Assembly: GCA_032595675.1 (NCBI GenBank)
Contig: JAVQMD010000001.1
Coordinates: forward strand, 1,706,640 to 1,770,639
Length of the DNA stretch: 64,000 bases
Reading direction: 5' to 3'
Origin: Candidatus Electrothrix rattekaaiensis
GTDB taxonomy: Bacteria > Desulfobacterota > Desulfobulbia > Desulfobulbales > Desulfobulbaceae
Under the pieces are notes generated by a model. That model worked only from the letters and a program-made list of their open reading frames with translations. It was not told the origin of the DNA and searched no databases. The stretch's first letter is position 1. The number at the start of each line of letters is the position of its first letter. Made by a program: the position numbers and the translations under genes. Shown here piece by piece: positions 1 through 64,000 of the stretch.

Positions 1-462
1 AATATGGATACCGTATTTATCAGCAATCTCCTTAATCTCTTTCATCCTAGCCGGAGCACCCAACATGTGAACTGGAATAATCGCCCGTGTTTTCGAGGTG
101 ATCTTCTTTTCCAAATCTGTCGGGTCCATATTCAGGGTCTGATCCACTTCGGTGAACACGGGCACGGCACCAACATCAAGAATGGCTTCCCAGGTGGCGA
201 CAAAGGTGAATCCCTGGGTGATGACCTCGTCACCGATGCCGATGCCCAAGGCAGTCAGAGCGACTTTCAACGCTGCGGTTCCCGAGGTCACGGCCTGAGC
301 ATGGGCGGCTCCTGTGTATTTGGCAAAGGCCTGCTCAAACTCACGTACCTTGTACACGCCCTTGCGCTGCTCACCGAACTCATAGCGAAACAGGACTCCG
401 GTGTCAAAGACTTCCAGGGCCTGTTGTTTTTCCTCTTCTCCGAACACTTCAAAACCCGGCAT
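1..462 (-). CDS. DegT/DnrJ/EryC1/StrS aminotransferase, N-terminal part (runs off window)
   Basis: The reverse strand is open from an ATG at 462 to the window edge, giving about 154 residues that begin MPGFEVFGEEEK. The translation contains the fold-type I PLP aminotransferase signature region: AVTSGTAALKVAL, then GDEVITQGFTFVAT and IIPVHMLGAPARM, typical of sugar aminotransferases that act on nucleotide-linked keto-sugars. A good ribosome site (GAGGAA) lies 6 nt before the ATG. The catalytic lysine and the C-terminal domain lie outside the window, so the substrate cannot be stated. The 21-bp repeat array at 555-835 lies directly upstream of this gene. Family assignment is firm. Confidence 0.85.
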   Translation of the reverse strand, partial: MPGFEVFGEEEKQQALEVFDTGVLFRYEFGEQRKGVYKVREFEQAFAKYTGAAHAQAVTSGTAALKVALTALGIGIGDEVITQGFTFVATWEAILDVGAVPVFTEVDQTLNMDPTDLEKKITSKTRAIIPVHMLGAPARMKEIKEIADKYGIHI

Positions 463-554
463 GATTGTTCCTCATATTATCTGTTATTATCCCGTTGTCG
501 GACTGTTCTGTCTTCCGCCGTTTTTCTGCACCGACGACTGTCCGGCTCTCATTC

Positions 555-835
555 CCGATGTGCAATGCCCTGCTGCATAACTTCACGCGCCTCGCTGCAC
601 GCTTGCAACGTCACGTTGTAAACTTCAAATGCCTCGTTTGAAGTGTAAAACGCCTCATTCGAAACATCAAATGCCTCATTGCAAGCTTCAAACGTCACGT
701 TTTAAGCTTCGAATGCCTCACTTGAAGTGTAAAATGTCTCATTTGAAACATCAAATGCCTCATTGTAAGCTTCATATGCCCCGTTTCAAGCTTCAAACGC
801 CTCGTTGGAAACAGCAAACAACCCGTTTTCAGCAG
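555..835. repeat. 21-bp tandem repeat array, about 13 degenerate units
   Basis: Units of exactly 21 bp follow each other, clearest from 620 to 835. A typical unit contains the imperfect palindrome CAAATG-CCT-CATTTG followed by AAGCTT-like spacer bases. The period equals two turns of B-DNA, so equivalent bases face the same side. The array lies between panD and the aminotransferase start. It can be read as a 7-residue repeat on the plus strand (MPxxKLQ-like), but that frame runs into panD antisense and has no gene-like start, so I treat it as non-coding DNA. Confidence 0.85.
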
Positions 836-864
836 ACATCAGGTCACATCCCCTTTCCTTCGCG

Positions 865-1227
865 CTACTTATCAATCAGCTTGCGTATCCCATTCTTTTC
901 ATCGCAAAGAATAATCTTCGGTGCAAAATCAACCAGCTCGCTGTCATCGTACTGACCATAGGTGACAATGATAATCAGGTCGCCCACATGCCCTTTACGG
1001 GCAGCGGCTCCATTCAGGCCGATAACGCCGGAACCGCGCTCGCCTGTGATAGCATAGGTCTCAAAGCGTTCCCCGTTATTGATATTATAAACATTGACCT
1101 GCTCAAAAGGGATGATCCCGGCGGCATCCAGAAGGTCTTGGTCAATGGTCAAACTGCCGTCGTAATTGAGATCCGCCTCGGTGATGGTTGCGCGGTGGAT
1201 CTTAGATGTAAGCATTGTTCGCTGCAT
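865..1227 (-). CDS. panD: aspartate 1-decarboxylase (pyruvoyl-dependent)
   Basis: This 120-residue protein starts MQRTMLTSKIHRA and matches PanD along its whole length. PanD makes beta-alanine from aspartate for pantothenate and CoA synthesis in the cytoplasm. The self-cleavage site Gly24-Ser25 is present in NYDGSLTID, and Tyr58 is present in ETYAITG. Further upstream in-frame starts exist, but the ATG at 1227 gives the usual family length and N-terminus. panC lies about 1.4 kb upstream on the same strand with four small genes in the same direction, so the pantothenate genes are close but not adjacent. Confidence 0.97.
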   Translation of the reverse strand: MQRTMLTSKIHRATITEADLNYDGSLTIDQDLLDAAGIIPFEQVNVYNINNGERFETYAITGERGSGVIGLNGAAARKGHVGDLIIIVTYGQYDDSELVDFAPKIILCDEKNGIRKLIDK

Positions 1228-1330
1228 AATACTCTGCTGATATAAAGTAATTTTTCTCCTGTGCAGAAGAAAAAGATGTGAATATTTCCGGCTCAATCGA
1301 CCCGTCAAGGAGAACCGACCTGCTATCCGC

Positions 1331-1537
1331 TCATCCTTTGAAAAAATACGGAACAGCCATCAGAATAAAACCGACAAGAAGCATCAGGTATATATTGGTG
1401 ATGAGATACGGAAGAACACACAGAACCATCCCTGTGCCGAGAGGGACAAAGGCGTTCTGTTTTTTTCCGTAAATGAAAAAGCCGGAACCGATTGCTCCAA
1501 ACATGAGTCCCCAAAAGAGTTGCGCCGGTGTGCCCAT
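1331..1537 (-). CDS. small two- to three-helix membrane protein
   Basis: A 68-residue, strongly hydrophobic protein starting MGTPAQLFWGLMFGAIG. Two or three membrane helices are visible around residues 8-22, 30-45 and 48-64, with the positively charged YGKKQ loop after the first. AAGGAAAG lies upstream of the ATG. I recognise it only as a small conserved inner-membrane protein of unknown function. Its position between panD and the cupin gene, on the same strand, suggests co-transcription. Confidence 0.7.
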   Translation of the reverse strand: MGTPAQLFWGLMFGAIGSGFFIYGKKQNAFVPLGTGMVLCVLPYLITNIYLMLLVGFILMAVPYFFKG

Positions 1538-1592
1538 TGTATATTCTTTCCTTGTTGCACTGTTTATTCACTGCCTGCGAAGACCACATCTT

Positions 1593-1952
1593 TTACTCAT
1601 ATGCCATGATATCTTCAACTGAATAATGCACTGCCAACCAGACCGTAAGCTCTTTGGGTTCCGTCCACACAACCTTGTGCTTTGTATGCGCCGGAATATG
1701 GAGATAATCGCCTTTTCGTAAGGTCACCCGTTGAATATCCTCTGCAAACAGAATGGTCCCGGCACCTTCCAGCACCAGCACCCACTCGTTCTCTTCCTGA
1801 TCGTACCAGCCTGTTTCCGGCGAGGTATGGCCCTTGGAGACAATGCGCTCAATGCGGAGAGTTCGGGCATTTCCCGCTTGGCCAGCCCGGAGCAGTTCGT
1901 CAAAAACTTCGTGCTTGGGATCGGACGGTAAAGAGGAAAAAATATTATTCAT
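1593..1952 (-). CDS. cupin-domain protein
   Basis: This 119-residue protein is a single cupin barrel. Motif 1 is weak (GWYDQEENEWVLVLEGAGTILF) and motif 2 reads GDYLHIPAHTKHKVVW, so several metal-ligand positions (E in NEW, H in PAHTKH) are visible. Small cupins of this type are usually annotated as cupin-domain proteins of unknown substrate. It follows the nuclease-like gene at 1960 by 7 nt and is probably translated from the same message. Confidence 0.8.
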   Translation of the reverse strand: MNNIFSSLPSDPKHEVFDELLRAGQAGNARTLRIERIVSKGHTSPETGWYDQEENEWVLVLEGAGTILFAEDIQRVTLRKGDYLHIPAHTKHKVVWTEPKELTVWLAVHYSVEDIMAYE

Positions 1953-1959
1953 CAGTCAA

Positions 1960-2604
1960 TCACTTCGAGGGCAAGCCGATAAGTTCCTCAATAATCCCTT
2001 TGGCCTTCTTTAACAGGAGGAAGATTTCGTTAATATCATCTTTCGTTGCATCAAAGGCCAGACTGGTTGCATAATCCTGTCCATCCAAGACAACAAAAAA
2101 CCACAGTCGGCCCATCACGTAACAGCCGTAGACCGGTTTGTCGTCGTTATTTAATTTTTGCGCCGCCACCATTGTGATGAGGAGCTGGCCTAAGGGATCA
2201 CCTGATGCTTCATGTTCCCTCTTAAATTCATGGATAAAAAAGTACGGGTGTTTCGGGTAACGTCTGCCGTTGGCAACAAAAAAATCAACCATACCGGATA
2301 AAATATCGCCTTCTATCTCTACAGAGATTTCCCGTTCAATAAACGACTGATACAGCTCTTCATCAAAATTAACTGCCGCCAGGAGCGGAAAAATAAATTT
2401 ACCTTTAAGCTCCCATTCATTCCAATCCCAGACATGATCCAGCAATTTGGTACGGAACTCCGTGAGAAGATGATCCTCTTCAGGCGTGAGCGCAGCCGTT
2501 TCACTTGTGTTCAACCATCGGTTCAGGAACTCGCTCTGTTTACAGAACGTAAGGTTGAATGTGTCTTCAACCTCTGCTATAGTCCATTTCGAGAATGATT
2601 TCAT
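1960..2604 (-). CDS. hypothetical protein with PD-(D/E)XK-like core
   Basis: A 214-residue protein I do not recognise by name. The middle contains GMVDFFVANGRRYPKHPYFFIHEFKRE, in which an Asp followed about 17 residues later by E-F-K resembles the D...ExK core of PD-(D/E)XK nucleases. The start ATGA overlaps the stop of panC by 4 nt, so it is translationally coupled to panC. Such proteins are often lineage-expanded in repeat-rich genomes. Nuclease activity is inference only. Confidence 0.6.
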   Translation of the reverse strand: MKSFSKWTIAEVEDTFNLTFCKQSEFLNRWLNTSETAALTPEEDHLLTEFRTKLLDHVWDWNEWELKGKFIFPLLAAVNFDEELYQSFIEREISVEIEGDILSGMVDFFVANGRRYPKHPYFFIHEFKREHEASGDPLGQLLITMVAAQKLNNDDKPVYGCYVMGRLWFFVVLDGQDYATSLAFDATKDDINEIFLLLKKAKGIIEELIGLPSK

Positions 2605-3467
2605 GATGCTATTTCACCGTTCGCTACAAACCCATTATCAATCAGCCGCACCCTGCCGTTGATTTTTACAGCCAAGGCCAGCACCGTGTCCTGATTGACT
2701 TCAACAACCGGCTGAAGAGTGAACTGATCGACAAAACTTATATAATCCAGCTCCGTACCGACAAAAGAGAGGATGAATTTCTGCAAGGCGGCGGTAAGCG
2801 ATTCCGCATGCAGCTCGCCGTCAGCGATCATTGTCCGGGCCATGGCCAAGGCCTGGGAAAGACTGAGTGCAGCTTCCCGCTCTTCCTCTTGCAGATAGGT
2901 ATTGCGGGAACTCATGGCTAGCCCGTCTTGTTCCCGAATAATAGGATGCCCGATGATCTCCACCCCGAGGTTCAGGTCCTTGCTCATGCGCCGAATCACA
3001 GCCAGTTGCTGAAAATCCTTTTCTCCGAACACGGCCAGATCCGGGCGAACGATATTAAACAGCTTGCTGACCACCGTGGCAACCCCGGCAAAATGGCCGG
3101 GGCGAGAAGCTCCACAAAGCTGACCGGTCAACTCTTCGCCCACAGTCACCGTGGTGTTGAAACCGGTCGGATACATATCCTCCGGTTCCGGGGCAAAGAT
3201 CACACAGACCCCGACACTGGCAGCCAGTTCCTGATCACGATCAAAATCTCTCGGATAAGCAGCCAGATCTTCCTGCGGACCAAACTGGGTGGGATTAACA
3301 AAAAGACTCACCACCACCTGATCAGCCAATTCCCCGGCCCGGCGCATTAAAGCAAGATGACCATCATGAAAAAAACCCATGGTTGGGACAAAGCCGATGG
3401 TCTTGCCCATAGCAGCCTGTTCTTTTGACCAAGCTGTCATTTCCTGCGGGTCTCGAATAATCTTCAT
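2601..3467 (-). CDS. panC: pantothenate synthetase
   Basis: The protein (about 288 residues) joins pantoate and beta-alanine using ATP. It shows the HIGH-like motif in PTMGFFHDGHLALMRRA, the ribosyl/pantoate pocket VNPTQFGPQEDLAAYPR, FGEKDFQQLAVIRRM and the KMSKS-like loop LAMSSRNTYL. The ATG at 3467 is preferred because an AAAGA motif lies about 10 nt upstream. A GTG six bases earlier (3473) is the alternative. The stop overlaps the next gene. It completes pantothenate synthesis together with panD downstream. Confidence 0.96.
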   Translation of the reverse strand: MKIIRDPQEMTAWSKEQAAMGKTIGFVPTMGFFHDGHLALMRRAGELADQVVVSLFVNPTQFGPQEDLAAYPRDFDRDQELAASVGVCVIFAPEPEDMYPTGFNTTVTVGEELTGQLCGASRPGHFAGVATVVSKLFNIVRPDLAVFGEKDFQQLAVIRRMSKDLNLGVEIIGHPIIREQDGLAMSSRNTYLQEEEREAALSLSQALAMARTMIADGELHAESLTAALQKFILSFVGTELDYISFVDQFTLQPVVEVNQDTVLALAVKINGRVRLIDNGFVANGEIAS

Positions 3468-3484
3468 AGACACGGTCTTTCGAT

Positions 3485-4201
3485 CTATTGCAAGAGACGG
3501 TTCAGGCTCGCTTGGACCATATCACGGGCTAAAGAATTCTGAGCAGATCCGGCTTCCTCACCCTGCTTCTTCGCTGTCAGGCTCATATAACGCTGATACG
3601 TCGCCACAGCTTGCTCTGTCTTTCCCATGTTCTCGTAAAGCCGCCCAAGATTGCTCAAGGCCAGTGCCTCGTAGCCCTCTCTCTTTTGCAGGAATTCATA
3701 GGCAGCAACAGCCTTATCCAGCTGCTTATCCTGCTCATATAAAGCACCAAGATTGGCTAGCACCAAGGGTTTGAGCAGATCCTCTTCTCCCAACTTATTC
3801 TTTAAGATTTCTAACCGGTCAATAGCCTCCTTGTTCTTCCCAGCCTCTTGATCAAGATGGGCGAGTTGAATCTGACTCCAGGCAGCAGAAGATGTCGAGC
3901 TGAAGTCCTCATTGACCTTGTTCAGGGCTGTTGCCCGTTGTTCCCCTTCAAGAAGCAAAGCCGCATCATAAGCCTTGGCAGCCTTGTTCAAGCTGTAGGT
4001 GTGATAGGAATCATAAAGTGCGGCAATAATGATCACGACGGCAACAATACTGACAACCGTCCAAATTTTGTACTGGTTTTTCTGTAAAAATCCAATAATA
4101 CCTGGGGGAAGATCCAACTGATCCAGGATGCCGTTGTGCTGCTCAACATGGGCATTCCCCCGCAAATCGTTCAGCTGAAAGGAGCTTTGTTGTTTTGACA
4201 T
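3485..4201 (-). CDS. YfgM-like TPR membrane protein
   Basis: A 238-residue protein with a cytoplasmic N-terminus, one membrane helix at about residues 46-63 and a C-terminal domain of TPR repeats (LVLANLGALYEQDKQLDKAVAAYE; LALSNLGRLYENMGKTEQAVATYQRY). This arrangement matches the TPR_21/YfgM group, periplasmic helical scaffolds linked to outer-membrane biogenesis and the Sec translocon. It lies immediately upstream of panC on the same strand. The exact partner cannot be told from the sequence. Confidence 0.75.
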   Translation of the reverse strand: MSKQQSSFQLNDLRGNAHVEQHNGILDQLDLPPGIIGFLQKNQYKIWTVVSIVAVVIIIAALYDSYHTYSLNKAAKAYDAALLLEGEQRATALNKVNEDFSSTSSAAWSQIQLAHLDQEAGKNKEAIDRLEILKNKLGEEDLLKPLVLANLGALYEQDKQLDKAVAAYEFLQKREGYEALALSNLGRLYENMGKTEQAVATYQRYMSLTAKKQGEEAGSAQNSLARDMVQASLNRLLQ

Positions 4202-4444
4202 GAAGTGTTCTCCGGTTTATGGTAATTCATCCAATCTTTTTTGTTTTTTTATCCTACGGCATGCGCGGCATCTGGTACGGTGTCCAACGAGTTTCAAATC
4301 AGGTCGAATCAGGTCAAAGTAAATCCCGCGCTGTCGCGGTTATAACTATAGCGTGAATCCTGAAAAATGCATTAATCTTTTCCCCCCTTTTCTGGACCAA
4401 GCACACTGCTGCGGAGATATTCTTTTGTTTTTTGGTAAAAAGCG

Positions 4445-5212
4445 ATGAAAGAGAAGAAAAAACAAAGAGGTCGGACGGATGCGCTCGGCTTTTGCCGGAA
4501 CTGCGAACAGGAGCATTCTCTGTCGGCAGACACTGCTCTGGAACCTGCTTTCCAACTGATGAAAACGCTGGCAGACAAAGACCGGATCGACTTTGTGTTG
4601 CCGGATCAACACAAGGATCCCGCCTGCGCTATAGATTATCTCTGGGGACCGGCTCGTGGCAAGATGTTCGGTGTCTTGGTTGCGCAAACGCCGAGCGGAG
4701 AACAGGTCATTCTCAAGGCCTTTTCTGGTCAATATAACGGACTCTGGCAGGTTCCAGGCTGGGTAGGGCCGGTCTTTGATTGCAAGGTCTTTCATCAGGT
4801 GCATGATGAGGAAGAGAGAACCATAAAAAAACTGACTCGCCAAATTGACCGGCTTGTACCTAGTTGTCCAGAACGGCAGAAACTTGTTCAGCAGCGCAAA
4901 AAAAAATCACAACAACTCATGCGGGAAATCCATAGCCTGTACCGGTTACGGAATTTTCACGGCCAAACGGTAGGCCTGAAAAAAATCTTTGGTTCGGACA
5001 AGGGCGTGCCCACCGGTACCGGTGATTGCTGCGCCCCGAAGCTGCTTCAACACGCTGCCTTACATGGCCTGACTCCGCTGGGCCTAGCTGAGTTCTACTT
5101 GGGCAAGGAAAATTCCTCAGGAACTCGCCAGCATGGTTATTTTTACCCCTCCTGCCGGACAAAATGCTACCCGATTCTTGGTTTTATGCTTTGCGGGGCC
5201 GGAGAAGATTAG
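4445..5212 (+). CDS. N-terminal domain of a long RluA-type pseudouridine synthase, as a separate gene
   Basis: A 255-residue protein containing GVPTGTGDCCAPKLLQHAA, GLTPLGLAEFYLG and HGYFYPSCRTKCYPILGFMLCG. From knowledge of the family, these are the signatures of the N-terminal extension of the about 550-residue RluA-family synthases of Vibrio and Shewanella. Here the extension is its own gene: it ends with TAG at 5210-5212, and the catalytic half starts 2 nt later in another frame. A charged coiled segment lies around residues 120-160. A CRNC pair near the N-terminus and the later Cys residues could bind metal (inference). Confidence 0.75.
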   Translation: MKEKKKQRGRTDALGFCRNCEQEHSLSADTALEPAFQLMKTLADKDRIDFVLPDQHKDPACAIDYLWGPARGKMFGVLVAQTPSGEQVILKAFSGQYNGLWQVPGWVGPVFDCKVFHQVHDEEERTIKKLTRQIDRLVPSCPERQKLVQQRKKKSQQLMREIHSLYRLRNFHGQTVGLKKIFGSDKGVPTGTGDCCAPKLLQHAALHGLTPLGLAEFYLGKENSSGTRQHGYFYPSCRTKCYPILGFMLCGAGED

Positions 5213-5214
5213 CG

Positions 5215-5955
5215 ATGAACAAGGAATTGGAAATCATTTTTGCCGATCAAGAGCTGGTTGTGGTCAATAAACCCGGTGGTTTGCTGGCTGTGCCCGGACG
5301 AGGGCCGGATAAACAGGACTCCGTGGTCAGCCGTTTCAAAGCGCAGTTCGCTGATGCCATTGAGCAACCAGCGGTCCATCGCCTGGACATGGCCACCTCC
5401 GGCCTGATGGTCTTGGCCCTGACCGCAAAGGCTCATCGTCATCTCAGCGGCCAATTTTCACAGCGGCAGGTAGAGAAAACATATGTCGCCCTGCTAGACG
5501 GGACTGTGGCCGGGGAAAGCGGCGAAATAGAGCTACGCTTTCGTCTGGACCCGAACAATCGCCCCTACCAAGTCTACGACCCTCTACAGGGCAAGCTCGG
5601 TATCACCCGTTGGCGTCGCCTTGCCCTCTCTAGGACTCTCTTCGAAAGCGAGGTTCGCCCGCAGACCCGAATGGAGTTTATTCCGCTGACCGGCAGAACC
5701 CACCAGCTCCGTCTCCATGCGGCCCATCCTTTGGGACTCGGCTGCCCTATTATCGGCGACAGCCTGTACGGCAGCGGCAATATGGGAGACCCCATGTATC
5801 TTCATGCGGCCCGATTAGCCGTTACCCACCCTATCAGCAAAGAGCGGCTGGAATTCTACTCTCCTCCACCCTTTTGCGATGCAGTGCTTGAAAAAGGAGA
5901 AGGACAGGGAACCTTGCCGCAGGCCGGTATTCCAGCCCGTTCTGGATCAAGGTAG
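5215..5955 (+). CDS. RluA-family rRNA pseudouridine synthase, catalytic domain
   Basis: This 246-residue protein isomerises uridine to pseudouridine in structured RNA, most likely 23S rRNA. The catalytic aspartate is Asp58 in HRLDMATSGLMV, and the conserved GRTHQLRLHAAHPLG and PIIGDSLYG motifs follow. The ATG at 5215 is chosen because GGAGAAG lies inside the end of the upstream gene, and because the domain begins MNKELEIIFADQELVVVNKP. The 3' end overlaps the convergent gene at 5856-6191 by about 100 bp. Confidence 0.92.
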   Translation: MNKELEIIFADQELVVVNKPGGLLAVPGRGPDKQDSVVSRFKAQFADAIEQPAVHRLDMATSGLMVLALTAKAHRHLSGQFSQRQVEKTYVALLDGTVAGESGEIELRFRLDPNNRPYQVYDPLQGKLGITRWRRLALSRTLFESEVRPQTRMEFIPLTGRTHQLRLHAAHPLGLGCPIIGDSLYGSGNMGDPMYLHAARLAVTHPISKERLEFYSPPPFCDAVLEKGEGQGTLPQAGIPARSGSR

Positions 5956-6191
5956 CGGGTAATCCCGATACCGATACAGAGGAGCGTGAAGCTGAAGATC
6001 ACCACAAGAAGAATGATGATCGGGATATGATCATAGATTCTCTGTCTTGGCTTACTTCGTCTCCTTCTGGAAGTGCTTTTCTTTGCCGCTTTTTTCGGCG
6101 TGCTTTCTGCGGGCTTTTTCGGTGCCTTGTCCGCAGGCTTACCGCCAATCTGCTTAGGAAGCTTTTCTTGTATTTCTTGTTCTGAGTTCAC
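5856..6191 (-). CDS. small basic single-pass membrane protein
   Basis: A 111-residue reading frame with a GTG start two bases after the mqsA stop. The first 50 residues are rich in Lys, Ala and Pro (KKPAESTPKKAAKKS) and end in RRRRSKPRQR. One clear membrane helix follows (IPIIILLVVIFSFTLLCIGI). The family is unknown to me. The last 30 residues overlap the pseudouridine synthase gene on the other strand, so the true stop region is under constraint from both strands. It is a plausible but not certain gene. Confidence 0.5.
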   Translation of the reverse strand: MNSEQEIQEKLPKQIGGKPADKAPKKPAESTPKKAAKKSTSRRRRSKPRQRIYDHIPIIILLVVIFSFTLLCIGIGITRYLDPERAGIPACGKVPCPSPFSSTASQKGGGE

Positions 6192-6193
6192 AG

Positions 6194-6595
6194 CTATGAC
6201 ATCCTGACTTCATTCAACAGATCAGGGTGACGATCAAGCAACTTGAGCAGCTTCACCAAAGACAGGGGCGGGCGTGTCCTCCCGTTTTCGTAGCGAGAAA
6301 AGGCATTGATGCCACCACCGAAAATTTCAGCGGCAGTACGCTGGTCAAGTCCGAGCTTCTTCCGTACCTTGGCGATAAATCCGGGATCAACAACAGCCGC
6401 ATTGACCTGCTTGGAAAAAACTCGCATTTCCTGCATCACCCGGTCCGATTCCGAGGCATCCAGAACCGATTCAGCACAGGCCGGGCAGAAGTCACCTGTC
6501 ACAGAAGGGATAACCGTATTTTCACCCCTATAGGCATAAGGGAGGTCGCGGGTATCATGTATCAATTCGGCAGCTCCGCAGACAGGGCATTTCAT
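6194..6595 (-). CDS. mqsA: MqsA-family antitoxin
   Basis: A 133-residue antitoxin with the two-domain MqsA layout. The N-terminal zinc domain has CPVC at residues 3-6 and a second CPAC pair. The C-terminal Xre-type helix-turn-helix includes RTAAEIFGGGINAFSRYENGRTRPP. MqsA binds MqsR and represses the operon. The ATG at 6595 gives the standard MKCPVC start and overlaps the end of mqsR closely. A candidate operator is at 6905-6919. Confidence 0.95.
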   Translation of the reverse strand: MKCPVCGAAELIHDTRDLPYAYRGENTVIPSVTGDFCPACAESVLDASESDRVMQEMRVFSKQVNAAVVDPGFIAKVRKKLGLDQRTAAEIFGGGINAFSRYENGRTRPPLSLVKLLKLLDRHPDLLNEVRMS

Positions 6596-6597
6596 CT

Positions 6598-6894
6598 TCA
6601 CAACTCCTTGAAAGAAACAATCAGCAGATCATCGACAACTGTCAGCTTCAGATAGATATCTCCCGCAGGCGTATTCGGTCGATACACATCCTGCCAAATT
6701 CTGTGGTCGGCGTAGGTGGTCATGCTTTTATGGAAATCAGTCGGTGAGAGCAGTTTCACCACCTCCAGCATATCGGAATAGTCCATGCCCAGAGCAGTCG
6801 CACCGACACGAGCCGAGTGCGTGGTCCGCACTCGGCCCTGTTCCACAATTTTTTTAACGACACTCAGGCCGCAATGCGGGGTTCGCTTTTCCAT
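6598..6894 (-). CDS. mqsR: MqsR-family mRNA interferase toxin
   Basis: A 98-residue RelE/RNase-Sa-fold toxin that cleaves mRNA, in E. coli mainly at GCU. It starts MEKRTPHCGLSVVKKIVEQGRV and contains DYSDMLEVVKLL, FHKSMTTYADHRIWQDVY and YLKLTVVDDLLIVSFKEL, which match MqsR throughout. Toxin before antitoxin is the usual mqsRA order. Only about 20 bp separate it from the upstream membrane ATPase gene, so its promoter must overlap the 3' end of that gene. Confidence 0.95.
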   Translation of the reverse strand: MEKRTPHCGLSVVKKIVEQGRVRTTHSARVGATALGMDYSDMLEVVKLLSPTDFHKSMTTYADHRIWQDVYRPNTPAGDIYLKLTVVDDLLIVSFKEL

Positions 6895-6904
6895 AGTGCC
6901 ATAT

Positions 6905-6919
6905 TAACCTATTTGGTTA
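6905..6919. promoter_or_regulatory. candidate MqsA operator
   Basis: The palindrome TAACC-TATTT-GGTTA lies 11 bp upstream of the mqsR start. The known E. coli MqsA operator is AACCT-N(2-4)-AGGTT, which this resembles closely. It overlaps the last codons of the upstream ATPase gene. Binding is inferred from the match and the position. Confidence 0.65.
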
Positions 6920-9388
6920 GCACAGGCAAGATGAAATACTCCCTTGCCCCGCCAGTATCCATCGGCGCAGCAACGGCACCCTGAATACCCAGCCCTCACC
7001 CTCCTGCGCCAGGATTTCCTTACGCACCAGCAGGGATGCTGCTCCCCTCTCCTCTTCATTTGGCTCCCGCTCCTCAGCCACGGCACGAAGCAATCCCTGT
7101 TGTTCCTCGCTGAGTACGCTCCAGAATTCCCGAAAGACCTGATAGCCCCGCTCAAAGACCGCTGGCAAGACCATTTCCAAGTCATCCATTTGCACAGTCT
7201 TCTCTTTTTTCTTGTTCAGCTGCTCAACAAGTTCATGGCAGAGAAGCTGGGTAAAATAGGGCTGGCCACCGGTCAGATCCCGGATTGCATGAGCCACAGC
7301 AAGCGGATAGATATCCGGGAAATCCTCTACCGGGTGTTGAATCAACTCCAGGGCATCGGCATCGGCTAGATAACTCACCCGCAGGGTCTCACAGTTGATC
7401 AGGTAGTCGCTCCAGTAAGCGGGCAATTCCTCCGGGGTCAGGGCACCGGTGAAAAGCAGAGTCCAGCGGTCGCGGTGTTGGATAAGGTGGCGGAGGAAGT
7501 TAAGCGGGGCACGGCTGCCCGTGGCTATCACGATTTCATCTAGGCGTTCAAACTCGTCCAGGCAGAGAAGCAGGGTTTTATCGGGCACGGCCTGTTCCAC
7601 CGCATCAATCCAGCGGCGCAGGGTGACAAAAGGGTCATCGGATGGGGTAACGCTCTCCAGAACAGGGAGTTTCAGGCTATGTACCTTGCGGGCTGAACGG
7701 ATGATTTGTTCAGTAAACTCCTCGGCAAAGCCACGCAATGTGCTGGTCGTTGCCAAGGACTGCCCGTCAATGAGTAAAGGCAGGATATCCGAGGGCAGCC
7801 ACTTGGGCAGGTAGTTGAGGGTGGATGTTTTGCCGCTGCGCCTGCCTCCGTGCATGACCAAGGTGGGGTGCTGGGTTGAAAGAGTCAGGGTTTCGATTTG
7901 GCGGAACAGGTCACGACGGCCCTTGAACAGGGGGCCTGCCTTGTTCGGGTCTAGGGCCGGTCCTGCAAGGTAAACCTGAGGGATCTCGTCGCTCTGGGCT
8001 GCCTGTTCGCGCAAAGTGCGGCGGGCTGTCTCCAGGATGCGCTGCCAGCTGCCCAGAACCGAGCCAAAAGTGGTAGCCTCACGGGCCGAGGCGGTTGCCA
8101 AGGCATTGCGCTGTCGCGCTATCTTTTGGGTAATCTTGTCCAGTTGTTGGGCTTGGCGATAGAAGGAGCTACCCTCCAAAGCGGCGGCCACATCCTGCGA
8201 GATCTCCAGGCAGGTAGAAAGCCCGGCTGATTGCTGATCGGCTATCCAGTCTAACTGGTTGCGTATCGCTACAATATCCCGTGCTGTTTGGCAGCGGCTG
8301 AGTTCTTCAGCTGCAATTCTGTTGATGGCCTTGACTGCGGTTTTCTGCTGATTGGTGGAGGTGATCAGATAATCGATGGTCTGACGGGCTGCTGCTTGGT
8401 TTTCTTGGTAGGCTTCGGCGATGAAGCCGGATATGAAGGGCAAGGGAAGAACAATCAGTTGATCGTAATAAGAGGGGAGGCAGGACAGACGGTGAGCGGC
8501 ACGAACTGGTGCAAACTTGAGAAAGGTTGTCCAGACCAGCTCCGGTAGCCAAAAATAGAGGCGCAGTGTTCCGCATAGAAATAAAGCATTGAATGAGACA
8601 CCGAGTGCCACGCCGACCGCAGTCCCTTTCCAACCACTGAACAGCACTCCCAAAGTTATACCACCAGCAATAACGCCTGCTGTGGTTCTCCCGACCTTGT
8701 CTTTGGCTACCATGCTGTTGATCATGCCGAACACCGCACCGTTCATTACCCCGAGCGCAACTGCTTTTTCTACTCCGACTGACATGGTAAACAGAATATC
8801 GTCCATCATGCAAAAAAAAGATCCTTCCGACATGCCCAAGGCTGTACCTGCCACAATACGGGATACAGTCACCCCCCCCATTGCTCCTAATATCCCTACC
8901 ACTACGCTGCTCACTACGCCTAAGAATAACCTTCTAACAAAGAGATTATCTATAGACTGTTGGAACCCCAAAAAAACAACGCTCAATGCAAATACTATCA
9001 CGATCACCAATACCCTGGCTGTTTTTTCGCTCATTCTCCTCATACCCACTCGAAAAACTAGCTGTCCGAACAACCATCCCAATAAAAACAAACTGCTAGC
9101 CAGCCAATTGAAGCGAAAAACAGTACCGACAGTGAGTCGAGCTGTTACTTCAATCAGTAGCCCCAAAAAATAAAGCCCCGCTATCGGCACAACCACAGCC
9201 AACCACCAACCCTGGTCATCATAGCGTTGCAACTGCGGGTTAGCCCTGGCCTCTGCCGAGCGGCGAAAAATGTTGTCTGCGTAGGGATTGGTGATCTCCG
9301 GGCAGATAGCCTGCACATGTCGCTTCAGGGTGTAGGGCTTGAAATAAATCCAGTACAGGAGTTGCAAGCATTCTTTCACATATTGCAT
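6917..9388 (-). CDS. polytopic membrane protein fused to STAND/AAA-type ATPase
   Basis: An 823-residue protein using the ATG at 9388; a TTG 39 bases upstream is the only longer option. The N-terminal half holds many hydrophobic segments, including Gly/Val-rich ones. A helical linker of about 130 residues follows. The C-terminal third is a P-loop ATPase: Walker A GGRRSGKTS at about residue 514 and Walker B LLLCLDEFERL at about 608, then a winged-helix-like end. Signalling-type STAND ATPases often end in or start with an effector; here the effector would be the membrane part. Function is unknown. A smaller relative lies at 9849-10889. Confidence 0.75.
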   Translation of the reverse strand: MQYVKECLQLLYWIYFKPYTLKRHVQAICPEITNPYADNIFRRSAEARANPQLQRYDDQGWWLAVVVPIAGLYFLGLLIEVTARLTVGTVFRFNWLASSLFLLGWLFGQLVFRVGMRRMSEKTARVLVIVIVFALSVVFLGFQQSIDNLFVRRLFLGVVSSVVVGILGAMGGVTVSRIVAGTALGMSEGSFFCMMDDILFTMSVGVEKAVALGVMNGAVFGMINSMVAKDKVGRTTAGVIAGGITLGVLFSGWKGTAVGVALGVSFNALFLCGTLRLYFWLPELVWTTFLKFAPVRAAHRLSCLPSYYDQLIVLPLPFISGFIAEAYQENQAAARQTIDYLITSTNQQKTAVKAINRIAAEELSRCQTARDIVAIRNQLDWIADQQSAGLSTCLEISQDVAAALEGSSFYRQAQQLDKITQKIARQRNALATASAREATTFGSVLGSWQRILETARRTLREQAAQSDEIPQVYLAGPALDPNKAGPLFKGRRDLFRQIETLTLSTQHPTLVMHGGRRSGKTSTLNYLPKWLPSDILPLLIDGQSLATTSTLRGFAEEFTEQIIRSARKVHSLKLPVLESVTPSDDPFVTLRRWIDAVEQAVPDKTLLLCLDEFERLDEIVIATGSRAPLNFLRHLIQHRDRWTLLFTGALTPEELPAYWSDYLINCETLRVSYLADADALELIQHPVEDFPDIYPLAVAHAIRDLTGGQPYFTQLLCHELVEQLNKKKEKTVQMDDLEMVLPAVFERGYQVFREFWSVLSEEQQGLLRAVAEEREPNEEERGAASLLVRKEILAQEGEGWVFRVPLLRRWILAGQGSISSCLC

Positions 9389-9424
9389 GGGAGAGCTTCG
9401 ATTGATGTGATGTTGTTGCGTGGG

Positions 9425-9545
9425 CAAACCTGCCCAGCGTTAAAACGCTGGGCTATTCTCGTGCTGTCCCTACGGGACGCTTGGTCCCCAATAGCCCCGA
9501 AGGGGCGACAGAACATAGCCCGGTGTTTCAACACCGGGCCTAAAA
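9425..9545. repeat. multi-hairpin REP-like element
   Basis: Four consecutive perfect or near-perfect hairpins: CCCAGCGTT-AA-AACGCTGGG, TCCC-TAC-GGGA, GCCCC-GAA-GGGGC and GCCCGGTGTT-TC-AACACCGGGC. The element occupies the gap between two divergent genes. The compact set of GC-rich hairpins resembles the REP/BIME-like elements mobilised by REP-associated tyrosine transposases. No transposase is nearby. Confidence 0.75.
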
Positions 9546-9627
9546 GAGGCAGAAAACGTACTCTTGCTGTCGGCAAACACATAGTGTACACTTGCACCAA
9601 TATTGATCTTTAAACAGGAGATACCCG

Positions 9628-9822
9628 ATGTTAAAAAACAAACCTCTCAGTGCCGATGAACGCCTAGTCTTCAAGGCCGAAGAAGAAGCACAATCCGAAC
9701 AAATAACCCAGAATGATGGCTTACGTCAATGGATTGACAAAGAATACAGCATCCTCATGGATCAGTTAAGCTATGTAAAGGCGAACGGTCGTTACAGCAG
9801 AGATGAACTGAATGAACGATAA
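9628..9822 (+). CDS. small soluble protein of unknown function
   Basis: A 64-residue acidic protein beginning MLKNKPLSADERLVFKAEEE. A strong ribosome site (AGGAG) lies 9 nt before the ATG, which is the main reason to accept it. It is mostly predicted helix with no cysteines and no membrane segment. It sits between the two membrane ATPase genes, both on the other strand. No family is recognised. Confidence 0.55.
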   Translation: MLKNKPLSADERLVFKAEEEAQSEQITQNDGLRQWIDKEYSILMDQLSYVKANGRYSRDELNER

Positions 9823-9848
9823 ATATTTCATCGTTACAAACATTTTTT

Positions 9849-10889
9849 CTATTTCAACAGCTTACTCAAAATATCAAGAACGTCCTTCCACGGCAACTTC
9901 CCAGTCCACCACCCATAACCGACCGCAATAATGAAGCTGACCAGCAGGATAAACAACACAATCGCTGTACAGTCTTTAACATAGCCGGGCAACGTTGGCA
10001 TTTTCTTCAGTATCCATCCTGCTCTCCGTTTCCACACGCTGACCGGCTTAATCCGGCATTGCTGCTCCTTAAACCGCTTCTTTGCCCAGCGGATGCTTTT
10101 CCCGAGCTGATGCGCCTCAAATAAAACCGTTCCGGCCATCTGCAACAAGTAAGGATGCCTGCCACCCCAGTCCAGGGCCAGCTGCCGCTTTTCCGCGTCC
10201 AAGGCCGGTTCGCCGTCAACAGGCAGACGCACCAGCTCTTCCGCCTCATCCTCGCTGAACTCTCCCAGCTTCACCACATGACCCAGATTAAAGAAGGCCG
10301 AGGTCAGGTTCTGTTGCCCGGCATACACATCCAGAGGTCTGTGACTGGAAAGGATGAACATCAGCTGACCGGCATTCATGCAGCCACGCAGGCGGTCAAA
10401 AAAACTGTCAGTAAACGGATCGCCGCATTTAAGCAGGATCTCAAACTCATCCAGACAAAAGACCGGCAAAAGAACATGGTCGGTAAATTGCTCCAAGAGG
10501 GTGGCAAAATCCTGATACGTTCGCGGAGGCGCAAGGAGTGATCTGCGCAGGGATTCCACCCGCTGCACTGCGGGCTGCCGGGCCAGTTCCCTACCGAGAG
10601 CCTGATAAAAGGCGGTCTCGCTCGGCGGAGTCTTGGCCTGGAGATCCAGATAGATCACGACAGAACGGGAAGGACTGCTGACCCGCTGCTCCCAGGTTTG
10701 AAAGAAATGATAGAGCAGGGAAGACTTGCCCATACGTCGCTCCCCGACCACATTAACGCTGGTGGGCTGAGCCCCGTCCATCCGGCGAGCAAGAAGGGCC
10801 AATTCCTCCCTGCGCCCGACAAAGCGGCTGGGATCGGTAATCATGGGGCCTGCAACAAAAGGGCAGGAAGGAGCTGAAGGGATCGGCAT
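9849..10889 (-). CDS. STAND/AAA-type ATPase with C-terminal membrane anchor
   Basis: A 346-residue ATPase. FVGRREELALLARR precedes the Walker A motif GERRMGKSS at residues 49-56. Walker B is VFCLDEFEIL near residue 147, and the sensor region reads LMFILSSHRPLD. A single membrane helix lies near residues 307-325 (IVLFILLVSFIIAVGYGWW), putting the ATPase on the cytoplasmic face. It shares the xGRRE and GxRRxGKSS signatures with the C-terminal domain of the 6917-9388 protein, so the two are probably paralogues. Role unknown. Confidence 0.75.
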   Translation of the reverse strand: MPIPSAPSCPFVAGPMITDPSRFVGRREELALLARRMDGAQPTSVNVVGERRMGKSSLLYHFFQTWEQRVSSPSRSVVIYLDLQAKTPPSETAFYQALGRELARQPAVQRVESLRRSLLAPPRTYQDFATLLEQFTDHVLLPVFCLDEFEILLKCGDPFTDSFFDRLRGCMNAGQLMFILSSHRPLDVYAGQQNLTSAFFNLGHVVKLGEFSEDEAEELVRLPVDGEPALDAEKRQLALDWGGRHPYLLQMAGTVLFEAHQLGKSIRWAKKRFKEQQCRIKPVSVWKRRAGWILKKMPTLPGYVKDCTAIVLFILLVSFIIAVGYGWWTGKLPWKDVLDILSKLLK

Positions 10890-10934
10890 AAACTCTTTTG
10901 CAATTTAAGAGAAATTAAAAAACTGCGTAAGCAA

Positions 10935-10960
10935 TCGGCTGCCTCATCAGAGACAGCCGA
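10935..10960 (-). terminator. candidate intrinsic terminator
   Basis: Inverted repeat TCGGCTG/CAGCCGA with a 12-nt loop, downstream of the membrane protein gene ending at 10997. On the minus strand a T6 run follows about 12 nt after the stem, so termination is plausible but not textbook. Confidence 0.45.
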
Positions 10961-10996
10961 CCTGTAGAGGGCAAAACACAGGGGTTCTGAAGCCGA

Positions 10997-11614
10997 CTAC
11001 GCCTTCGCATCAGCATCATCCCTCGGAGGCGGTGGCGGAGCAGCTTCCGGCCCGCTGATTTGACGTCGCCGTTTCACTTCATAGACAGAGAGGATAAACA
11101 GGCAAGAATAGGGGTGGGTCAAGAGGACACCGACTCCGACAGAGCCGCCAATGGAGTCCAGGATAATCAAAACCGCTACCACGGCGACATGCTCGGAGAT
11201 CGGCTCATCAAAAGCCATGCGGGTGGACTCTTTGACCGCCTCAATCAGGCCCAATCGCTGATCCGTCATCAAGGGCAGCATATAGATGAGGAAGAAGGTG
11301 CCAGCCAGAATAATGGCGATACCCGGCAAAACGAGCATGAACAGACCGATAAGAACAAGAAGCACAAAGAGAATCATAAAGCCCAGTAGCGGAAAAAACA
11401 AATCCATATGGGCGAACAGATCCTTCACATCTGGTTTTCTGTTTTCCCGCAGGGTCAGCAACAGGGACTGCATATAGCCAGCTGAAACCACCGGTGCCAT
11501 AATCCCGAGACTGACAGCCGAAACCACAATCATCACCAGGGTGTTGACAAGTATCGGTGCGAAGTGACCCAGCATTATCTGCCAGGACCGTTCAAAATGC
11601 TGCTTAAAATCCAT
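10997..11614 (-). CDS. multi-spanning membrane protein (DUF975/DUF4013-like)
   Basis: A 205-residue protein with about five membrane segments, starting MDFKQHFERSWQIMLGHFAPILVNTLVMI. The N-terminal helix-turn before the first membrane segment, the LGFMILFVLLVLIGLFMLVLPG block and the LGLIEAVKESTRMAF loop are typical of DUF975/DUF4013-type integral membrane proteins. The tail is Pro- and Ala-rich (AAPPPPPRDDADAKA). A very strong ribosome site, AGGAGGAGG, precedes the ATG. Function unknown. Confidence 0.7.
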   Translation of the reverse strand: MDFKQHFERSWQIMLGHFAPILVNTLVMIVVSAVSLGIMAPVVSAGYMQSLLLTLRENRKPDVKDLFAHMDLFFPLLGFMILFVLLVLIGLFMLVLPGIAIILAGTFFLIYMLPLMTDQRLGLIEAVKESTRMAFDEPISEHVAVVAVLIILDSIGGSVGVGVLLTHPYSCLFILSVYEVKRRRQISGPEAAPPPPPRDDADAKA

Positions 11615-11949
11615 ACCTCCTCCTTTCGGCTAAACCGAATGTTAAAATCAGGGGTTCTTTTGTTTCAGGAAAAGGTTAACAGTCTGTAAGAGAGGTTGGC
11701 AAGAAGTAATTCTTTATTTGCGGAAACAGCAAGCGACATTTTGAGGGGGGGGGGCAGCAGGGGAGGCTCGACTGAGGAATTCAGTTCAGATACAGAACCA
11801 AAAGGGTTTGAAGGGCTTGTTATGGGTGGAAGGATGAAATTTTCACATAACACGACCTTCCAGCCAAATAAATAGAGGTCAGTGGCGCATCAAGGGCGAG
11901 ACAGGAACCCCTGGTGCAACCCAACAACCCTCTAGGCGGATCTGATCTT
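11615..11949. other. non-coding gap with G10 tract
   Basis: No convincing gene. The stretch holds a run of ten G residues (about 11744-11753). A 62-codon reading frame on the minus strand lacks a ribosome site and has low-complexity Pro/Leu content, so I do not call it. Confidence 0.5.
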
Positions 11950-12363
11950 TTACATCTCACCCCATGTCATAACCGGAGGCTTTTGTTTGCCAGGCCAATG
12001 ACAGAGGAATTCGCGAAAACGGATTATTTTTCCTTCTTTAACATCAAAAACATGCACCCATCGATTTTCAAAAAACACTTCCGACCCCGTATCTCTGCCC
12101 GCCTCTTCTCCGAGCACAACCACGGTATCATTTTCTGAAATAAAATTATTTGCATGAAAGGAACTAAAATGCCAACTAGAACTCAAAATATCTAAAAAGT
12201 GACGAACACCGTCTTTTCCTTGAAAGGCTCGACATCTTTCCAAGGCTTCAGGCCCATTCACGACCCATTCTACATTTTCATCACATAACTCCAGGAAAGC
12301 CTCAAGGTCTCCTGCAGAAAATTTACTGTACACATCTTGCACAACATGAAGAGGGGATGTCAT
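11950..12363 (-). CDS. SnoaL/NTF2-like protein
   Basis: A 137-residue alpha+beta-cone protein starting MTSPLHVVQDVYSKFSAGDLEAFLELCDENVEW. It fits the SnoaL-like/ketosteroid-isomerase-like group: an N-terminal helix pair, FQGKDGVRHFLDIL, VVVLGEEAGR and WVHVFDVKEGKIIRFREF. GGAGAC lies 4 nt before the ATG. The substrate cannot be inferred. Family confidence is high; functional confidence is low. Confidence 0.8.
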   Translation of the reverse strand: MTSPLHVVQDVYSKFSAGDLEAFLELCDENVEWVVNGPEALERCRAFQGKDGVRHFLDILSSSWHFSSFHANNFISENDTVVVLGEEAGRDTGSEVFFENRWVHVFDVKEGKIIRFREFLCHWPGKQKPPVMTWGEM

Positions 12364-12873
12364 TTCTGTCTCCAATATATTCTTTTATGGCTAATATTTA
12401 TTATTATACGTCGTTGTACGACTTTCTGTCTTGCCGACTTTAACTCTCTCCAAAAAGACAACTCCCTGAGTTAAGACGACATATCATTTCCACAGCCCTC
12501 TCTAGAACCTATTATGCTTTTTCTCTTGTCGTTTCCAAACGTATCCGTATCCGAAGAAAAATTTTTCCAGAAGTGAAACATACCAAAACGGCATGGAGTA
12601 CAAGGAGAAAATAATGCTGCTCAAGAAAGAACACGCCCTCTGATTCCGTGTCTGAGATTATGACAGGTAAGCGAGTGAAAATGAGGGAGGGGAAAATCTA
12701 TCTCACGTAAAAACGTAATGCTTTTTTGTGATAAAGGATGAAGTTCAATCCTTTCAACAAGGCATGACAACGTTATGCCGCCTCAAAGCAACGAAAAAAT
12801 CAGTTACTTGACCAACACAATAACGTGTCAAAATTTAATCATGTCAGATAAGGTCGTATCAAGGAGAGGGTGA
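12364..12873. other. 510-bp non-coding region
   Basis: AT-rich sequence with no credible gene on either strand. A nine-codon frame with a good ribosome site (ATG at 12613) was seen but is too short to support. The left end will hold the promoter of the SnoaL-like gene. Confidence 0.5.
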
Positions 12874-13038
12874 TCAAAGAGAGGAATCCTCTGTTGTGAC
12901 ATCCTCGTGGTTATCATCCACCTCTCCATCAGGGAGGGGATTCTTCCGTTCCAATTTACGCAGCCTTTTTTCTTCTTTCTTTTTTTTCTTTGCTAATTCT
13001 TTTTTGCGCTTATCAAATGAATAATAATTTTTTGCCAA
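12874..13038 (-). CDS. short Lys-rich conserved-type protein (TTG start)
   Basis: A 54-residue protein, MAKNYYSFDKRKKELAKK..., very rich in Lys and Glu in the first half and acidic at the end (GEVDDNHEDVTTEDSSL). It begins with TTG, preceded by AGGAGAG at good spacing. I recall similar MAKNYYSFEKRKKELAKK proteins in delta-proteobacteria next to cold-shock and RNA-binding genes, which fits the neighbours here (csp at 13274, RRM at 13647). A nucleic-acid-binding role is inference. Confidence 0.7.
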   Translation of the reverse strand: MAKNYYSFDKRKKELAKKKKKEEKRLRKLERKNPLPDGEVDDNHEDVTTEDSSL

Positions 13039-13069
13039 GATACTCTCCTGAATGTGAAACGAGAAGGCC

Positions 13070-13087
13070 CTCTGCCACTGAGCTATA
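13070..13087 (-). other. tRNA D-arm-like fragment
   Basis: The minus strand reads TATAGCTCAGTGGCAGAG, a near-perfect tRNA D-arm segment. No T-arm or matching acceptor stem is present, so this is not an intact tRNA. It lies between a perfect 16-bp hairpin and the Lys-rich small gene. It could be a tRNA remnant left by integration or a structural mimic in a leader. Confidence 0.5.
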
Positions 13088-13097
13088 ATTGAAACAA

Positions 13098-13144
13098 TCT
13101 CTTGTTTTGTGACGTACTCCTCACTTCAGTCACAAAACAAGAGA
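13098..13144. promoter_or_regulatory. perfect 16-bp inverted repeat with 15-nt loop
   Basis: The arms TCTCTTGTTTTGTGAC (13098-13113) and GTCACAAAACAAGAGA (13129-13144) pair without mismatch. It lies downstream of csp and upstream of the small Lys-rich gene in the direction of transcription. No clean T-run follows, so an attenuator or mRNA-stability element is as likely as a terminator. Confidence 0.7.
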
Positions 13145-13273
13145 TATCTCCCTTTACTCGGAGAAATACGGCCCCTTAGACAAAAAAGCTGTTCAAGCTC
13201 TTTCGTTCAAAGGAGATGGAACTCTCTTCCAACGCTTTCTCTTTGATGGATGAGGGGCAATCCCAGGCTGGGC

Positions 13274-13474
13274 TTACAGGCCAACAACATTATCTGCTGC
13301 CGGTCCTTTGGGACCGTCAACAATATCAAAGCTGACCCGTTGTCCTTCCTGCAGGCTCTTGAAACCCTGAGCTTGAATAGCTGAATGATGGACAAAAACA
13401 TCCTTACCACCATCCTGCTCAATAAATCCAAAACCCTTAGAATCGTTAAACCACTTTACTGTACCTTCTGCCAT
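13274..13474 (-). CDS. cold-shock protein, CspA family
   Basis: A 66-residue single OB-fold protein that binds single-stranded RNA/DNA and melts mRNA structure. RNP1 (KGFGFIE, residues 13-19) and RNP2 (VFVHH, residues 26-30) are both intact. AGGAG precedes the ATG. The length is standard. An RRM protein gene lies just upstream on the same strand, forming a small RNA-binding cluster. Confidence 0.97.
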
Positions 13475-13531
13475 TTTTCCATACTCCTGTATAGCTTGAT
13501 TTCTTTATGAAATCTTAGTGAAAATACGGAT

Positions 13532-13556
13532 TACAACCTTTGCAATCCGTTGTGCA
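13532..13556 (-). terminator. hairpin between RRM and csp genes
   Basis: The repeat ACGGATT/AATCCGT encloses an 11-nt loop on the minus strand and is followed by ATTTTC. It lies downstream of the RRM gene and within the csp leader, so it may terminate the former or be part of the long structured leader common for csp mRNAs. Confidence 0.4.
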
Positions 13557-13646
13557 GTCCGACTATCCGGGCTGCGGGGTTCTTTTATATCTTTTGCGGG
13601 CAGACTAAGATCACACTTGGTCTTACGAAGCCTGTTCGCGAGAGTC

Positions 13647-13910
13647 TTATCGACGACGAAATTTCTTCTTCATCGGTTTAGACTCATTGCAGACAAGCTG
13701 CCGATGCTTATATTCTTGCCCGTTCAGCGTTTCCATTGCTTTATGACCTTCGCTTCTATTGGACATTTCCACAAAGGCAAAGCCTTTAGACTGGCCTGTA
13801 AACTGATCCTTCACGAGATTTGTACTCACAACACTCCCGTACTGGCCGAACAGATCGTTCAATTCATCTTCAGTAATATTATAGGGAAGGCTGCCGACAA
13901 AAAGTTTCAT
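13647..13910 (-). CDS. RRM-type RNA-binding protein
   Basis: An 87-residue single RRM domain: RNP2 LFVGSLPYN at residues 3-11 and RNP1 KGFAFVEM at residues 42-49, followed by a short basic tail (MKKKFRRR). Bacterial single-RRM proteins of this size are presumed cold- or stress-related RNA chaperones. AGGAG precedes the ATG at 13910. The csp gene follows on the same strand after a hairpin. Confidence 0.95.
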   Translation of the reverse strand: MKLFVGSLPYNITEDELNDLFGQYGSVVSTNLVKDQFTGQSKGFAFVEMSNRSEGHKAMETLNGQEYKHRQLVCNESKPMKKKFRRR

Positions 13911-14346
13911 ACTATGTCTCCTGCTAAAATGATCTCGTCAGAAACAACCTGCGTATATGTAAACAAGGTTGCAAGAAAGGTTAAAGCAGAAACTTTAAAG
14001 GCACCAAGAAAGGGCTGGGTTCACCGTGACAACGATGACGAAAAGAAAATGCTAAAAATTATCAATTTATAATTAAAGAGCATATTACTCCTCTTGCTGT
14101 TAATTGCAACAAATAAATTCAGGACAAGCAGTTTGCGCTCATTTTTCACATCGCCGAAAAACGGCTCCATCTTACTCCCGGCAGCTCATATCGTCGCCTT
14201 TTTGCAGAAAATGCATATCAGAGACGGTCAGTTGAAAGAGAGGATAGGGCCAATGTTCAAAGGCCTCCTTTTGGACCTTTTAATCAATGCCCGTCATAGC
14301 GTGCGTCTCGGAAAGACAAAGGGGAAAGTTATTTCAGACTCATTCC
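13911..14346. other. 436-bp region without a supported gene
   Basis: Plus-strand frames of up to 95 codons exist but lack domain features and a convincing start. The part nearest 13910 should contain the promoter and leader of the RRM gene. The part nearest 14346 is downstream of the kinase-like gene. Confidence 0.45.
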
Positions 14347-14895
14347 TTAGCTTTGATCAAATTGTTCAACAGCAATTTTAACTTTTTGTGCTGATTCCGT
14401 AATATCCAGATTTGCTATGTCTACTGATATATCAGCCCTTTTGTAACTTTGCTTAAAATAGGTAATATTTTTTTTAATCTGTTTTAGATAATAAGCTTTA
14501 TCAGCTGTTGAAAGACGTTTTTGAATAAGAATAGAATTTTTATCGTAAAAAGTGATTCGATTAAGAATATTCTGAGCTAGGTCATTTAGAACAACAGTGA
14601 TTCCCTCGGCTTTTTTTATTGTGCGCCAGTAATAGCTCATTAGTCCGCTAGGTGGAAGTGCAATCACTGAGTTTTTGCTCTCTTCTTTATTAAGAATGCT
14701 GACAAGAGCTTTTGAAGCTTCTTGTCTATATGAATTCATCGTTAGATGTTTGGCTTGAAGTGATTCAATTGGCATCGAAAAGAAACTTTCAATTTCATCG
14801 TCAAGGTCAAAAAAACAATAACCAAGCAAGTCAGCTAGCTTATGCCCTATTGCTGATTTACCTACACAACTAACTCCTGCAATAAACAATCTCAT
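14347..14895 (-). CDS. shikimate-kinase-like P-loop protein
   Basis: A 182-residue protein with Walker A GVSCVGKS at residues 7-14 and the DLDDEIES segment typical of shikimate kinases (MRLFIAGVSCVGKSAIGHKLADLLGYCFFDLDDEIE). The downstream half diverges from AroK: the GGG motif reads ALPPSG here. It is therefore better called a shikimate-kinase-like small-molecule or nucleotide kinase than AroK. The composition is more AT-rich than the housekeeping genes, like the next two genes. Confidence 0.65.
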   Translation of the reverse strand: MRLFIAGVSCVGKSAIGHKLADLLGYCFFDLDDEIESFFSMPIESLQAKHLTMNSYRQEASKALVSILNKEESKNSVIALPPSGLMSYYWRTIKKAEGITVVLNDLAQNILNRITFYDKNSILIQKRLSTADKAYYLKQIKKNITYFKQSYKRADISVDIANLDITESAQKVKIAVEQFDQS

Positions 14896-14941
14896 TTAAA
14901 CACCTGCGTGAATTGGTGTGAGCCGAACGTCGATAATCCCT

Positions 14942-15057
14942 TTTACTGGCACCCAACCCCCAGCTTTTTCCTGGCACCCAAGCTCCAGCTTGGGTGCTCT
15001 TATTTCTGAAGCTCTGTTTCTTGTATGTGATGCAAAGCTTCATTGGGTACCAGTAAA
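14942..15057. mobile_element. 116-bp MITE-like element with 15-bp terminal inverted repeats
   Basis: The left end TTTACTGGCACCCAA (14942-14956) and the right end TTGGGTACCAGTAAA (15043-15057) are inverted copies with one mismatch. The interior carries the CCCAAGCTCCAGCTTGGG hairpin and the GAAGCTCTG/CTTCTTGTATG segment shared in reverse with the elements at 36391 and 37029. The right end supplies the last codons and stop of the gene at 15040-17007. Confidence 0.75.
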
Positions 15058-17007
15058 TGCTGCTTGACAAGCACATACTCTCATAATATTTGCGTCGGCA
15101 GCAAGGGAATGAGTTTCTGGGGTACCCGTCCAAACAAAAAAACACCCAAGATCTGACGTGCATTCTACGTGACACCCATAACCTACTGACTCAGGCTCAC
15201 CTACAAATCCAATATCCCAGGCATTTATTTGACCTGCCTCTACCTCTAACAGCTCCTCCAAGACAAGATCACATCCAGGGGCACCATAGGGTGAAATGCC
15301 TGGAGAAGGATGATACGCCCCGGAGCCAACATAATTCACAGTCCCTTCTACATCAACTTCCATTTCACGAGAGACGCAAACATCTTGGCAAGATTGCCCA
15401 CTGCCGCCTAAGTACCAACAGTGCCCGTCCATAAAGCTTTCAGAATCTGAAGTGCATCCGTTGAGAAATGTCAATACAAACTCAGAACACTGCATGTTAT
15501 TTGTTACTTCAACCAAGTCGCCCTTGTTGTTTATTGCTTCAGTTTTAAAATAAATTTTATTTTCCCCTGGTGATAAAGAAAGAGCTAGAGAAAAATTTCC
15601 ATCCTCTGATACAGGAGATGATGTATTAAAACCTACGCTAATTTTTTTAACAATTGCTTCTCCTGATGTAATTTTACCTGATAGCGTTATCTCCTTTTCT
15701 GTTACTGAATCTCCAGATTTGTGCGACGAAATATTTATTGAAGCATCACTAGAACTAAATCCATCTTCAGCATTTTTAGATATATTCTCAAATCTTTCTT
15801 TAGTATTTAAATTATTTCCATAAGAAGATAATGCTACATCAGAATAATAATCACCAGTATCATTACCGTCAGCATATTTAAAAGTCTTAAATATGATCCC
15901 TGAATAATCTATATATTTATTATCATCCCCTGGAAAGTTCGGGTCATAGATGAAAATTTTATCTTCAGTATCGTTTATTTCATAAGCAACTACAGCATGT
16001 AAAGAGCCTTCAGGGTGACCACCTAAAATCAAGACAGCCGGTTTACCAGTATTAATAAGTTGATCTTTTATTATCATAAACATATCAGAATCTCGTAATT
16101 CACCCATTAAGCGTTCATACAATGGTATATCCTGATTTACAGATAAATGTGCTCTTGTTGCGATAATATCTTGAACTTTACAATTGTTATCGCTACATTC
16201 ACAAGCTGGTGCCGTGTAAAGGTATTTATTATATAATCCAGTTCCATTTTCCAGAAAGTTCCAAATGGAATAGGCTGACATCCCTAAGCATTCCCCGCCT
16301 TTTGTCAGAGGTTTTTTTTCTCCATTTTGAATTGAAAATCCATCTCGGCTAGGTTTGAAATTTGTCGTTATGGCGGTAGAGGCGGTATTAGACGATGAAA
16401 CTAGCTCCTGAGCACTTGCAGCAGAACTGCTTTCTGCAACAATATTTTCAAATATCCAAGTGAATGATACAGTGGAGTTTGAACGTAGGTATAATTCAAA
16501 TACTAATTCTTGATTTTCCAAATCGGCATCTGTAATATTTAAACTATATAAATATCCTCTTTCGTTGATATAATAAGGTATCGGGAATTGAGTAGCTGAT
16601 GGATATGTCAGAGTGATGAGCACAGGAGTTGTTAAACTAGCTGTTCCATTAGTGGTAACAGACACTGTATAATTTGCCGCCGTACCAGATCTTGCTACAG
16701 CGTTATCATTGTGTAGGTCTACAGTTATTTTTGTATTATCGCTAACTACACCACCAGGAACGGACAGTTTAATCAGGTAATTATTTTCAACAGGTAATGT
16801 CATCCAGCCTCCAGGTTCGTTAAAAACCCACTCGTTTTTTCGTATAACCGCAGGATTTTTAATAACCTTTATACCCCTATCTTCATATCCTTTTGCGCGG
16901 GCAAGTAACAAGAAGTTTATAGCAGGTTGAGAAGAAGCAAATAGATTTGGAGTAAAAATAATGCTAAACACCAACAGGTAATAAAACAAAATTCCTCTTT
17001 TAATCAT
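15040..17007 (-). CDS. secreted protein with papain/C39-like cysteine-peptidase core
   Basis: A 655-residue exported protein. The signal peptide is residues 1-25 (MIKRGILFYYLLVFSIIFTPNLFASS). Residues 75-190 look like a beta-sandwich. A possible catalytic triad follows: Cys240 in GGECLGMSAYSIWNF, His337 in GSLHAVVAYEI and Asp355 in IFIYDPNFPGDD, spaced as in papain-fold/C39-like peptidases. A second beta domain (about 425-500) and a Cys-rich C-terminus end the protein. The last residues FTGTQ and the stop lie in the inserted element at 14942-15057, so the original C-terminus may be lost. Peptidase activity is inference. Confidence 0.65.
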   Translation of the reverse strand: MIKRGILFYYLLVFSIIFTPNLFASSQPAINFLLLARAKGYEDRGIKVIKNPAVIRKNEWVFNEPGGWMTLPVENNYLIKLSVPGGVVSDNTKITVDLHNDNAVARSGTAANYTVSVTTNGTASLTTPVLITLTYPSATQFPIPYYINERGYLYSLNITDADLENQELVFELYLRSNSTVSFTWIFENIVAESSSAASAQELVSSSNTASTAITTNFKPSRDGFSIQNGEKKPLTKGGECLGMSAYSIWNFLENGTGLYNKYLYTAPACECSDNNCKVQDIIATRAHLSVNQDIPLYERLMGELRDSDMFMIIKDQLINTGKPAVLILGGHPEGSLHAVVAYEINDTEDKIFIYDPNFPGDDNKYIDYSGIIFKTFKYADGNDTGDYYSDVALSSYGNNLNTKERFENISKNAEDGFSSSDASINISSHKSGDSVTEKEITLSGKITSGEAIVKKISVGFNTSSPVSEDGNFSLALSLSPGENKIYFKTEAINNKGDLVEVTNNMQCSEFVLTFLNGCTSDSESFMDGHCWYLGGSGQSCQDVCVSREMEVDVEGTVNYVGSGAYHPSPGISPYGAPGCDLVLEELLEVEAGQINAWDIGFVGEPESVGYGCHVECTSDLGCFFVWTGTPETHSLAADANIMRVCACQAAFTGTQ

Positions 17008-17197
17008 TTTGTTAATCCTCCCGAATTATAACTTCTAAAAGTGCAGCACAATTAAATTATGGATTTCTAACCACATTGAAAGAAAAAGTAAACAAGTACC
17101 TCCAGAGTCAATCAGAGACAGGCTCCCAATTGCAACACCCTCTTTATTGTTCCTCGGTACTTAGATTTAGAAGAACAATATAAGAATAAAGGACACA

Positions 17198-17893
17198 CTA
17201 CATCATAAATTTATATATATATGTAGCAAACAAACACATAAAAAATCCTATCATAAGCAGATTATACTTATAAGCTACTCCTGTAAACTCTCTTTCAAAC
17301 TCATCCTTTTCTTTCTGTAACTCATCGGGATAATTTCTTTCATAATAAGAAGTAGCAAGGGCGATAAATACTATCACAAGAAAGCCTGCTCTAAATAAAG
17401 TTTGATCTGCTACATCCTTGTATGGAAATACTTTATGCCTAAAAATAGTAATAAGTAATAGCCCCATAACTATCAAACATAACGTTACAGAGTGTCTATA
17501 ATAATAATTATCTAACGAATACTTCTCGTTCATAGAAACCTGTTTTTTATCTTTTTCTCCACAAGAAGCACAACAATGTTTTATTTTATCTGAAAGATTG
17601 TAAGAGGATAGATCTGGAAAGACCAATCTTGACAATAAATAATAGCAAGTTACAGTTATTACATCCACTAGGCAGACAAAAAAATTTATTTCAAAATTTT
17701 CTCCTGTATATGCCTCCGAAATAGCGTACCAAAATTGAATTATTGCCAGCGACGTAAGAAGCACCCAACCAGCAATAAAATAAGAAAATTCTATATACCT
17801 ATAATAGCGTATATAAGTTCCTATAGAAGAAACGTTCTCTGCTATAGCAGCAGCTAATATAAGCGAGAGAAACGTCAAATGTTCACTATACAT
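17198..17893 (-). CDS. six-helix membrane protein, unknown family
   Basis: A 231-residue AT-rich gene. Four to six membrane helices are visible, split by a central cytoplasmic-type loop with KIKHCCASCGEKDKK (a Cys cluster) around residue 110. The N-terminus MYSEHLTFLSLILAAAIAENVSS looks like a membrane anchor. I do not recognise the family. Its composition matches the secreted-protein gene downstream, so both may have arrived together. Confidence 0.6.
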   Translation of the reverse strand: MYSEHLTFLSLILAAAIAENVSSIGTYIRYYRYIEFSYFIAGWVLLTSLAIIQFWYAISEAYTGENFEINFFVCLVDVITVTCYYLLSRLVFPDLSSYNLSDKIKHCCASCGEKDKKQVSMNEKYSLDNYYYRHSVTLCLIVMGLLLITIFRHKVFPYKDVADQTLFRAGFLVIVFIALATSYYERNYPDELQKEKDEFEREFTGVAYKYNLLMIGFFMCLFATYIYKFMM

Positions 17894-18079
17894 TTAGACA
17901 GGCTCCAATGAAAACACACCGATTACAACTTACCAACGATACATGTAAAACTAAAAAAGTCAATAAAAATTAATTATTCAGGTATCACAGGCCAAATTCA
18001 AATAGCGCACCTATATGGGTTACGAGTCGGGGTTGCTAATTTGGGGTACCGGGCACCGCGCATCCCACACGCACCCGGC

Positions 18080-18111
18080 AAAAAATCACCCCCTGCTCCC
18101 CCAGGAGCAGG
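18080..18111 (-). terminator. intrinsic terminator of the 116-aa gene
   Basis: On the minus strand the stem CCTGCTCC/GGAGCAGG closes a 4-nt loop, and a T6 run follows after GGGTGA. It starts 6 bp after the stop codon of the gene at 18117-18467. Confidence 0.75.
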
Positions 18112-18116
18112 CCCAC

Positions 18117-18467
18117 TCACTCCTCATCATCCTCATGCCTCCTCCCCCTCTTCCGCTCACTGGCCCGAGTCCCGCCAACCATATCGTATTCCGAGGAGTC
18201 CTTCCCGAAAAGCCCCTTCACCACTGACCGGGATCGGACAATATAATCACTCACATCCTCGGCCAAGTCCCCTTTCTCGTTCACCAGGCGTGTTTTGTCG
18301 GCGTTCAGAGCGTCTATCTCACCGACCTTGGCCTCCAGCGCACCAATTTTTGTTGTCATCACGTCAGCGGAGATAGCATCCGGCAGCCCGTCTCCTATTT
18401 TCTCCAACGCCTCTTTGACCTGATGAGCCTCTTTAAGCAATTTGGGCACACTTCCAGTTAACATCAT
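18117..18467 (-). CDS. 116-aa helical protein, paralogue of 37721-38068
   Basis: Starts MMLTGSVPKLLKEAHQVKEALEKI and ends in a highly charged tail (ASERKRGRRHEDDEE). The central part (IGALEAKVGEIDALNADKTRLVNEKGDL) reads as coiled coil. The block DSSEYDMVGGTRASERK is shared almost exactly with the plus-strand paralogue at 37721 and with the fragment at 38742. AGGAGG precedes the first of two ATGs. No known family is recognised. Both complete copies are preceded by arrays of tandem repeats, which is unusual enough to suggest a shared regulatory or structural role. Confidence 0.75.
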   Translation of the reverse strand: MMLTGSVPKLLKEAHQVKEALEKIGDGLPDAISADVMTTKIGALEAKVGEIDALNADKTRLVNEKGDLAEDVSDYIVRSRSVVKGLFGKDSSEYDMVGGTRASERKRGRRHEDDEE

Positions 18468-19259
18468 GACCTCCTTTTGTTCTGCGCACTGGCCCGAGGA
18501 AAATATCAGGTCGTGCTTTTTTAATCAGTCGTCCTGCTCTTTCAGACAGGCCCTCTCTGTGCAAAGAAAGGGCCGTTACTTTTTTACAATCATGAAGCGT
18601 GAGGAAAGACAGGAAAGCTGCCTTCTTTAAAAGTACTGCTCCATTTTTTCCACTGACGCTTGCGTAGTAAAAAAGGAGTGGTGCAAGGAAAGAAAGGACG
18701 ACCACATTTTTAAAAAGTACCTCTCCTTTCTTCCCACTGACACCTCCATAGAAAGATAGGGGCAATGCGAGGAAAGAAAGGGCCACCCCTTTCTTAAAAA
18801 GGACTGCTCCTGTGCAACATCGGCCTTGCCCTCAATACAAAAGAAGCCTTCCTTTGTCCAAGAGAACACCTCCTGTTGTACAGAGGAACTCTCCATAATT
18901 GTCTCGCTCTGCTGTACAGAAAGAACCTTCTTCTGATACCATAAAAATACCAGCCGTGCAATTAGGCAGATATACCCATTTTCCCATAGGTACATATACC
19001 TATACAGGCTGTATTCCACGACACAGGCGCAGTTTAAGCCCCCTGCCTTTGTGCCCCAGAAAAAAAAAGAGACAAATGCTGTGCCAAAAAAAAGAATGAT
19101 CTCCTGTTGAACAACGCGAACAGGACTGTCTCACGGCAGGATGGAGAAAAAAGAACACTTGCCCAGAGCATCGTTTGCGGGTATTGGTTGAGAAACACCG
19201 CTCAGCAGAGCAAAAGGACAATAAGAGAAAAAAAGAGAGAAGCAGAAAAGCAAATTTCC
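18468..19259. other. 790-bp region upstream of the 116-aa gene, repeat-bearing
   Basis: Open frames exist on both strands, but they follow the repeat period and lack domain features. The region holds the 84-bp tandem repeats, two spaced copies of TGTACAG (18877 and 18913, 36 bp apart) and a CTCTGTGCAAAGAAAGGGC block near 18555 that recurs near 37275 upstream of the paralogue. It must contain divergent promoters for the 116-aa gene and mogA. Confidence 0.55.
18603..18830. repeat. 84-bp tandem repeat, about 2.7 copies
   Basis: GGAAAGA-type landmarks at 18603, 18687 and 18771 are each exactly 84 bp apart, and the intervening sequence aligns (the AAAAGTAC...CCACTGAC...GGAAAGAAAGG order is kept). 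84 is four times 21, the period of the other two arrays. The array lies immediately upstream of the 116-aa gene. Confidence 0.75.
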
Positions 19260-19778
19260 ATGAACACAACACCATACACCTGTGGCATCCTGACACTCAG
19301 CGACAAAGGCGCCAGGGGCGAGCGGGAAGACACCTCTGGCCCCATGCTGCAAAACATCCTTACCGAACAGGGCTTCAACGTAGAAGCCTATCAGCTCCTT
19401 CCTGATCAGCAGCCCCTGATTGAAGCCATCCTGATCAAGTGGGTGGATGAAAAGAAGATTGATTTAATTGTCACCACCGGCGGCACAGGGGTTTCCCCGA
19501 ATGATCAGACACCGGAGGCCACCCGCCAGGTCATTGACCTAGAGATTCCCGGCATCGGGGAAGCCATGCGTCAAGCAAGCCTGGCCAAAACTCCGCAGGC
19601 CATCTGGTCACGGGGCATTGCCGGAATCCGGCAAGAATCCCTGATTATCAATCTGCCGGGTAGCGAGAAAGGAGCAAAAGAAAATATCGAGGCGATTCTG
19701 CCCGCCCTTGCGCACGGTTTGTACAAGATCAAGGGCGGAACAGCGGATTGCGGGCAAAAAAAGGAGGGAGAGGGTTAA
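19260..19778 (+). CDS. molybdopterin adenylyltransferase-type protein (MogA/MoaB)
   Basis: A 172-residue protein of the MoCF_biosynth fold: CGILTLSDKGARGEREDTSGP, then DLIVTTGGTGVSPNDQTPEAT (the molybdopterin-binding GGTG motif) and IINLPGSEKGAKENIEAILPAL. It adenylylates molybdopterin before molybdenum insertion. The MNTTPYTCG start at 19260 is chosen by family alignment, because the longer frame upstream has no family match. The 3' end overlaps the convergent purM by 4 bp. Confidence 0.93.
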   Translation: MNTTPYTCGILTLSDKGARGEREDTSGPMLQNILTEQGFNVEAYQLLPDQQPLIEAILIKWVDEKKIDLIVTTGGTGVSPNDQTPEATRQVIDLEIPGIGEAMRQASLAKTPQAIWSRGIAGIRQESLIINLPGSEKGAKENIEAILPALAHGLYKIKGGTADCGQKKEGEG

Positions 19779-20845
19779 TTCCCCTCAAGTCCGTTAATAA
19801 CAACCTGCGGCTCACCTTCTTTGGCAGCCAATACCTCGCCGATCAAGAAGGATTCCTCGCCCATTGCCTTAAAATGTTGCATAATAGATTCAGCATCCGC
19901 CTCTTTGACCACAGCCATCATGCCGATGCCCATATTAAAGGTCCGGTACATTTCCGCCTCAGGCACTTCACCCTTTTCCTGGAGAAAAGCAAAGATCGGC
20001 GGTTTTTCCCAGCTTTCTTTGTCAATCACGGCCCGACAGCCCTTGGGCAGAACCCGAGGGATGTTATCAATAAATCCCCCGCCGGTGTTATGGACCAGAC
20101 TGTTGATGGGGTAACTGTTCAACACCCCGAGCACACTCCGAACATAGATTTTGGTCGGTTTAATAAGCTCTTCCCCGATGGTGCAGCCCAGGGCCTCCAC
20201 CTTGTCAGCCACGGTCAGTTCCTGATCCTCAAAGATAATCTTTCGGACCAGAGAAAAGCCATTGGAATGGAGACCGGATGAAGCAAGACCGATAATCTTA
20301 TCACCGACCCGCACATCACTGCCGTCAATAATTTTATCGCGATCAGCAATACCCACAGAAAAACCGGCCAAATCATAATCCCCAGGCTGATACAGACCCG
20401 GCATCTCAGCGGTTTCTCCTCCGATCAGGGAGCAGTTGGCCTGCTTGCACCCTTCTGCGATCCCCCTGACCACATCAGTGGCCTCATCAAGATCAAGGGA
20501 GGAGCAGGAAAAGTAATCCAGAAAGAACAGCGGCTTTGCTCCGCTGACAATAATATCGTTCACGCACATGGCCACTAAATCAATGCCTATTGTGTCGTGC
20601 TTGTTGCAAAGTTGGGCTATTTTTAGTTTAGTGCCGACACCGTCTGTCGAAGCGATGAGCACAGGATCTTTGCAGTTTGCATTGCCGATACTGAACAGGC
20701 CTGAAAAGCCCCCGATATCATCAATAACAGTACGACTATGGGTGGCAGAGACGATTTTTTTAATGCGAGAGACAAAGGCGTTGCCCTTATCGATATCAAC
20801 CCCGGCCTCACTATATTTTGATGCTGCTGTTTCGGATGCTGTCAT
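19775..20845 (-). CDS. purM: phosphoribosylformylglycinamidine cyclo-ligase (AIR synthetase)
   Basis: A 356-residue enzyme of purine synthesis that closes the imidazole ring of AIR using ATP. Signatures include DPVLIASTDGVGTKLKIA, DLVAMCVNDIIVSGAKPLFFLDYF, LIGGETAEMPGLY and the C-terminal NMGIGMMAVV. The start MTASETAASKYSEAGVDI at 20845 matches the family. A 55-codon upstream extension is not conserved-looking. It belongs to the same ATP-binding superfamily as the SelD-like protein at 35214. Confidence 0.97.
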   Translation of the reverse strand: MTASETAASKYSEAGVDIDKGNAFVSRIKKIVSATHSRTVIDDIGGFSGLFSIGNANCKDPVLIASTDGVGTKLKIAQLCNKHDTIGIDLVAMCVNDIIVSGAKPLFFLDYFSCSSLDLDEATDVVRGIAEGCKQANCSLIGGETAEMPGLYQPGDYDLAGFSVGIADRDKIIDGSDVRVGDKIIGLASSGLHSNGFSLVRKIIFEDQELTVADKVEALGCTIGEELIKPTKIYVRSVLGVLNSYPINSLVHNTGGGFIDNIPRVLPKGCRAVIDKESWEKPPIFAFLQEKGEVPEAEMYRTFNMGIGMMAVVKEADAESIMQHFKAMGEESFLIGEVLAAKEGEPQVVINGLEGN

Positions 20846-21008
20846 TGTCTTATGTATGCATAAAGTTGAAAGCAGCCCAGAGCAATACACAATCCGGGCT
20901 TGCAGAATACTTCGAGAATTTGAGAATATTACTTTTTTACTGTTGATTGTCAATATGTTTGTATGATGATTGCAACAGTGGATTCCATTTGGTATAGGTG
21001 GTTTGCCC

Positions 21009-21209
21009 ATGAAAACATTTATTACCCTGATCGGCTTGGTCCTGATATTTGAAGGACTTCCCTATGTGGCCTCGCCTGAGGCCATGCAGCGCTGGTTGAA
21101 AGTGCTCTCTGAAACGTCACCGAGCAGCTTAAGAAACACGGGAATAGTGGCAATGATTATTGGCTTTCTCCTGTGTTATATCGGACAGCGATCCGGTCTG
21201 CTGGGCTGA
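21009..21209 (+). CDS. DUF2065 (YjeT-like) small membrane protein
   Basis: A 66-residue protein with two membrane helices: FITLIGLVLIFEGLPYVASP and TGIVAMIIGFLLCYIG. The segment GLPYVASPEAMQRWLKVLSE between them is the DUF2065 signature. In other bacteria it is found near hflKC and purA; here it lies beside purM and mgtE. Function unknown. Confidence 0.88.
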   Translation: MKTFITLIGLVLIFEGLPYVASPEAMQRWLKVLSETSPSSLRNTGIVAMIIGFLLCYIGQRSGLLG

Positions 21210-21227
21210 AAATAACAGCATTTCTTT

Positions 21228-21302
21228 TGTAGGGGCAGCCCCCTGTGCCTGCCCGTTTAATGCACGGAACATACAGGGCGAACACATAGGTTTATCCCTA
21301 CG
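21228..21302. repeat. palindromic TGTAGGGGC element, copy 1
   Basis: A 75-bp copy of the element that also occurs at 32810, 44203 and 53234. It starts TGTAGGGGCAG, contains CCTGTGCCTGCCC and GGGCGAACACA, and ends TATCCCTACG. It sits between DUF2065 and mgtE. Confidence 0.8.
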
Positions 21303-21322
21303 CCCTCCGGATGAGGTGAATT

Positions 21323-22705
21323 ATGGAAAAAACAGCAAAACGTGAAATGATCGGCTTTGAAGGCAAGGTGCTGCTTGATACCTTGCGCCGCCTGCAACGC
21401 AAAGGAGCAACAGAGAATCTTCTCAAGCTGATCCTGAAAACACATCCTGCCGACCTTGCTTGGGTTTTCCGTTCCCTCCCTCCGGCTGACCGTAAAAAAA
21501 TCTTTGAAATCATTGCCAACACCGAGCTGGTGGCAGACTTCTTCAGTGAGCTGGATGATTCCATCATTGTTGAGCTGGCCGAAGACCTCACCCCTGTTTT
21601 TCTGGCTGAGGTGATCAGCAAGATGGCACCTGATGATGCAGCAGACCTGCTGGAAGTCATCCCGGACACGCTGGCCTCCAATGTTCGGGCACATATGGAA
21701 CGGCACGACCGCGACGAGTTGGAAGAGCTGCTCAAATATGATCCGGAAACAGCAGGCGGTATCATGTCCCCGGACTTCATGTACCTAGATGAACATCTCA
21801 CTGTTGAAAAAGCCATTAACAAGGTACAGAAGCGGAGCGAAGACAAGGAGATGGTCTTTTATCTCTATATCACCCACGGTGACGGCCACCTGACCGGGGT
21901 GCTCTCCCTGCGGGAACTGCTCCTGCATCCCATGCATCAACAGCTGAAAAACATCATGAATCACCCGGTGATCTCTGTGACCACGGATATGGATCAGGGA
22001 GAAGTGGCCCATATTGTCTCACAATATAACCTGCTCGCCATCCCGGTTGTTGATGCCACTTTTAAACTGATTGGCATTATCACTGTGGATGATGTTATTG
22101 ATGTTATCCGGGAAGAAGCCACTGAGGACTTTCTTCAGATGGCCGGGGCTGGTAAAGACAATGAGATCCTGCTCAAGCCCCTGCACCAAAAAATCATCCT
22201 CCGCGCTCCCTGGCTCTTCGCCTCCTGGATCGGCGGGATAACGGCCATGTTCATTATTAATGGATTTCAGCATGAGCTACAGAAGGTGCTGGCTCTGGCC
22301 TCCTTTATCCCCATCATCGCGGGCATGGGCGGCAATATCGCCACCCAATCCAGCACCATTGTGGTCCGGGGTATGGCCACTGGTCGGGTCAATATGCCCC
22401 AGTTCTTTCAGATTGTTGGCCGGGAAACCTTGGTCGGTATTGCCCTGGGTGTCATGTTCGGTCTCCTCTTGGGCGTGACAGCCTCGTTCAAGTATTCCGA
22501 TTCAGCCTATCTCGGCGTGGTGGTCGGAATTTCAGTCTGCTCGGTTATGATCATGGCGGCCAGCTTGGGCACGATCATCCCCATGCTTCTCAAGCGCTTT
22601 CATATTGACGCAGCCATTGCCACTGGCCCCTTTATCACCACCTCTATTGATGTTCTCGGTATCAGTCTGTACTTTTCCGTTGCAAAATATATGCTGAATA
22701 TCTAA
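21323..22705 (+). CDS. mgtE: MgtE-family magnesium transporter
   Basis: A 460-residue protein with the full MgtE layout. An N-terminal helical superhelix is followed by two CBS domains (ITHGDGHLTGVLSLRELL and VVDATFKLIGIITVDDVIDV) and five membrane helices from about residue 290. The Mg2+ pore region includes FIPIIAGMGGNIATQSST. The cytoplasmic domain senses Mg2+ and gates the channel. GAGGTG precedes the ATG. The protease gene begins 2 nt after its stop, so the two are co-translated. Confidence 0.96.
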   Translation: MEKTAKREMIGFEGKVLLDTLRRLQRKGATENLLKLILKTHPADLAWVFRSLPPADRKKIFEIIANTELVADFFSELDDSIIVELAEDLTPVFLAEVISKMAPDDAADLLEVIPDTLASNVRAHMERHDRDELEELLKYDPETAGGIMSPDFMYLDEHLTVEKAINKVQKRSEDKEMVFYLYITHGDGHLTGVLSLRELLLHPMHQQLKNIMNHPVISVTTDMDQGEVAHIVSQYNLLAIPVVDATFKLIGIITVDDVIDVIREEATEDFLQMAGAGKDNEILLKPLHQKIILRAPWLFASWIGGITAMFIINGFQHELQKVLALASFIPIIAGMGGNIATQSSTIVVRGMATGRVNMPQFFQIVGRETLVGIALGVMFGLLLGVTASFKYSDSAYLGVVVGISVCSVMIMAASLGTIIPMLLKRFHIDAAIATGPFITTSIDVLGISLYFSVAKYMLNI

Positions 22706-22707
22706 CC

Positions 22708-23835
22708 ATGCGCTCTTTTCGATCCCCTTTCCGGGGCGGTAATCCTCTTACCCTGTTCCTGCTTGTTCTTGCGGTTCTCTATCTGCTCTTTCACACCCTG
22801 AACCCGGAAGTCGCTCGGCTTAATCGGCTTGACCACAATGCCGTGCCTAAACCGATCACGGCTCGGGGCGACTTGGCTGATGATGAGAAAAACACCATTG
22901 CCGTGTTCCGGGAGGTCTCACCCTCAGTGGTTTATATCACCACCATTGAGCTACAACGCGACCTGTTCAACCTCAATGTCTACGAGATCCCCAAGGGAAC
23001 CGGGTCCGGCTTTATCTGGGATAAGGAAGGTCGGATCGTCACCAATTTTCATGTAATTGCCGATGCTGGTCGGATTGAGGTGACCCTAGCTGATCACAGC
23101 ACCTGGAAGGCCGCCTTGGTCGGAGCTGCACCGGACCGCGATCTGGCTGTGCTCAGAATCTCTGCGCCTGCGGATACACTACGCCCCATCATGGTCGGTG
23201 ACTCCCAAGACCTGCTGGTGGGACAGAAGGTCTTTGCCATCGGCAATCCCTTTGGTCTTGATCAAACCCTAACCACCGGCGTGGTCAGTGCCTTGGGAAG
23301 GGAAATCAAGTCGGTGACCAAACGGATCATCCATAACGTCATCCAGACCGATGCAGCCATTAATCCGGGCAACTCCGGCGGCCCGCTGCTGGATAGTGCT
23401 GGCCGCCTGATCGGGGTCAATACTATGATCTACAGTCCGTCTGGGGCAAGCTCCGGGGTAGGTTTTGCTGTACCGGTTCATGAGATCAATCGAGTGGTGC
23501 CCCAGATTATCCGGCACGGCAAGATGGTTCAACCCGGACTGGGTATCAGCATTGCCCCGGAAAGTGTGGTGCATGACCTGAATCTGGAGGGCATCCTGAT
23601 CCTCAACGTGGCTGCCGGTTCCTCAGCGGAAAAGGCCGGTCTGCGTGGAACACGACAGGTCTGGGGTGGTTTGATCCTGGGTGATATCATCCTTGGGATC
23701 AACGGGATTCGGATCAAAGACTATAACGAGCTGCGGGATGAGGTGGAAAAATATAAGGTCGGGGATAGCGTCACACTCACCCTGCTGCGGGATAATCATC
23801 AGGTTGACGTTGACGTTATCCTGGATGCGATATAA
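22708..23835 (+). CDS. HtrA/Deg-type periplasmic serine protease
   Basis: A 375-residue S1C protease. A membrane anchor lies at residues 13-29 (LTLFLLVLAVLYLLFHT). The catalytic triad is His in TNFHVIADAG, Asp in DRDLAVLRI and Ser in NPGNSGGPLL. One PDZ domain follows (about residues 270-370). The single PDZ and the N-terminal anchor resemble DegS more than DegP. It is anchored in the inner membrane with the protease outside the cytoplasm. It is coupled to mgtE by a 2-nt gap. Confidence 0.93.
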   Translation: MRSFRSPFRGGNPLTLFLLVLAVLYLLFHTLNPEVARLNRLDHNAVPKPITARGDLADDEKNTIAVFREVSPSVVYITTIELQRDLFNLNVYEIPKGTGSGFIWDKEGRIVTNFHVIADAGRIEVTLADHSTWKAALVGAAPDRDLAVLRISAPADTLRPIMVGDSQDLLVGQKVFAIGNPFGLDQTLTTGVVSALGREIKSVTKRIIHNVIQTDAAINPGNSGGPLLDSAGRLIGVNTMIYSPSGASSGVGFAVPVHEINRVVPQIIRHGKMVQPGLGISIAPESVVHDLNLEGILILNVAAGSSAEKAGLRGTRQVWGGLILGDIILGINGIRIKDYNELRDEVEKYKVGDSVTLTLLRDNHQVDVDVILDAI

Positions 23836-23862
23836 GACAGGATACAAAACAGCCCCAGCTGC

Positions 23863-24162
23863 TTGATCGTTGGGAGTGTTCTTTATACTCATGAAAGACT
23901 TATGAAAGACTTATCCAGAGACTTGGTTATCAAGGCGATCAGGCATTTTGAGGAAGATTTTACCGTGTTTGACGATACCCCCGGAGTAACCGAGCAACTG
24001 CTTGAGCTGGCAGAAGCTGTTTCTGTAAGCGGCAAACAAATTCATGATGCGAATATTGTCGCAACAATGCTGGTCAACGATGTTCACTCCTTGCTCACGC
24101 ATAATATCAGCGACTTTAAACGATTCAGTCCATATATAGAAGTTATCCCCCTGATTCCCTGA
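23863..24162 (+). pseudogene. 5'-truncated PIN-domain (VapC-like) toxin
   Basis: The frame encodes the second half of a PIN ribonuclease: FTVFDDTPGVTEQLLELAE, then GKQIHDANIVATMLVNDVHSLLTHNISDFKRF with two of the acidic residues. The first 40-45 residues, including the first catalytic Asp and the Glu, are missing, and the protease gene ends 28 bp upstream. No antitoxin gene is present. A short direct duplication (ATGAAAGACTT twice) lies at its 5' end. It is most likely a remnant. Confidence 0.7.
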
Positions 24163-24230
24163 TCAACGTTTCTTCGCCTGTCGGATTTCGTTGTACGGCA
24201 AGATATCCACGACATTATTTTTTCGTTACC

Positions 24231-26384
24231 ATGATACACAACGCCACCTTTGGTATAGCTGTCCTGCTGGGCACCGGACTCGCCATTGCCAAGTTTGCCC
24301 AAATGCTGCGCCTCCCTTCAGTAACCGGTTTTATTCTGGCTGGCCTGCTTTTGGGGGAATCCGGCCTCGGCATTATCACGGTTGAGCTGCTGGGCCACCG
24401 GCTGGATCATTTCACCAGTATTGCCCTAATGCTGATCGCCTTTGGTATCGGCGAACATGTGGAGCTGCGCCGTCTTGACGGTATGGGCCGCGATGTTGCC
24501 TATATTACCCTCTTTCAGGCCCTGATCGGCTTTACCTTGGTCACGCTCGTCATCCTACAGGTAACTTGGCTGTTCTCGGATGCGGAAACAATAACCCGGC
24601 ATCAGCTCATTCTCTCTCTCCTTTTAGGAGCTATTTCCGTGGCCACGGCCCCTGCCACCACGCTGCATGTGGCTCGTGAACTCGGTGCCCGAGGCCCGAC
24701 AACCTCCACCCTGATGGCCGTGGTTGCAGCGACCGATGCCATCGCCATCATGATCTTCGGTATAGCGGTTTCCACAGCGCATAACCTAGCAAGCACGGAC
24801 GGTCACTCGATTGCTTCCATTCTTTTTTGTTTTTACGAAATCGGAGGCTCCCTGATCATCGGCATCCTTACCGGGCTGCTTATCGACAAAGTCTTGGACA
24901 AGCTCCATAATAACGGAGAAATGCTCACTGCCGGGCTGGCCCTGCTCCTCCTGTGCGGCGAGCTGACCCGTCAGCTCCATCTTTCCTCCCTGCTGGCTGG
25001 CATGATGGCCGGTTTTGTGATGATCAATCGGGCGGAACGGGATGTTCGCCTCTTTCGCATCATCAACGGCTTTGAGCCGCCCGTCTATGTCCTGTTTTTC
25101 ACCTTGGCCGGAGTTCATCTGGATCTCTCCGCCCTCAAGCTCGCAGGCTGGGTGGGGCTGGCCTATTTTTTCGCCCGAATCATAGGCAAATACTTTGGCA
25201 GCTGGATCGGGGCATCTCTCTCCGGTGCCAATAAAAATGTTCGCAATTTTCTCGGCCTTGCCCTTATCCCCCAAGCCGGTGTGGCTATCGGCTTTGTCTT
25301 CATGATCAGCACAGACCCCAAGCTTGCGGACTGGGCAACCACCATCACACCGGTGGTGCTAGCCGGGGTTGTCCTTTCCGAACTCTGCGGCCCCCTGCTG
25401 GCCCGCATGACCATGGAAAAGGCCGGAGAGATCAATCAGGAGCTGGCGCGTAAACAGCCCGACTCAATCCTCACTCGGCTCTTCACCCCCAAGGACTCTC
25501 AGAGAAGCAGCCCTGCCCTAGAGCCTTGGCCTCTGGGCGAGATGCAACCTCCGGCATCACCCATCGGCGTGGTGGTGGTGGGGACTTGGCATTTTGCCAC
25601 GGCTAGAGCTTTGACGAGGGTGGCTACCATCCTGGCCCACCATTTTGATGCCCTTCCCTTGGCAGTACGTGTCCTTAAAAAAGAAGAAGAAAAAACGCTC
25701 AATCAAGAAGAACTCCTGGATCTTTTTTTCCCGGAAACCGATGAGGCCGCGATCCTGGGCTATCCCCTGCACACCGAGATCCTTTATGATCAACGGGCCT
25801 CGGCCCTGATTGCGGCAACCGAACAACATCAGGCCAAAGCCCTGGTTCTCGGCTATCCCATCAGCAGAGATCCGCTCAAATTCCAGAAAATACTTGATCC
25901 GGTGGCATCAACTGTCAGCTGTCCGGTGGTTGCGGTTCGCTTTGTCGGAACAATGACCTGGGAACGCATCCTGATCCCCTTTATCCAACCCGAAGAACTG
26001 GATCTCCTGCTTCCCATTATTGAGGCCATGATCACCTCCTGTCATCCCCAGCTGACCTTTCAGCACCTCCTCTTTGCCGACAGTACCCGTGACGAAATAC
26101 AGGCCCGCGAAAAAGAGCTGGCGAGCTGGGCCAATGCAACAGTTTATGATGCCGATTCAATACGCTGCCTTGCTGAGGCAGCAGAATCAAGACTGGGATC
26201 CATTCTCAGAGAAGCCCACCACCATGACCTGATCATTATGACCGCTTCCCGACTCAAGGGGACAAAACGGAGGATCTTTGGTTCCTTAGCCAATGTGGTG
26301 GTGGGGAACTGCAAAAACCCGGTCTTTGTTGTTTATCCCGGCAAAGCAAAAGCATCCTCGGAAACTGAGGGAGGTGAAGGATGA
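24231..26384 (+). CDS. CPA2-type cation:proton antiporter with C-terminal UspA domains
   Basis: A 717-residue protein. About 12 membrane helices occupy the first 400 residues (LPSVTGFILAGLLLGESGLG; VVAATDAIAIMIFGIAV; IPQAGVAIGFVFMI). A soluble half follows that resembles two universal-stress-protein domains (ALVLGYPISRDPLKF; LIIMTASRLKGTKRRIFGSLANVVV). The Asp in ATDA is a candidate for the ion-binding residue. It should exchange Na+ or K+ for H+ across the inner membrane, with nucleotide control through the UspA part (inference). The flavoprotein gene starts 4 bp before its stop. Confidence 0.9.
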   Translation: MIHNATFGIAVLLGTGLAIAKFAQMLRLPSVTGFILAGLLLGESGLGIITVELLGHRLDHFTSIALMLIAFGIGEHVELRRLDGMGRDVAYITLFQALIGFTLVTLVILQVTWLFSDAETITRHQLILSLLLGAISVATAPATTLHVARELGARGPTTSTLMAVVAATDAIAIMIFGIAVSTAHNLASTDGHSIASILFCFYEIGGSLIIGILTGLLIDKVLDKLHNNGEMLTAGLALLLLCGELTRQLHLSSLLAGMMAGFVMINRAERDVRLFRIINGFEPPVYVLFFTLAGVHLDLSALKLAGWVGLAYFFARIIGKYFGSWIGASLSGANKNVRNFLGLALIPQAGVAIGFVFMISTDPKLADWATTITPVVLAGVVLSELCGPLLARMTMEKAGEINQELARKQPDSILTRLFTPKDSQRSSPALEPWPLGEMQPPASPIGVVVVGTWHFATARALTRVATILAHHFDALPLAVRVLKKEEEKTLNQEELLDLFFPETDEAAILGYPLHTEILYDQRASALIAATEQHQAKALVLGYPISRDPLKFQKILDPVASTVSCPVVAVRFVGTMTWERILIPFIQPEELDLLLPIIEAMITSCHPQLTFQHLLFADSTRDEIQAREKELASWANATVYDADSIRCLAEAAESRLGSILREAHHHDLIIMTASRLKGTKRRIFGSLANVVVGNCKNPVFVVYPGKAKASSETEGGEG

Positions 26385-27670
26385 ACAGGGTACTTATCAT
26401 CGGAGGAGGAGCCGCAGGCATGATGGCGGCAGGACAGGCCGCTGCAAGCGGGGCCGAGGTGGTCTTACTAGAAAAGATGCGGCAACCGGGACGCAAAATC
26501 GCTATCTCGGGCAAGGGACGCTGTAACCTGACCAACAGTGCAGACCTCCCAGAATTCATCACGCATTTCGGCAGAAACGGGCGTTTCCTCCGCCAGGCCT
26601 TTCAGCAGTTCTTTACGCAGGATCTTATTCGATTCTTTCAGGAACAAGGATTGGAGCTGATCACCGAGCGGGGAGGACGCATCTTTCCAGAAAAAGGCAG
26701 AGCACCGGATGTGGTCAAGATCTTGCGGCAATGGCTGGAGGACGTATCGGTTTCTCTCCGTCCTGATTCAGCCGTGGAAAAGCTGCTGCTGAAAGATGGG
26801 CAAATTGAGGGCGTTCTTTGTAACGGCAATCCTGTGTACGGCAAGGCTGTTATTCTGGCGACAGGAGGGGCATCTTATCCGGCAACCGGCTCAACCGGGG
26901 ACGGCTACAGGTTGGCTGAATCCGTGGGCCACAGCATCGTGCCGATCCGGCCCGGCCTTGTGCCTGTTGTAACCCAAGGTGATCTTGCCCGAAGGCTCAC
27001 CGGTCTTCACCTGCGCAATGTCGGGGTTCGACTCACCATCTCCGATCCTGCCAGCAACAAAAAAGGGCAAAAAAGGGCGAAGAAACTCAACGCCTTTGGT
27101 GAACTCCTGTTCATGAAGTACGGGCTTTCCGGCCCGGTCATCCTTACCCTAAGCAACGAAATCGTTGATGCCCTGCGGGCGGATAAACAGGTTAACCTGA
27201 TGCTGGATCTCAAGCCTGCCCTTGATGACCAAAAACTGGATGCCCGCCTTCAACGTGATTTCCTGCAACGCCATAAAGAACCCATGCAATCGGTGCTGCG
27301 GGGACTGATGCCCGAGAAAATGGTACCGATTTGTCTTGCTGAAACCGACCTTATTGCTGACCGCCCTGCCGGAGAGGTGCGAGCAGAGGAACGCAAACGC
27401 TTGCGCTTCTGGCTGAAAAATATCCCCTTTACCGTGACCGGCTATCGCGGCTTTAAAGAGGCCATTATCACCTACGGCGGTGTATCGCTGAAAGAGGTTG
27501 ATCCCCGCACAATGGCTTCCAAATGCTGTCCCGGTCTGTATCTGGCTGGAGAACTACTTGATCTTCAGGCGGATACCGGAGGATATAATCTCCAGGCCGC
27601 CTTTTCCACGGGCTGGTTGGCAGGGCGTTCTGCGGCGGAATATTGCGATAAGGGCCTCATCAACCGGTAA
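26381..27670 (+). CDS. NAD(P)/FAD-dependent oxidoreductase, HI0933/BaiN/YhiN family
   Basis: A 429-residue flavoprotein. The Rossmann motif GGGAAGMMAAGQAAASGAEVVLLEK is at the N-terminus, followed by GRKIAISGKGRCNLTNS, VILATGGASYPATGSTGDGY and the C-terminal YGGVSLKEVDPRTMASK and GELLDLQADTGGYNLQAAFSTG blocks. These are the full set of family signatures. The reaction is not known for most members. The final 62 codons are duplicated at 28744-28929. It overlaps the antiporter gene by 4 bp. Confidence 0.93.
   Translation: MNRVLIIGGGAAGMMAAGQAAASGAEVVLLEKMRQPGRKIAISGKGRCNLTNSADLPEFITHFGRNGRFLRQAFQQFFTQDLIRFFQEQGLELITERGGRIFPEKGRAPDVVKILRQWLEDVSVSLRPDSAVEKLLLKDGQIEGVLCNGNPVYGKAVILATGGASYPATGSTGDGYRLAESVGHSIVPIRPGLVPVVTQGDLARRLTGLHLRNVGVRLTISDPASNKKGQKRAKKLNAFGELLFMKYGLSGPVILTLSNEIVDALRADKQVNLMLDLKPALDDQKLDARLQRDFLQRHKEPMQSVLRGLMPEKMVPICLAETDLIADRPAGEVRAEERKRLRFWLKNIPFTVTGYRGFKEAIITYGGVSLKEVDPRTMASKCCPGLYLAGELLDLQADTGGYNLQAAFSTGWLAGRSAAEYCDKGLINR
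27455..27640 (+). repeat. 3' part of the flavoprotein gene, parent copy of a direct repeat
   Basis: These 186 bp recur at 28744-28929, exactly 1289 bp downstream, without gaps and with five mismatches. The copies bracket the UPF0175/DUF3368 toxin-antitoxin pair. Confidence 0.95.
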
Positions 27671-27869
27671 CGAATCTGGTGCGGGATCAGTATTACTGGC
27701 GGCTTGTGGATGTGCTGGATGTGCGGGTGGATGGAGAGTAAGTTACATAAATTTCTTGCCAAACTTGCCGATTGCTGAAATACTGTCTGTCAGTAGAGGG
27801 ATAAATTCTATAGACAAGATGGAAGATCAAAGATGGGGATATAGCCCCTTACGAAAGGAGCGTACAGAT

Positions 27870-28124
27870 ATGTCAGTACATGTAACAATAGACCTCCCGG
27901 AAGCATCGTTTTCCATTCTCCGCACCACGCCGACAGCCTTTGTCCAGGAATTACGACTGGCAGCCGCCGTCAAATGGTACGAGATTGGGAAGATTTCGCA
28001 AGCCAAAGCAGCGGAACTGGCCGGACTCAGCCGGGCGCAATTCCTCAAGGCGTTAGGCCAGTTCAACGTCTCACCCTATCAGATCACCCCGGAAGATTTA
28101 GCCGCAGAGGTGGGGAATGCCTGA
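27870..28124 (+). CDS. UPF0175-family antitoxin
   Basis: An 84-residue protein, MSVHVTIDLPEASFSILRTTPTAFVQELRLAAAVKWYEIGKISQAKAAELAGLSRAQF, which is the UPF0175 pattern: a short N-terminal strand followed by a winged-helix-like DNA-binding part. AAAGGAG precedes the ATG. The downstream DUF3368 gene overlaps it by 8 bp, the standard pair for this antitoxin. Confidence 0.9.
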   Translation: MSVHVTIDLPEASFSILRTTPTAFVQELRLAAAVKWYEIGKISQAKAAELAGLSRAQFLKALGQFNVSPYQITPEDLAAEVGNA

Positions 28125-28611
28125 ACGCTTGTGGGCAGTCAACGCATCACCTGTTATCTCTCTTGCCAATATTGAGCATGCCCATCTGCTGCCAGATTCA
28201 TGTGACCGAATGATTATTCCGCGTGCCGTTGAACAGGAGATTCTCGACGGCTCTGATGATGATCTCGCAAAACACTGGATTTCCACAACCGGTCGGCAAT
28301 GGGTACAGGATACCGAACCGGTTACACCTCTTGTTGCGGCATGGGATCTCGGGGCCGGTGAAAGTGCGGTCCTCTCCTGGAGTTACCATCACCCGGAATA
28401 TCAAGCTGTGGTTGATGATCTGGCTGCACGGAAATGTGCGAAAGCCTTCGGCATTGCCTTGTGCGGAACTATCGGCGTGATCGTAATTGCGAAAAAAGCA
28501 GGGATTATCTCTGACGTGAAGTCCCTCCTCAACCGCCTGATTGACGTGGACTTCAGGATAGATGATCGGCTGTATCAGGCTGCTTTACAGTTAGCAGGCG
28601 AGAGATCCTAA
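28117..28611 (+). CDS. DUF3368-family PIN-like toxin
   Basis: A 164-residue protein starting MPERLWAVNASPVISLANIEHAHLL. The VNASPVISL start matches DUF3368 proteins, in which the first PIN Asp is often Asn or Asp. WDLGAGESAVLSW and VVDDLAARKCAKAFGI carry the later acidic residues. The predicted role is a ribonuclease toxin neutralised by the upstream UPF0175 protein. The pair lies between the two copies of the flavoprotein 3' end. Confidence 0.88.
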   Translation: MPERLWAVNASPVISLANIEHAHLLPDSCDRMIIPRAVEQEILDGSDDDLAKHWISTTGRQWVQDTEPVTPLVAAWDLGAGESAVLSWSYHHPEYQAVVDDLAARKCAKAFGIALCGTIGVIVIAKKAGIISDVKSLLNRLIDVDFRIDDRLYQAALQLAGERS

Positions 28612-28716
28612 CCACCTGAGAGTATGGTACTCTAACCGGAATATTGTAGTAGATACAAATTTATAGAATAAATATGAAAAGTAGTATTTTATTGTTTGTT
28701 GCGGCGCATTCAAGAT

Positions 28717-28741
28717 GCCCAAACAGAGCTTGGGCATCAGT
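28717..28741. repeat. partial hairpin element
   Basis: The inverted repeat GATGCCCAA...TTGGGCATC resembles the first hairpin of the 101-bp elements at 36391 and 37029. It abuts the left end of the duplicated flavoprotein fragment by 2 bp. Confidence 0.6.
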
Positions 28742-28743
28742 AC

Positions 28744-28929
28744 AAAGAGGCCATTATCACCTGCGGCGGTGTATCGCTGAAAGAGGTTGATCCCCGCACA
28801 ATGGCTTCCAAATGCTGTCCCGGTCTGTATCTGGCTGGCGAACTGCTTGATCTTCAGGCGGATACCGGAGGATATAATCTCCAGGCCGCCTTTTCCACGG
28901 GCTGGTTGGCAGGGGGTTCTGCTGCGGAA
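28744..28929 (+). pseudogene. duplicated 3' fragment of the flavoprotein gene
   Basis: Encodes KEAIITCGGVSLKEVDPR... through LAGGSAAE, in phase with the parent C-terminus, then continues for a few codons to TAA at 28945-28947. It has no start of its own. Identity to 27455-27640 is 181 of 186 bp. This young duplicate marks one edge of the toxin-antitoxin cassette. Confidence 0.93.
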
Positions 28930-29034
28930 GACCATATTGCCCTGTAAACGCGAAAAGTACGGGCGAACATTTGGAGAGTATGAGAGAATGTGTCCGCTCG
29001 CCCACATTTGAAAAATGCCGAAGCTGCATCATGT

Positions 29035-29101
29035 ACGGGATGAATCCGTACAACTTGACATGAGGCGGCACAAATTGTACTCTTAACTTGTACTCTTAAC
29101 C
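29035..29101. promoter_or_regulatory. candidate operator region of the TacA/TacT-type module
   Basis: Two features lie just upstream of the antitoxin gene: the inverted repeat GTACGG/CCGTAC around a 7-nt centre (near 29035-29053), and a perfect 13-bp direct repeat TTGTACTCTTAAC (near 29074-29100). Ribbon-helix-helix antitoxins such as DUF1778 proteins bind short repeated sites, so autoregulation here is plausible. Confidence 0.4.
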
Positions 29102-29144
29102 TATGGATATACAACATCACTCGCACAGACCGGAGGCTCCTCTA

Positions 29145-29414
29145 ATGATTACTGCTCGCCTTGATATGAGATTACATAAAGACATTAAAGCAAAAGCGGA
29201 AAAAGCCTCGGCCCTGCTCGGAATGAAAAGCCTGACGGAATATATTGTTCAGTTAATAAATGATGATGCAACAAGAGTAATTGCGCAACATGAAAGTATG
29301 ACGGTTGAAAACGACATTTTTGATCGTTTTATGGATTCATGTGAACGAGCGGAGAAGCCTAATAAAAAGCTGGTTGAAGCTCTCGCCTTTACACGGGCGC
29401 AGGAAGGCAAGTGA
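29145..29414 (+). CDS. DUF1778/TacA-type antitoxin
   Basis: An 89-residue protein starting MITARLDMRLHKDIKAKAEKASALLGMKSLTEYIVQLI, a ribbon-helix-helix N-terminus of the DUF1778 family, with a helical C-terminal toxin-binding tail (ENDIFDRFMDSCERAEKPNKKLVEALAF). GGAGG lies upstream of this ATG. An ATG 42 bases upstream has no family match. The stop overlaps the GTG start of the acetyltransferase. Confidence 0.92.
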   Translation: MITARLDMRLHKDIKAKAEKASALLGMKSLTEYIVQLINDDATRVIAQHESMTVENDIFDRFMDSCERAEKPNKKLVEALAFTRAQEGK

Positions 29415-29950
29415 ACCTGCACACAACGTTTGTCGAACTGGATAAGGCTCGACATAATCGGGCTGTTTTTGCCTGCGGAGAAAAAGAGCTTGATCTTTTT
29501 TTGAAAACGCAAGCAGCAAAACATATGAAGGTAGGCATCAGCAAGACCTTAGTTCTTGCCGACACAAGGGAACCAATTGACGGAAAGCATCCGATCTGCG
29601 CCTTTTATACAATTGCTCCGGGGACCGTCAAAAGAGCGTTCCTACCTGTCGAGCTTGCGAAAAAGTTACCTGATTACCCGGTTCCTGTCTTTTTAATAGC
29701 CCGACTGGCTGTTGACAAAAAATACCAAGGAAAAGGGATAGGCCGGATAACTCTGATAAACGTATTGGAGTATCTATGGAAAGTCAACAGCCGGATGGCC
29801 GCATACGCTGTCATCGTTGACTGCTTAACTGATGACCTTCAGGCATTTTATCAGCAGTATGGCTTTGTAGTTCTGGGCGAATATAATAATAAGCTGAGAA
29901 TGTTTCTCCCAATGAAGGTCATAGAGAGGTTGTTCAAAACAAAGCGGTGA
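29411..29950 (+). CDS. GNAT-family acetyltransferase toxin (TacT type)
   Basis: A 179-residue GNAT protein with a GTG start overlapping the antitoxin stop (GTGA). The acetyl-CoA loop is ARLAVDKKYQGKGIGRITL, and the C-terminal YQQYGFVVL is also typical. TacT toxins acetylate the amino group of charged tRNAs and stop translation. Together with the DUF1778 gene it forms a complete module. It is convergent with the gene ending at 29951. Confidence 0.92.
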   Translation: MNLHTTFVELDKARHNRAVFACGEKELDLFLKTQAAKHMKVGISKTLVLADTREPIDGKHPICAFYTIAPGTVKRAFLPVELAKKLPDYPVPVFLIARLAVDKKYQGKGIGRITLINVLEYLWKVNSRMAAYAVIVDCLTDDLQAFYQQYGFVVLGEYNNKLRMFLPMKVIERLFKTKR

Positions 29951-30514
29951 TTACCGGTTCAGCGGCATTCCTAGAACATCGCATTGCGCTCCTGGCCAAG
30001 AATTGAATTCCTGAACAATGTTTTCATTATCACGAAACGACATAAGTGCCCCGACCACTGAATCCGGAACTCCGAGCAGATCAATATACTTGCAGTCTGA
30101 CGGACGGACGAGCAACACGCCAACCTCATAGGTGTCAGGCACAGCTGCGTATTCTTCATAGACAACATATTCCCAGTCATTGTTGACAAAGGCGAGATAG
30201 TTGAGATCCATCCCGTCGTTTTGCGGCCCGCCGCCGCGCAGATACCACCAATAGCTGAATTCGTCCCACGAATTCTCTTTCTTTGCCGGGAACTCCAGCT
30301 CAACAGCGGACGGTTTGCCGAAGCGACAAACAAGATAGTCCCTGCCGTCGGCCTTTCCCTGACTGACCGATAAATACTTGCCTGAATTCTTCAAGCGGAA
30401 GGCGAAAACCGTGGTTTCGCCCTTTTGTCGCAGGGGATCGACAGGCTTTGCCGTTGCAGCGGATGCAGCAAAAATAGCTATAATGCAGATGATTCCCCTG
30501 ACAGCTCGTTGCAT
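29951..30514 (-). CDS. exported protein of unknown function
   Basis: A 187-residue protein with signal peptide MQRAVRGIICIIAIFAASAATA and a mature part rich in aromatic residues (YWWYLRGGGPQND; NNDWEYVVYEEYAAVPDTYEVG). Two cysteines near the ends of the mature chain could pair. No family is recognised. It is the last gene of a set of three minus-strand genes for exported or anchored proteins and touches the start of the set only through a 1-bp overlap with 30514. Confidence 0.6.
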   Translation of the reverse strand: MQRAVRGIICIIAIFAASAATAKPVDPLRQKGETTVFAFRLKNSGKYLSVSQGKADGRDYLVCRFGKPSAVELEFPAKKENSWDEFSYWWYLRGGGPQNDGMDLNYLAFVNNDWEYVVYEEYAAVPDTYEVGVLLVRPSDCKYIDLLGVPDSVVGALMSFRDNENIVQEFNSWPGAQCDVLGMPLNR

Positions 30515-31143
30515 TACAATTCCTCCACCACAATGGAATGAACCTCGAACTTACTCTTGCTGGCAAACCGGATATTGTTCATCTTTACATCCGGGAATCG
30601 CCCGACAAAAACCTTGGCATTATTGACATACACTATACACACCGGCCCCTTTTTCTCCAAGGTAAGCGAGAAGGTCTTTTCCGGCGCAACCGTTTCTAAC
30701 TCTTTTAAATCCGACCACTTATCTTTTGTCCCAGCAAGGACAAATCCATCACTTATCCATATCTGATACGTTCCGAAATGTATGACTATAGAACCATCCT
30801 TCCTTTCCTTCATATATTTAGCACGGTCAGGACTATAACTAGCATTCCTTAGGTTGTTATACTGATTATGAAAATAATGTTTCATAAATATGGTCGCCTT
30901 GAAACTCCCTGACAAATCTATCTTCTTTGTGGTGACATCATAGGAACCAATGGCAAAATATTTCAATATCTTTTTCTTGTTCACCTCGACAACACTCATG
31001 TTATCGCCACCTATCCAACCGGCAGGCAATTCTCCTTCCCCATAGGAAGAAAAATCTTCATAGAAGATCTTATCACCCGGCGCAGCATACCCGACAGCAG
31101 CAAGCAAGACTGTGAACAGTAGAGAAAAAAGAATTCGCTTCAT
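30514..31143 (-). CDS. exported beta-sandwich-like protein
   Basis: A 209-residue protein with signal peptide MKRILFSLLFTVLLAAVGYAA. The mature start IFYEDFSSYGEGELPAGW resembles the first strand of DUF1080/LamG-like jelly-roll domains, often carbohydrate- or surface-binding. The ATG at 31143 is preferred over 31149 because AGAGAGGT then has normal spacing. It is coupled to the neighbours on either side. Function unknown. Confidence 0.6.
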   Translation of the reverse strand: MKRILFSLLFTVLLAAVGYAAPGDKIFYEDFSSYGEGELPAGWIGGDNMSVVEVNKKKILKYFAIGSYDVTTKKIDLSGSFKATIFMKHYFHNQYNNLRNASYSPDRAKYMKERKDGSIVIHFGTYQIWISDGFVLAGTKDKWSDLKELETVAPEKTFSLTLEKKGPVCIVYVNNAKVFVGRFPDVKMNNIRFASKSKFEVHSIVVEEL

Positions 31144-31155
31144 GAACATACCTCT

Positions 31156-31941
31156 CTATTTTTGTATTTTTATATCGTCAAGATAAAGACTGCCCTGAGA
31201 CCAAGCCCTCAAGATGAGCGTATATCGTCCCTCATCAATATCCAAGCCAAGCGGTATTTCTTCTGCCCGCCATTCTTGGTACATAGCGTTACCCGGATAG
31301 AACTTGATAACCGTTTCTTTAAACGTTGCGTCCTTTTTTTTCAAGACAATTTTCAAATTTATCGTGTGCTCCTTCTTGATCTTAAAAGACAAAACCGCAT
31401 TTTCTGTCAGAAGAAAGTCTTCCTTGGTTTCAATATGGACAGGATCATTATTATCTTTTTTATCCGTATCTTCATTACCCAGAGAAAGGCTGTGCTGACC
31501 TGAAAAATATTCCTTATCAGAGCGGTGCCATCTCATAAAATCATTGTAATAACCGGGATACCGCTTTGCTCTCCACTGCCTTAATCTTCCTTCAAAATCA
31601 TCCTGAAATATGTCTATCGGCTCTGCCTTATTCTCTGCCGGTTTTTCTTGAACCGTCACAGGATATTCCAGTTGTACCGAAGGTTCAGGCTGTATTACTG
31701 TTTGTTCAACCTCCGTTTTCGTAGCATCATTTCTCAGCATATCAGGAGGACTCTGCAAAGATGGGGCAGATGTAACAATAACAGTCGTTGTTGTTGAAAC
31801 TGGTCGAGATGGAAGCGGCTGGACAGCAATTTCATTTTTATTGCCGTCAACGACAATAAATACACCTGTGATTATTGCGGCCAAAACGGGACCAATAACA
31901 GTAGGATTCGTATACCATTTACCTGAAGAATTCTCTCCCAT
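31156..31941 (-). CDS. membrane-anchored protein with C-terminal beta-sandwich
   Basis: A 261-residue protein. One membrane helix lies near residues 14-31 (VIGPVLAAIITGVFIVVD), then a Thr/Pro/Glu-rich linker, then a beta domain from about residue 112 (FQDDFEGRLRQWRAKRYPGYYNDF ... YTLILRAWSQGSLYLDDIKI) that resembles carbohydrate-binding modules. It is the first gene of the three-gene set. The shared FxDDF-type domain start with the next protein suggests related surface functions (inference). Confidence 0.6.
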   Translation of the reverse strand: MGENSSGKWYTNPTVIGPVLAAIITGVFIVVDGNKNEIAVQPLPSRPVSTTTTVIVTSAPSLQSPPDMLRNDATKTEVEQTVIQPEPSVQLEYPVTVQEKPAENKAEPIDIFQDDFEGRLRQWRAKRYPGYYNDFMRWHRSDKEYFSGQHSLSLGNEDTDKKDNNDPVHIETKEDFLLTENAVLSFKIKKEHTINLKIVLKKKDATFKETVIKFYPGNAMYQEWRAEEIPLGLDIDEGRYTLILRAWSQGSLYLDDIKIQK

Positions 31942-31959
31942 AGTCCTTTTCCCTGAGAG

Positions 31960-33690
31960 TTACCCGACAAACCCATGCACAATCGGATACCGCCTGCCGT
32001 AGCCAAAGGCCTTACTGGTCACCTTGAGACCCAAGGGGGCCTGTTTGCGTTTATGCTCATTCATGCGGATACGACGAACGATATCCTCCACTGTGGCCTG
32101 AACAAAACCACGGGCCGCAATTTCCTCAATACTCAGATGTTCTTCCAGATAAGCAGTCAGAATCGGGTCCAGCACCTCATAGGGCGGCAGATCATCCTGA
32201 TCCGCCTGATCCGGTTTTAACTCCGCAGAGGGCGGGCGAGTAATGATCCGCTCCGGGATCACCTCCCCTGCCCTGTTCATCCAATGGGCCAGCTCATAGA
32301 CCATGACCTTGGGCACATCTGCCAGCACGGCCAGACCGCCGCTCATATCACCGTACAGGGTGCAATAGCCCACAGCCATTTCCGACTTATTACCCGTGGT
32401 CAGCAGCAGGCTCCCGAATTTATTAGACAGGGCCATGAGCAGGTTCCCCCTGATCCGGGCCTGAAGGTTCTGCTCTGTGACGTCTTCCTCCCTGCCGACA
32501 AAGAGGGGGGCCAGCATCGCGCCATAGGCCTCCATTGCTCGGGCAATAGGCAGCAGCTCAAAAGCACAGCCCAGATTGCCAGCCAGCTCCGCAGCATCAT
32601 CAATGCTCATCTGTGCTGTATAAGGTGAAGGCAGGGCCACGCAAAGGACATTCTCCGGGCCGAGGGCTAATGCGGCCAGCACTGCGGTCACAGCAGAGTC
32701 TATCCCACCGGATAAGCCGATAACAGCCTGTTGGAAACCGGTCTTATGGAGATAATCACGCAGACCAAGAATCAGTGCCTTTTCCACCTGGGCAATAGAA
32801 TCCAGAGGCTGTAGGGGCAGGCCCCTGTGCCTGCCCGGTATGCAAGGGCGAACACAGGGATTCGCCCCTACAGTGCCCGGCATAACAGGTAAGATGTTTC
32901 TTGTTACATTCCTTATCAGCTCCTCCGAATCAACAACGATCATCTCTTCCTGAAAACCGGAAGCCCCTGCGCAAAGCCCTCCTTGACGATTCAAGGCCAT
33001 TGAATGGCCGTCAAAGATCAGAGAATCCTGGCCCCCGACCTGATTCAAATAAAGCAGGGGCAGGTTGTTCTCTTGGCAAAGAGCGGTCAGTAACCGGTTG
33101 CGCTCAACAAGTTTACCATGATGATAGGGCGAGGCCGAGATATTGATCAGGAGATCAAGCCCATCATGACCCTGCACCAGAGAGGCCACCGGATCAACAG
33201 GATAGCGGCTCGGCCAGATATCCTCGCAAATGGTCAGGCCGAGCCGCAGCCCGTGAAAGGAAAAGGGCAGTGAAGGCGGACCCGGCTCAAAATACCGGCT
33301 TTCGTCAAAGACATCATAGGTGGGCAGCAGCTGCTTGCGCACCCGATGCACCACCCTGCCCTGCTGGAGAAGAAGGGCTGCATTATAGAGCGGCTTTCCC
33401 TTGCTCTGATACTCGCCCTGATACTGCCCCTGGCGTTGCTCGGGAACACCGAGAATCACCCCGATTTCACCCACCGAAGCAATAAGCTCCTCCAGGGCCT
33501 GATCATGGGCTTGGAGAAAGGCTGGTCGCTCCAAAAGATCCTGGGGAGGATAGCCGCACAGGGTCAGTTCCGGAAAGATAATCAGATCGCAATCAGCCTG
33601 TTCCGCCTGCCTGATCCGCTCAGCAACCCGATTTTGGTTATAGGCAAAATCCCCGATAATTGGGTTACTCTGCGCAAGTGCTATTTTCAT
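31960..33690 (-). CDS. nadE: glutamine-dependent NAD+ synthetase
   Basis: A 576-residue two-domain enzyme that amidates NaAD to NAD+. The N-terminal glutaminase has FPELTLCGYPPQDL, the lysine loop VRKQLLPTYDVFDE and the nucleophile region GLTICEDIWPS. The synthetase domain has the PP-loop GLSGGIDSAVTAVLA and GNKSEMAVGYCTLYGDMSGG. Between the domains, 21 codons (GTVGANPCVRPCIPGRHRGL and the next residue) come from an inserted palindromic element at 32810-32872, kept in frame. The linker position explains how the enzyme could stay active. Confidence 0.96.
   Translation of the reverse strand: MKIALAQSNPIIGDFAYNQNRVAERIRQAEQADCDLIIFPELTLCGYPPQDLLERPAFLQAHDQALEELIASVGEIGVILGVPEQRQGQYQGEYQSKGKPLYNAALLLQQGRVVHRVRKQLLPTYDVFDESRYFEPGPPSLPFSFHGLRLGLTICEDIWPSRYPVDPVASLVQGHDGLDLLINISASPYHHGKLVERNRLLTALCQENNLPLLYLNQVGGQDSLIFDGHSMALNRQGGLCAGASGFQEEMIVVDSEELIRNVTRNILPVMPGTVGANPCVRPCIPGRHRGLPLQPLDSIAQVEKALILGLRDYLHKTGFQQAVIGLSGGIDSAVTAVLAALALGPENVLCVALPSPYTAQMSIDDAAELAGNLGCAFELLPIARAMEAYGAMLAPLFVGREEDVTEQNLQARIRGNLLMALSNKFGSLLLTTGNKSEMAVGYCTLYGDMSGGLAVLADVPKVMVYELAHWMNRAGEVIPERIITRPPSAELKPDQADQDDLPPYEVLDPILTAYLEEHLSIEEIAARGFVQATVEDIVRRIRMNEHKRKQAPLGLKVTSKAFGYGRRYPIVHGFVG
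32810..32872. repeat. palindromic TGTAGGGGC element, copy 2, in frame inside nadE
   Basis: Exactly 63 bp, with ends TGTAGGGGC and GCCCCTACA that are inverted copies. The inner parts CCTGTGCCTGCCC and GGGCGAACACAGG match the copies at 21228 and 44203. Being a multiple of three without stops in the nadE frame, it adds 21 residues to the interdomain linker. Confidence 0.9.
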
Positions 33691-33710
33691 TATATTCTTA
33701 TGAGGTTCTG

Positions 33711-34853
33711 CTAGTCCACCTGAACGAATGCATCTTTTTCCACAACATACATGGAAAAACCGACCCCGATGGCGTCTCCGTTTTTATCAAACATAATCTC
33801 GCCAAAGGGCGTGGCTGTGGCCTGGGTATGGAGCATCTTGGCAATCTTTTCCATTTCTGTGGAGCCTGCCACTCGGATCGAATTGGTCAGAGCAAGGGCC
33901 GCTGCAACAGCATTGTCAAAAAACGGTCCAGGCTCTACCCCGTATTTTTTCATATATGCCTCACGATATTGGCGGGTAATGGGATTGGCGGAAACATCCG
34001 CCGGACCCGTGGCATAGACACCCTCTGCGTACTTTCCACCCACCTTGATAAAGGTCTCATCCTTGACTCCGTCATCGGAAATAAACAGGGTTTTCATCCG
34101 CTTCTTGCGCATCTGGGTCACGATCTTTGACGCTTCTGGATGATAGCCGCCAAAGATCACCGCATCTGCCCTGGTTCGCTTGATCTTCTGCACCACAGCG
34201 GAATAATCAACAGCACCGGGTGTTATGCCCTCAAACAGCACAATCTGCGCCAAGGCACCGTCCTTGATGATGTCTCTTGCATCTTCAGCAAGCCCTTTCC
34301 CGTAATCCCCCTTATCATGAATAATGGCTATCTTCTGCGCATGCAATTGCCCGACCGTAAAGTTGACAATAGAAGCGGCCTGGGCATCATTGGGAGCAAT
34401 GGTTCTATAGAATGTAGGATAGCGGCCACTCTTGGTCAGGTCACTGTCCGTGGCCGAGGGCGACATGACAATAATATCGGCCTCACTATAAATAGGCAGG
34501 GCCGCTTTGGTGGTACCAGAGCAGATATGACCGATAACAGCCTTGACACCGGCAGAAACCAGTTTCGTGGCCGTATTGGTGGCTATCTCTGGTTTACAGA
34601 CATCGTCTTCAATGAGAAGCTCCACCGGGACACCGTTGATTCCCCCTTGGGCATTGATATGTTCCACAACAAGCTCTGCGGCCCGAGCTGTGGGCAGACC
34701 GTACGAGGCCAAGTCGCCGCTATGGGATCCTGCCACCCCTATTTTGATCGACTCTACGGCTAGGGCATTACTGGCAAAATGACTAGCAAAGACCACGCCA
34801 GCACTTACGGCCAAAACTGAAAGCACGGAACAGAGTTTTCCTGAAATGTTCAT
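33711..34853 (-). CDS. branched-chain amino-acid-type ABC substrate-binding protein
   Basis: A 380-residue periplasmic binding protein (LivJ type). It has a signal peptide ending near FASNALA, then IKIGVAGSHSGDLASYGLPTARAAELVVEHINAQGG and SPSATDSDLTKSGRYPTFYRTIAPNDAQAA, the usual type I binding-protein folds. AAGGAGG precedes the ATG. No permease or ATPase genes are adjacent, so it is an orphan component here. The ligand cannot be told. Confidence 0.9.
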   Translation of the reverse strand: MNISGKLCSVLSVLAVSAGVVFASHFASNALAVESIKIGVAGSHSGDLASYGLPTARAAELVVEHINAQGGINGVPVELLIEDDVCKPEIATNTATKLVSAGVKAVIGHICSGTTKAALPIYSEADIIVMSPSATDSDLTKSGRYPTFYRTIAPNDAQAASIVNFTVGQLHAQKIAIIHDKGDYGKGLAEDARDIIKDGALAQIVLFEGITPGAVDYSAVVQKIKRTRADAVIFGGYHPEASKIVTQMRKKRMKTLFISDDGVKDETFIKVGGKYAEGVYATGPADVSANPITRQYREAYMKKYGVEPGPFFDNAVAAALALTNSIRVAGSTEMEKIAKMLHTQATATPFGEIMFDKNGDAIGVGFSMYVVEKDAFVQVD

Positions 34854-35213
34854 TGCATTTTCCTCCTTGGGACTCTTTTGTTACTGTTTATTTCTCTGTG
34901 CGGAAAGTCGTTATCCGCGCGAGGGGTTTCCTTGCGTTGCAATCCTGCCTGCAACCTGCTATCTTTTTTAATCCATTATAAGAAAAAAGCATCCAAAAAT
35001 TGTATTTTTTCCGTTGCCCAAGGTGTTCCTCAAGGTGTTCCTCAAGGTGTCACTCAAGGTGTTCCTTGGGCCGGGATTGTATCCCCCCTTATAGGCGGAT
35101 TCACGGCATCTCGTAGGTGCCGTTCCCTGTGACGACCTAGAATTGTGAGGGCCTATCAAGCAAAGGGTAATAACGTAAAAATACCATCAACGCGACATCG
35201 TAGAGGAAGCAGT
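34854..35213. other. divergent intergenic region with four 12-bp repeats
   Basis: Holds the promoters of the binding-protein gene and of the selD-like gene. At 35019-35066 the unit CAAGGTGTTCCT occurs four times in tandem (the third copy has CACT), and the array is flanked by the inverted pair CCCAAGG/CCTTGGG. No gene is supported. Confidence 0.75.
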
Positions 35214-36359
35214 ATGCGCCTGTTGAAGAAACAAAGCCGCAGTGAAACATCCAAAACATCCAAAATATCTAAAATATCAAAACCATCTAAACCCTGCGCT
35301 TGAACACCGAAAAACGATTCGACAGTTCTGTCGAACGCACTTGCGGCATTCCCCCCGCCGGATGACGCTAACCTGCTGGTTGACCATGCAACGGCGGACT
35401 CCACCTCGATTTATCGTTTCTCCCCTGAAAGAGCATCCATCAACACCGTGAGCTTTATCACGCAGCCGATCGCTGATCCCTACTGGTTCGGTCAAATTGC
35501 TGCGGCCAACGCCCTTGCCAAGATCTACGCTGTGGGCGGCAAGCCGGTCACAGCCCTCAATCTCATCATGTTTCCCAATAACCAGTTAAGCAAGGGCACC
35601 TTGCTGGAGGTGCTCAGGTTAGCGATCTTTCCTGCCAAGCAACTGGATATGGGGATATTGCAGGAGATTCTCCGTGGTAGCCATGATAAGGTGACTGAGG
35701 CCGGTGCCTGCTTGACAGGCGGTCATTCAGTGCATGACGCGGAACCCAAATACGGGCTTTGTGTTAACGGGGTGGTGCATCCAGAACGAATCCTCACCCA
35801 TGTCGGGGCACTGCCCGGCGATGCCCTTATTTTAACCAAGCCTCTGGGGTCTGGCGTGCTCTTTGCTGCGGTCCATGCGGGTAAATACCCTTTGAAAATG
35901 CTGGAAGAGGAGACCTTGCCCCTTTTGGCCTCTCTGAACAACAAGGCTCTGGAGGCGGCCCTTGCCGTTGATATCCATGCCTGCGCCGATGTGAGTGATA
36001 CCGGGATGCTCGGCTGCCTGCTGAACATCGCCCTTGCCTCTCAGGTCAGCGTGCTGCTCAAGTATAAGAAGCTTGCCTTTTATCCGGGTGCCGCAGAGAT
36101 GTATCAAAAAGGCGTGAGCACGGACAGCAACCGGTCAAACCGGGCCTTGCTGGCTCAACATGATTTGAAGATGCAAACCAGTCTTTCAGCGGCTGAGACG
36201 GAATTACTGTATGATCCGCAGACTTCAGGTGGGTTGCTGCTGGCCCTGCCTCAGGAGCAGGTCGCGGATTTACTGGCTGCATTGCGTACAAACGGCGTGG
36301 AGGCGGCTTGCTGTGTTGGAGAGATTATTGCGGGGCCTGTGGGGATCAGGGTTGAGTAG
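35214..36359 (+). CDS. selD: SelD-like selenophosphate synthetase homologue with in-frame UGA
   Basis: The frame starts at ATG 35214 with GAGGAAG 6 nt upstream and runs 381 codons, interrupted only by TGA at 35301-35303 (codon 30). That codon sits at the position of the catalytic Cys17 of E. coli SelD, with the conserved Lys three residues later (U-T-P-K). A SECIS-like hairpin follows. Downstream homology is strong (DPYWFGQIAAANALAKIYAVGGKP; LTGGHSVHDAEPKYGL; LLYDPQTSGGLLLALP). However, the positions of E. coli Asp51, Asp68 and Asp91 are Ser63, Ser80 and Lys103, TGFG is altered, the GAG motif before the active site is replaced by a Ser/Lys-rich stretch, and a 19-residue block near residue 118 is duplicated. 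It may be a pseudoenzyme paralogue or a decaying gene. The symbol marks homology, not proven activity. Confidence 0.75.
35318..35335 (+). promoter_or_regulatory. candidate bacterial SECIS element in the selD-like gene
   Basis: The perfect 7-bp stem TTCGACA/TGTCGAA closes the tetraloop GTTC. The loop begins 22 nt after the UGA, inside the bacterial SECIS range, and starts with GU as in the E. coli fdhF element recognised by SelB. Confidence 0.75.
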
Positions 36360-36390
36360 TGTTTCGATTGCACCCTTGAACATTTTGCTA

Positions 36391-36491
36391 GTGCCCAAGC
36401 TCTGCTTGGGCACAGACACTGTGAAGCTCCGCTTCATACAAGAAGCAGAGCTTCAGGAATACGTACTCCCAAGCTGGAGCTTGGGAGCCAG
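36391..36491. repeat. 101-bp three-hairpin element, copy A
   Basis: Three hairpins in a row: GTGCCCAAGC/GCTTGGGCAC, GAAGCTC...GAGCTTC and CTCCCAAGCT/AGCTTGGGAG. It differs from copy B at 37029 by one base and truncates the HEPN gene next to it. A related sequence forms the inside of the element at 14942. Confidence 0.9.
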
Positions 36492-36492
36492 A

Positions 36493-36582
36493 AGAAAAAT
36501 CCATTTGAGCAGTGAAACGTGCAATCGCGTTGATGGCAGCAAGGATATCGGCGAGAAAATGAGAGACAATACGACTGCTCAT
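36493..36582 (-). pseudogene. HEPN toxin (DUF86 type), first 30 codons only
   Basis: The minus strand begins ATGAGCAGTCG, overlapping the MNT stop by 4 bp, and encodes MSSRIVSHFLADILAAINAIARFTAQMDFS, the start of HEPN/DUF86 toxins. The frame then runs directly into the three-hairpin element at 36491 and ends inside it. The RX4-6H active-site half is missing, so the toxin is presumably dead. Confidence 0.7.
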
Positions 36583-36875
36583 AGATAGACGACCTCATCA
36601 AGGATGTGTTGGCGGAGCTGCGGTTTCAGCCCTCTGCTGGTGACAAGATCAACCTTTAGGCCGAGCAGGTCACTCAACATATTTTCGATTTCGATCAGCT
36701 CGATAAGGCTCGGAGCTTTGTCGTAGTCAATCAGGACATCCACGTCGCTTCCATTACGCTGCTCTCCTCGGATATACGAGCCGAATATGCCGAGCCTGCT
36801 GATTCTGTATTTGTTTTTCAGCAGGGATTTCTGTTCGGCAAGGCGATGTTTAACAGTATCAAGTGAGTTTTTCAT
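36579..36875 (-). CDS. MNT-domain nucleotidyltransferase (HEPN/MNT antitoxin)
   Basis: A 98-residue minimal nucleotidyltransferase. The motif GSYIRGEQRNGSDVDVLID at residues 32-50 gives the GSxxRG...DxD signature. In HEPN/MNT modules the MNT protein neutralises HEPN by AMPylating it. Here the partner downstream is broken, leaving the antitoxin alone between two copies of the 101-bp element. Confidence 0.9.
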   Translation of the reverse strand: MKNSLDTVKHRLAEQKSLLKNKYRISRLGIFGSYIRGEQRNGSDVDVLIDYDKAPSLIELIEIENMLSDLLGLKVDLVTSRGLKPQLRQHILDEVVYL

Positions 36876-37028
36876 TTTATTGCTTATTGATAACGTAACG
36901 AGTTTCTATGAGCTAACAGTAGCGTAGGACACGGAAGAACGCAATTTTTTTTTGTCGTCCCCGAGGAACGTTGCGTGATCGAAATTCGACAGAAAAGCAA
37001 GCTGCTGAACAGCAAGGAGGATATTCTA

Positions 37029-37129
37029 GTGCCCAAGCTCTGCTTGGGCACAGACACTGTGAAGCTCCGCTTCATACAAGAAGCAGAGCTTCAGGAATAC
37101 GTGCTCCCAAGCTGGAGCTTGGGAGCCAG
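37029..37129. repeat. 101-bp three-hairpin element, copy B
   Basis: Same orientation as copy A and 100 of 101 bp identical (ACGTGCTCCC here, ACGTACTCCC there). Shared flanks CTA on the left and AAGAA on the right suggest the mobile unit is slightly longer. The two copies bracket the MNT gene as direct repeats. Confidence 0.9.
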
Positions 37130-37317
37130 AAGAAGCAGCAATTTGTTTCTGGGACAAGGAAAAAACGGTTGTTGACGAATAAGGAAAAGCAAGTTAAAAC
37201 GGATAGAAGGTATATGGGTTCGCAATGCAGGGTCTGCTGAAACGAGCAGACAGCACTGCGGAACACATGTATGACTCTGTGCAAAGAAAGGGCAGGGCTT
37301 CACGGCAAGAGGAGCTT

Positions 37318-37548
37318 CTCTCTTGACGTAAGCGGTTGTTCTCTTAACGTGAGAGGTCGTTCTCTTAACGTGAGCGGTGCTTCTCTTAACGTGAGAGGTC
37401 GTTCTCTTAACGTGAGCGGTGCTTCTCTTAACGTGAGCGGTGCTTCTCTTAACGTGAGCGGTGCTTCTCTTAACGTGAGCGGTGCTTCTCTTAACGTGAG
37501 AGGTGCTTCTCTTGACGTGAGCAGTTGTTCTCTTAACGCGAGAAGCGG
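37318..37548. repeat. 21-bp tandem repeat array, about 11 units
   Basis: Each unit contains TTCTCTTAACGTGAG followed by CGGTG, AGGTC or a close variant. Most units are identical, so the array is recent or homogenised. Read in one plus frame it gives SLNVSGA/SLNVRGR heptapeptides, but no ribosome site or domain supports translation. It ends about 170 bp upstream of the 116-aa gene. Confidence 0.92.
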
Positions 37549-37720
37549 TTCATTTCTTACGAGAGGCTCTTCTTTTTAGAAGAGAAGGTGTACTTGCGGA
37601 ACAAGGACAGAGCCTTTTGTTACAAGAAAGCGTTATAGGAGAGAATGCGTTGCCAGCTACGGACAATGTGCCTTTTCTGCTGCCAGGATAACCTGAACAC
37701 ATAATCATAAGGAGGCTGCA

Positions 37721-38068
37721 ATGGTCGGAGGAAGCATACCAAAACTGCTACAAATAGCAGGGGAAACCAAACAGGCCCTGGAGAAGATCAGCGCGGACCT
37801 GCCTGCTGATGTCACGCCAACAGAAACGGCTGCCAAGATTGCTGAGTTGGAGACCGCGATTGCTGAGTTGGATGCCATCAATGCGGAGCGGACGCGGAAG
37901 GTCAATGTCAAGGGGGACAAGGCCGGGGCCTTGAGTGATTACCTTGTCCATGTCCGCCTTTCTGTCAAGGCGGTCTGTGGGCCGGATTCCTCGGAGTACG
38001 ATATGGTCGGCGGAACCCGGTCCAGTGAGCGGAAGAAACCCAAGAAGAAGGATGAAGGGGAGGAGTGA
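37721..38068 (+). CDS. 115-aa helical protein, paralogue of 18117-18467
   Basis: Starts MVGGSIPKLLQIAGETKQALEKISADLP. A coiled-coil centre (AKIAELETAIAELDAINAERTRKV) leads to DSSEYDMVGGTRSSERKKPKKKDEGEE. It shares the layout and the C-terminal block with the paralogue on the minus strand. AAGGAGG precedes the ATG. Function unknown. The last 29 codons plus the terminator are copied at 38742-38858. Confidence 0.8.
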   Translation: MVGGSIPKLLQIAGETKQALEKISADLPADVTPTETAAKIAELETAIAELDAINAERTRKVNVKGDKAGALSDYLVHVRLSVKAVCGPDSSEYDMVGGTRSSERKKPKKKDEGEE

Positions 38069-38076
38069 AGCTTATG

Positions 38077-38098
38077 GCCCGGAGAGGGATCTCCGGGC
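38077..38098 (+). terminator. terminator hairpin of the 115-aa gene
   Basis: Stem GCCCGGAGA/TCTCCGGGC with a 4-nt loop, 9 bp after the stop codon; followed by TGTTGTTGG rather than a clean T-run. The duplicate at 38836 has the better T-run. Confidence 0.7.
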
Positions 38099-38156
38099 TG
38101 TTGTTGGATGTCCGTTGCGGGACGAAATACATCAGCAGTGCGGAGTATAATCTGTT

Positions 38157-38435
38157 ATGATTATCAAGTTCAAGCATAAAGGACTCAGGAAATTGTTTCA
38201 ATCAGGTAACATAGCCGGGATTCTTCCAGGACATGCGAACAGGCTTCGCAAGATTCTTGCCTTGCTTGCAACGGCAGAATCTCCTGATGATCTGGACCTG
38301 CCCGGTCTTCGTTTGCATGCACTGAAAGGAAGCAGGGCCGGAACATGGTCGGTGACGGTCAGCGGAAACTGGAGGGTGACTTTTCGATTTCACAATGCTG
38401 ACGTAACGGATGTTCATTACGAAGATTATCATTAA
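38157..38435 (+). CDS. higB: HigB/RelE-family toxin
   Basis: A 92-residue RelE-fold protein: [33 protein letters not shown], then [28 protein letters not shown] and DVHYEDYH at the end, matching ribosome-dependent HigB mRNases. The toxin precedes the antitoxin, which is typical of higBA. The pair lies inside the cassette bracketed by the two copies of the 115-aa gene 3' end. Confidence 0.93.
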
Positions 38436-38446
38436 CGAGGTTGATT

Positions 38447-38731
38447 ATGGAGATGTACAATCCTCCGCATCCGGGAGAGATTATCCGGGAATTCTGTCTG
38501 GATGCCTTGGAGTTGAGCGTGACTGATGCGGCCAAGGCGTTGGGAGTGACACGCAAGAGGTTATCTGTTCTGCTGAACGGTCGTTCCAAGATAAGCCCGG
38601 AAATGGCCTTGCGGTTGTCCAAGGTCTTCGGACGCACTCCCGAAGGTTGGCTGAAACTTCAGCTTCAGTTTGACTTGGGCAAGATCAGGAAGAAGGTGGA
38701 TTTGAGTAGGTTGAAACGAATGGAGCTGTAA
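38447..38731 (+). CDS. higA: HigA-family antitoxin
   Basis: A 94-residue Xre-type protein starting [62 protein letters not shown], the complete HigA helix-turn-helix. GAGG lies 6 nt before the ATG at 38447. It neutralises HigB and represses the promoter. It ends 11 bp before the duplicated fragment. Confidence 0.95.
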
Positions 38732-38741
38732 AATTATCGGT

Positions 38742-38858
38742 GCGGACTCTTCGGAGTACGAGATGGTCGGCGGGACGCGGGCGAGTGAGCGGAAGAAGCC
38801 GAAGAAGAAGGATGAAGGGGAGGAGTGAGGCTTATGCCCGGAGAGGGATCTCCGGGCT
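38742..38858 (+). pseudogene. duplicated 3' end of the 115-aa gene with its terminator
   Basis: The fragment encodes ADSSEYEMVGGTRASERKKPKKKDEGEE and a stop, then repeats the AGGCTTATG spacer and the GCCCGGAGA/TCTCCGGGC hairpin (38836-38857), followed by TTTTA. It matches 37982-38098 with a few changes and one single-base gap. There is no start codon. Confidence 0.93.
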
Positions 38859-38861
38859 TTT
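38836..38861 (+). terminator. duplicated intrinsic terminator
   Basis: Stem GCCCGGAGA/TCTCCGGGC followed by TTTTA. It will end transcripts coming out of higBA and isolate the next toxin-antitoxin operon. Confidence 0.8.
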
Positions 38862-38934
38862 AGGGATATCCTTTAAGGAACATGGCGTCTGCAATGCGTA
38901 TGAAACCGATTGTATAATCAGAGGAGGTAGAACA

Positions 38935-39123
38935 ATGCAGGTCGAGAGTATAAAACAGGAAGCTGGCAGAATTTTAAACCGATTGCCTGATAACGCCACA
39001 TGGGATGATCTGATGGAACAGATCTATGTTCGGCAGACCATTGAAGCGGGCATCAGCGACAGCGATGCCGGGCGGACGGTTGATGTTAAGGAAGTACGCA
39101 GAAGGTTCGGGTTGACGGAATGA
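38935..39123 (+). CDS. small antitoxin-like protein of a RelE/ParE pair
   Basis: A 62-residue protein, MQVESIKQEAGRILNRLPDNATWDDLMEQIYVRQTIEAGISDSDAGRTVDVKEVRRRFGL. Short proteins with NATWDDLMEQIYVRQ are regular partners of RelE/ParE toxins. GAGGAGG precedes the ATG. The stop overlaps the toxin start by 4 bp (ATGA). DNA binding is not evident, so it may be a toxin-binding peptide only. Confidence 0.85.
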   Translation: MQVESIKQEAGRILNRLPDNATWDDLMEQIYVRQTIEAGISDSDAGRTVDVKEVRRRFGLTE

Positions 39124-39434
39124 AGGTTCGATGGACAGAAAATGCTGTCGGGCATCTTTGCAGTATTTACGAATATATTGCAACCAATTCTCCCGCCTAC
39201 GGAAAAAGGATGGTTGACAGGATCACCCGGCGTTCGGAGCAGATTGCTGATCAACCGTTTTCCGGGAGAAAAGTACCGGAATATGATGCGAATGATATCC
39301 GGGAGCTGATAGAGAGTCCTTATCGAATCATCTACCGGATAAAGCAGGATCAGATTGATATTATCGCGGTTATTCACGGAGCAAAATTGCTGCCGGATGA
39401 GGTTTTACAGGCGGGCAATGAAGACGAAAAGTAA
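39120..39434 (+). CDS. RelE/ParE-family toxin
   Basis: A 104-residue ParE-like protein: MKVRWTENAVGHLCSIYEYIATNSPAYGKRMVDRIT, FSGRKVPEYDANDIRELIESPYRIIYRI and DIIAVIHGAKLLP. The layout fits gyrase-targeting ParE or RelE-type toxins. Its last 17 bases overlap the start of the 1184-aa nuclease-like gene, so all three genes appear to form one operon. Confidence 0.9.
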   Translation: MKVRWTENAVGHLCSIYEYIATNSPAYGKRMVDRITRRSEQIADQPFSGRKVPEYDANDIRELIESPYRIIYRIKQDQIDIIAVIHGAKLLPDEVLQAGNEDEK

Positions 39435-42400
39435 ACAACTGAGCAATCCGTTCTCAACCGGCGGCGGAGGTGTGCATTTTGAGGCGCACGTCTTGGCCTC
39501 GTTTGTTGTTTTGATGCTCAGTGGCGGTTATGCGCCTTGTCTTCCCTGCTGGCCAATTACAAAGATCAAGCCACAAGGAAAAATTGATGGCTTTGACACG
39601 GATGATCTCATTGTTTTTGTTGAACGAGGTGATACAAAGGAGCAGCGAAAACTTCTTGGACAAGTTAAACATGAAATTGCCTTCACCCGAGGTAATAAAG
39701 AATTGCCGGAAGTGTTTCAAGCTGCGTGGAATGATTTTAATAATCCTAAAAAATTCAGGCAACGCAAGGATGCTATCGCGCTCATTACAGGACCGTTAAG
39801 CAAAACTGATTTCCGTAATGTCCATTGGCTGCTGAATCAGGCCCGGCATACCAAAGATGCTGACGAATTTTACAGGCATGTTGAACGAGCAAAATTTAGT
39901 CCTCCCAAGGCTGAAGAAAAATTGGGTGTAATTCAACATCACCTGCAAAAGGCCAATAATAATTCTCCCCTTTCGCAGAACAAGCTGTATTCATTTCTCA
40001 ATCATTTTTATCTACTGGGCTACGATCTTGGTGATGAGATCGGTGTTACTCTATCCCTTCTATACTCACATATATCCCAATTCAACCAACAGACTCCAGA
40101 GTGGATTTGGCCGCGAGTCGTTGAGTTTGTTCAGATCTGGAATAAAGATGCCGGAACAATCACTCTGGATAACCTCCCTGAAGATTTACGAGACGCCTTC
40201 AAACGGCCAGTTGTTACTCATATTCCGCCGGAGCTGGTCAATCCTCGTCTTGAGTTGGTAAAGACTGATTGGCGAAAACATAAATACGCAACTGATCTTG
40301 CTTTGCTGTTGTTGGTCGGTGCATGGAATGAGAAAAACGAAGCAGATGTTTCCATTGTCACCAAGATAGTAGGTCAGGATTATCATGATCTTGCGCCAAA
40401 AATCCAAGAGCTGCTTCAAGTTGCTGACAGCCCTCTTTCCTTGCATAACGGTATTTGGAAAATCTCTAACCGTATCGAATTATGGGAACAACTTGGTTCA
40501 CGCATTTTTGATCAACATCTCGATACATTCAAGGAATGCGCTGTTTCTGTGCTGACGGAACGTGACCCGGCTTTTGACCTATCGAAAGAAGATCAATTTG
40601 CGGCGGTGAGTATTTATGGAAAGAAGTTAAAGTGGTCATCGACTTTAAAAAAGGGCTTTGCTGAAGGAGTAGCCTTGCTGGGGTGCCATCCGAACATGTT
40701 AAATAATTGTTCACAGGATAAGGCAAAGGGACCTGTCATTCATAATATTTTTGCAGATGCCGACTGGAATTTATGGGGAAGCCTGAATAATTTACTTCCT
40801 GTGCTGGCTGAGGCTAACCCAGATGAATTTTTGAGTGCTGTTGAAAACGCCTTGAGCTTATCACCTTGCCCGTTTGAAGAGCTTTTAGCTCGGGAAGGTA
40901 GTGGTGCCTTCTGGGGTAATAATTATCTAATCGGCTTGCTCTATTCGTTAGAGGTACTTGCCTGGGATGCTGAGTATCTGATACGGGTTTGCATGATTCT
41001 CGGTGAGCTTGCCAGCCGTGATCCGGGTGGTAATTGGTCAAGGCGACCGAGTAAGTCTCTTTCAGCCATTCTTTTGCCTTGGAAACCGCACACTATCGCT
41101 TCACTTGAGAAGCGCAAGGCAGCCGTTAATATCCTCTGCAAAGAACTGCCAAAAATTGGCTGGCAACTCGTTCTTGATTTTCTACCCAATCAGCATCAAA
41201 TGACATGGGGAACCTATAAGCCCTCATGGCGTGACACTATACCTGATGACTGGAAAGCAGGTGTGACGAAAAAAGAGTATTGGGAACAGGTCTCTTTGTG
41301 TGCTGAACTCGCAGTTTCTTTGGCAGGACATGATATAGACCGCCTCGGTGAGCTTACCAATCTTATTGAGAATCTACCGCAGCCTTCTTTTGATAAATTT
41401 TTGGAAGTGCTCTCTTCAGATGCTATTATAGAAATTTCTGAAGAAAAGCGATTGAGCATTTGGAATAGATTGAAAAGATTTATTGCTAAAAATAGACTTT
41501 ATTCTCAAGCTGCATGGGCATGGAATAATGAGCAGCTTGAACCTATACAAATCGTTACTGACAAGCTAACCCCGTCAAATCCATTTAACCGCTACCAGCG
41601 GTTATTTACTGATAATGATTTTGAATTTTATGGTAGCGATGACAGCTGGGATGTCCAAAAACAAAAACTCGTCGAATATCAAAAAAAAGCTCTCAAGGAA
41701 ATATTCAAAGTAGGAGGTATTGAGTCTATCATACGTTTTTCTCAATGTGGTGTTTACTCAAATCAAGTTGGAGATATTCTTGGTCAGATCGGCAATGAAG
41801 AAATAGATGCAGCTCTGATTCCTGATTATTTGGAACCGGAATGTAGCGATTTATCTTTTTTTGTTCGCTGGTACGTATTCAGTCGTTACTCTGTCCAAGG
41901 CTGGACCTGGGTCGATCTTTTAGGGGTGAATAGATGGAGGAATAGTCAGATAGGGTCTTTTTTGAGCTATCTGCCTTTCGCCAAAGAAACATGGCAAAGA
42001 GTTGAAAATTGGTTGGGTGGTGCGCATCAAGAATATTGGCTTAAAGCTGATATAAGACTTTATGATGGAGATGATAACGGGTTGAATGTTGCTCTTGACA
42101 AGCTTGTTACGTTTGGAAGGCCCCATGCTGCCCTTGATTGCATTCATAAAGTTAGAGTTTATAAACAGAAAGTCAATATAAAGCAATGTGTCAAAGTTCT
42201 GCTTGCTGCTGCACCTTCTATTTTTGACGCATCAAGTTTATTTAGTCCTTATCATACAGCACAGCTCATAAAATCTCTTCAGCAATCTCATGAAATTAGT
42301 CCAGATGACCTTTTTGACGTAGAATGGGCTTATCTCCCTTTGTTAAATGGCAATCATGGTGTATTACCAACGCTCATTGAGAATCGTCTTGCCAATGATC

Positions 42401-42972
42401 CAAATTTTTTCTCTCAAGTAACTCAACTTGTCTATCGCTCAATAAATTCTGATGCTGAAAAGAATTCCTCTGATAAAGAAAAGAACATCGCAGCAAATGC
42501 TTGGCATTTACTGCATAATTGGCGAATTCCGCCGGGAATGCAAGAGGACGGCAGCTTTGACCAAGATTATTTTTCAGGCTGGCTGGAGCGGGTTAAAAAA
42601 ATCTGCTCGGAATCTGGACATCTGGGAGTTGCGTTTAATAATATTGGATCGGTACTTATCCATTGTCCTTCCTCCCCTGATGGACTATGGATCAATAAAA
42701 TTGTGGCTGATACTCTGAATGCCAAAGACGCAGATGATATGAGATGCGGTTTCAGATCGAAATTATTTAATTCAAGAGGAGTTTATACGATTGATCCAAC
42801 CGGCAAACCAGAACGAGAACTTGCAAAAAAATACTGGCAACAGGCGGAGGATGTGGAAAATGCAGGCTACCATCGTCTTGCAGCCACGTTTAGAGACTTG
42901 GCAAAAAATTATGACCATCATGCTGAACGCATTATCCAAGAACATGCTTGCGAAAAAGAAAGAGCTGTTTAA
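39418..42972 (+). CDS. large Cap4/DUF4297-like nuclease with long helical C-terminus
   Basis: An 1184-residue protein using the ATG at 39418. The N-terminus has NPFSTGGGGVHFEAHVLASFVVLML, then DGFDTDDLIVFVE (Asp62/Asp63) and LLGQVKHEI (Gln82-Val-Lys84). D...QxK is the pattern I know from the Cap4/DUF4297 dsDNA-endonuclease branch of PD-(D/E)XK enzymes. The remaining about 1050 residues are mainly helical, probably a superhelical sensor. I see no Walker A motif, unlike Avs-type STAND nucleases. Its place behind a RelE/ParE pair in a TA-rich stretch points to anti-phage defence (inference). Confidence 0.65.
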   Translation: MKTKSKQLSNPFSTGGGGVHFEAHVLASFVVLMLSGGYAPCLPCWPITKIKPQGKIDGFDTDDLIVFVERGDTKEQRKLLGQVKHEIAFTRGNKELPEVFQAAWNDFNNPKKFRQRKDAIALITGPLSKTDFRNVHWLLNQARHTKDADEFYRHVERAKFSPPKAEEKLGVIQHHLQKANNNSPLSQNKLYSFLNHFYLLGYDLGDEIGVTLSLLYSHISQFNQQTPEWIWPRVVEFVQIWNKDAGTITLDNLPEDLRDAFKRPVVTHIPPELVNPRLELVKTDWRKHKYATDLALLLLVGAWNEKNEADVSIVTKIVGQDYHDLAPKIQELLQVADSPLSLHNGIWKISNRIELWEQLGSRIFDQHLDTFKECAVSVLTERDPAFDLSKEDQFAAVSIYGKKLKWSSTLKKGFAEGVALLGCHPNMLNNCSQDKAKGPVIHNIFADADWNLWGSLNNLLPVLAEANPDEFLSAVENALSLSPCPFEELLAREGSGAFWGNNYLIGLLYSLEVLAWDAEYLIRVCMILGELASRDPGGNWSRRPSKSLSAILLPWKPHTIASLEKRKAAVNILCKELPKIGWQLVLDFLPNQHQMTWGTYKPSWRDTIPDDWKAGVTKKEYWEQVSLCAELAVSLAGHDIDRLGELTNLIENLPQPSFDKFLEVLSSDAIIEISEEKRLSIWNRLKRFIAKNRLYSQAAWAWNNEQLEPIQIVTDKLTPSNPFNRYQRLFTDNDFEFYGSDDSWDVQKQKLVEYQKKALKEIFKVGGIESIIRFSQCGVYSNQVGDILGQIGNEEIDAALIPDYLEPECSDLSFFVRWYVFSRYSVQGWTWVDLLGVNRWRNSQIGSFLSYLPFAKETWQRVENWLGGAHQEYWLKADIRLYDGDDNGLNVALDKLVTFGRPHAALDCIHKVRVYKQKVNIKQCVKVLLAAAPSIFDASSLFSPYHTAQLIKSLQQSHEISPDDLFDVEWAYLPLLNGNHGVLPTLIENRLANDPNFFSQVTQLVYRSINSDAEKNSSDKEKNIAANAWHLLHNWRIPPGMQEDGSFDQDYFSGWLERVKKICSESGHLGVAFNNIGSVLIHCPSSPDGLWINKIVADTLNAKDADDMRCGFRSKLFNSRGVYTIDPTGKPERELAKKYWQQAEDVENAGYHRLAATFRDLAKNYDHHAERIIQEHACEKERAV

Positions 42973-42998
42973 CAATCCAACTAAAAAGGAGTCATCCT

Positions 42999-44180
42999 AT
43001 GAACAGAACAACCCGGCTACTTGCCGCAGTCTGTGTACTCACTCTCTCCATCATTCTTGCCTCCTGTGGCTCTGAGCGAAAAAAGACCATCAAGGTGGGC
43101 CTGAACGTCCCCATGACCGGTGACATTCCCAAAGTCGGTGAGGGCAGTAAGTATGCTGCTGAAATGTGGCTGGCGGAGGTTAATAAGGAGGGAGGGATTG
43201 CAATCGGTGGTGAAAAATATGCTGTAGAACTTGTTATTGAAGATAATGAATCCAAGGCCGAATCTGCGGTCAAGGCCAATACCAAGCTGATCACCCAAAA
43301 CGACGCCCTGATTATCATCGGCCCGCAATCCTCCAAGCAGGCCATCCCTGCCGGTGACGTGGCCAATAACTATGAAACCCCGATGATCAGCCCCTGGTCC
43401 ACCAACCCGGACACCACAGCAAATCGCCCCTATGTCTTCCGGGGCTGTTTCCTTGATCCCTTTCAGGGGCCGGTGCTGGCTAACTTCATCACGGATGAGT
43501 TCCAATTCACCAAGGCAGCAGTGCTCTATGACGTGGCCAGCGATTACCCCAAGGGGCTGGCTGAGTTCTTTAAAAAATCCTGGGAAGAGAAACACAGTGA
43601 AGGTTCAGTGGTGGCCTATGAGAGCTTCACCACCAAGGATGCCGATTTCAGCTCCCAGCTAACCAAGATTATCCGCTCTGGTGCTGAGGTACTCTTTGTC
43701 CCGCAGTATTATAACGAGGTAGCCCTGATCGTGCAGCAGGCCAAGGATCTGGGCTGGCAAGGTCCGATTGTGGGTAGCGACAGCTGGGGTTCTGCCGAGA
43801 CCATTGAACTCTGCGGCAAGGCCTGTTACGGCCAATTCTTCAGCACCCATTATGCGGCTGCCGGTGCAAAGGGTGCGACCAAGGATTTTATTGATCGCTA
43901 TAAGGCCAAGTACGGTTATGTGCCTGATGACGTGGCCGCTCTGACCTGGGATGCTCTGGGGCTGGCTAAGGCTGCTATCAAAGGTGCCGGAGAAATCACC
44001 GGTCAGATAAAAGAGGATCGCAAGGCAGTGCGTGATGCCCTGGCCAACGTGAAGGATTTCCAAGGGATTACCGGCAAGATGACCTTTACCGAAGAAGGGG
44101 ACCCTGTGAAATGCGCTGTGATCGTTAAGATCAGCGACAAGGGCGAGTACGAATTCTATAAGTCGATTTGTCCAGAATAA
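42999..44180 (+). CDS. ABC-type substrate-binding lipoprotein (LivJ-like)
   Basis: A 393-residue lipoprotein: MNRTTRLLAAVCVLTLSIILASC with lipobox LASC, then IKVGLNVPMTGDIPKVGEGSKYAAEMWLAEVN and IIGPQSSKQAIPAGDVANNYETPMISPWSTNP. AAAGGAG precedes the ATG at 42999. It belongs to the type I periplasmic binding proteins for amino acids or related ligands. As with the protein at 33711 there is no permease nearby, so it may be a sensor or an orphan. Confidence 0.92.
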   Translation: MNRTTRLLAAVCVLTLSIILASCGSERKKTIKVGLNVPMTGDIPKVGEGSKYAAEMWLAEVNKEGGIAIGGEKYAVELVIEDNESKAESAVKANTKLITQNDALIIIGPQSSKQAIPAGDVANNYETPMISPWSTNPDTTANRPYVFRGCFLDPFQGPVLANFITDEFQFTKAAVLYDVASDYPKGLAEFFKKSWEEKHSEGSVVAYESFTTKDADFSSQLTKIIRSGAEVLFVPQYYNEVALIVQQAKDLGWQGPIVGSDSWGSAETIELCGKACYGQFFSTHYAAAGAKGATKDFIDRYKAKYGYVPDDVAALTWDALGLAKAAIKGAGEITGQIKEDRKAVRDALANVKDFQGITGKMTFTEEGDPVKCAVIVKISDKGEYEFYKSICPE

Positions 44181-44202
44181 TTTGAGCGCATATCAGCAAG
44201 AT

Positions 44203-44265
44203 TGTAGGGGCAGACCTGCGTGTCTGCCCGGCATAAAAGGGCGAACACAGAGGTTCGCCCCTACA
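44203..44265. repeat. palindromic TGTAGGGGC element, copy 3
   Basis: A 63-bp copy with ends TGTAGGGGC and GCCCCTACA, lying 20 bp after the stop codon of the binding lipoprotein. Confidence 0.88.
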
Positions 44266-44420
44266 GACTTTTGAACGGCTGTTTTCTGTTCCTGCTGATC
44301 CCTCGTCAATCCTCCGTCCGAGAAAACATTTTGTCTGCCGGTGCAGTAATCTGATGCGTACAAGGAAATATTAAGATATTGTAAGGGATACAGTCGGTCA
44401 GTTTTTAACAGGAGGTACTG

Positions 44421-45641
44421 ATGTCTTTTCTGTATGATGCCCTTTCTTCGTCATGGAACCTGCTCAATCAATCCGCAATCTACATGCTGTTCGGCCTGTT
44501 GATCAGCGGGCTCCTTAAAGAGTATCTTTCACCCACCTATGTGGCAAATCATCTGGGTTCTGGCCGCTTTAGCTCTGTATTCAAGGCATCCCTGCTCGGC
44601 ATCCCCATTCCGCTCTGCTCCTGCGGTGTGCTACCCGCAGCAGCTACCCTCAAAAAACAGGGGGCCAATAACGGGGCGGTGACTGCTTTTTTGATCTCCA
44701 CCCCGGAATCAGGGATTGATTCCATTTCTATTACCTGGGCCCTGCTTGATCCGATCATGACCATTGCCCGTCCGGTTTCCGCGTTTATTTCCGCTGCCAT
44801 TGCCGGTATAGCGGAAAACCTTTTATCTTTTTCCGACCCGGCTGTTTCGTCAAACTTGGAGGGGAAAAACAACGCACTGGCACAAGGGGTGAGATCCTGC
44901 GGCTGTGGTTGCAGCGGAGAACAGCAACAGGAAGGACTCTTAAAGAAAGAGGCTGCAACAAAGAAGGGTTTTCTGAAAAGATTTCCTGGGAAACTCAAGG
45001 CTGGTATCAAATATGCTATCTTTGATATCTGGGAGGAACTTGCTGGCTGGTTTATCGTCGGCATTCTGCTCGCCGGAGTCATGACGGTGCTCCTGCCAGA
45101 TACCTTTATTACCGCCTATCTTGGTGGCGGACTCAGCTCCATGCTCCTTATGCTGGTGATAGGGATTCCGCTCTATATCTGCGCCACAGCCTCCACCCCT
45201 ATTGCGGCGGCCTTTCTCCTGAAAGGGGTCAGTCCGGGGACAGCCTTGGTCTTTCTGCTGGTCGGGCCTGCCACCAATATCACCTCCCTGTCCGTGCTGG
45301 TCGGTCTGCTGGGTAAACGGGCGGTTGCCATCTACCTCACCTCTATCGCCCTTGTCAGCGTGACCTGCGGGATCATTCTGGATGCGGTATACAGTACGCT
45401 CGGTATTTCCGTTATTACCGCTGTAGCGAAACATGGCAAAAAGCTGCCAGCAGAACTAACTATGACCGCGACCTTGGTGCTGCTCGCTCTGTCGATCCGC
45501 CCGGTAAAAAACAGCCTCCTGCGACGGTTCAGACGAAAGAAAGACGGGTGCTGTTCGAGAGATGATATTTCTTCTTGTGCCTGCGGTCATGATGCTGCCC
45601 CGCCGTTGCAACCGCTCAGTGATCTACGGAAAAAGAATTAA
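44421..45641 (+). CDS. SO_0444/ArsP-type membrane permease
   Basis: A 406-residue protein with about 8-10 membrane helices and the diagnostic GIPIPLCSCGVLPAAATLKKQGANNGAVTAFLISTPESGIDS. The same half-motif recurs in ICATASTPIAAAFLLKGVSPGTALVFLLVGPATN. Cysteines at CGCGC in the central loop and CC/CAC near the C-terminus could bind soft metals. Family members export arsenicals or Cu/Zn. AGGAGG precedes the ATG. It is convergent with the next gene, with a 4-bp overlap. Confidence 0.9.
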   Translation: MSFLYDALSSSWNLLNQSAIYMLFGLLISGLLKEYLSPTYVANHLGSGRFSSVFKASLLGIPIPLCSCGVLPAAATLKKQGANNGAVTAFLISTPESGIDSISITWALLDPIMTIARPVSAFISAAIAGIAENLLSFSDPAVSSNLEGKNNALAQGVRSCGCGCSGEQQQEGLLKKEAATKKGFLKRFPGKLKAGIKYAIFDIWEELAGWFIVGILLAGVMTVLLPDTFITAYLGGGLSSMLLMLVIGIPLYICATASTPIAAAFLLKGVSPGTALVFLLVGPATNITSLSVLVGLLGKRAVAIYLTSIALVSVTCGIILDAVYSTLGISVITAVAKHGKKLPAELTMTATLVLLALSIRPVKNSLLRRFRRKKDGCCSRDDISSCACGHDAAPPLQPLSDLRKKN

Positions 45642-47218
45642 ATCTGTCTCTCACGTTGAAGCGTTTTCAAAATATTTTCAACGAGAAACTCGGTAAGATT
45701 TCTCTCTGCCTTATCAAACCCGAATCCTATCAAAACCACTTCTCGTCGGTCAGCAAGAAAAGGCGCATGATATTTCCTCTTTTTTATCTGCTCCAAAGCT
45801 GATTGCGCAGAACCCATTTTAAACTCAACAACATAGACGTACTTATCGGTCTGAATGACAGCATCAGTGGTGCCAAAATGGGACTGCACCTCGCAGGCCA
45901 CATGAATACCCAGAATTTTCAGGGTAATATAGATAACCGAGTGATAAAATCCTTCGTATTCTTTAACCTTATCCAGCTGTCGGCCCGCAATTGAGCTGAA
46001 TAAAGCCTGCAAGGAGATAAAAAAGCTCTGTACATCATTCTGCTCAAGAGCTTCCCGCAGCATTTCCACAATGCCGCCCATTTCATCCTGAGAAGCACCG
46101 GCATAATGTTCTGCCGCAAAATTCAGGAAGGAATCACACACCTCTTTATTGGGGAAATCGAGACGGTATTTATTGAGTAAGGGATCGAACTCCTTGATGG
46201 TCAAATAGCCTGTCTGAAACATAATGGCAGTGCTGTTGATATCTTCAATATCGTATTTATTGAACGCGGATTCATTCACTTTTTTATGAATGGACGCATT
46301 GATTTTTTTCCCGTCCTCTTTCATTTTTTTGATGAGAAAAGTCGGGCTGCCGGTCTCGAACCAGTAGTTCCTGAACACTTGGTGAAAGAACAGGCTGATG
46401 ATAGAATAGGGATTAAAAACAAAGGTCTTACCGTCCCAAGAATAACCGTTGTACCAGCGGGCAATATCCCGCATCATATCGTCTTCTGCTCGACCGAATT
46501 CCTGACAGAGGCTCTTGAGGTGCTCTTGATAAAAATGCCTGATTTCAGCCTCGGTGTATCCGGTGATTGCGGCAAAATGCTTAGAAATGGTTATATCGGT
46601 CAGGTGATTAAGATCGCTGAAAATGGAAACCTTGCTGAACTTGGACACTCCGGTCATAAAGAAAAAACGCAGATATTTATCCTGATCTTTCACGCCGGTA
46701 TACAATGTTTTTAAAATCTCCCGATTTTCCAGTGCCCGCTTGAATTCCGAACGCTCCAGATAGTCAATAATCGGCTTATCGTATTCATCAATAAGGACTG
46801 CCGCCGGAGTTTCACCGCCAACCTTTTCCAGGAGTTCTAAAAATTGCCTGTCGTAACTCGGTGCCTCCAAACGAACGCCGTGCAGCTCAGCCTGTCCAGA
46901 CAGCCAACGTTCCAGGGCCTGCTCTAATCCATCCTTTCTATACCCTATTTCGGAAAAACTGATTTTAATGACCGGCGTTCGTTCTTCCCAGTTCCATTTA
47001 TCATAGATCCAGCAGCCTTTAAATAAATCTCTGTTTCCGCAAAAAAGCTCCTCAATGGTGTTAATCAGCAGGGATTTACCAAATCGCCTAGGGCGAGAAA
47101 GAAAATAATAGGTTCCACTCTCTATCAGCTGGTAAATTGCCTCGGTTTTATCCACATAAATCAAATTTCTTTGTCTGAATTTTGATAATTCCTGGATACC
47201 TAAACCTAATTTTTCCAT
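45638..47218 (-). CDS. AAA-ATPase-like plus PD-(D/E)XK protein (DUF1703 type)
   Basis: A 526-residue protein: GIQELSKFRQRNLIYVDKTEAIYQLIESG, Walker A SRPRRFGKSLL (residues 41-51), Walker B AAVLIDEYDKPIIDY, and near the C-terminus GTTDAVIQTDKYVYVVEFKMG, the D...ExK nuclease core. This fold pair is a large lineage-specific family in Bacteroides, Clostridium and cable bacteria. The target is unknown; DNA or mobile-element control is often suggested. It lies downstream of glmM on the same strand. Confidence 0.9.
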   Translation of the reverse strand: MEKLGLGIQELSKFRQRNLIYVDKTEAIYQLIESGTYYFLSRPRRFGKSLLINTIEELFCGNRDLFKGCWIYDKWNWEERTPVIKISFSEIGYRKDGLEQALERWLSGQAELHGVRLEAPSYDRQFLELLEKVGGETPAAVLIDEYDKPIIDYLERSEFKRALENREILKTLYTGVKDQDKYLRFFFMTGVSKFSKVSIFSDLNHLTDITISKHFAAITGYTEAEIRHFYQEHLKSLCQEFGRAEDDMMRDIARWYNGYSWDGKTFVFNPYSIISLFFHQVFRNYWFETGSPTFLIKKMKEDGKKINASIHKKVNESAFNKYDIEDINSTAIMFQTGYLTIKEFDPLLNKYRLDFPNKEVCDSFLNFAAEHYAGASQDEMGGIVEMLREALEQNDVQSFFISLQALFSSIAGRQLDKVKEYEGFYHSVIYITLKILGIHVACEVQSHFGTTDAVIQTDKYVYVVEFKMGSAQSALEQIKKRKYHAPFLADRREVVLIGFGFDKAERNLTEFLVENILKTLQRERQI

Positions 47219-47266
47219 ATCAGTATCAAATGGAGTCCTCTGTGGAAGATGTTCGATTGATCCTTG

Positions 47267-48619
47267 CTACATCCGATCGGCTCGCCGGATAACATCACAG
47301 AGTTCCAAGGCAATAGTAGAGATTTCCTTTTCATCCTCACCCTCAGCCATAACCCGAATGAGCGGTTCAGTTCCTGAAGGTCGCACCAGAATCCGTCCCC
47401 GTGTACCGAGCTGTTCTTCTGCTGCCTGCAAGGCTTCAGGAAAACCTTGAATCTGCTCAGGCATAATTTTGCTAGACATGCGGACATTCTCCAGTACCTG
47501 GGGATAGGAGATCATGATATCGGCCAGCTCAGACAGGGGCTTTTTCTTTTTAATCATAATCGCGAGCAGTTGGAGCCCGGCAAGAATGCCGTCGCCCGTG
47601 GTGTTATAATCAAGAAAAACCAAATGCCCAGACTGCTCTCCGCCAAAATTATACCCTTTGCTCCGCATGGTCTCCACAACATAACGGTCTCCCACATTGG
47701 CCCGCACCAGCTGCCCACCCAGATCAGTCATGACCTTTCCCAGGCCCATATTGCTCATCACTGTGGCAACCAGGGTTTTCTTTTTGAGTTTTCTCCGGTT
47801 AATCAGGTCAGATGCGCAGATGGCCATGATATGGTCCCCGTCTACGATAACACCTTTTTCATCACAGACAATGAGCCGATCACCATCACCGTCAAGGGCC
47901 AAACCGATATCCGCCCCCAGCTGTTTAACCTTCTCCGCCATGACCTCCGGGTGCAGGGCCCCGCAGTTTCGATTAATATTCTTGCCGTCCGGCTCAACAC
48001 CGACACAGGTCACCTTGGCCCCGAGTTCGGCAAAAACATGGGGGGCAACCTTGTAGGTGGCACCGTGGGCGCAGTCAAGGACGATATGAAAATCATCTAA
48101 GGTATATTTATCCGGAAAAGTATTTTTCAAAAAAACAATATACCGTCCCTTTGCATCATCAATCCGAGAGGCCTTGCCCACCTCATCAGCCACCGGCCTG
48201 AGAGCCGCCATTTTCTGGGAAAAGATCAGATCCTCGATATCTAGCTCTGTTTCATCGGGCAACTTGAAACCGTCTCTGGAAAAAATTTTAATCCCGTTAT
48301 CCTGAAAAGGATTATGGGAGGCGGAAATAACAACCCCGGCATCCGCTCGCATGGAGGTGGTTATAAAGGCGATACCAGGGGTGGGCAAGGGCCCCAGAAG
48401 CTGTACATCAACGCCCATTGAGCAGATTCCTGCTGCCAGCGCGTTTTCAATCATATAACCGGAAACCCTGGTATCTTTACCAATAACAATGTGATGACGC
48501 CTGGTATTATTTTTGACGATAAAGGCAATAGCCCTACCCAGCTGCATGGCTATTTCCGTGGTCATGGGGTAGGTATTGGCCACCCCGCGCACGCCGTCAG
48601 TGCCGAAAAGTTGTCGCAT
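47267..48619 (-). CDS. glmM: phosphoglucosamine mutase
   Basis: A 450-residue enzyme converting glucosamine-6-P to glucosamine-1-P for UDP-GlcNAc, peptidoglycan and LPS synthesis. It starts [19 protein letters not shown]. The phosphoserine is Ser101 in SASHNP, the Mg loop is [12 protein letters not shown], and the sugar and phosphate loops are GEQSGH and [12 protein letters not shown]. The ATG at 48619 matches the family, with AGGA upstream. It follows cdaR in the classical cdaA-cdaR-glmM order. Confidence 0.97.
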
Positions 48620-48658
48620 AATCCTGCCTGATAAAAATAAAATGAACAATCCACCCCA

Positions 48659-48684
48659 CCCCCCCCAAAAAAAAAGGGGGGGGG
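48659..48684. promoter_or_regulatory. C8-A9-G9 homopolymer hairpin
   Basis: Eight C, nine A and nine G residues follow directly, so C8 can pair with G8 around an A9 loop. It lies in the glmM leader between cdaR and glmM. Such tracts are prone to slippage and could vary in length between cells. Confidence 0.6.
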
Positions 48685-48736
48685 AGATTTCTACGAGGAA
48701 ACAAGGTTAACAAAAAATTACCAGGGCACGGTCTGC

Positions 48737-49696
48737 TTATTCTTTTTTCTTCGTTAAAGAGACCTGTACTTCAGTGGGGCTGTACGAGATAATCTGAATA
48801 GGTTCGTGACCAGGTACGGAGACCCCGTTCACAATCACCTGCACCTTCCGGGGAAATTCACCCGATCCGGCACTGACAGAGGCCCTGAAGAGCATGGAGA
48901 GCACTGGCGTCTCGCTGATCAATTTTTCAGGGATAGCGGCAACCACCGTGATAGAATTTGGCTTCGCCTGCACTTCCTGCTCAACCTCACGAATATTAAT
49001 TGGTATTTTTTTAACTTTTTTTTCAACAAATTTATCCGCCACAGCCAGCTTGGCAACAACCATGGTCTCCCCGATTAACTCCATGAATTCTGGGGAAAGG
49101 TCAAGATGAACCGGAAGAGTGGTCGAGTGGTCCAGCCCGGCAAGATTAATAACATAGGTTTTCAGGGCCTCTTCCTGGGTGACAATGCTCGCCGGGCCGG
49201 AGACAAGAATTTTATCTGGATTCAATGCAACCTCTTTCAGGATGTAGCCCTCTGCCACATCGCCTTCAGTCACAGCAGTGATAGGAATCTGTCGTTCCAA
49301 CAGCTTGTCAATGGACAAAGTGATACTGGCCGGTTGCATCCTCAGGATAGAGATACCGCTGGGAAGGGGAAAGGAAAGGGTTTCTGTGTTCAGGACAATG
49401 GTATCCGACGTGGCCTTGGAAAGATCAAGCGACAGTGACGGAGGACGGTTACGCAGCTCCTGAATGATGCCGCGCGGACCGCGCAGGGTAACTGAAATTT
49501 CCTTCTGATACTGATTATAAATCACGAGATTCTTCGGAAGATTAAGCACCTCGATCGGGATATTCATGCTCACATCAATCTGATCCGTGCCCACTGCCAA
49601 AAACCAGATCAGGATGCCGAGAGCAAGAGAAAGCAGCTTGAGCAGGAGATCCTTATAATTTATTGTTCTCTTCCAATTACGCAACTGTTTAACCAT
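48737..49696 (-). CDS. cdaR: CdaR/YbbR-domain regulator of diadenylate cyclase
   Basis: A 319-residue protein: one N-terminal membrane helix (LLLKLLSLALGILIWFLAVG), then repeated YbbR beta domains (VSMNIPIEVLNLPKNLVI; RQIPITAVTEGDVAEGYIL; KKIPINIREVEQEVQAKP). CdaR modulates CdaA from outside the cytoplasmic face. The ATG at 49696 overlaps the end of cdaA by 8 bp. A TTG one codon earlier is also possible. It is translationally coupled to cdaA. Confidence 0.92.
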   Translation of the reverse strand: MVKQLRNWKRTINYKDLLLKLLSLALGILIWFLAVGTDQIDVSMNIPIEVLNLPKNLVIYNQYQKEISVTLRGPRGIIQELRNRPPSLSLDLSKATSDTIVLNTETLSFPLPSGISILRMQPASITLSIDKLLERQIPITAVTEGDVAEGYILKEVALNPDKILVSGPASIVTQEEALKTYVINLAGLDHSTTLPVHLDLSPEFMELIGETMVVAKLAVADKFVEKKVKKIPINIREVEQEVQAKPNSITVVAAIPEKLISETPVLSMLFRASVSAGSGEFPRKVQVIVNGVSVPGHEPIQIISYSPTEVQVSLTKKKE

Positions 49697-50540
49697 CAAG
49701 GGGCGATCCTGTTTTATCCGACGTTTTTCCCTGCCGGCTCAACCTTTTTTTCGTCCATAAGGACCCACTGCGACCGTTAACAAAGAGTATCTCTTTTAGA
49801 AGAGCCTCCAGCTTGATTTCATCCCGCATAGGCGTAATATCTCCTCCCTGCACAATGGAAATCTCCTGGGTCTCCTCAGAAACAACAATAACCACAGCAT
49901 CCGTCTCTTCAGAAAGGCCCAATGCTGCTCGGTGTCGTGTACCATAGCGTTTATCGACATCAGGATTTTTCGTCAAAGGAAGCAGACAGGCCGCTGAATG
50001 GATTTTTCCTTTTTTGATAACAACAGCACCGTCATGCATGGGCGACATGGGAAAAAAAAGAGCCACCAACAACTCCTGCAATAAATTGGCATCAATAACA
50101 AAACCGGTTTCAATATACTCGGCTAGGCCGGTGTTTCGCTCAATAATAATCAAGGCCCCTATACGTCGACGGGCCATGTATACAGCCGCAGAAATAATTT
50201 CCGTGAGATCACGCGCTGCCATATTCTGGGTTTTCAGGAAAGGCGTTCTCCCCATTTCTGTAAGCACTCTGCGGATATCATCCTGAAAAATAACAACCAG
50301 AATCAACAAAATAGAACTGAGAAGATAACGGAGCAGAAGCTGCAATGTCAGTAAGTCCATCTGAATGGAGACAAAATAGACAAAGCTGACCACCAGAATC
50401 CCGACCAACATCTGCACAGCCCTAGTCCCTCGAATCAAAAGAATCGTTCGATAAATAATAAAGGAAACAATGAGGATGTCGATGAGATCCTGCCAGCGGA
50501 CCGAACGAGGAAAATTAAAGGAGTGAAGGAATTCAGGCAT
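49689..50540 (-). CDS. cdaA: diadenylate cyclase CdaA (c-di-AMP synthase)
   Basis: A 283-residue membrane enzyme: three N-terminal helices, then the DAC domain with the catalytic DGA in SPMHDGAVVIKKGKIHSAACLLPL and RHR in GTRHRAALGLSEETDAVVIVVSEE. It condenses two ATP to c-di-AMP. The start MPEFLHSFNFPRSVRWQD at 50540 matches the family. A 32-codon upstream extension does not. The cdaA-cdaR-glmM arrangement is conserved in Gram-positive bacteria and in some delta-proteobacteria. Confidence 0.95.
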   Translation of the reverse strand: MPEFLHSFNFPRSVRWQDLIDILIVSFIIYRTILLIRGTRAVQMLVGILVVSFVYFVSIQMDLLTLQLLLRYLLSSILLILVVIFQDDIRRVLTEMGRTPFLKTQNMAARDLTEIISAAVYMARRRIGALIIIERNTGLAEYIETGFVIDANLLQELLVALFFPMSPMHDGAVVIKKGKIHSAACLLPLTKNPDVDKRYGTRHRAALGLSEETDAVVIVVSEETQEISIVQGGDITPMRDEIKLEALLKEILFVNGRSGSLWTKKRLSRQGKTSDKTGSPLDG

Positions 50541-50813
50541 GAAGGAAAGTATGACTCGTCTCGGAATATCGTCTTGTTTGCAGGGCTGTTTCTTTTTTGC
50601 AGTTGCGTTGCAAGGGAGCTTTGTGGGCAGCTGCACTCTTTTCTCATTCTTTTCAACATCAATTTAACATGTTGACCGTAAGATGCACAGGATATTTTGA
50701 AAAAGCCTGTGATTTTTCCGAATCGCTGGAGTAAACTTCCGTAGCTGTTCTCGTGAAACGAAGAAGAAGAGCTAAAAAGAGATAAAATTTCTCCGACAAA
50801 AGAAACAAGCACC

Positions 50814-51722
50814 ATGCTCAGATCACCATATACAGAATACCAACGACTCCATGTCTATTATCTGGATCACCGCAATCTGCCTCCGATCACGGACCCGGAC
50901 CTGATAGGCATCTGGATTGAAGATGAGACAGCTATCCTGTTCTTTCATCAGGCTAAAGAAGAGTTCATCCAAGCTCTCTGCCAGGAAACCGGGGCATCCA
51001 TTGTCTATCAGGCAGATCTTGATTACCAGGATTGGGAGGCAGGAGTAAAAATCACCTCGTTTGCCACCAAAACCTTGCAGGTTCGCCCTGTCTGGGAAAT
51101 GCCGGACCGCCAACCGGACCAGCAACATAAGGAACATAAGGAGGGAACAGAGATCCTGCTCGACCCCAGCGTCATTTTCGGGTCCGGTTTTCATGCCACC
51201 ACCCGGCTTTGCCTGGAGACCCTGGAACTCCTGCTCCTGGAGTCTGGACTGCAAATCAACTCTGTGCTGGATCTGGGTACGGGAACCGGGCTTCTTGCTG
51301 TAGCAGCTGCCAAACTCGGCGTGGACCGGGTAACAGCCCTGGATAATAATCCCCTGGCAGTGGAAGTGGCGCAGGCCAATGTGGAACGCAATAACTGCGC
51401 TGATATCGTGACGGTTCAGCAATTCGACCTGACCCAAGGATTGCCGGATATGCAATACGATCTGGTCATCACCAATCTCTACAAGGGACTTTTAATCCGC
51501 CTGTTTGACGATCAGGGATTCTGGCATCCGGGAATCTATATGGTTTCCGGCTTTATTCCCGGCATGGAACCTGATCTGCTCGCAGCCCTACCAGCCGACA
51601 GAATACAGATGCTCCATCGGGGCAATGCCGAACAATGGCGGTTATGGCTGCTCCAGTATTCGGCTGAGAATCAGGGCGAACAACAAATCACGGAAAAAGG
51701 ATTGGGAGGAAATGCAGAGTGA
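50814..51722 (+). CDS. prmA: ribosomal protein L11 methyltransferase-like (PrmA)
   Basis: A 302-residue SAM-dependent methyltransferase. Motif I VLDLGTGTGLLAVAAAKLG and the post-I ALDNNPLAVEVAQANVERN are preceded by the PrmA signature LDPSVIFGSGFHATTRLCLETLELL. The post-motif NLYKGLLI replaces the usual NILA. The substrate is expected to be L11 amino groups. It starts a three-gene coupled operon with the PGPGW gene and mutY. Confidence 0.85.
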   Translation: MLRSPYTEYQRLHVYYLDHRNLPPITDPDLIGIWIEDETAILFFHQAKEEFIQALCQETGASIVYQADLDYQDWEAGVKITSFATKTLQVRPVWEMPDRQPDQQHKEHKEGTEILLDPSVIFGSGFHATTRLCLETLELLLLESGLQINSVLDLGTGTGLLAVAAAKLGVDRVTALDNNPLAVEVAQANVERNNCADIVTVQQFDLTQGLPDMQYDLVITNLYKGLLIRLFDDQGFWHPGIYMVSGFIPGMEPDLLAALPADRIQMLHRGNAEQWRLWLLQYSAENQGEQQITEKGLGGNAE

Positions 51723-52147
51723 TGGATGTATTCACCGCACTCACTCGGGCCGAGTTACTGCAACTACTTGGAATCATATCCCTGTTCACCTTTATCGGCA
51801 GCCTGATTATCCTCCCTTGGCTGATCCTGCGTATGCGGGCGGATTATTTTATTCGTCACCATCAAGAGGTTATTGAACGGCATAAACGCCATCCGGTTCT
51901 TGCCGTGCTTATTTGCCTTCTCCGAAACAGTCTCGGTCTCTGCCTGCTGATCGCCGGAATTGCTCTGCTGGTGCTTCCAGGTCAGGGTATTCTGACTATG
52001 GTCATCGGATTCTCGATAATGGACTTTCCGGGCAAACATCGCCTGAATGACAGGATTGTCGCAAACGGAAAAATTCAGCAATCGCTTAACTGGATTCGTC
52101 GCAAGGGCGGCAAGGATGATCTTCTCTTTTCTTCGGAGGTACCGTGA
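51722..52147 (+). CDS. PGPGW-type transmembrane protein
   Basis: A 141-residue protein with two membrane regions. The second is LGLCLLIAGIALLVLPGQGILTMVIGFSIMDFPGKHRL; LPGQG corresponds to the PGPGW-family motif (PF09656-like). The ATG overlaps the prmA stop (ATGG after GAGTG), and the stop overlaps the mutY GTG start. Function unknown. Confidence 0.8.
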   Translation: MDVFTALTRAELLQLLGIISLFTFIGSLIILPWLILRMRADYFIRHHQEVIERHKRHPVLAVLICLLRNSLGLCLLIAGIALLVLPGQGILTMVIGFSIMDFPGKHRLNDRIVANGKIQQSLNWIRRKGGKDDLLFSSEVP

Positions 52148-53211
52148 CTGACTCGCCCATCACCCGAACCCTTCTTTCCTGGTTTGCGACAAATCAACGC
52201 CCCCTGCCCTGGCGCAAGGAATATCGTCCCTATCACGTCTGGATCTCGGAGATCATGGGCCAGCAGACCCAGATGGAACGGGTTGCGACCTATTTCAACA
52301 ACTGGATCAGGCAATTCCCGGATATCCCGACCCTGGCTGCGGCCTCGGAACAGGAAGTCATCAAGGCTTGGGAAGGGCTGGGCTACTACAGCCGGGTGCG
52401 GAACATCCGCAAAGCTGCCGACATTCTGATGCAGGAATACGGAGCAAAGCTGCCGGACAATGAGACGCAGCTTCTTGCCCTGCCCGGTATCGGGCCATAT
52501 ACGGCAGCCGCCATTCTCTCCATTGCCTTTAACCGTGCAGTGCCGTTGTTGGATGCCAATGTAGAACGGGTCATCTGCCGACTTGATGATATCGACCAAC
52601 CGGTAAAGCAGACAACGACTCGAAAACTGCTCCTGCAACGCTGCTCCGATCTTCTTCCTCAAGACAATGCCCGGAATTTCAATCAGGCTTTGATGGAATT
52701 CGGGGCACTGATCTGCACACCCAAAAGACCTGCTTGCCCGGACTGCCCACTTCAGCAACACTGCCTCTCCTATGCACGCGATATAGTTGATCTCCGCCCG
52801 ATTCCAGGCAAAAAGGAAAAGCGGATTGATATTTATATGGCCTGCGGCATTATTCAGCACGGTGATCGCTTCTATATCCAGCAACGGCTAGAAAAAGATG
52901 TCTGGGGTGGCTTATGGGAATTCCCCGGCGGACGTCTCAAGGAAGGTGAAAGCCCTGAGCAGGCAGCAGTGCGAGAAATTATCGAGGAAACAGAATTTCA
53001 GGTGACTGATTTACGCCCCTTTGCCACAACAGTTCACCATTACACGAAGTACCGTGTCACTTTAGAGGCCTTTTTCTGCACCTTACAGGATAATCAGTTA
53101 ACAGAACCTGTTCTCCATGCCGCAAGTCACTATAAATGGGTTGCCTTCAACGAATTAAGCACCTTTGCCTTTCCTGCCGGGCATCGTCAGTTGATTGAAA
53201 AAATGCGCTGA
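52144..53211 (+). CDS. mutY: A/G-specific adenine glycosylase
   Basis: A 355-residue base-excision repair enzyme that removes A opposite 8-oxoG. The catalytic residues are Glu36 in SEIMGQQTQMERV and Asp137 in PLLDANVERVICR. The helix-hairpin-helix is LPGIGPYTAAAI. The 4Fe-4S ligands are in CTPKRPACPDCPLQQHC. A C-terminal Nudix-like domain includes GGRLKEGESPEQAAVREIIEET. It uses a GTG start overlapping the upstream gene. Confidence 0.96.
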   Translation: MTDSPITRTLLSWFATNQRPLPWRKEYRPYHVWISEIMGQQTQMERVATYFNNWIRQFPDIPTLAAASEQEVIKAWEGLGYYSRVRNIRKAADILMQEYGAKLPDNETQLLALPGIGPYTAAAILSIAFNRAVPLLDANVERVICRLDDIDQPVKQTTTRKLLLQRCSDLLPQDNARNFNQALMEFGALICTPKRPACPDCPLQQHCLSYARDIVDLRPIPGKKEKRIDIYMACGIIQHGDRFYIQQRLEKDVWGGLWEFPGGRLKEGESPEQAAVREIIEETEFQVTDLRPFATTVHHYTKYRVTLEAFFCTLQDNQLTEPVLHAASHYKWVAFNELSTFAFPAGHRQLIEKMR

Positions 53212-53233
53212 ATCTTGCAGGTACTCCAGGTAC

Positions 53234-53299
53234 TGTAGGGGTAATCCCCTGTGATTACCCTTTATCATTTCCGGGCAGGCACAGGGGCCTGCCCTTACA
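53234..53299. repeat. palindromic TGTAGGGG element, copy 4
   Basis: A 66-bp diverged copy: TGTAGGGGTAATCCCCTGTG on the left and CACAGGGGCCTGCCCTTACA on the right. It lies between mutY and the selW-like gene, ending 20 bp before the latter. Confidence 0.8.
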
Positions 53300-53319
53300 A
53301 TAAATAAGGAGAAAAATCT

Positions 53320-53535
53320 ATGAAGATCACCATTGAATACTGCACTGCGTGAAACTACAAGCCCAGAGCCTCCGGTCTGGAGGCTGCATTGAAAAAGGAA
53401 TTTGGTGCTGAGGTTGAACTCATTCCCGGTTCCGGCGGTGTGTTCACTGTCTGCGCGGACGGCAAACAGGTCTATTCTAAACATGAAACCGGTCGTTTTC
53501 CCGACGACGGGGAGATTGTCGGGCTGCTTCGCTAA
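53320..53535 (+). CDS. SelW/Rdx-family selenoprotein (in-frame UGA at codon 11)
   Basis: A 71-residue protein read from ATG 53320 to TAA 53533-53535 if TGA at 53350-53352 is selenocysteine. The start MKITIEYCTAUNYKPRA has the CxxU redox motif at residues 8-11, and GVFTVCADGKQVYSKHETGRFPDDGEIVGLL is the typical Rdx ending. AAGGAG precedes the ATG. A perfect SECIS hairpin follows. The role is a thioredoxin-fold redox protein. The last 17 codons plus the downstream hairpin are duplicated at 54281-54367. Confidence 0.93.
53367..53385 (+). promoter_or_regulatory. bacterial SECIS element of the selW-like gene
   Basis: The perfect 7-bp stem AGCCTCC/GGAGGCT closes the loop GGTCT, identical to the apical loop of the E. 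coli fdhF SECIS. The loop starts 22 nt after the UGA, as in the selD-like gene. Confidence 0.9.
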
Positions 53536-53951
53536 AATAACTCCATGCCCGGTGCGGTATTGCCGGGCTTATGCCCCTTCGCGTTTTGCTTTTTCCACCG
53601 TCCTGCCTGCATTTTTTTCAGACAGCTGACTCGCAGTCGAATAACTGACTTATTTCGTTATCTTCATTCCCTTTTGCTTCCACGAAACTTTATATCGACC
53701 CTCACGACAAAAAACTACCTTTATTACAACAAGTTGTGCTTCATGTCAAATAAAGTGTTCTTCCGTTTTTGGTAATGGATAATATTATCAACAGGCTGTT
53801 TTTTCGATATAATGATTGACTCGTTTTATTAAGTATGTTTACTTTAAGATCTAACCGCTTGTATATGTTCAAAAAATTACACGCCACGCCATGATTATCC
53901 AAATTACTGAACAGTTATGGTGTCGGTAGATATGCTTAGGGGTCTAGATTT
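53536..53951. other. 416-bp region after selW
   Basis: Begins with the GCCCGG/CCGGGC hairpin (53547-53568), the probable terminator of the selW-like gene, and continues as AT-rich DNA without a supported gene. It should hold the promoter of the two-CW gene. Confidence 0.55.
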
Positions 53952-54227
53952 ATGAATAATAAGCTGAATTGTTGGGAATTTAAAAAATGCGGCAGAGAGC
54001 CTGGAGGGAAAAATATTTCAGTATTTGGAGTTTGCTCTGTCCCCGTAACGATTGGATTTGACAATGTTAATAACGGAAAGAATGGTGGTCGTTCCTGCTG
54101 GATTATACGTGAATCCGCTTGTGAAGAGGTAATGCGGAAATGTTGTGTGCAAGAAATCAGAGAATGTCGGCAATGTGATTTTTATCGTTTTGTCAACGAA
54201 ACAGAAAAAAAGCGTGTTGCAATGTAA
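53952..54227 (+). CDS. two-CW-domain cysteine-rich protein
   Basis: A 91-residue protein, MNNKLNCWEFKKCGREPGGKN, later NGKNGGRSCWIIRESACEE and CRQCDFYRFVNETEKKR. The paired CW motifs and the CxxCxFY ending match small two-CW proteins common in delta-proteobacteria, thought to bind metal. Eight or more cysteines are present. No strong ribosome site is visible. It lies between the selW-like gene and the duplicated selW 3' end. Confidence 0.8.
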   Translation: MNNKLNCWEFKKCGREPGGKNISVFGVCSVPVTIGFDNVNNGKNGGRSCWIIRESACEEVMRKCCVQEIRECRQCDFYRFVNETEKKRVAM

Positions 54228-54280
54228 ATCTTGTTTATCAGGGGGACTCTGCATGTGTCCCCAATTTACAATTTACACAA

Positions 54281-54367
54281 GAAACCGGTCGTTTTCCCGA
54301 CGACGGGGAGCTTGTCGGTTTGCTTCGGTAAAATAACTCCACGCCCGGTGCGGTATTGCCGGGCTTA
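54281..54367 (+). pseudogene. duplicated 3' end of the selW-like gene with hairpin
   Basis: Encodes ETGRFPDDGELVGLLR and a stop in phase with the parent, then repeats AAAATAACTCC and the GCCCGG/CCGGGC hairpin (54343-54364). It aligns with 53485-53572 with about seven differences. It has no start codon and no UGA. Confidence 0.92.
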
Positions 54368-54404
54368 CTCCGCTACAATTCCGCAACCTCTCCAAAAGCA
54401 GTCC

Positions 54405-54476
54405 GGTACAATCCACCCTTGCACGAGAGAGGTATGCACCGGTACAATCCATCCTTGTACGAGAGAGGTACGTGCC
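54405..54476. repeat. two 36-bp direct repeats
   Basis: GGTACAATCCA...CGAGAGAGGTA occurs at 54405 and 54441. Each unit holds GTACAA and TTGTAC (or TTGCAC) as an inverted pair around 7 bp, as expected of a binding site or a small hairpin. Confidence 0.75.
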
Positions 54477-54503
54477 ATTGTACTCTCTATCAAGCCTCCC
54501 TTC

Positions 54504-54595
54504 ATAGCACTGTAAACTCCTCCTTTATAGCACTATGAACGATCTGTTTATAGCGTTATAAACGTTCCGTTCATAGCACTGTAAACTGCAAGAGA
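54504..54595. repeat. four 23-bp tandem repeats
   Basis: ATAGCACTGTAAAC-like units begin at 54504, 54527, 54550 and 54573, exactly 23 bp apart. Variation is mainly in the spacer. No obvious palindrome spans the unit. Confidence 0.85.
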
Positions 54596-54718
54596 TCTTC
54601 TCCTGTCAAGGGTATTACCACCTGCTCTTTCCAATCAATTGTATTTTGTATTGACAAGTGCCTCGTATCGTTTTACTACTTCCTGAAACGGTTCGTTTTA
54701 TCCTTGTTAGTTTGTTCA

Positions 54719-57700
54719 TCACTCCCGCCCCGCCACATCATAATAAATCATATACAACACAGGCATAAGCACCAGAATCACAAAGGTGGTGAACAGAATC
54801 CCATAGCCCAGGGAAATAGCCATAGGAATGAGAAAACGTGCCTGGACCGACTCCTCAAAAATCATCGGAGCAAGCCCGAAAAAGGTGGTCAGCGAGGTGA
54901 GCATAATAGGCCGGAAGCGCCGGGCCGCACCGTTCAAGGCCGCTTCAAAGGGTGTCATGCCCAGATCCCGATAGCGATTCGCCGTAACCATGAACACTAG
55001 GCTGTCGTTGATCACCACCCCGCACAGGGCGATCATGCCGAACAGCGAGATAATGCTCAGATTATAGCCCATAATGACATGGCCGAGCAGGGCGCTGAGC
55101 AGACCAAAGGGTATGGAGATCATCACCATCAGGGACTGGGTATAGCTACGGAAGAGCACGGCCAGCAGGCAGAAGATGGCAACCATGCTGAAACCCAAGC
55201 CCGTAAGCAATTCATTCAAGGCTTTGCCTTTTTCCCGCTGCTGACCTGCAAAGGAATAGCTCAGTCCGTTATAGCGAGCAACCAGCTCGGGTAGAAAATC
55301 CTTTTTCAGGGCTGCAAGGATCTTATTTTCATTGGCCTTGCCCGCAACTACATTGGCAGTGACATCCAGAACCCGTCGACCATCCACCCGCTCAATTTGG
55401 GTGTAAGCCCGGCCCTGAATCACCTTGGCAGCCCGATTCAAAGGCATCTCGCCGCCGTTCGGCGTACGCAGAAGCAGCTTTTCCAGATGAAGAAGCGAGT
55501 TGCGCTCATCCTCGGGCAGGCGGACCACCACCTTGACCTCGTTGCGGCCCCGTTGCTGACGCAGAACTTCTGTGCCGTAAAAGGCATAACGAACCTGCCG
55601 CCCCAGATCTCTGGCAGTCAGTCCGGCTGCCCGGCCTTCGGGCAACATCTTGAAGTCGTACTGAGGCTTACCCTGGGCAAAACCGTCATTAATATCCGTC
55701 ACCCCTTCGTAGCGAGAAACCGCCTCGGCCAGATCAGCAGCAGCCAGCTCCAAGGTCGTTGGATCAGGATGACTCAGCTCAATATTAATGGCAGCAGCCC
55801 CGCCCGGTCCAACCAGGAAATCAAAGAAAAGCTTTTCCAAGCCAGCAATCTCGCCCACCTCTTGGCGCCAGATCGTGCTGAATTCCCGAGTGGTTATCGC
55901 ACGCTCATTCTGCGGCACCAGCGTAATAGAGACCTCAGCAGCATTACTCCCTCCCTTGCCGATATCTGTTCGCATCCCGACCATGATCGACTGCCCGCCG
56001 TTCTTTTCCAAGGCCCGCATCCCCCCTTGCTCAACCTGCCGGACCACCCGCTTCACCTCTTCTATGCTCACGCCGTAGGGAAGTTCAATCTCAGCATCAA
56101 TGGAATCAGTCTCGATTCTTGGACGAAAAGAAAAATTAATGTGCCCGCTATCCCAATAGGCATAACCGATAACCAGCACAGCCAAGGCCAAAGCCGCAAT
56201 CACATAGCGGCCTGACAAGCTCAGGCGGAGCAATCCAGTAAAGGGACCATTGATAAAACGATCCAGAATGCGGTCGCAAAAAATCGGGATCTTGCCCAAC
56301 AACAGCAATAACCAGTTACTCTTCTCTTGCTTGGGATAATTAAGATGTGCTGGCAGGATGTAGAGACACTCAACCAGAGAGAGCAAAAAAACCGAAATAA
56401 CCACTTCTGGCAGCACAGAAAAAAAACGCCCTGTGGAGCCGGAAACAAAGAAAAGCGGCAGAAAGGCAATAACATTAGTGGCCACAGCAATCAGAACCGG
56501 AGCTGACATGTCTGTCACCCCGGTGAACGCAGCTCGGTACGGGACCAAGCCTTCCTCTCGCTTATGGTAGATATTCTCACCCACTACAACCGCATCATCC
56601 ACCACAATGCCCAAGGTGATGATAAAGGCGAACATGGAGATCATATTGATACTGCCGCCGACAAAATAGAGGATAAGGATGGAGCCGATAATAGAGATGG
56701 GAATCCCCATAGACACCCAGAAGGCCAGCTTAGGTTCCAGGAAAAGCCCCAAGATGACCATAACCAGGAGCAAGCCAAGAGCTCCGTTGCGTAAGAGAAG
56801 ATCCAGGCGGTCCTTATACATCTCAGATCTATCCCGAGAGGCAGTGAGCTGCACCCCGGCAGGCAGGGTCGGAGCCAGTTCATCCATATAGGCATGCACA
56901 GCCTCGGAGATCTCAATGGGCGTTTGATCGCCGGTGCGATAGACAGAGAGCGTAACGGCCCGTTTGCCGTTGTACCATGCCTCGCGATCAGTCTCGGCAA
57001 AGCTGTCCCGAATGGTTGCAATGCTGCTCAGGGGCAGTTCCGTGCCGTCCTGTTGACTGATCACCTTCAGATTGCTGAACTCAAGGGCTGTTTCCCGCCG
57101 CTCGCTGGTGCGCAACAGAATTTCGCCGCCTTGGGTTTTGATCCCGCCAGCAGGAATATCCACGGCTGCCTTGCGCACAGTGTCTGCCACTTCCTCCAAG
57201 GTCAGATTATGGGCACGTAGGACATGCTGCGGCACTTCAATGGCCAGCTCTGGAGCGCGGGTTCCGCCCAGTTCCACCTGATTGATCTGCGGCAGCCTGA
57301 TCAAGTCTTCTCGGATCGTTTCAGCCAACCCGAACAGACTGTATTCGTCGAGATCACCGTACAGGGCCAAGCGCAGAACCTCACGCCGTCTGCTCACCAG
57401 ACTGACCGTCGGACGCTCCACATCATCAGGAAATGAGGTGATCCGATCAATTCCGTTCTTGATCTCCTGGAGGGACTTATCCGGATTAACACCGGAAAGC
57501 AGCTCAACCCGTACCGAGGCCGATCCCTCATTAGCTGTGGAGGTCACCCGCTCGATATTCTCCAGACTGCGGATCTCCTCTTCCATCGCCAGGATAATCC
57601 CCTGCTCCACCTCTTCTGGACTGGCTCCGGGGTAGCTCATCGAAATATTGACGATGTCTAGGTCGTAACTGGGAAAAACCTCTTTGGTGATCATCTTGGC

Positions 57701-57817
57701 TGAAACCAGCCCGCCGATAACAAGGAGGAGCATGAGCAGGTTGGCGGCAACATGGTTACCTGCCATCCAGGCGATAAGACCAGAGGGTTGGGAGGATGGG
57801 ATATCAGTATTGTTCAT
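54719..57817 (-). CDS. RND-family efflux pump, inner-membrane transporter
   Basis: A 1032-residue AcrB/HAE1-type protein. Twelve membrane helices in two halves; the first helix is HVAANLLMLLLVIGGLVSAK. The proton-relay aspartates are in ITLGIVVDDAVVVGENIYHKREE, and the matching second-half segment reads IALCGVVINDSLVFMVTANRY. Porter-domain signatures include SYPGASPEEVEQGI. It exports drugs or other substrates driven by the proton gradient. The fusion and outer-membrane partners are at 59015 and 60255, separated from it by a FecR-domain gene on the other strand. Confidence 0.94.
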   Translation of the reverse strand: MNNTDIPSSQPSGLIAWMAGNHVAANLLMLLLVIGGLVSAKMITKEVFPSYDLDIVNISMSYPGASPEEVEQGIILAMEEEIRSLENIERVTSTANEGSASVRVELLSGVNPDKSLQEIKNGIDRITSFPDDVERPTVSLVSRRREVLRLALYGDLDEYSLFGLAETIREDLIRLPQINQVELGGTRAPELAIEVPQHVLRAHNLTLEEVADTVRKAAVDIPAGGIKTQGGEILLRTSERRETALEFSNLKVISQQDGTELPLSSIATIRDSFAETDREAWYNGKRAVTLSVYRTGDQTPIEISEAVHAYMDELAPTLPAGVQLTASRDRSEMYKDRLDLLLRNGALGLLLVMVILGLFLEPKLAFWVSMGIPISIIGSILILYFVGGSINMISMFAFIITLGIVVDDAVVVGENIYHKREEGLVPYRAAFTGVTDMSAPVLIAVATNVIAFLPLFFVSGSTGRFFSVLPEVVISVFLLSLVECLYILPAHLNYPKQEKSNWLLLLLGKIPIFCDRILDRFINGPFTGLLRLSLSGRYVIAALALAVLVIGYAYWDSGHINFSFRPRIETDSIDAEIELPYGVSIEEVKRVVRQVEQGGMRALEKNGGQSIMVGMRTDIGKGGSNAAEVSITLVPQNERAITTREFSTIWRQEVGEIAGLEKLFFDFLVGPGGAAAINIELSHPDPTTLELAAADLAEAVSRYEGVTDINDGFAQGKPQYDFKMLPEGRAAGLTARDLGRQVRYAFYGTEVLRQQRGRNEVKVVVRLPEDERNSLLHLEKLLLRTPNGGEMPLNRAAKVIQGRAYTQIERVDGRRVLDVTANVVAGKANENKILAALKKDFLPELVARYNGLSYSFAGQQREKGKALNELLTGLGFSMVAIFCLLAVLFRSYTQSLMVMISIPFGLLSALLGHVIMGYNLSIISLFGMIALCGVVINDSLVFMVTANRYRDLGMTPFEAALNGAARRFRPIMLTSLTTFFGLAPMIFEESVQARFLIPMAISLGYGILFTTFVILVLMPVLYMIYYDVAGRE

Positions 57818-57980
57818 TAAAATATGCTGTTACAGGCAGTCTTTTTAAAAGGGTTATCTTTAAAAATGTGTGCGCAAATAATTAGGGGTTACGAATAGGT
57901 CTCAGAAAGACAAAACTCTCAAATCAAGCAGGCCCCCTTGACTCTATCCCTTTTTCATGTCATTACATTTAGGAGAAACA

Positions 57981-58949
57981 ATGCAGCAAGAGACTCGCCA
58001 AGTGCCCAACCCGCTAAACAATCCAATATATTTAACAAAAATGACAAAATCAACAAAGAAGCCCCTGTTCCTCAAAGCCATCATCCTAGGAATGATATTC
58101 TTTCTGCCCACAGCCAGCCCCGCGACTGATTACAGCCCCATCACCCTGCTCCAATTCCTGGAAACAGAACATACTCCTCGCTTCTCTTTATTACCGAACG
58201 CTTTCACTCTTGCAGACAACTTTAAGCCGACCACAACCTCTTCGTACGCTGGATCGGTCGTGCAAGTACAAGGGACAGCTTATGTTTATCATCAAGGGGA
58301 AACAACAGTATACAAACTGAAAAGGAACCTGCCTGTCTTCACCGGTGATACTTTGGTCACCGATAAGGAAAGTAGCCTCTCCTTGCAGATGATTGATGAA
58401 TCCACCTTGCTTCTTGCGGCCCAAACCAAACTGACCATTAACAAAACGCTAGCTGGGGTGAAGGTCCGAAATACAGTGTTGCAGTTTTTCTTCGGCAGGA
58501 TCCGGGCACTGGTGAAAAAGCTTTCCGGGGACTACACAATCAGGACACCGAATGTCTTTGTCGGTGTCCGAGGAACCGATTTCGCAATGGCAGTGGCACC
58601 TGCTCCTTTGAACCAGCTGCATACACGAAAAAAGCACACGCAGGCAGGATTACTGACAGCGGTGCTCACAGGAGGAAAACAGTCAACGGTTGAGCTTGTC
58701 AGTACCTTTACCTCTGCCCCACCGATTCAAGTTAAGCCCTTCTCGGTCGCCGGAGTACGCACAGGAGGCCCAAGAGAAGAGGCTGTCTACGTCGGACCTG
58801 CCGCAGTTTCTTTGCTCCAAAAAATTGCCCCGTTCCCTGAAGCCCTGCCCGATATTCCGAAAAAATACGCTCCGCCTGTTGGTCCATGTTGGCCCTTTCC
58901 CGTCAAACCCAAAGGTATCCGCTTAAAATTTTTTAGGGTGTGCGAATAG
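57981..58949 (+). CDS. FecR-domain protein
   Basis: A 322-residue exported or anchored protein. TAGGAG lies before the ATG at 57981, and a hydrophobic signal segment follows (FLKAIILGMIFFLPTASPA). The FecR domain spans roughly residues 90-210: YAGSVVQVQGTAYVYHQGETTVYKL, VFTGDTLVTDKESSLSLQMIDESTLLL and YTIRTPNVFVGVRGTDFAM. FecR domains of this stand-alone kind are periplasmic and of unknown ligand. It splits the RND operon and is transcribed against it. Confidence 0.85.
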   Translation: MQQETRQVPNPLNNPIYLTKMTKSTKKPLFLKAIILGMIFFLPTASPATDYSPITLLQFLETEHTPRFSLLPNAFTLADNFKPTTTSSYAGSVVQVQGTAYVYHQGETTVYKLKRNLPVFTGDTLVTDKESSLSLQMIDESTLLLAAQTKLTINKTLAGVKVRNTVLQFFFGRIRALVKKLSGDYTIRTPNVFVGVRGTDFAMAVAPAPLNQLHTRKKHTQAGLLTAVLTGGKQSTVELVSTFTSAPPIQVKPFSVAGVRTGGPREEAVYVGPAAVSLLQKIAPFPEALPDIPKKYAPPVGPCWPFPVKPKGIRLKFFRVCE

Positions 58950-59014
58950 TTCACGCTACCAAACAATCACGCTTTGAAACAACAAACATCTAAAAGCAGG
59001 GCCCCACCGATAAA

Positions 59015-60238
59015 TCAGGAGGATGATTTTTCCTGATTTTCCTCCGACTCCTCCCGCACCTTCATCCCCGGAACAGGCGACTGCAATCGGCTGACAATCA
59101 CCCGCTCATCCGGGGCGATCTCCGCATCCACCAAAACCTCATCCACCCGCCGCCAAAGCACCCGCGCCTCCCTGAAAGAGAGAACGCCGTCCGCATTGAC
59201 CAGCCAGAGGCGACTGCCCTCGCGCAGGGCCTTTTCGGGAAGAACAAAAACCTTTTCAAGCTGCCCGGCATCAATCCGCACCCGGACAAAGCTGCCTAGG
59301 AGAACCTTATCCTGCGACTCACAAGCACCTTCAACCTTCTCTGCCGCATCCTCGCCCTCAAGACAAAGCGGATCAGGCAGACGAACCAGCAAACGGGCCA
59401 TTCGCCCTTTGGGATCAAGATCAACAAGCAGCTTAAACACTGTCCCCTGCCGAATCACGGGTTGCCCTCCCTGCCCTCTCTCTACAACAATCTGCACCTT
59501 ACTGCCCTGTTGCCCTTCCTGATCAGGAAACTCCATACGCTCCAGCAGGTATAAGGGAACTGCAACCTGCACCCAGAAACTATCAGCAGCCACAAGGGTG
59601 GCAATGGCAGACTGCCTGCCGATAAACTGTCCCTTCTCGACCTCTTCATCCAGGACAATGCCGGTAAAAGGTGCCCGGATGGTTGTCCGCTCTTCAGCCA
59701 ATTCCGCAGCCTCCAGCCGTGCTTTTGCTGCGGCAATCTGTGCCTGCACATGGCGAAGATGGGGTTTGCGCAGGGCCAAATCCCGGTTGGTCTCGGCCTT
59801 GCTCATTTCCTTGGCCAAAATCCGCCATTCCTGGTGGGCGATGGTCTGCTTTCCCTGCTCCACCGCAAGTTCATATTTTGCTGTGGCCAGCTCGGCCTGT
59901 CGCTCACGTACCTGGAAGCGATAATCCCGAGCATCAAGGCGAATCAGCAACTCTTCCTTCTTGATGATCCCACCCGGAACCAGCCGTTCATTCTGCTCCA
60001 GGATTCGTCCCTCAACCTCGCTGCGCATAACCAGCTTTCTTGCCGGAATCACCGTGCCCGAGGTCTCAAAAACCACTGATTGCGTGTTGGCTTGCACTGC
60101 AATAGCTTGAATCAGGGGAATCGGTCGTTCGGCCTTTGCCTTTCTCGGTTGGGGTTTTGTGGTATAAAAATACCAAGCTGCGCCAGCTGCGGCTGCAAGA
60201 ATCACCAGAGACAGGACTGCTTTCAGGAAGACTTTCAT
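59015..60238 (-). CDS. RND efflux membrane-fusion protein
   Basis: A 407-residue periplasmic adaptor. A signal anchor (FLKAVLSLVILAAAAGAAWYF) is followed by the barrel-sandwich-hairpin order of AcrA-type proteins: SEVEGRILEQNERLVPGGIIKKEELLIRLD, a helical hairpin (RQAELATAKYELAVEQGKQ), then TTIRAPFTGIVLDEEVEKGQFIG. The ATG at 60238 starts the anchor; the upstream extension overlaps the next gene and is not used. It connects the pump at 54719 with the TolC-like protein at 60255. Confidence 0.93.
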   Translation of the reverse strand: MKVFLKAVLSLVILAAAAGAAWYFYTTKPQPRKAKAERPIPLIQAIAVQANTQSVVFETSGTVIPARKLVMRSEVEGRILEQNERLVPGGIIKKEELLIRLDARDYRFQVRERQAELATAKYELAVEQGKQTIAHQEWRILAKEMSKAETNRDLALRKPHLRHVQAQIAAAKARLEAAELAEERTTIRAPFTGIVLDEEVEKGQFIGRQSAIATLVAADSFWVQVAVPLYLLERMEFPDQEGQQGSKVQIVVERGQGGQPVIRQGTVFKLLVDLDPKGRMARLLVRLPDPLCLEGEDAAEKVEGACESQDKVLLGSFVRVRIDAGQLEKVFVLPEKALREGSRLWLVNADGVLSFREARVLWRRVDEVLVDAEIAPDERVIVSRLQSPVPGMKVREESEENQEKSSS

Positions 60239-60254
60239 GAAGTACGGAAAAAAA

Positions 60255-61712
60255 TTAAAAAGAATGAGGTTGGACCGGGCTGCCGCCCAGAGCATGATAC
60301 AATTGGAGACGATAATCGAGCTGGACCCGCTGTTGTCGGATAAGGGTACGCTCCAGATTCTGGACAGAAACCAGCGCCGAAAGCACGGGCAGGTAATCAC
60401 TTACCCCGTGCAAATAGCGATTACGGGTCTGCTCAAGAAGGGCCTCTGCCACGCGAAGCTGCTCCTCAAGGGCTCTGAGCAAGGAACTTTGCTCCTGTTC
60501 CTGAAGCAGGCTGTTTTCCACCTCTTCAACCGCCTCAAGATAGGCCTGGGACCAAGCAGCCATTTTTTCCTCGACCTGGGCTTTTCGGCGTTCCACCTCG
60601 TTTTTTTTCTGATCCCAATCCACGAGCGTGGCCAAAGCCTCAGCAAAAAGAGAAAGAAGAAAATCACCACTGTTCAGCCCTGCTGAACCACCTAATCTCA
60701 GGGCGGGCAACCGGTCAGCTACAGCCTCGGCAACCCGATAATCCGCTGCCGTGACTTCCTGCCGGAGCTTGCGCAGATCCGGACGATGAAGCAGAAGATC
60801 CGCCGGAATACCAAGAGCAGGCAGGGGAGAAAGTTCGGGCAGATGTTCAGCCAGAGGCAGGGCCTTGCTGTCCGGCATACGACCGAGGAGGACATGAAGA
60901 CGGTTGCGAAGAACAGCGAGGCGGGCTTGAATCGGGGGCAGCTGGGCGTTCACCGAGGCCAGTAATTCTTCCTGCTGAAGAACATCAGCTGAAGAAACTG
61001 CCCCGTTGGCAAAACGCAGTTTCACCAGATCACGGGTCGTTGTGTTCGCAGCAATCTGGCGTTGAAGGAGATCCAGCAGCAACGTCTGTTCAATGAGTTC
61101 GCAATAGGTTTGCGCGACCTCAATACTCAGTGCCAGCGAAAGATCAGCAAGGGCTTCTTTTTCTGCTTGGGCACCAAGGGAAGCAGCCTGGGTTGCAGCG
61201 GAAAGCCTGCCCCAAAGATCCGCTTCCCAGGAAAACGTCACACCGATACGCTCGGAAAAGGTCAGGTCGCTATCTTCAACGTCCGTATTGACCCGAACAG
61301 CGGCATCCGCAAAAGGATATTGATCCGCATCCGCCTGAGCGGCAGCGAAACCGGCCTGTTTCAGACGGGCAACCCCTTGTTTGAGCGTAAAATTCCCCGT
61401 TAACGCCTCATTAATATATCGGGTCAATTCCGCATCGTTCAGCGAGAGCCACCATTGCTGCGGGCGGTCTTCGCTCTGCTTTGCTGTTGCTCCGACACTA
61501 TATTTTTTCGGCGGCACAGGCTCGGGCTGCGGATTTTTTCGGACATCCCGGACACTGTGTTGACAGCCTGCAAGCAGGGCAAAACAACAGAGGAAAATCA
61601 GGCTGATCAGACGAATCAGGCGAACCGGAGAATTTGCCGGATATTTTTGCTTCCTTCTCTTGGCAATCTTGTGAGGGAGTTGAGCTGACTCATCAGCACG
61701 AAAATCCTGCAT
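60255..61712 (-). CDS. TolC/NodT-type outer-membrane efflux lipoprotein
   Basis: A 485-residue outer-membrane factor with lipobox LLAGC (LISLIFLCCFALLAGCQHS). The two repeats of the family are visible (WWLSLNDAELTRYINEAL...; DLLLHRPDLRKLRQEVTAADYRVAEAVADRLPALRLGGSAGL). A basic N-terminal extension of about 30 residues precedes the lipoprotein signal, so the true start may be one of the internal codons. The fusion-protein gene follows after 16 nt. Confidence 0.92.
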   Translation of the reverse strand: MQDFRADESAQLPHKIAKRRKQKYPANSPVRLIRLISLIFLCCFALLAGCQHSVRDVRKNPQPEPVPPKKYSVGATAKQSEDRPQQWWLSLNDAELTRYINEALTGNFTLKQGVARLKQAGFAAAQADADQYPFADAAVRVNTDVEDSDLTFSERIGVTFSWEADLWGRLSAATQAASLGAQAEKEALADLSLALSIEVAQTYCELIEQTLLLDLLQRQIAANTTTRDLVKLRFANGAVSSADVLQQEELLASVNAQLPPIQARLAVLRNRLHVLLGRMPDSKALPLAEHLPELSPLPALGIPADLLLHRPDLRKLRQEVTAADYRVAEAVADRLPALRLGGSAGLNSGDFLLSLFAEALATLVDWDQKKNEVERRKAQVEEKMAAWSQAYLEAVEEVENSLLQEQEQSSLLRALEEQLRVAEALLEQTRNRYLHGVSDYLPVLSALVSVQNLERTLIRQQRVQLDYRLQLYHALGGSPVQPHSF

Positions 61713-61872
61713 GGGCTGTTTTTCCTTTCTTGTGAAAATCCAGAAAAAATTTCTCGCTACTTGCGGTGTCTAAAAAATCACGTTATCTTTTCACCTTACT
61801 CTCTATCCCGTCCCGGGAAGTAAGATAGTTCGCGTGAAAAACACCCAGCCCATGGCACATTGAAACATGCTC

Positions 61873-62478
61873 TTAACGCCTTCTGTTTTTTACTTCAATC
61901 TCATATGCGGTAAAGGTGTTGCCCGAAAGACGACCCTCCACTTCAACTATTGATCCAACCGCCAGCCTGCTGTATTCCTCTTTTATTCTGGTGTCGCGGG
62001 TAACCACAACGTCACGACCATCTATTTTCCATACTCCGTTCATCCCGGCTTGCGGCAAGGTCTCCACTGCCCCGTAAAATTTAGAGCCACCCCTGCGGTC
62101 ATCAAAACGAGACTCCCGGCTGCGCTCGACCTCGATTTCATAGGCCGTAATGCTGTCGCCGTTACGTACACCTTCCACTTCAACATATCGCCCAGGAGCG
62201 GCACGGTCATATTTTTCTTTTATTTTTGTTCGATCGGAAACCACCACGGTCTTTCCGTTAATGATCCATATTCCATTTAAACCGTTTTCAGGCATTTTTT
62301 CTATCACGCCGTATAATTTGCTTTCTACCCTGTTCCGTACTTCAGGCCGCTCATCCCCGCTGGCATGAACGGGAACAGCAAATAACGAACACCCCAGCAT
62401 GAGTGCTGAAAGAACAAGGGTATTTTTTTTAAAATTTCCAACAACGACCTGTGTTGTACTGGTAATCAGATTCTTCAT
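61873..62478 (-). CDS. exported protein with two DUF5666-type repeats
   Basis: A 201-residue protein: signal region KKNTLVLSALMLGCSLFAVPVHA, then two copies of an about 65-residue beta domain (SKLYGVIEKMPENGLNGIWIINGKTVVVSDRTKI... and SKFYGAVETLPQAGMNGVWKIDGRDVVVTRDTRI...), each ending ITAYEIEVE or FTAYEIEVK. This matches DUF5666 (OB-like). AAGGAG precedes the ATG at 62478. Function unknown. Confidence 0.82.
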   Translation of the reverse strand: MKNLITSTTQVVVGNFKKNTLVLSALMLGCSLFAVPVHASGDERPEVRNRVESKLYGVIEKMPENGLNGIWIINGKTVVVSDRTKIKEKYDRAAPGRYVEVEGVRNGDSITAYEIEVERSRESRFDDRRGGSKFYGAVETLPQAGMNGVWKIDGRDVVVTRDTRIKEEYSRLAVGSIVEVEGRLSGNTFTAYEIEVKNRRR

Positions 62479-62602
62479 TGTATTCTCCTTGTAATTATTA
62501 GGTGAGTCGGTGTCATTGCATTGCACGCCTTGATATTTTTCTACTCTACAAGAGAGAAGATGAAGAGAAGATGAAAACGCACAACAATCTTCACCTTCTT
62601 TT

Positions 62603-63760
62603 TCATCTTTTTTTATCAGGTTTATCAGGTTGAGCTGTTTGAGCTGTTTTCTTTTTTTGCTTTTCTTCTTCATCTCCCAGCTCATCCATATGCTGAAGAC
62701 CTTCCATCAATAATTTCATGAAATAACCGATTTCCGGAGCATCAAAATCGTCTGAAGCAAGACCGGGATTAAACTTAAAACGTCCCTTTTTTTCTCGAAG
62801 TATTTTAAAAAAGGCGTGCTTGCCTTTAAGACCAGCATAGGAAGCTTTAATGAGAGCACCTTGACGCATGGAAAATCGTGCTGTCCCCTCAGAGACTTCG
62901 GTAATGGTCAGAATACCTGTCTTAGCGTTGGCATGCAGCGTCTGAAAAAGAGCCTCAGGCGGAATTTCCTCCAACTTGCCGATCATTCCCGAAGCATATT
63001 CATCAGAACGAATCTGATTTGACCGGGCAAGTCTCTTCGCGAGCAAACGATTGAAATATCTATGCAAGGATGGATACTTATCCATAATAAACTGGAAATT
63101 CTTGCGGTGAATACTTAATATCTTCGTGTCTCCAGAGGCTTGGATGGTCGAGCCGACTTCCTGATCACAGATAAGGCTCATCTCGCCAAAGACCTCACCT
63201 TCCCCAAGGGTAGAAATAGAAATTCCGGTCTCATTCAAAACATTAACCTTCCCTTCGATCACAATATGTAAGTTTTTTCCTTGGTCTCCCTTGCGCAGAA
63301 CGATCTCATCTTTTGTATAGGTTCGTTGTTGAGCACTCTGAATAATTTCCGCAAGATTTTTGGGACTAATATTGCGAAAGAAAGAAAACTTGCTGATCTT
63401 ATTCAGCACAGGAGCCATTTCCTTACTCTGCCCCTTCAAGTTGTCATGCTCTAAGGAGAAAGGATGTTTGGTAGAATGCTCAAGACGAATACTACCCACG
63501 CAACCTGAGCAGGAAATAAGACAATCTGGAATCTGATCGGCACGCTCATACTTAATAATGATCTTAACCAAATCGCCATAAAGTATTTCGCAATTATCTC
63601 TGCTCTGATTCGAGTATACAGCTGTCGTGCAGACAAAGGAGCTGTCCCCATCAGTTTCCATCATGATGGCTACTCCGGAAACAGTAAATGCATCTCCATA
63701 CTGATACTTCGGGCACTTATTTGTTTCGCAGACCCGAAAGACTACTCTTGGAAGTCCCAT
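62603..63760 (-). CDS. cyclic-nucleotide-binding-fold protein with DUF4388 domain
   Basis: A 385-residue protein in three parts. An N-terminal Cys-rich part (CETNKCPKYQYGD ... CLISCSGCVGSIRLE) resembles small TIGR04076-type proteins. A CNB-fold domain spans about residues 125-245 (YTKDEIVLRKGDQGKNLHIVIEGKVNVL; LGEGEVFGEMSLI). A DUF4388-like domain (EALFQTLHANAKTGILTI ... ARFSMRQGALIKASYAGLKGKHAFFKIL) and a Lys-rich tail end it. The conserved Arg of the cyclic-nucleotide pocket is not visible after FGEMSLICDQ, so ligand binding is uncertain. Confidence 0.82.
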   Translation of the reverse strand: MGLPRVVFRVCETNKCPKYQYGDAFTVSGVAIMMETDGDSSFVCTTAVYSNQSRDNCEILYGDLVKIIIKYERADQIPDCLISCSGCVGSIRLEHSTKHPFSLEHDNLKGQSKEMAPVLNKISKFSFFRNISPKNLAEIIQSAQQRTYTKDEIVLRKGDQGKNLHIVIEGKVNVLNETGISISTLGEGEVFGEMSLICDQEVGSTIQASGDTKILSIHRKNFQFIMDKYPSLHRYFNRLLAKRLARSNQIRSDEYASGMIGKLEEIPPEALFQTLHANAKTGILTITEVSEGTARFSMRQGALIKASYAGLKGKHAFFKILREKKGRFKFNPGLASDDFDAPEIGYFMKLLMEGLQHMDELGDEEEKQKKKTAQTAQPDKPDKKR

Positions 63761-64000
63761 TCGTTATGTGTTGATAAGTCTGAGTTGAACAAAACCGTCT
63801 GTCTCAAAGACAAAACAAAATCCTCCCCTGTAAGAAGGAGAGAGGAAGCAGAAAAAAGATTGCACAGAACCGCAAAGACTTATTTATAGCAACCTCCTCG
63901 GACGGCTATCTTTCCATGACAGGAACATTATTTTTAATCTATTATGACAATAAAAAAAAAAAATGCGCAACGTATTTCCCAAGATCTTTTTGTTTTAATT

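Follow-up and report, generated by a model that had tools for sequence, protein, structure and literature searches.

The locus studied here raises the question of what a protein of the SelD family, with a probable selenocysteine (Sec) of its own, is doing in a genome that already has another one. SelD is commonly read as the mark of an organism that uses selenium, and its Sec is assigned a part in making selenophosphate. The gene, which we call selD2 (product SelD2, with SelD1 for the canonical Sec-SelD of the genus), lies at 35214-36359 (+) of the window, i.e., the whole stretch of 64,000 nt that was analysed (G000:C1:1706640-1770639), G000 being the genome of Candidatus Electrothrix rattekaaiensis, which belongs to the electron-conducting cable bacteria. 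A preliminary description of the sequence had presented it as a selD-like gene, and its outline holds: translated with TGA as Sec, the frame gives 381 residues and then a TAG stop, in agreement with model matches and alignments, and its sole interruption is the UGA at codon 30 (35301-35303), which aligns with the catalytic Sec/Cys of SelD and has a lysine (K33) three residues on. The good ribosome site it mentioned was found by eye as a Shine-Dalgarno-like GAGGAAG (35202-35208, +), GTAGAGGAAGCAGT upstream of the ATG. Gene callers that stop at UGA would begin selD2 78 codons late, and the mechanical ORF list does just what had been foreseen, starting a 303-aa frame at a GTG (35448-35450). Between the ATG and the UGA, 9- and 18-bp repeats (35245-35291) encode a Lys/Ser-rich N-terminal tail, whose length varies among species in the alignment of copies. 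Farther 5' in the window, a 12-bp unit, CAAGGTGTTCCT, stands in four copies at 35019-35066.

Is the UGA read? On its 3' side we confirmed the perfect 7-bp stem with loop GUUC that had been described, a SECIS-type hairpin (UUCGACA-GUUC-UGUCGAA; 35318-35335, +). The bacterial SECIS model in section 5 of PMC13188914 asks for a loop of 3-9 nt with a G within its first two positions, an upper stem of 4-16 bp, a UGA-to-loop distance of 16-37 nt and a minimum free energy of -7.5 kcal/mol or lower. Compared with that section's geometry, the selD2 hairpin lies within range (4-nt loop GUUC, 7 bp, 21 nt), and with one flanking base per side it folds at -7.4 kcal/mol, 0.1 short of the published threshold. 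The 45 nt around it, a second small hairpin included, reach -9.6 kcal/mol, an unremarkable stability (19 of 200 shuffles fold equally well; z -1.3), and the SelD1 hairpin of the same genome is stronger (-11.2). Since thermodynamic stability alone is not beyond chance, we count conservation as the better evidence. All six copies known from the genus share the 18-nt hairpin without a difference; within its six codons one nucleotide of 18 varies, and that one is not in the stem, whereas the rest of the gene varies at 457 of 903 (and at 239 of 301 third positions outside the hairpin). Among 302 six-codon windows in selD2 it is the only one that low. The same window of the canonical copy, with 2 variable nt in 18 and 11 windows out of 283 equally low, is not as exceptional, because the canonical protein is more conserved over its whole length. 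Taking the selD2 and canonical rows together, all seven base pairs are standard throughout the 16 distinct sequences (100%), one pair being C-G in the 12 canonical sequences and U-A in the four of selD2. This change affected both sides of the stem and also two residues of the protein (Ser for Pro, Asn for Asp), and is a single event that is visible in several rows.

A plain stop at the UGA, with translation starting at 35448, is disfavoured by the hairpin and by the purifying selection on the codons from the UGA to the internal GTG (dN/dS 0.11-0.37 in 14 SelD2 pairs, with dS 0 in one pair). With the UGA kept in six genomes of the genus, an identical hairpin and purifying selection on the stretch from UGA to GTG, we regard the reading of UGA30 as Sec, by way of the hairpin directly 3' of it, as well supported by comparison of sequences, and Sec is probably inserted into SelD2. 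Two findings had been named in advance as speaking against read-through, and neither was made. Among the genus copies compared, no SelD2 homologue begins 3' of the UGA. The machinery is likewise present in the window's genome, with scores of 626 for selA (cut-off 267.9), 375.9 bits for selB (cut-off 242.25) and 74.8 for tRNA-Sec (gathering threshold 47); across the eight genus genomes selA is above cut-off in all, tRNA-Sec in seven and selB in six, the misses falling in incomplete genomes. YbbB exceeds its cut-off in none of the eight (weak 20-24-bit matches in seven), and YqeB was found in none; therefore, of the three known selenium traits, Sec use alone was found in the genus, and on this basis we reject a second trait requiring a SelD of its own.

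SelD2 is not the only SelD of its host. Searching the genome gave two selD loci with a single in-frame TGA apiece, namely the window gene and SelD1 (G000:C1:1925417-1926430), which lie about 182 kb apart and share 59% identity as counted by the search. SelD2 is carried by six of the eight genus genomes (G000, G001, G003, G004, G006 and G007; G003 is Candidatus Electrothrix aarhusensis, MTKO01000008.1 and MTKO01000131.1). SelD1 is present in G000, G003, G004, G006, G007 and G002 (Ca. Electrothrix gigas AU1_5, QYLO01000022.1), thus in all five SelD2 carriers besides G001. There SelD2 alone was found, and the missing canonical copy is uninformative because its locus runs off the contig end, SelD1's neighbour lying 265 nt from it. 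No SelD of either kind was found in G005, which is 69% complete. In E. gigas, SelD2 is absent from the syntenic place and no remnant was found there; between the same neighbours (FolC, HNH and cytochrome c peroxidase, followed by a LivK-like protein) lies another gene, an unclassified 716-aa ORF (L178, G002:C71, about 4275-7743). When 257 genomes of the order were searched, the six SelD2 genes scored at least 472 bits and the next match, at 439.5, was a canonical SelD. By these searches SelD2 is a paralogue of SelD restricted to the genus.

Genomic neighbourhood was also considered as a clue to function. In four of the six genomes (L034 in G004, L035 in G007, L033 in G003, L036 in G001) SelD2 follows within about 100 bp, on the same strand, one or two di-haem cytochrome c peroxidase genes. 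In G000 and G006 these genes are located elsewhere, and terminator-like hairpins were seen by eye between the peroxidase gene and SelD2; for both reasons we set aside a peroxidase-SelD2 operon as a functional clue.

What sets SelD2 apart is its active site. The four aspartates that bind metal and ATP phosphates we take, partly from alignment, to be D51, D68, D91 and D227 in E. coli numbering, and the E. coli numbers given below for SelD2 positions come from its alignment with E. coli SelD. The relevant portion of PMC4210487 lists as essential the four aspartates, the Sec/Cys-x-x-Lys motif and Asn87, and the corresponding residues of L. major SelD are given in a section of PMC7595633. SelD2 shares with canonical bacterial Sec-SelDs the fold, the N-terminal CxU loop and a UGA with SECIS-type hairpin at the same place, at 55-61% identity to relatives. 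The loop itself, Cys28-Ala-Sec30 (35295-35303), has its Cys and UGA in all six copies. Unlike the canonical proteins, SelD2 has Ser63 in place of D51 (35400-35402; Ser in six of six), Ser80 in place of D68 (35451-35453; Ser in five, Glu in one) and Lys103 in place of D91 (35520-35522; six of six), which leaves Asp259 (D227; 35988-35990; six of six) as the one retained metal aspartate, and Cys268 replaces the loop histidine (H236; 36015-36017) in every copy. The lysine three after Sec (Lys20 in E. coli) is kept in four copies and is Thr in G004 and G007, and the Asn87 equivalent (N99) is kept in five and is His in G001, so the Sec loop is not fully fixed.

Our control set held 126 other SelD rows (16 genus or order relatives and 110 loci, some being the same gene from two collections). 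The D51, D68 and D91 columns are Asp in 124 of them; of the two remaining rows, L071 is the E. aarhusensis SelD2 once more and L143 a fragment of 30 residues. The D227 column likewise has Asp in 124 rows, and the two that lack it are fragments (L143 and L161). More broadly, 158 columns are near-invariant across SelD1 and 95 other SelDs, and at 31 of these all six SelD2 proteins are changed, a count that left out 20 distant SelDs and five of seven duplicate or fragment rows (L071, L072, L075, L090, L098, L143, L161). The new residues are fixed in all six, e.g., S36, S63, T64, Q84, K103 and C268. All six also carry an insertion of about 19 residues (120-138; 35571-35627) which is missing from the canonical SelDs examined and occurs in one control row, again L071. 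It resembles the next 19 residues and is apparently a tandem duplication; for each of the six copies, no more than 2 in 20,000 shuffled versions of the inserted segment scored as high. Several Desulfobulbales relatives have two or three Sec-containing selD genes (G088:C49, L197; G093:C75, L196; G091, G094, G133 and G148), side by side on the same strand in two genomes. A further 29 SelD rows include 13 copies from these six genomes, and the four aspartates are kept in 29 of 29 and in all 13. Duplication by itself does not entail their loss.

The preliminary description thus caught the ordinary part of this gene and missed the unusual part. A Sec-bearing SelD-family gene with a SECIS-type hairpin it is, its UGA stands at the catalytic Sec/Cys position, its first 78 codons belong to the coding sequence and the genome is equipped to decode Sec; the organism's ordinary canonical SelD it is not, as ruled out by the second, canonical copy and by the lost aspartates. 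With three of four aspartates missing and some 19 residues extra, SelD2 is probably not a working selenophosphate synthetase. It could still be an active one with a rebuilt metal site, using other carboxylates or a single metal and tuned, for example, to other conditions. Such an enzyme would fit its score against the selD model TIGR00476 (255.5 bits, cut-off 125), the retention of Sec and one metal aspartate, of CxxK in four and of Asn87 in five of the six copies, and the failure to find a canonical copy in G001. We consider it unlikely: one of the three aspartates, all replaced in every copy, has given way to a lysine, the near-invariant columns are altered throughout, a canonical copy accompanies SelD2 in the five other carriers, the gap in G001 falls at a contig end, and the match to PRK00943 stays below cut-off (217 against 299).

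The overall architecture is nonetheless predicted to be that of SelD. Both AIRS Pfam domains (PF00586 and PF02769) are above cut-off, and the AlphaFold model (mean pLDDT 71.1, pTM 0.73; poor in residues 1-47 and 121-175) retrieves solved SelDs first in Foldseek, with 2yye_A as best match (E 1.3e-28, TM 0.70 by query) and 3u0o_A next among other species. The Foldseek search concerned the SelD2 model only, and the model of a canonical SelD, the E. gigas copy, has pLDDT below 50 in residues 1-150. The predicted structure thus supports the view that the AIRS and AIRS_C fold is kept. In a tree that left out the seven rows listed above, SelD2 forms one long-branched group inside the Desulfobulbales-type SelDs. 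A tree holding it together with Electrothrix SelD1, computed on 62 of 125 rows that the analyst selected, was better by 2.49 log units (p-AU 0.51), and in seven columns the two share residues that are rare elsewhere. An origin of SelD2 from Electrothrix SelD1 is accordingly not rejected by the tree, and it is not proved.

Could SelD2 simply be a duplicate on its way to a pseudogene, with UGA and hairpin as leftovers? Its protein changes faster than the canonical copy: by Nei-Gojobori estimates for the region after the UGA, which are rough as many dS values exceed 1, dN/dS is 0.11-0.25 in 14 of 15 SelD2 pairs (0.38 in the very close pair G004/G007) and 0.04-0.10 in the 15 SelD1 pairs. A value 2-4 times that of the canonical copy makes some relaxation possible. 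The E. aarhusensis gene has a frame change near its 3' end (L033/L071, about 6331-6462), and E. gigas lacks the gene altogether at the syntenic place. The frame change, however, stands about 130 nt before the point where its contig breaks off and could reflect a sequencing error. In the other five copies, at 61-80% identity, the frame stays open up to a common end, and many pairs have dS above 1. Mean dN/dS is far below 1 in every region, the insertion included (0.14-0.18), and neither an identical hairpin nor new residues fixed in all six copies would be expected of decay, which we find quite improbable. For the same genome pairs the dS of SelD1 and SelD2 is alike (0.51 and 0.56 for G000/G006), as expected under vertical descent. 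On these estimates SelD2 is under purifying selection, weaker than that on SelD1.

We therefore lean, with somewhat better than even confidence, towards selD2 as a translated and selected selenoprotein gene that arose when a selD with Sec was duplicated and that afterwards gave up the chemistry by which selenophosphate is made. Its product would probably be a selenoprotein pseudoenzyme, in which Sec and fold are kept and the synthesis is gone. With Ser, Ser/Glu and Lys in place of D51, D68 and D91, the phosphates of Mg-ATP would no longer be held as in SelD, in which case SelD2 would make no selenophosphate; close to where the phosphates sit, K103 possibly takes the role of a metal ion. The CxU segment at the mobile N-terminus might take up selenium or carry out thiol/selenol redox chemistry, perhaps with Cys268, and the remaining body might act as a scaffold for binding, with SelD1 as one conceivable partner. 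Thus a role in selenium handling, in redox chemistry or as SelD partner is what we infer. Whether Electrothrix has here a selenoprotein of a new kind, namely a pseudoenzyme of SelD fold that lacks the Mg-ATP carboxylates and keeps its CxU for a different chemistry (to carry selenium, to serve as a redox switch or to act on SelD1 as a subunit), is in our estimation an even bet.

A more specific and tentative proposal makes SelD2 a regulatory subunit that throttles SelD1 in mixed dimers, the read-through of its own UGA reporting the selenium supply. SelD structures are generally dimeric. That of L. major is so described in part of PMC7595633, and the predicted SelD fold of SelD2 would suit such pairing. 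As the genus uses the Sec trait only, with no YbbB above cut-off and no YqeB found, a second consumer of selenophosphate does not explain the two copies. Against mixed dimers one may hold that SelD2 is unlinked to the canonical gene, at a distance of 182 kb.

Several known systems come close to SelD2. According to PMC4561486, animals have duplicated SPS proteins with another function, the extra copies being neither Sec nor Cys forms. Like SelD2, metazoan SPS1 (human SEPHS1) is there a paralogue of a Sec-SPS retained beside the working enzyme. SPS1 does not synthesise selenophosphate; it has lost Sec/Cys and still binds nucleotide (ADP and phosphate in the title of 3fd6), and SelD2 would be the reverse. 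SEPHS1 even appears in a DNA-bound complex, going by the title of 9hjt. The relevant portion of PMC4210487 likewise describes an archaeal SelD-like family of Sulfolobales and Thermoproteales, a SelD relative that is, as we propose for SelD2, thought to have another role; it is reported to keep all important residues, with Cys instead of Sec, in genomes without selenium use, whereas SelD2 has lost aspartates and has Sec. The oxidoreductase/SelD-related fusion model TIGR04369 ('fusion_not_SelD') matches SelD2 weakly over its SelD part (106.5 bits), far under the cut-off of 700, and SelD2 has no oxidoreductase part. The excerpts we had of two reviews of prokaryotic selenoproteins (PMC13188914 and PMC9312934) mention the duplicated animal SPS and the archaeal SelD-like proteins, and contain no mention of a bacterial Sec-bearing SelD without the aspartates. 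Among open-licence papers we found no bacterial protein like SelD2 and nothing relevant on Electrothrix or cable bacteria in connection with selenium or selenoproteins, which is no proof of absence.

If our reading is true, a selected paralogue that has the costly Sec and lacks the metal and ATP residues would separate Sec from synthesis, and the Sec loop alone would become directly testable. SelD2 would then be a mirror image of animal SPS1, in which the nucleotide site was kept and the Sec lost. It would also follow that neither counts of selD nor matches above the cut-off of curated models equal enzymes.

Several other features were observed in the window. On the 3' side of selD2 lie genes of toxin-antitoxin type (36579-36875 on the minus strand, 38157-38731 and 39120-39434), namely a nucleotidyltransferase, a HigB-like toxin with its HTH partner and a ParE-like toxin. 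A 21-bp unit is repeated 10.7 times at 37319-37542 within a 102-aa ORF (SLNVSGA-type repeat). Two matches to the Acido-Lenti-1 RNA stand face to face at 9433-9479 (+) and 9493-9538 (-), with 55.5 and 37.6 bits. Finally, a 1205-aa ORF at 39355-42972 has no Pfam match, and relatives of it are found beside SelD2 in G004 (65%) and G007.
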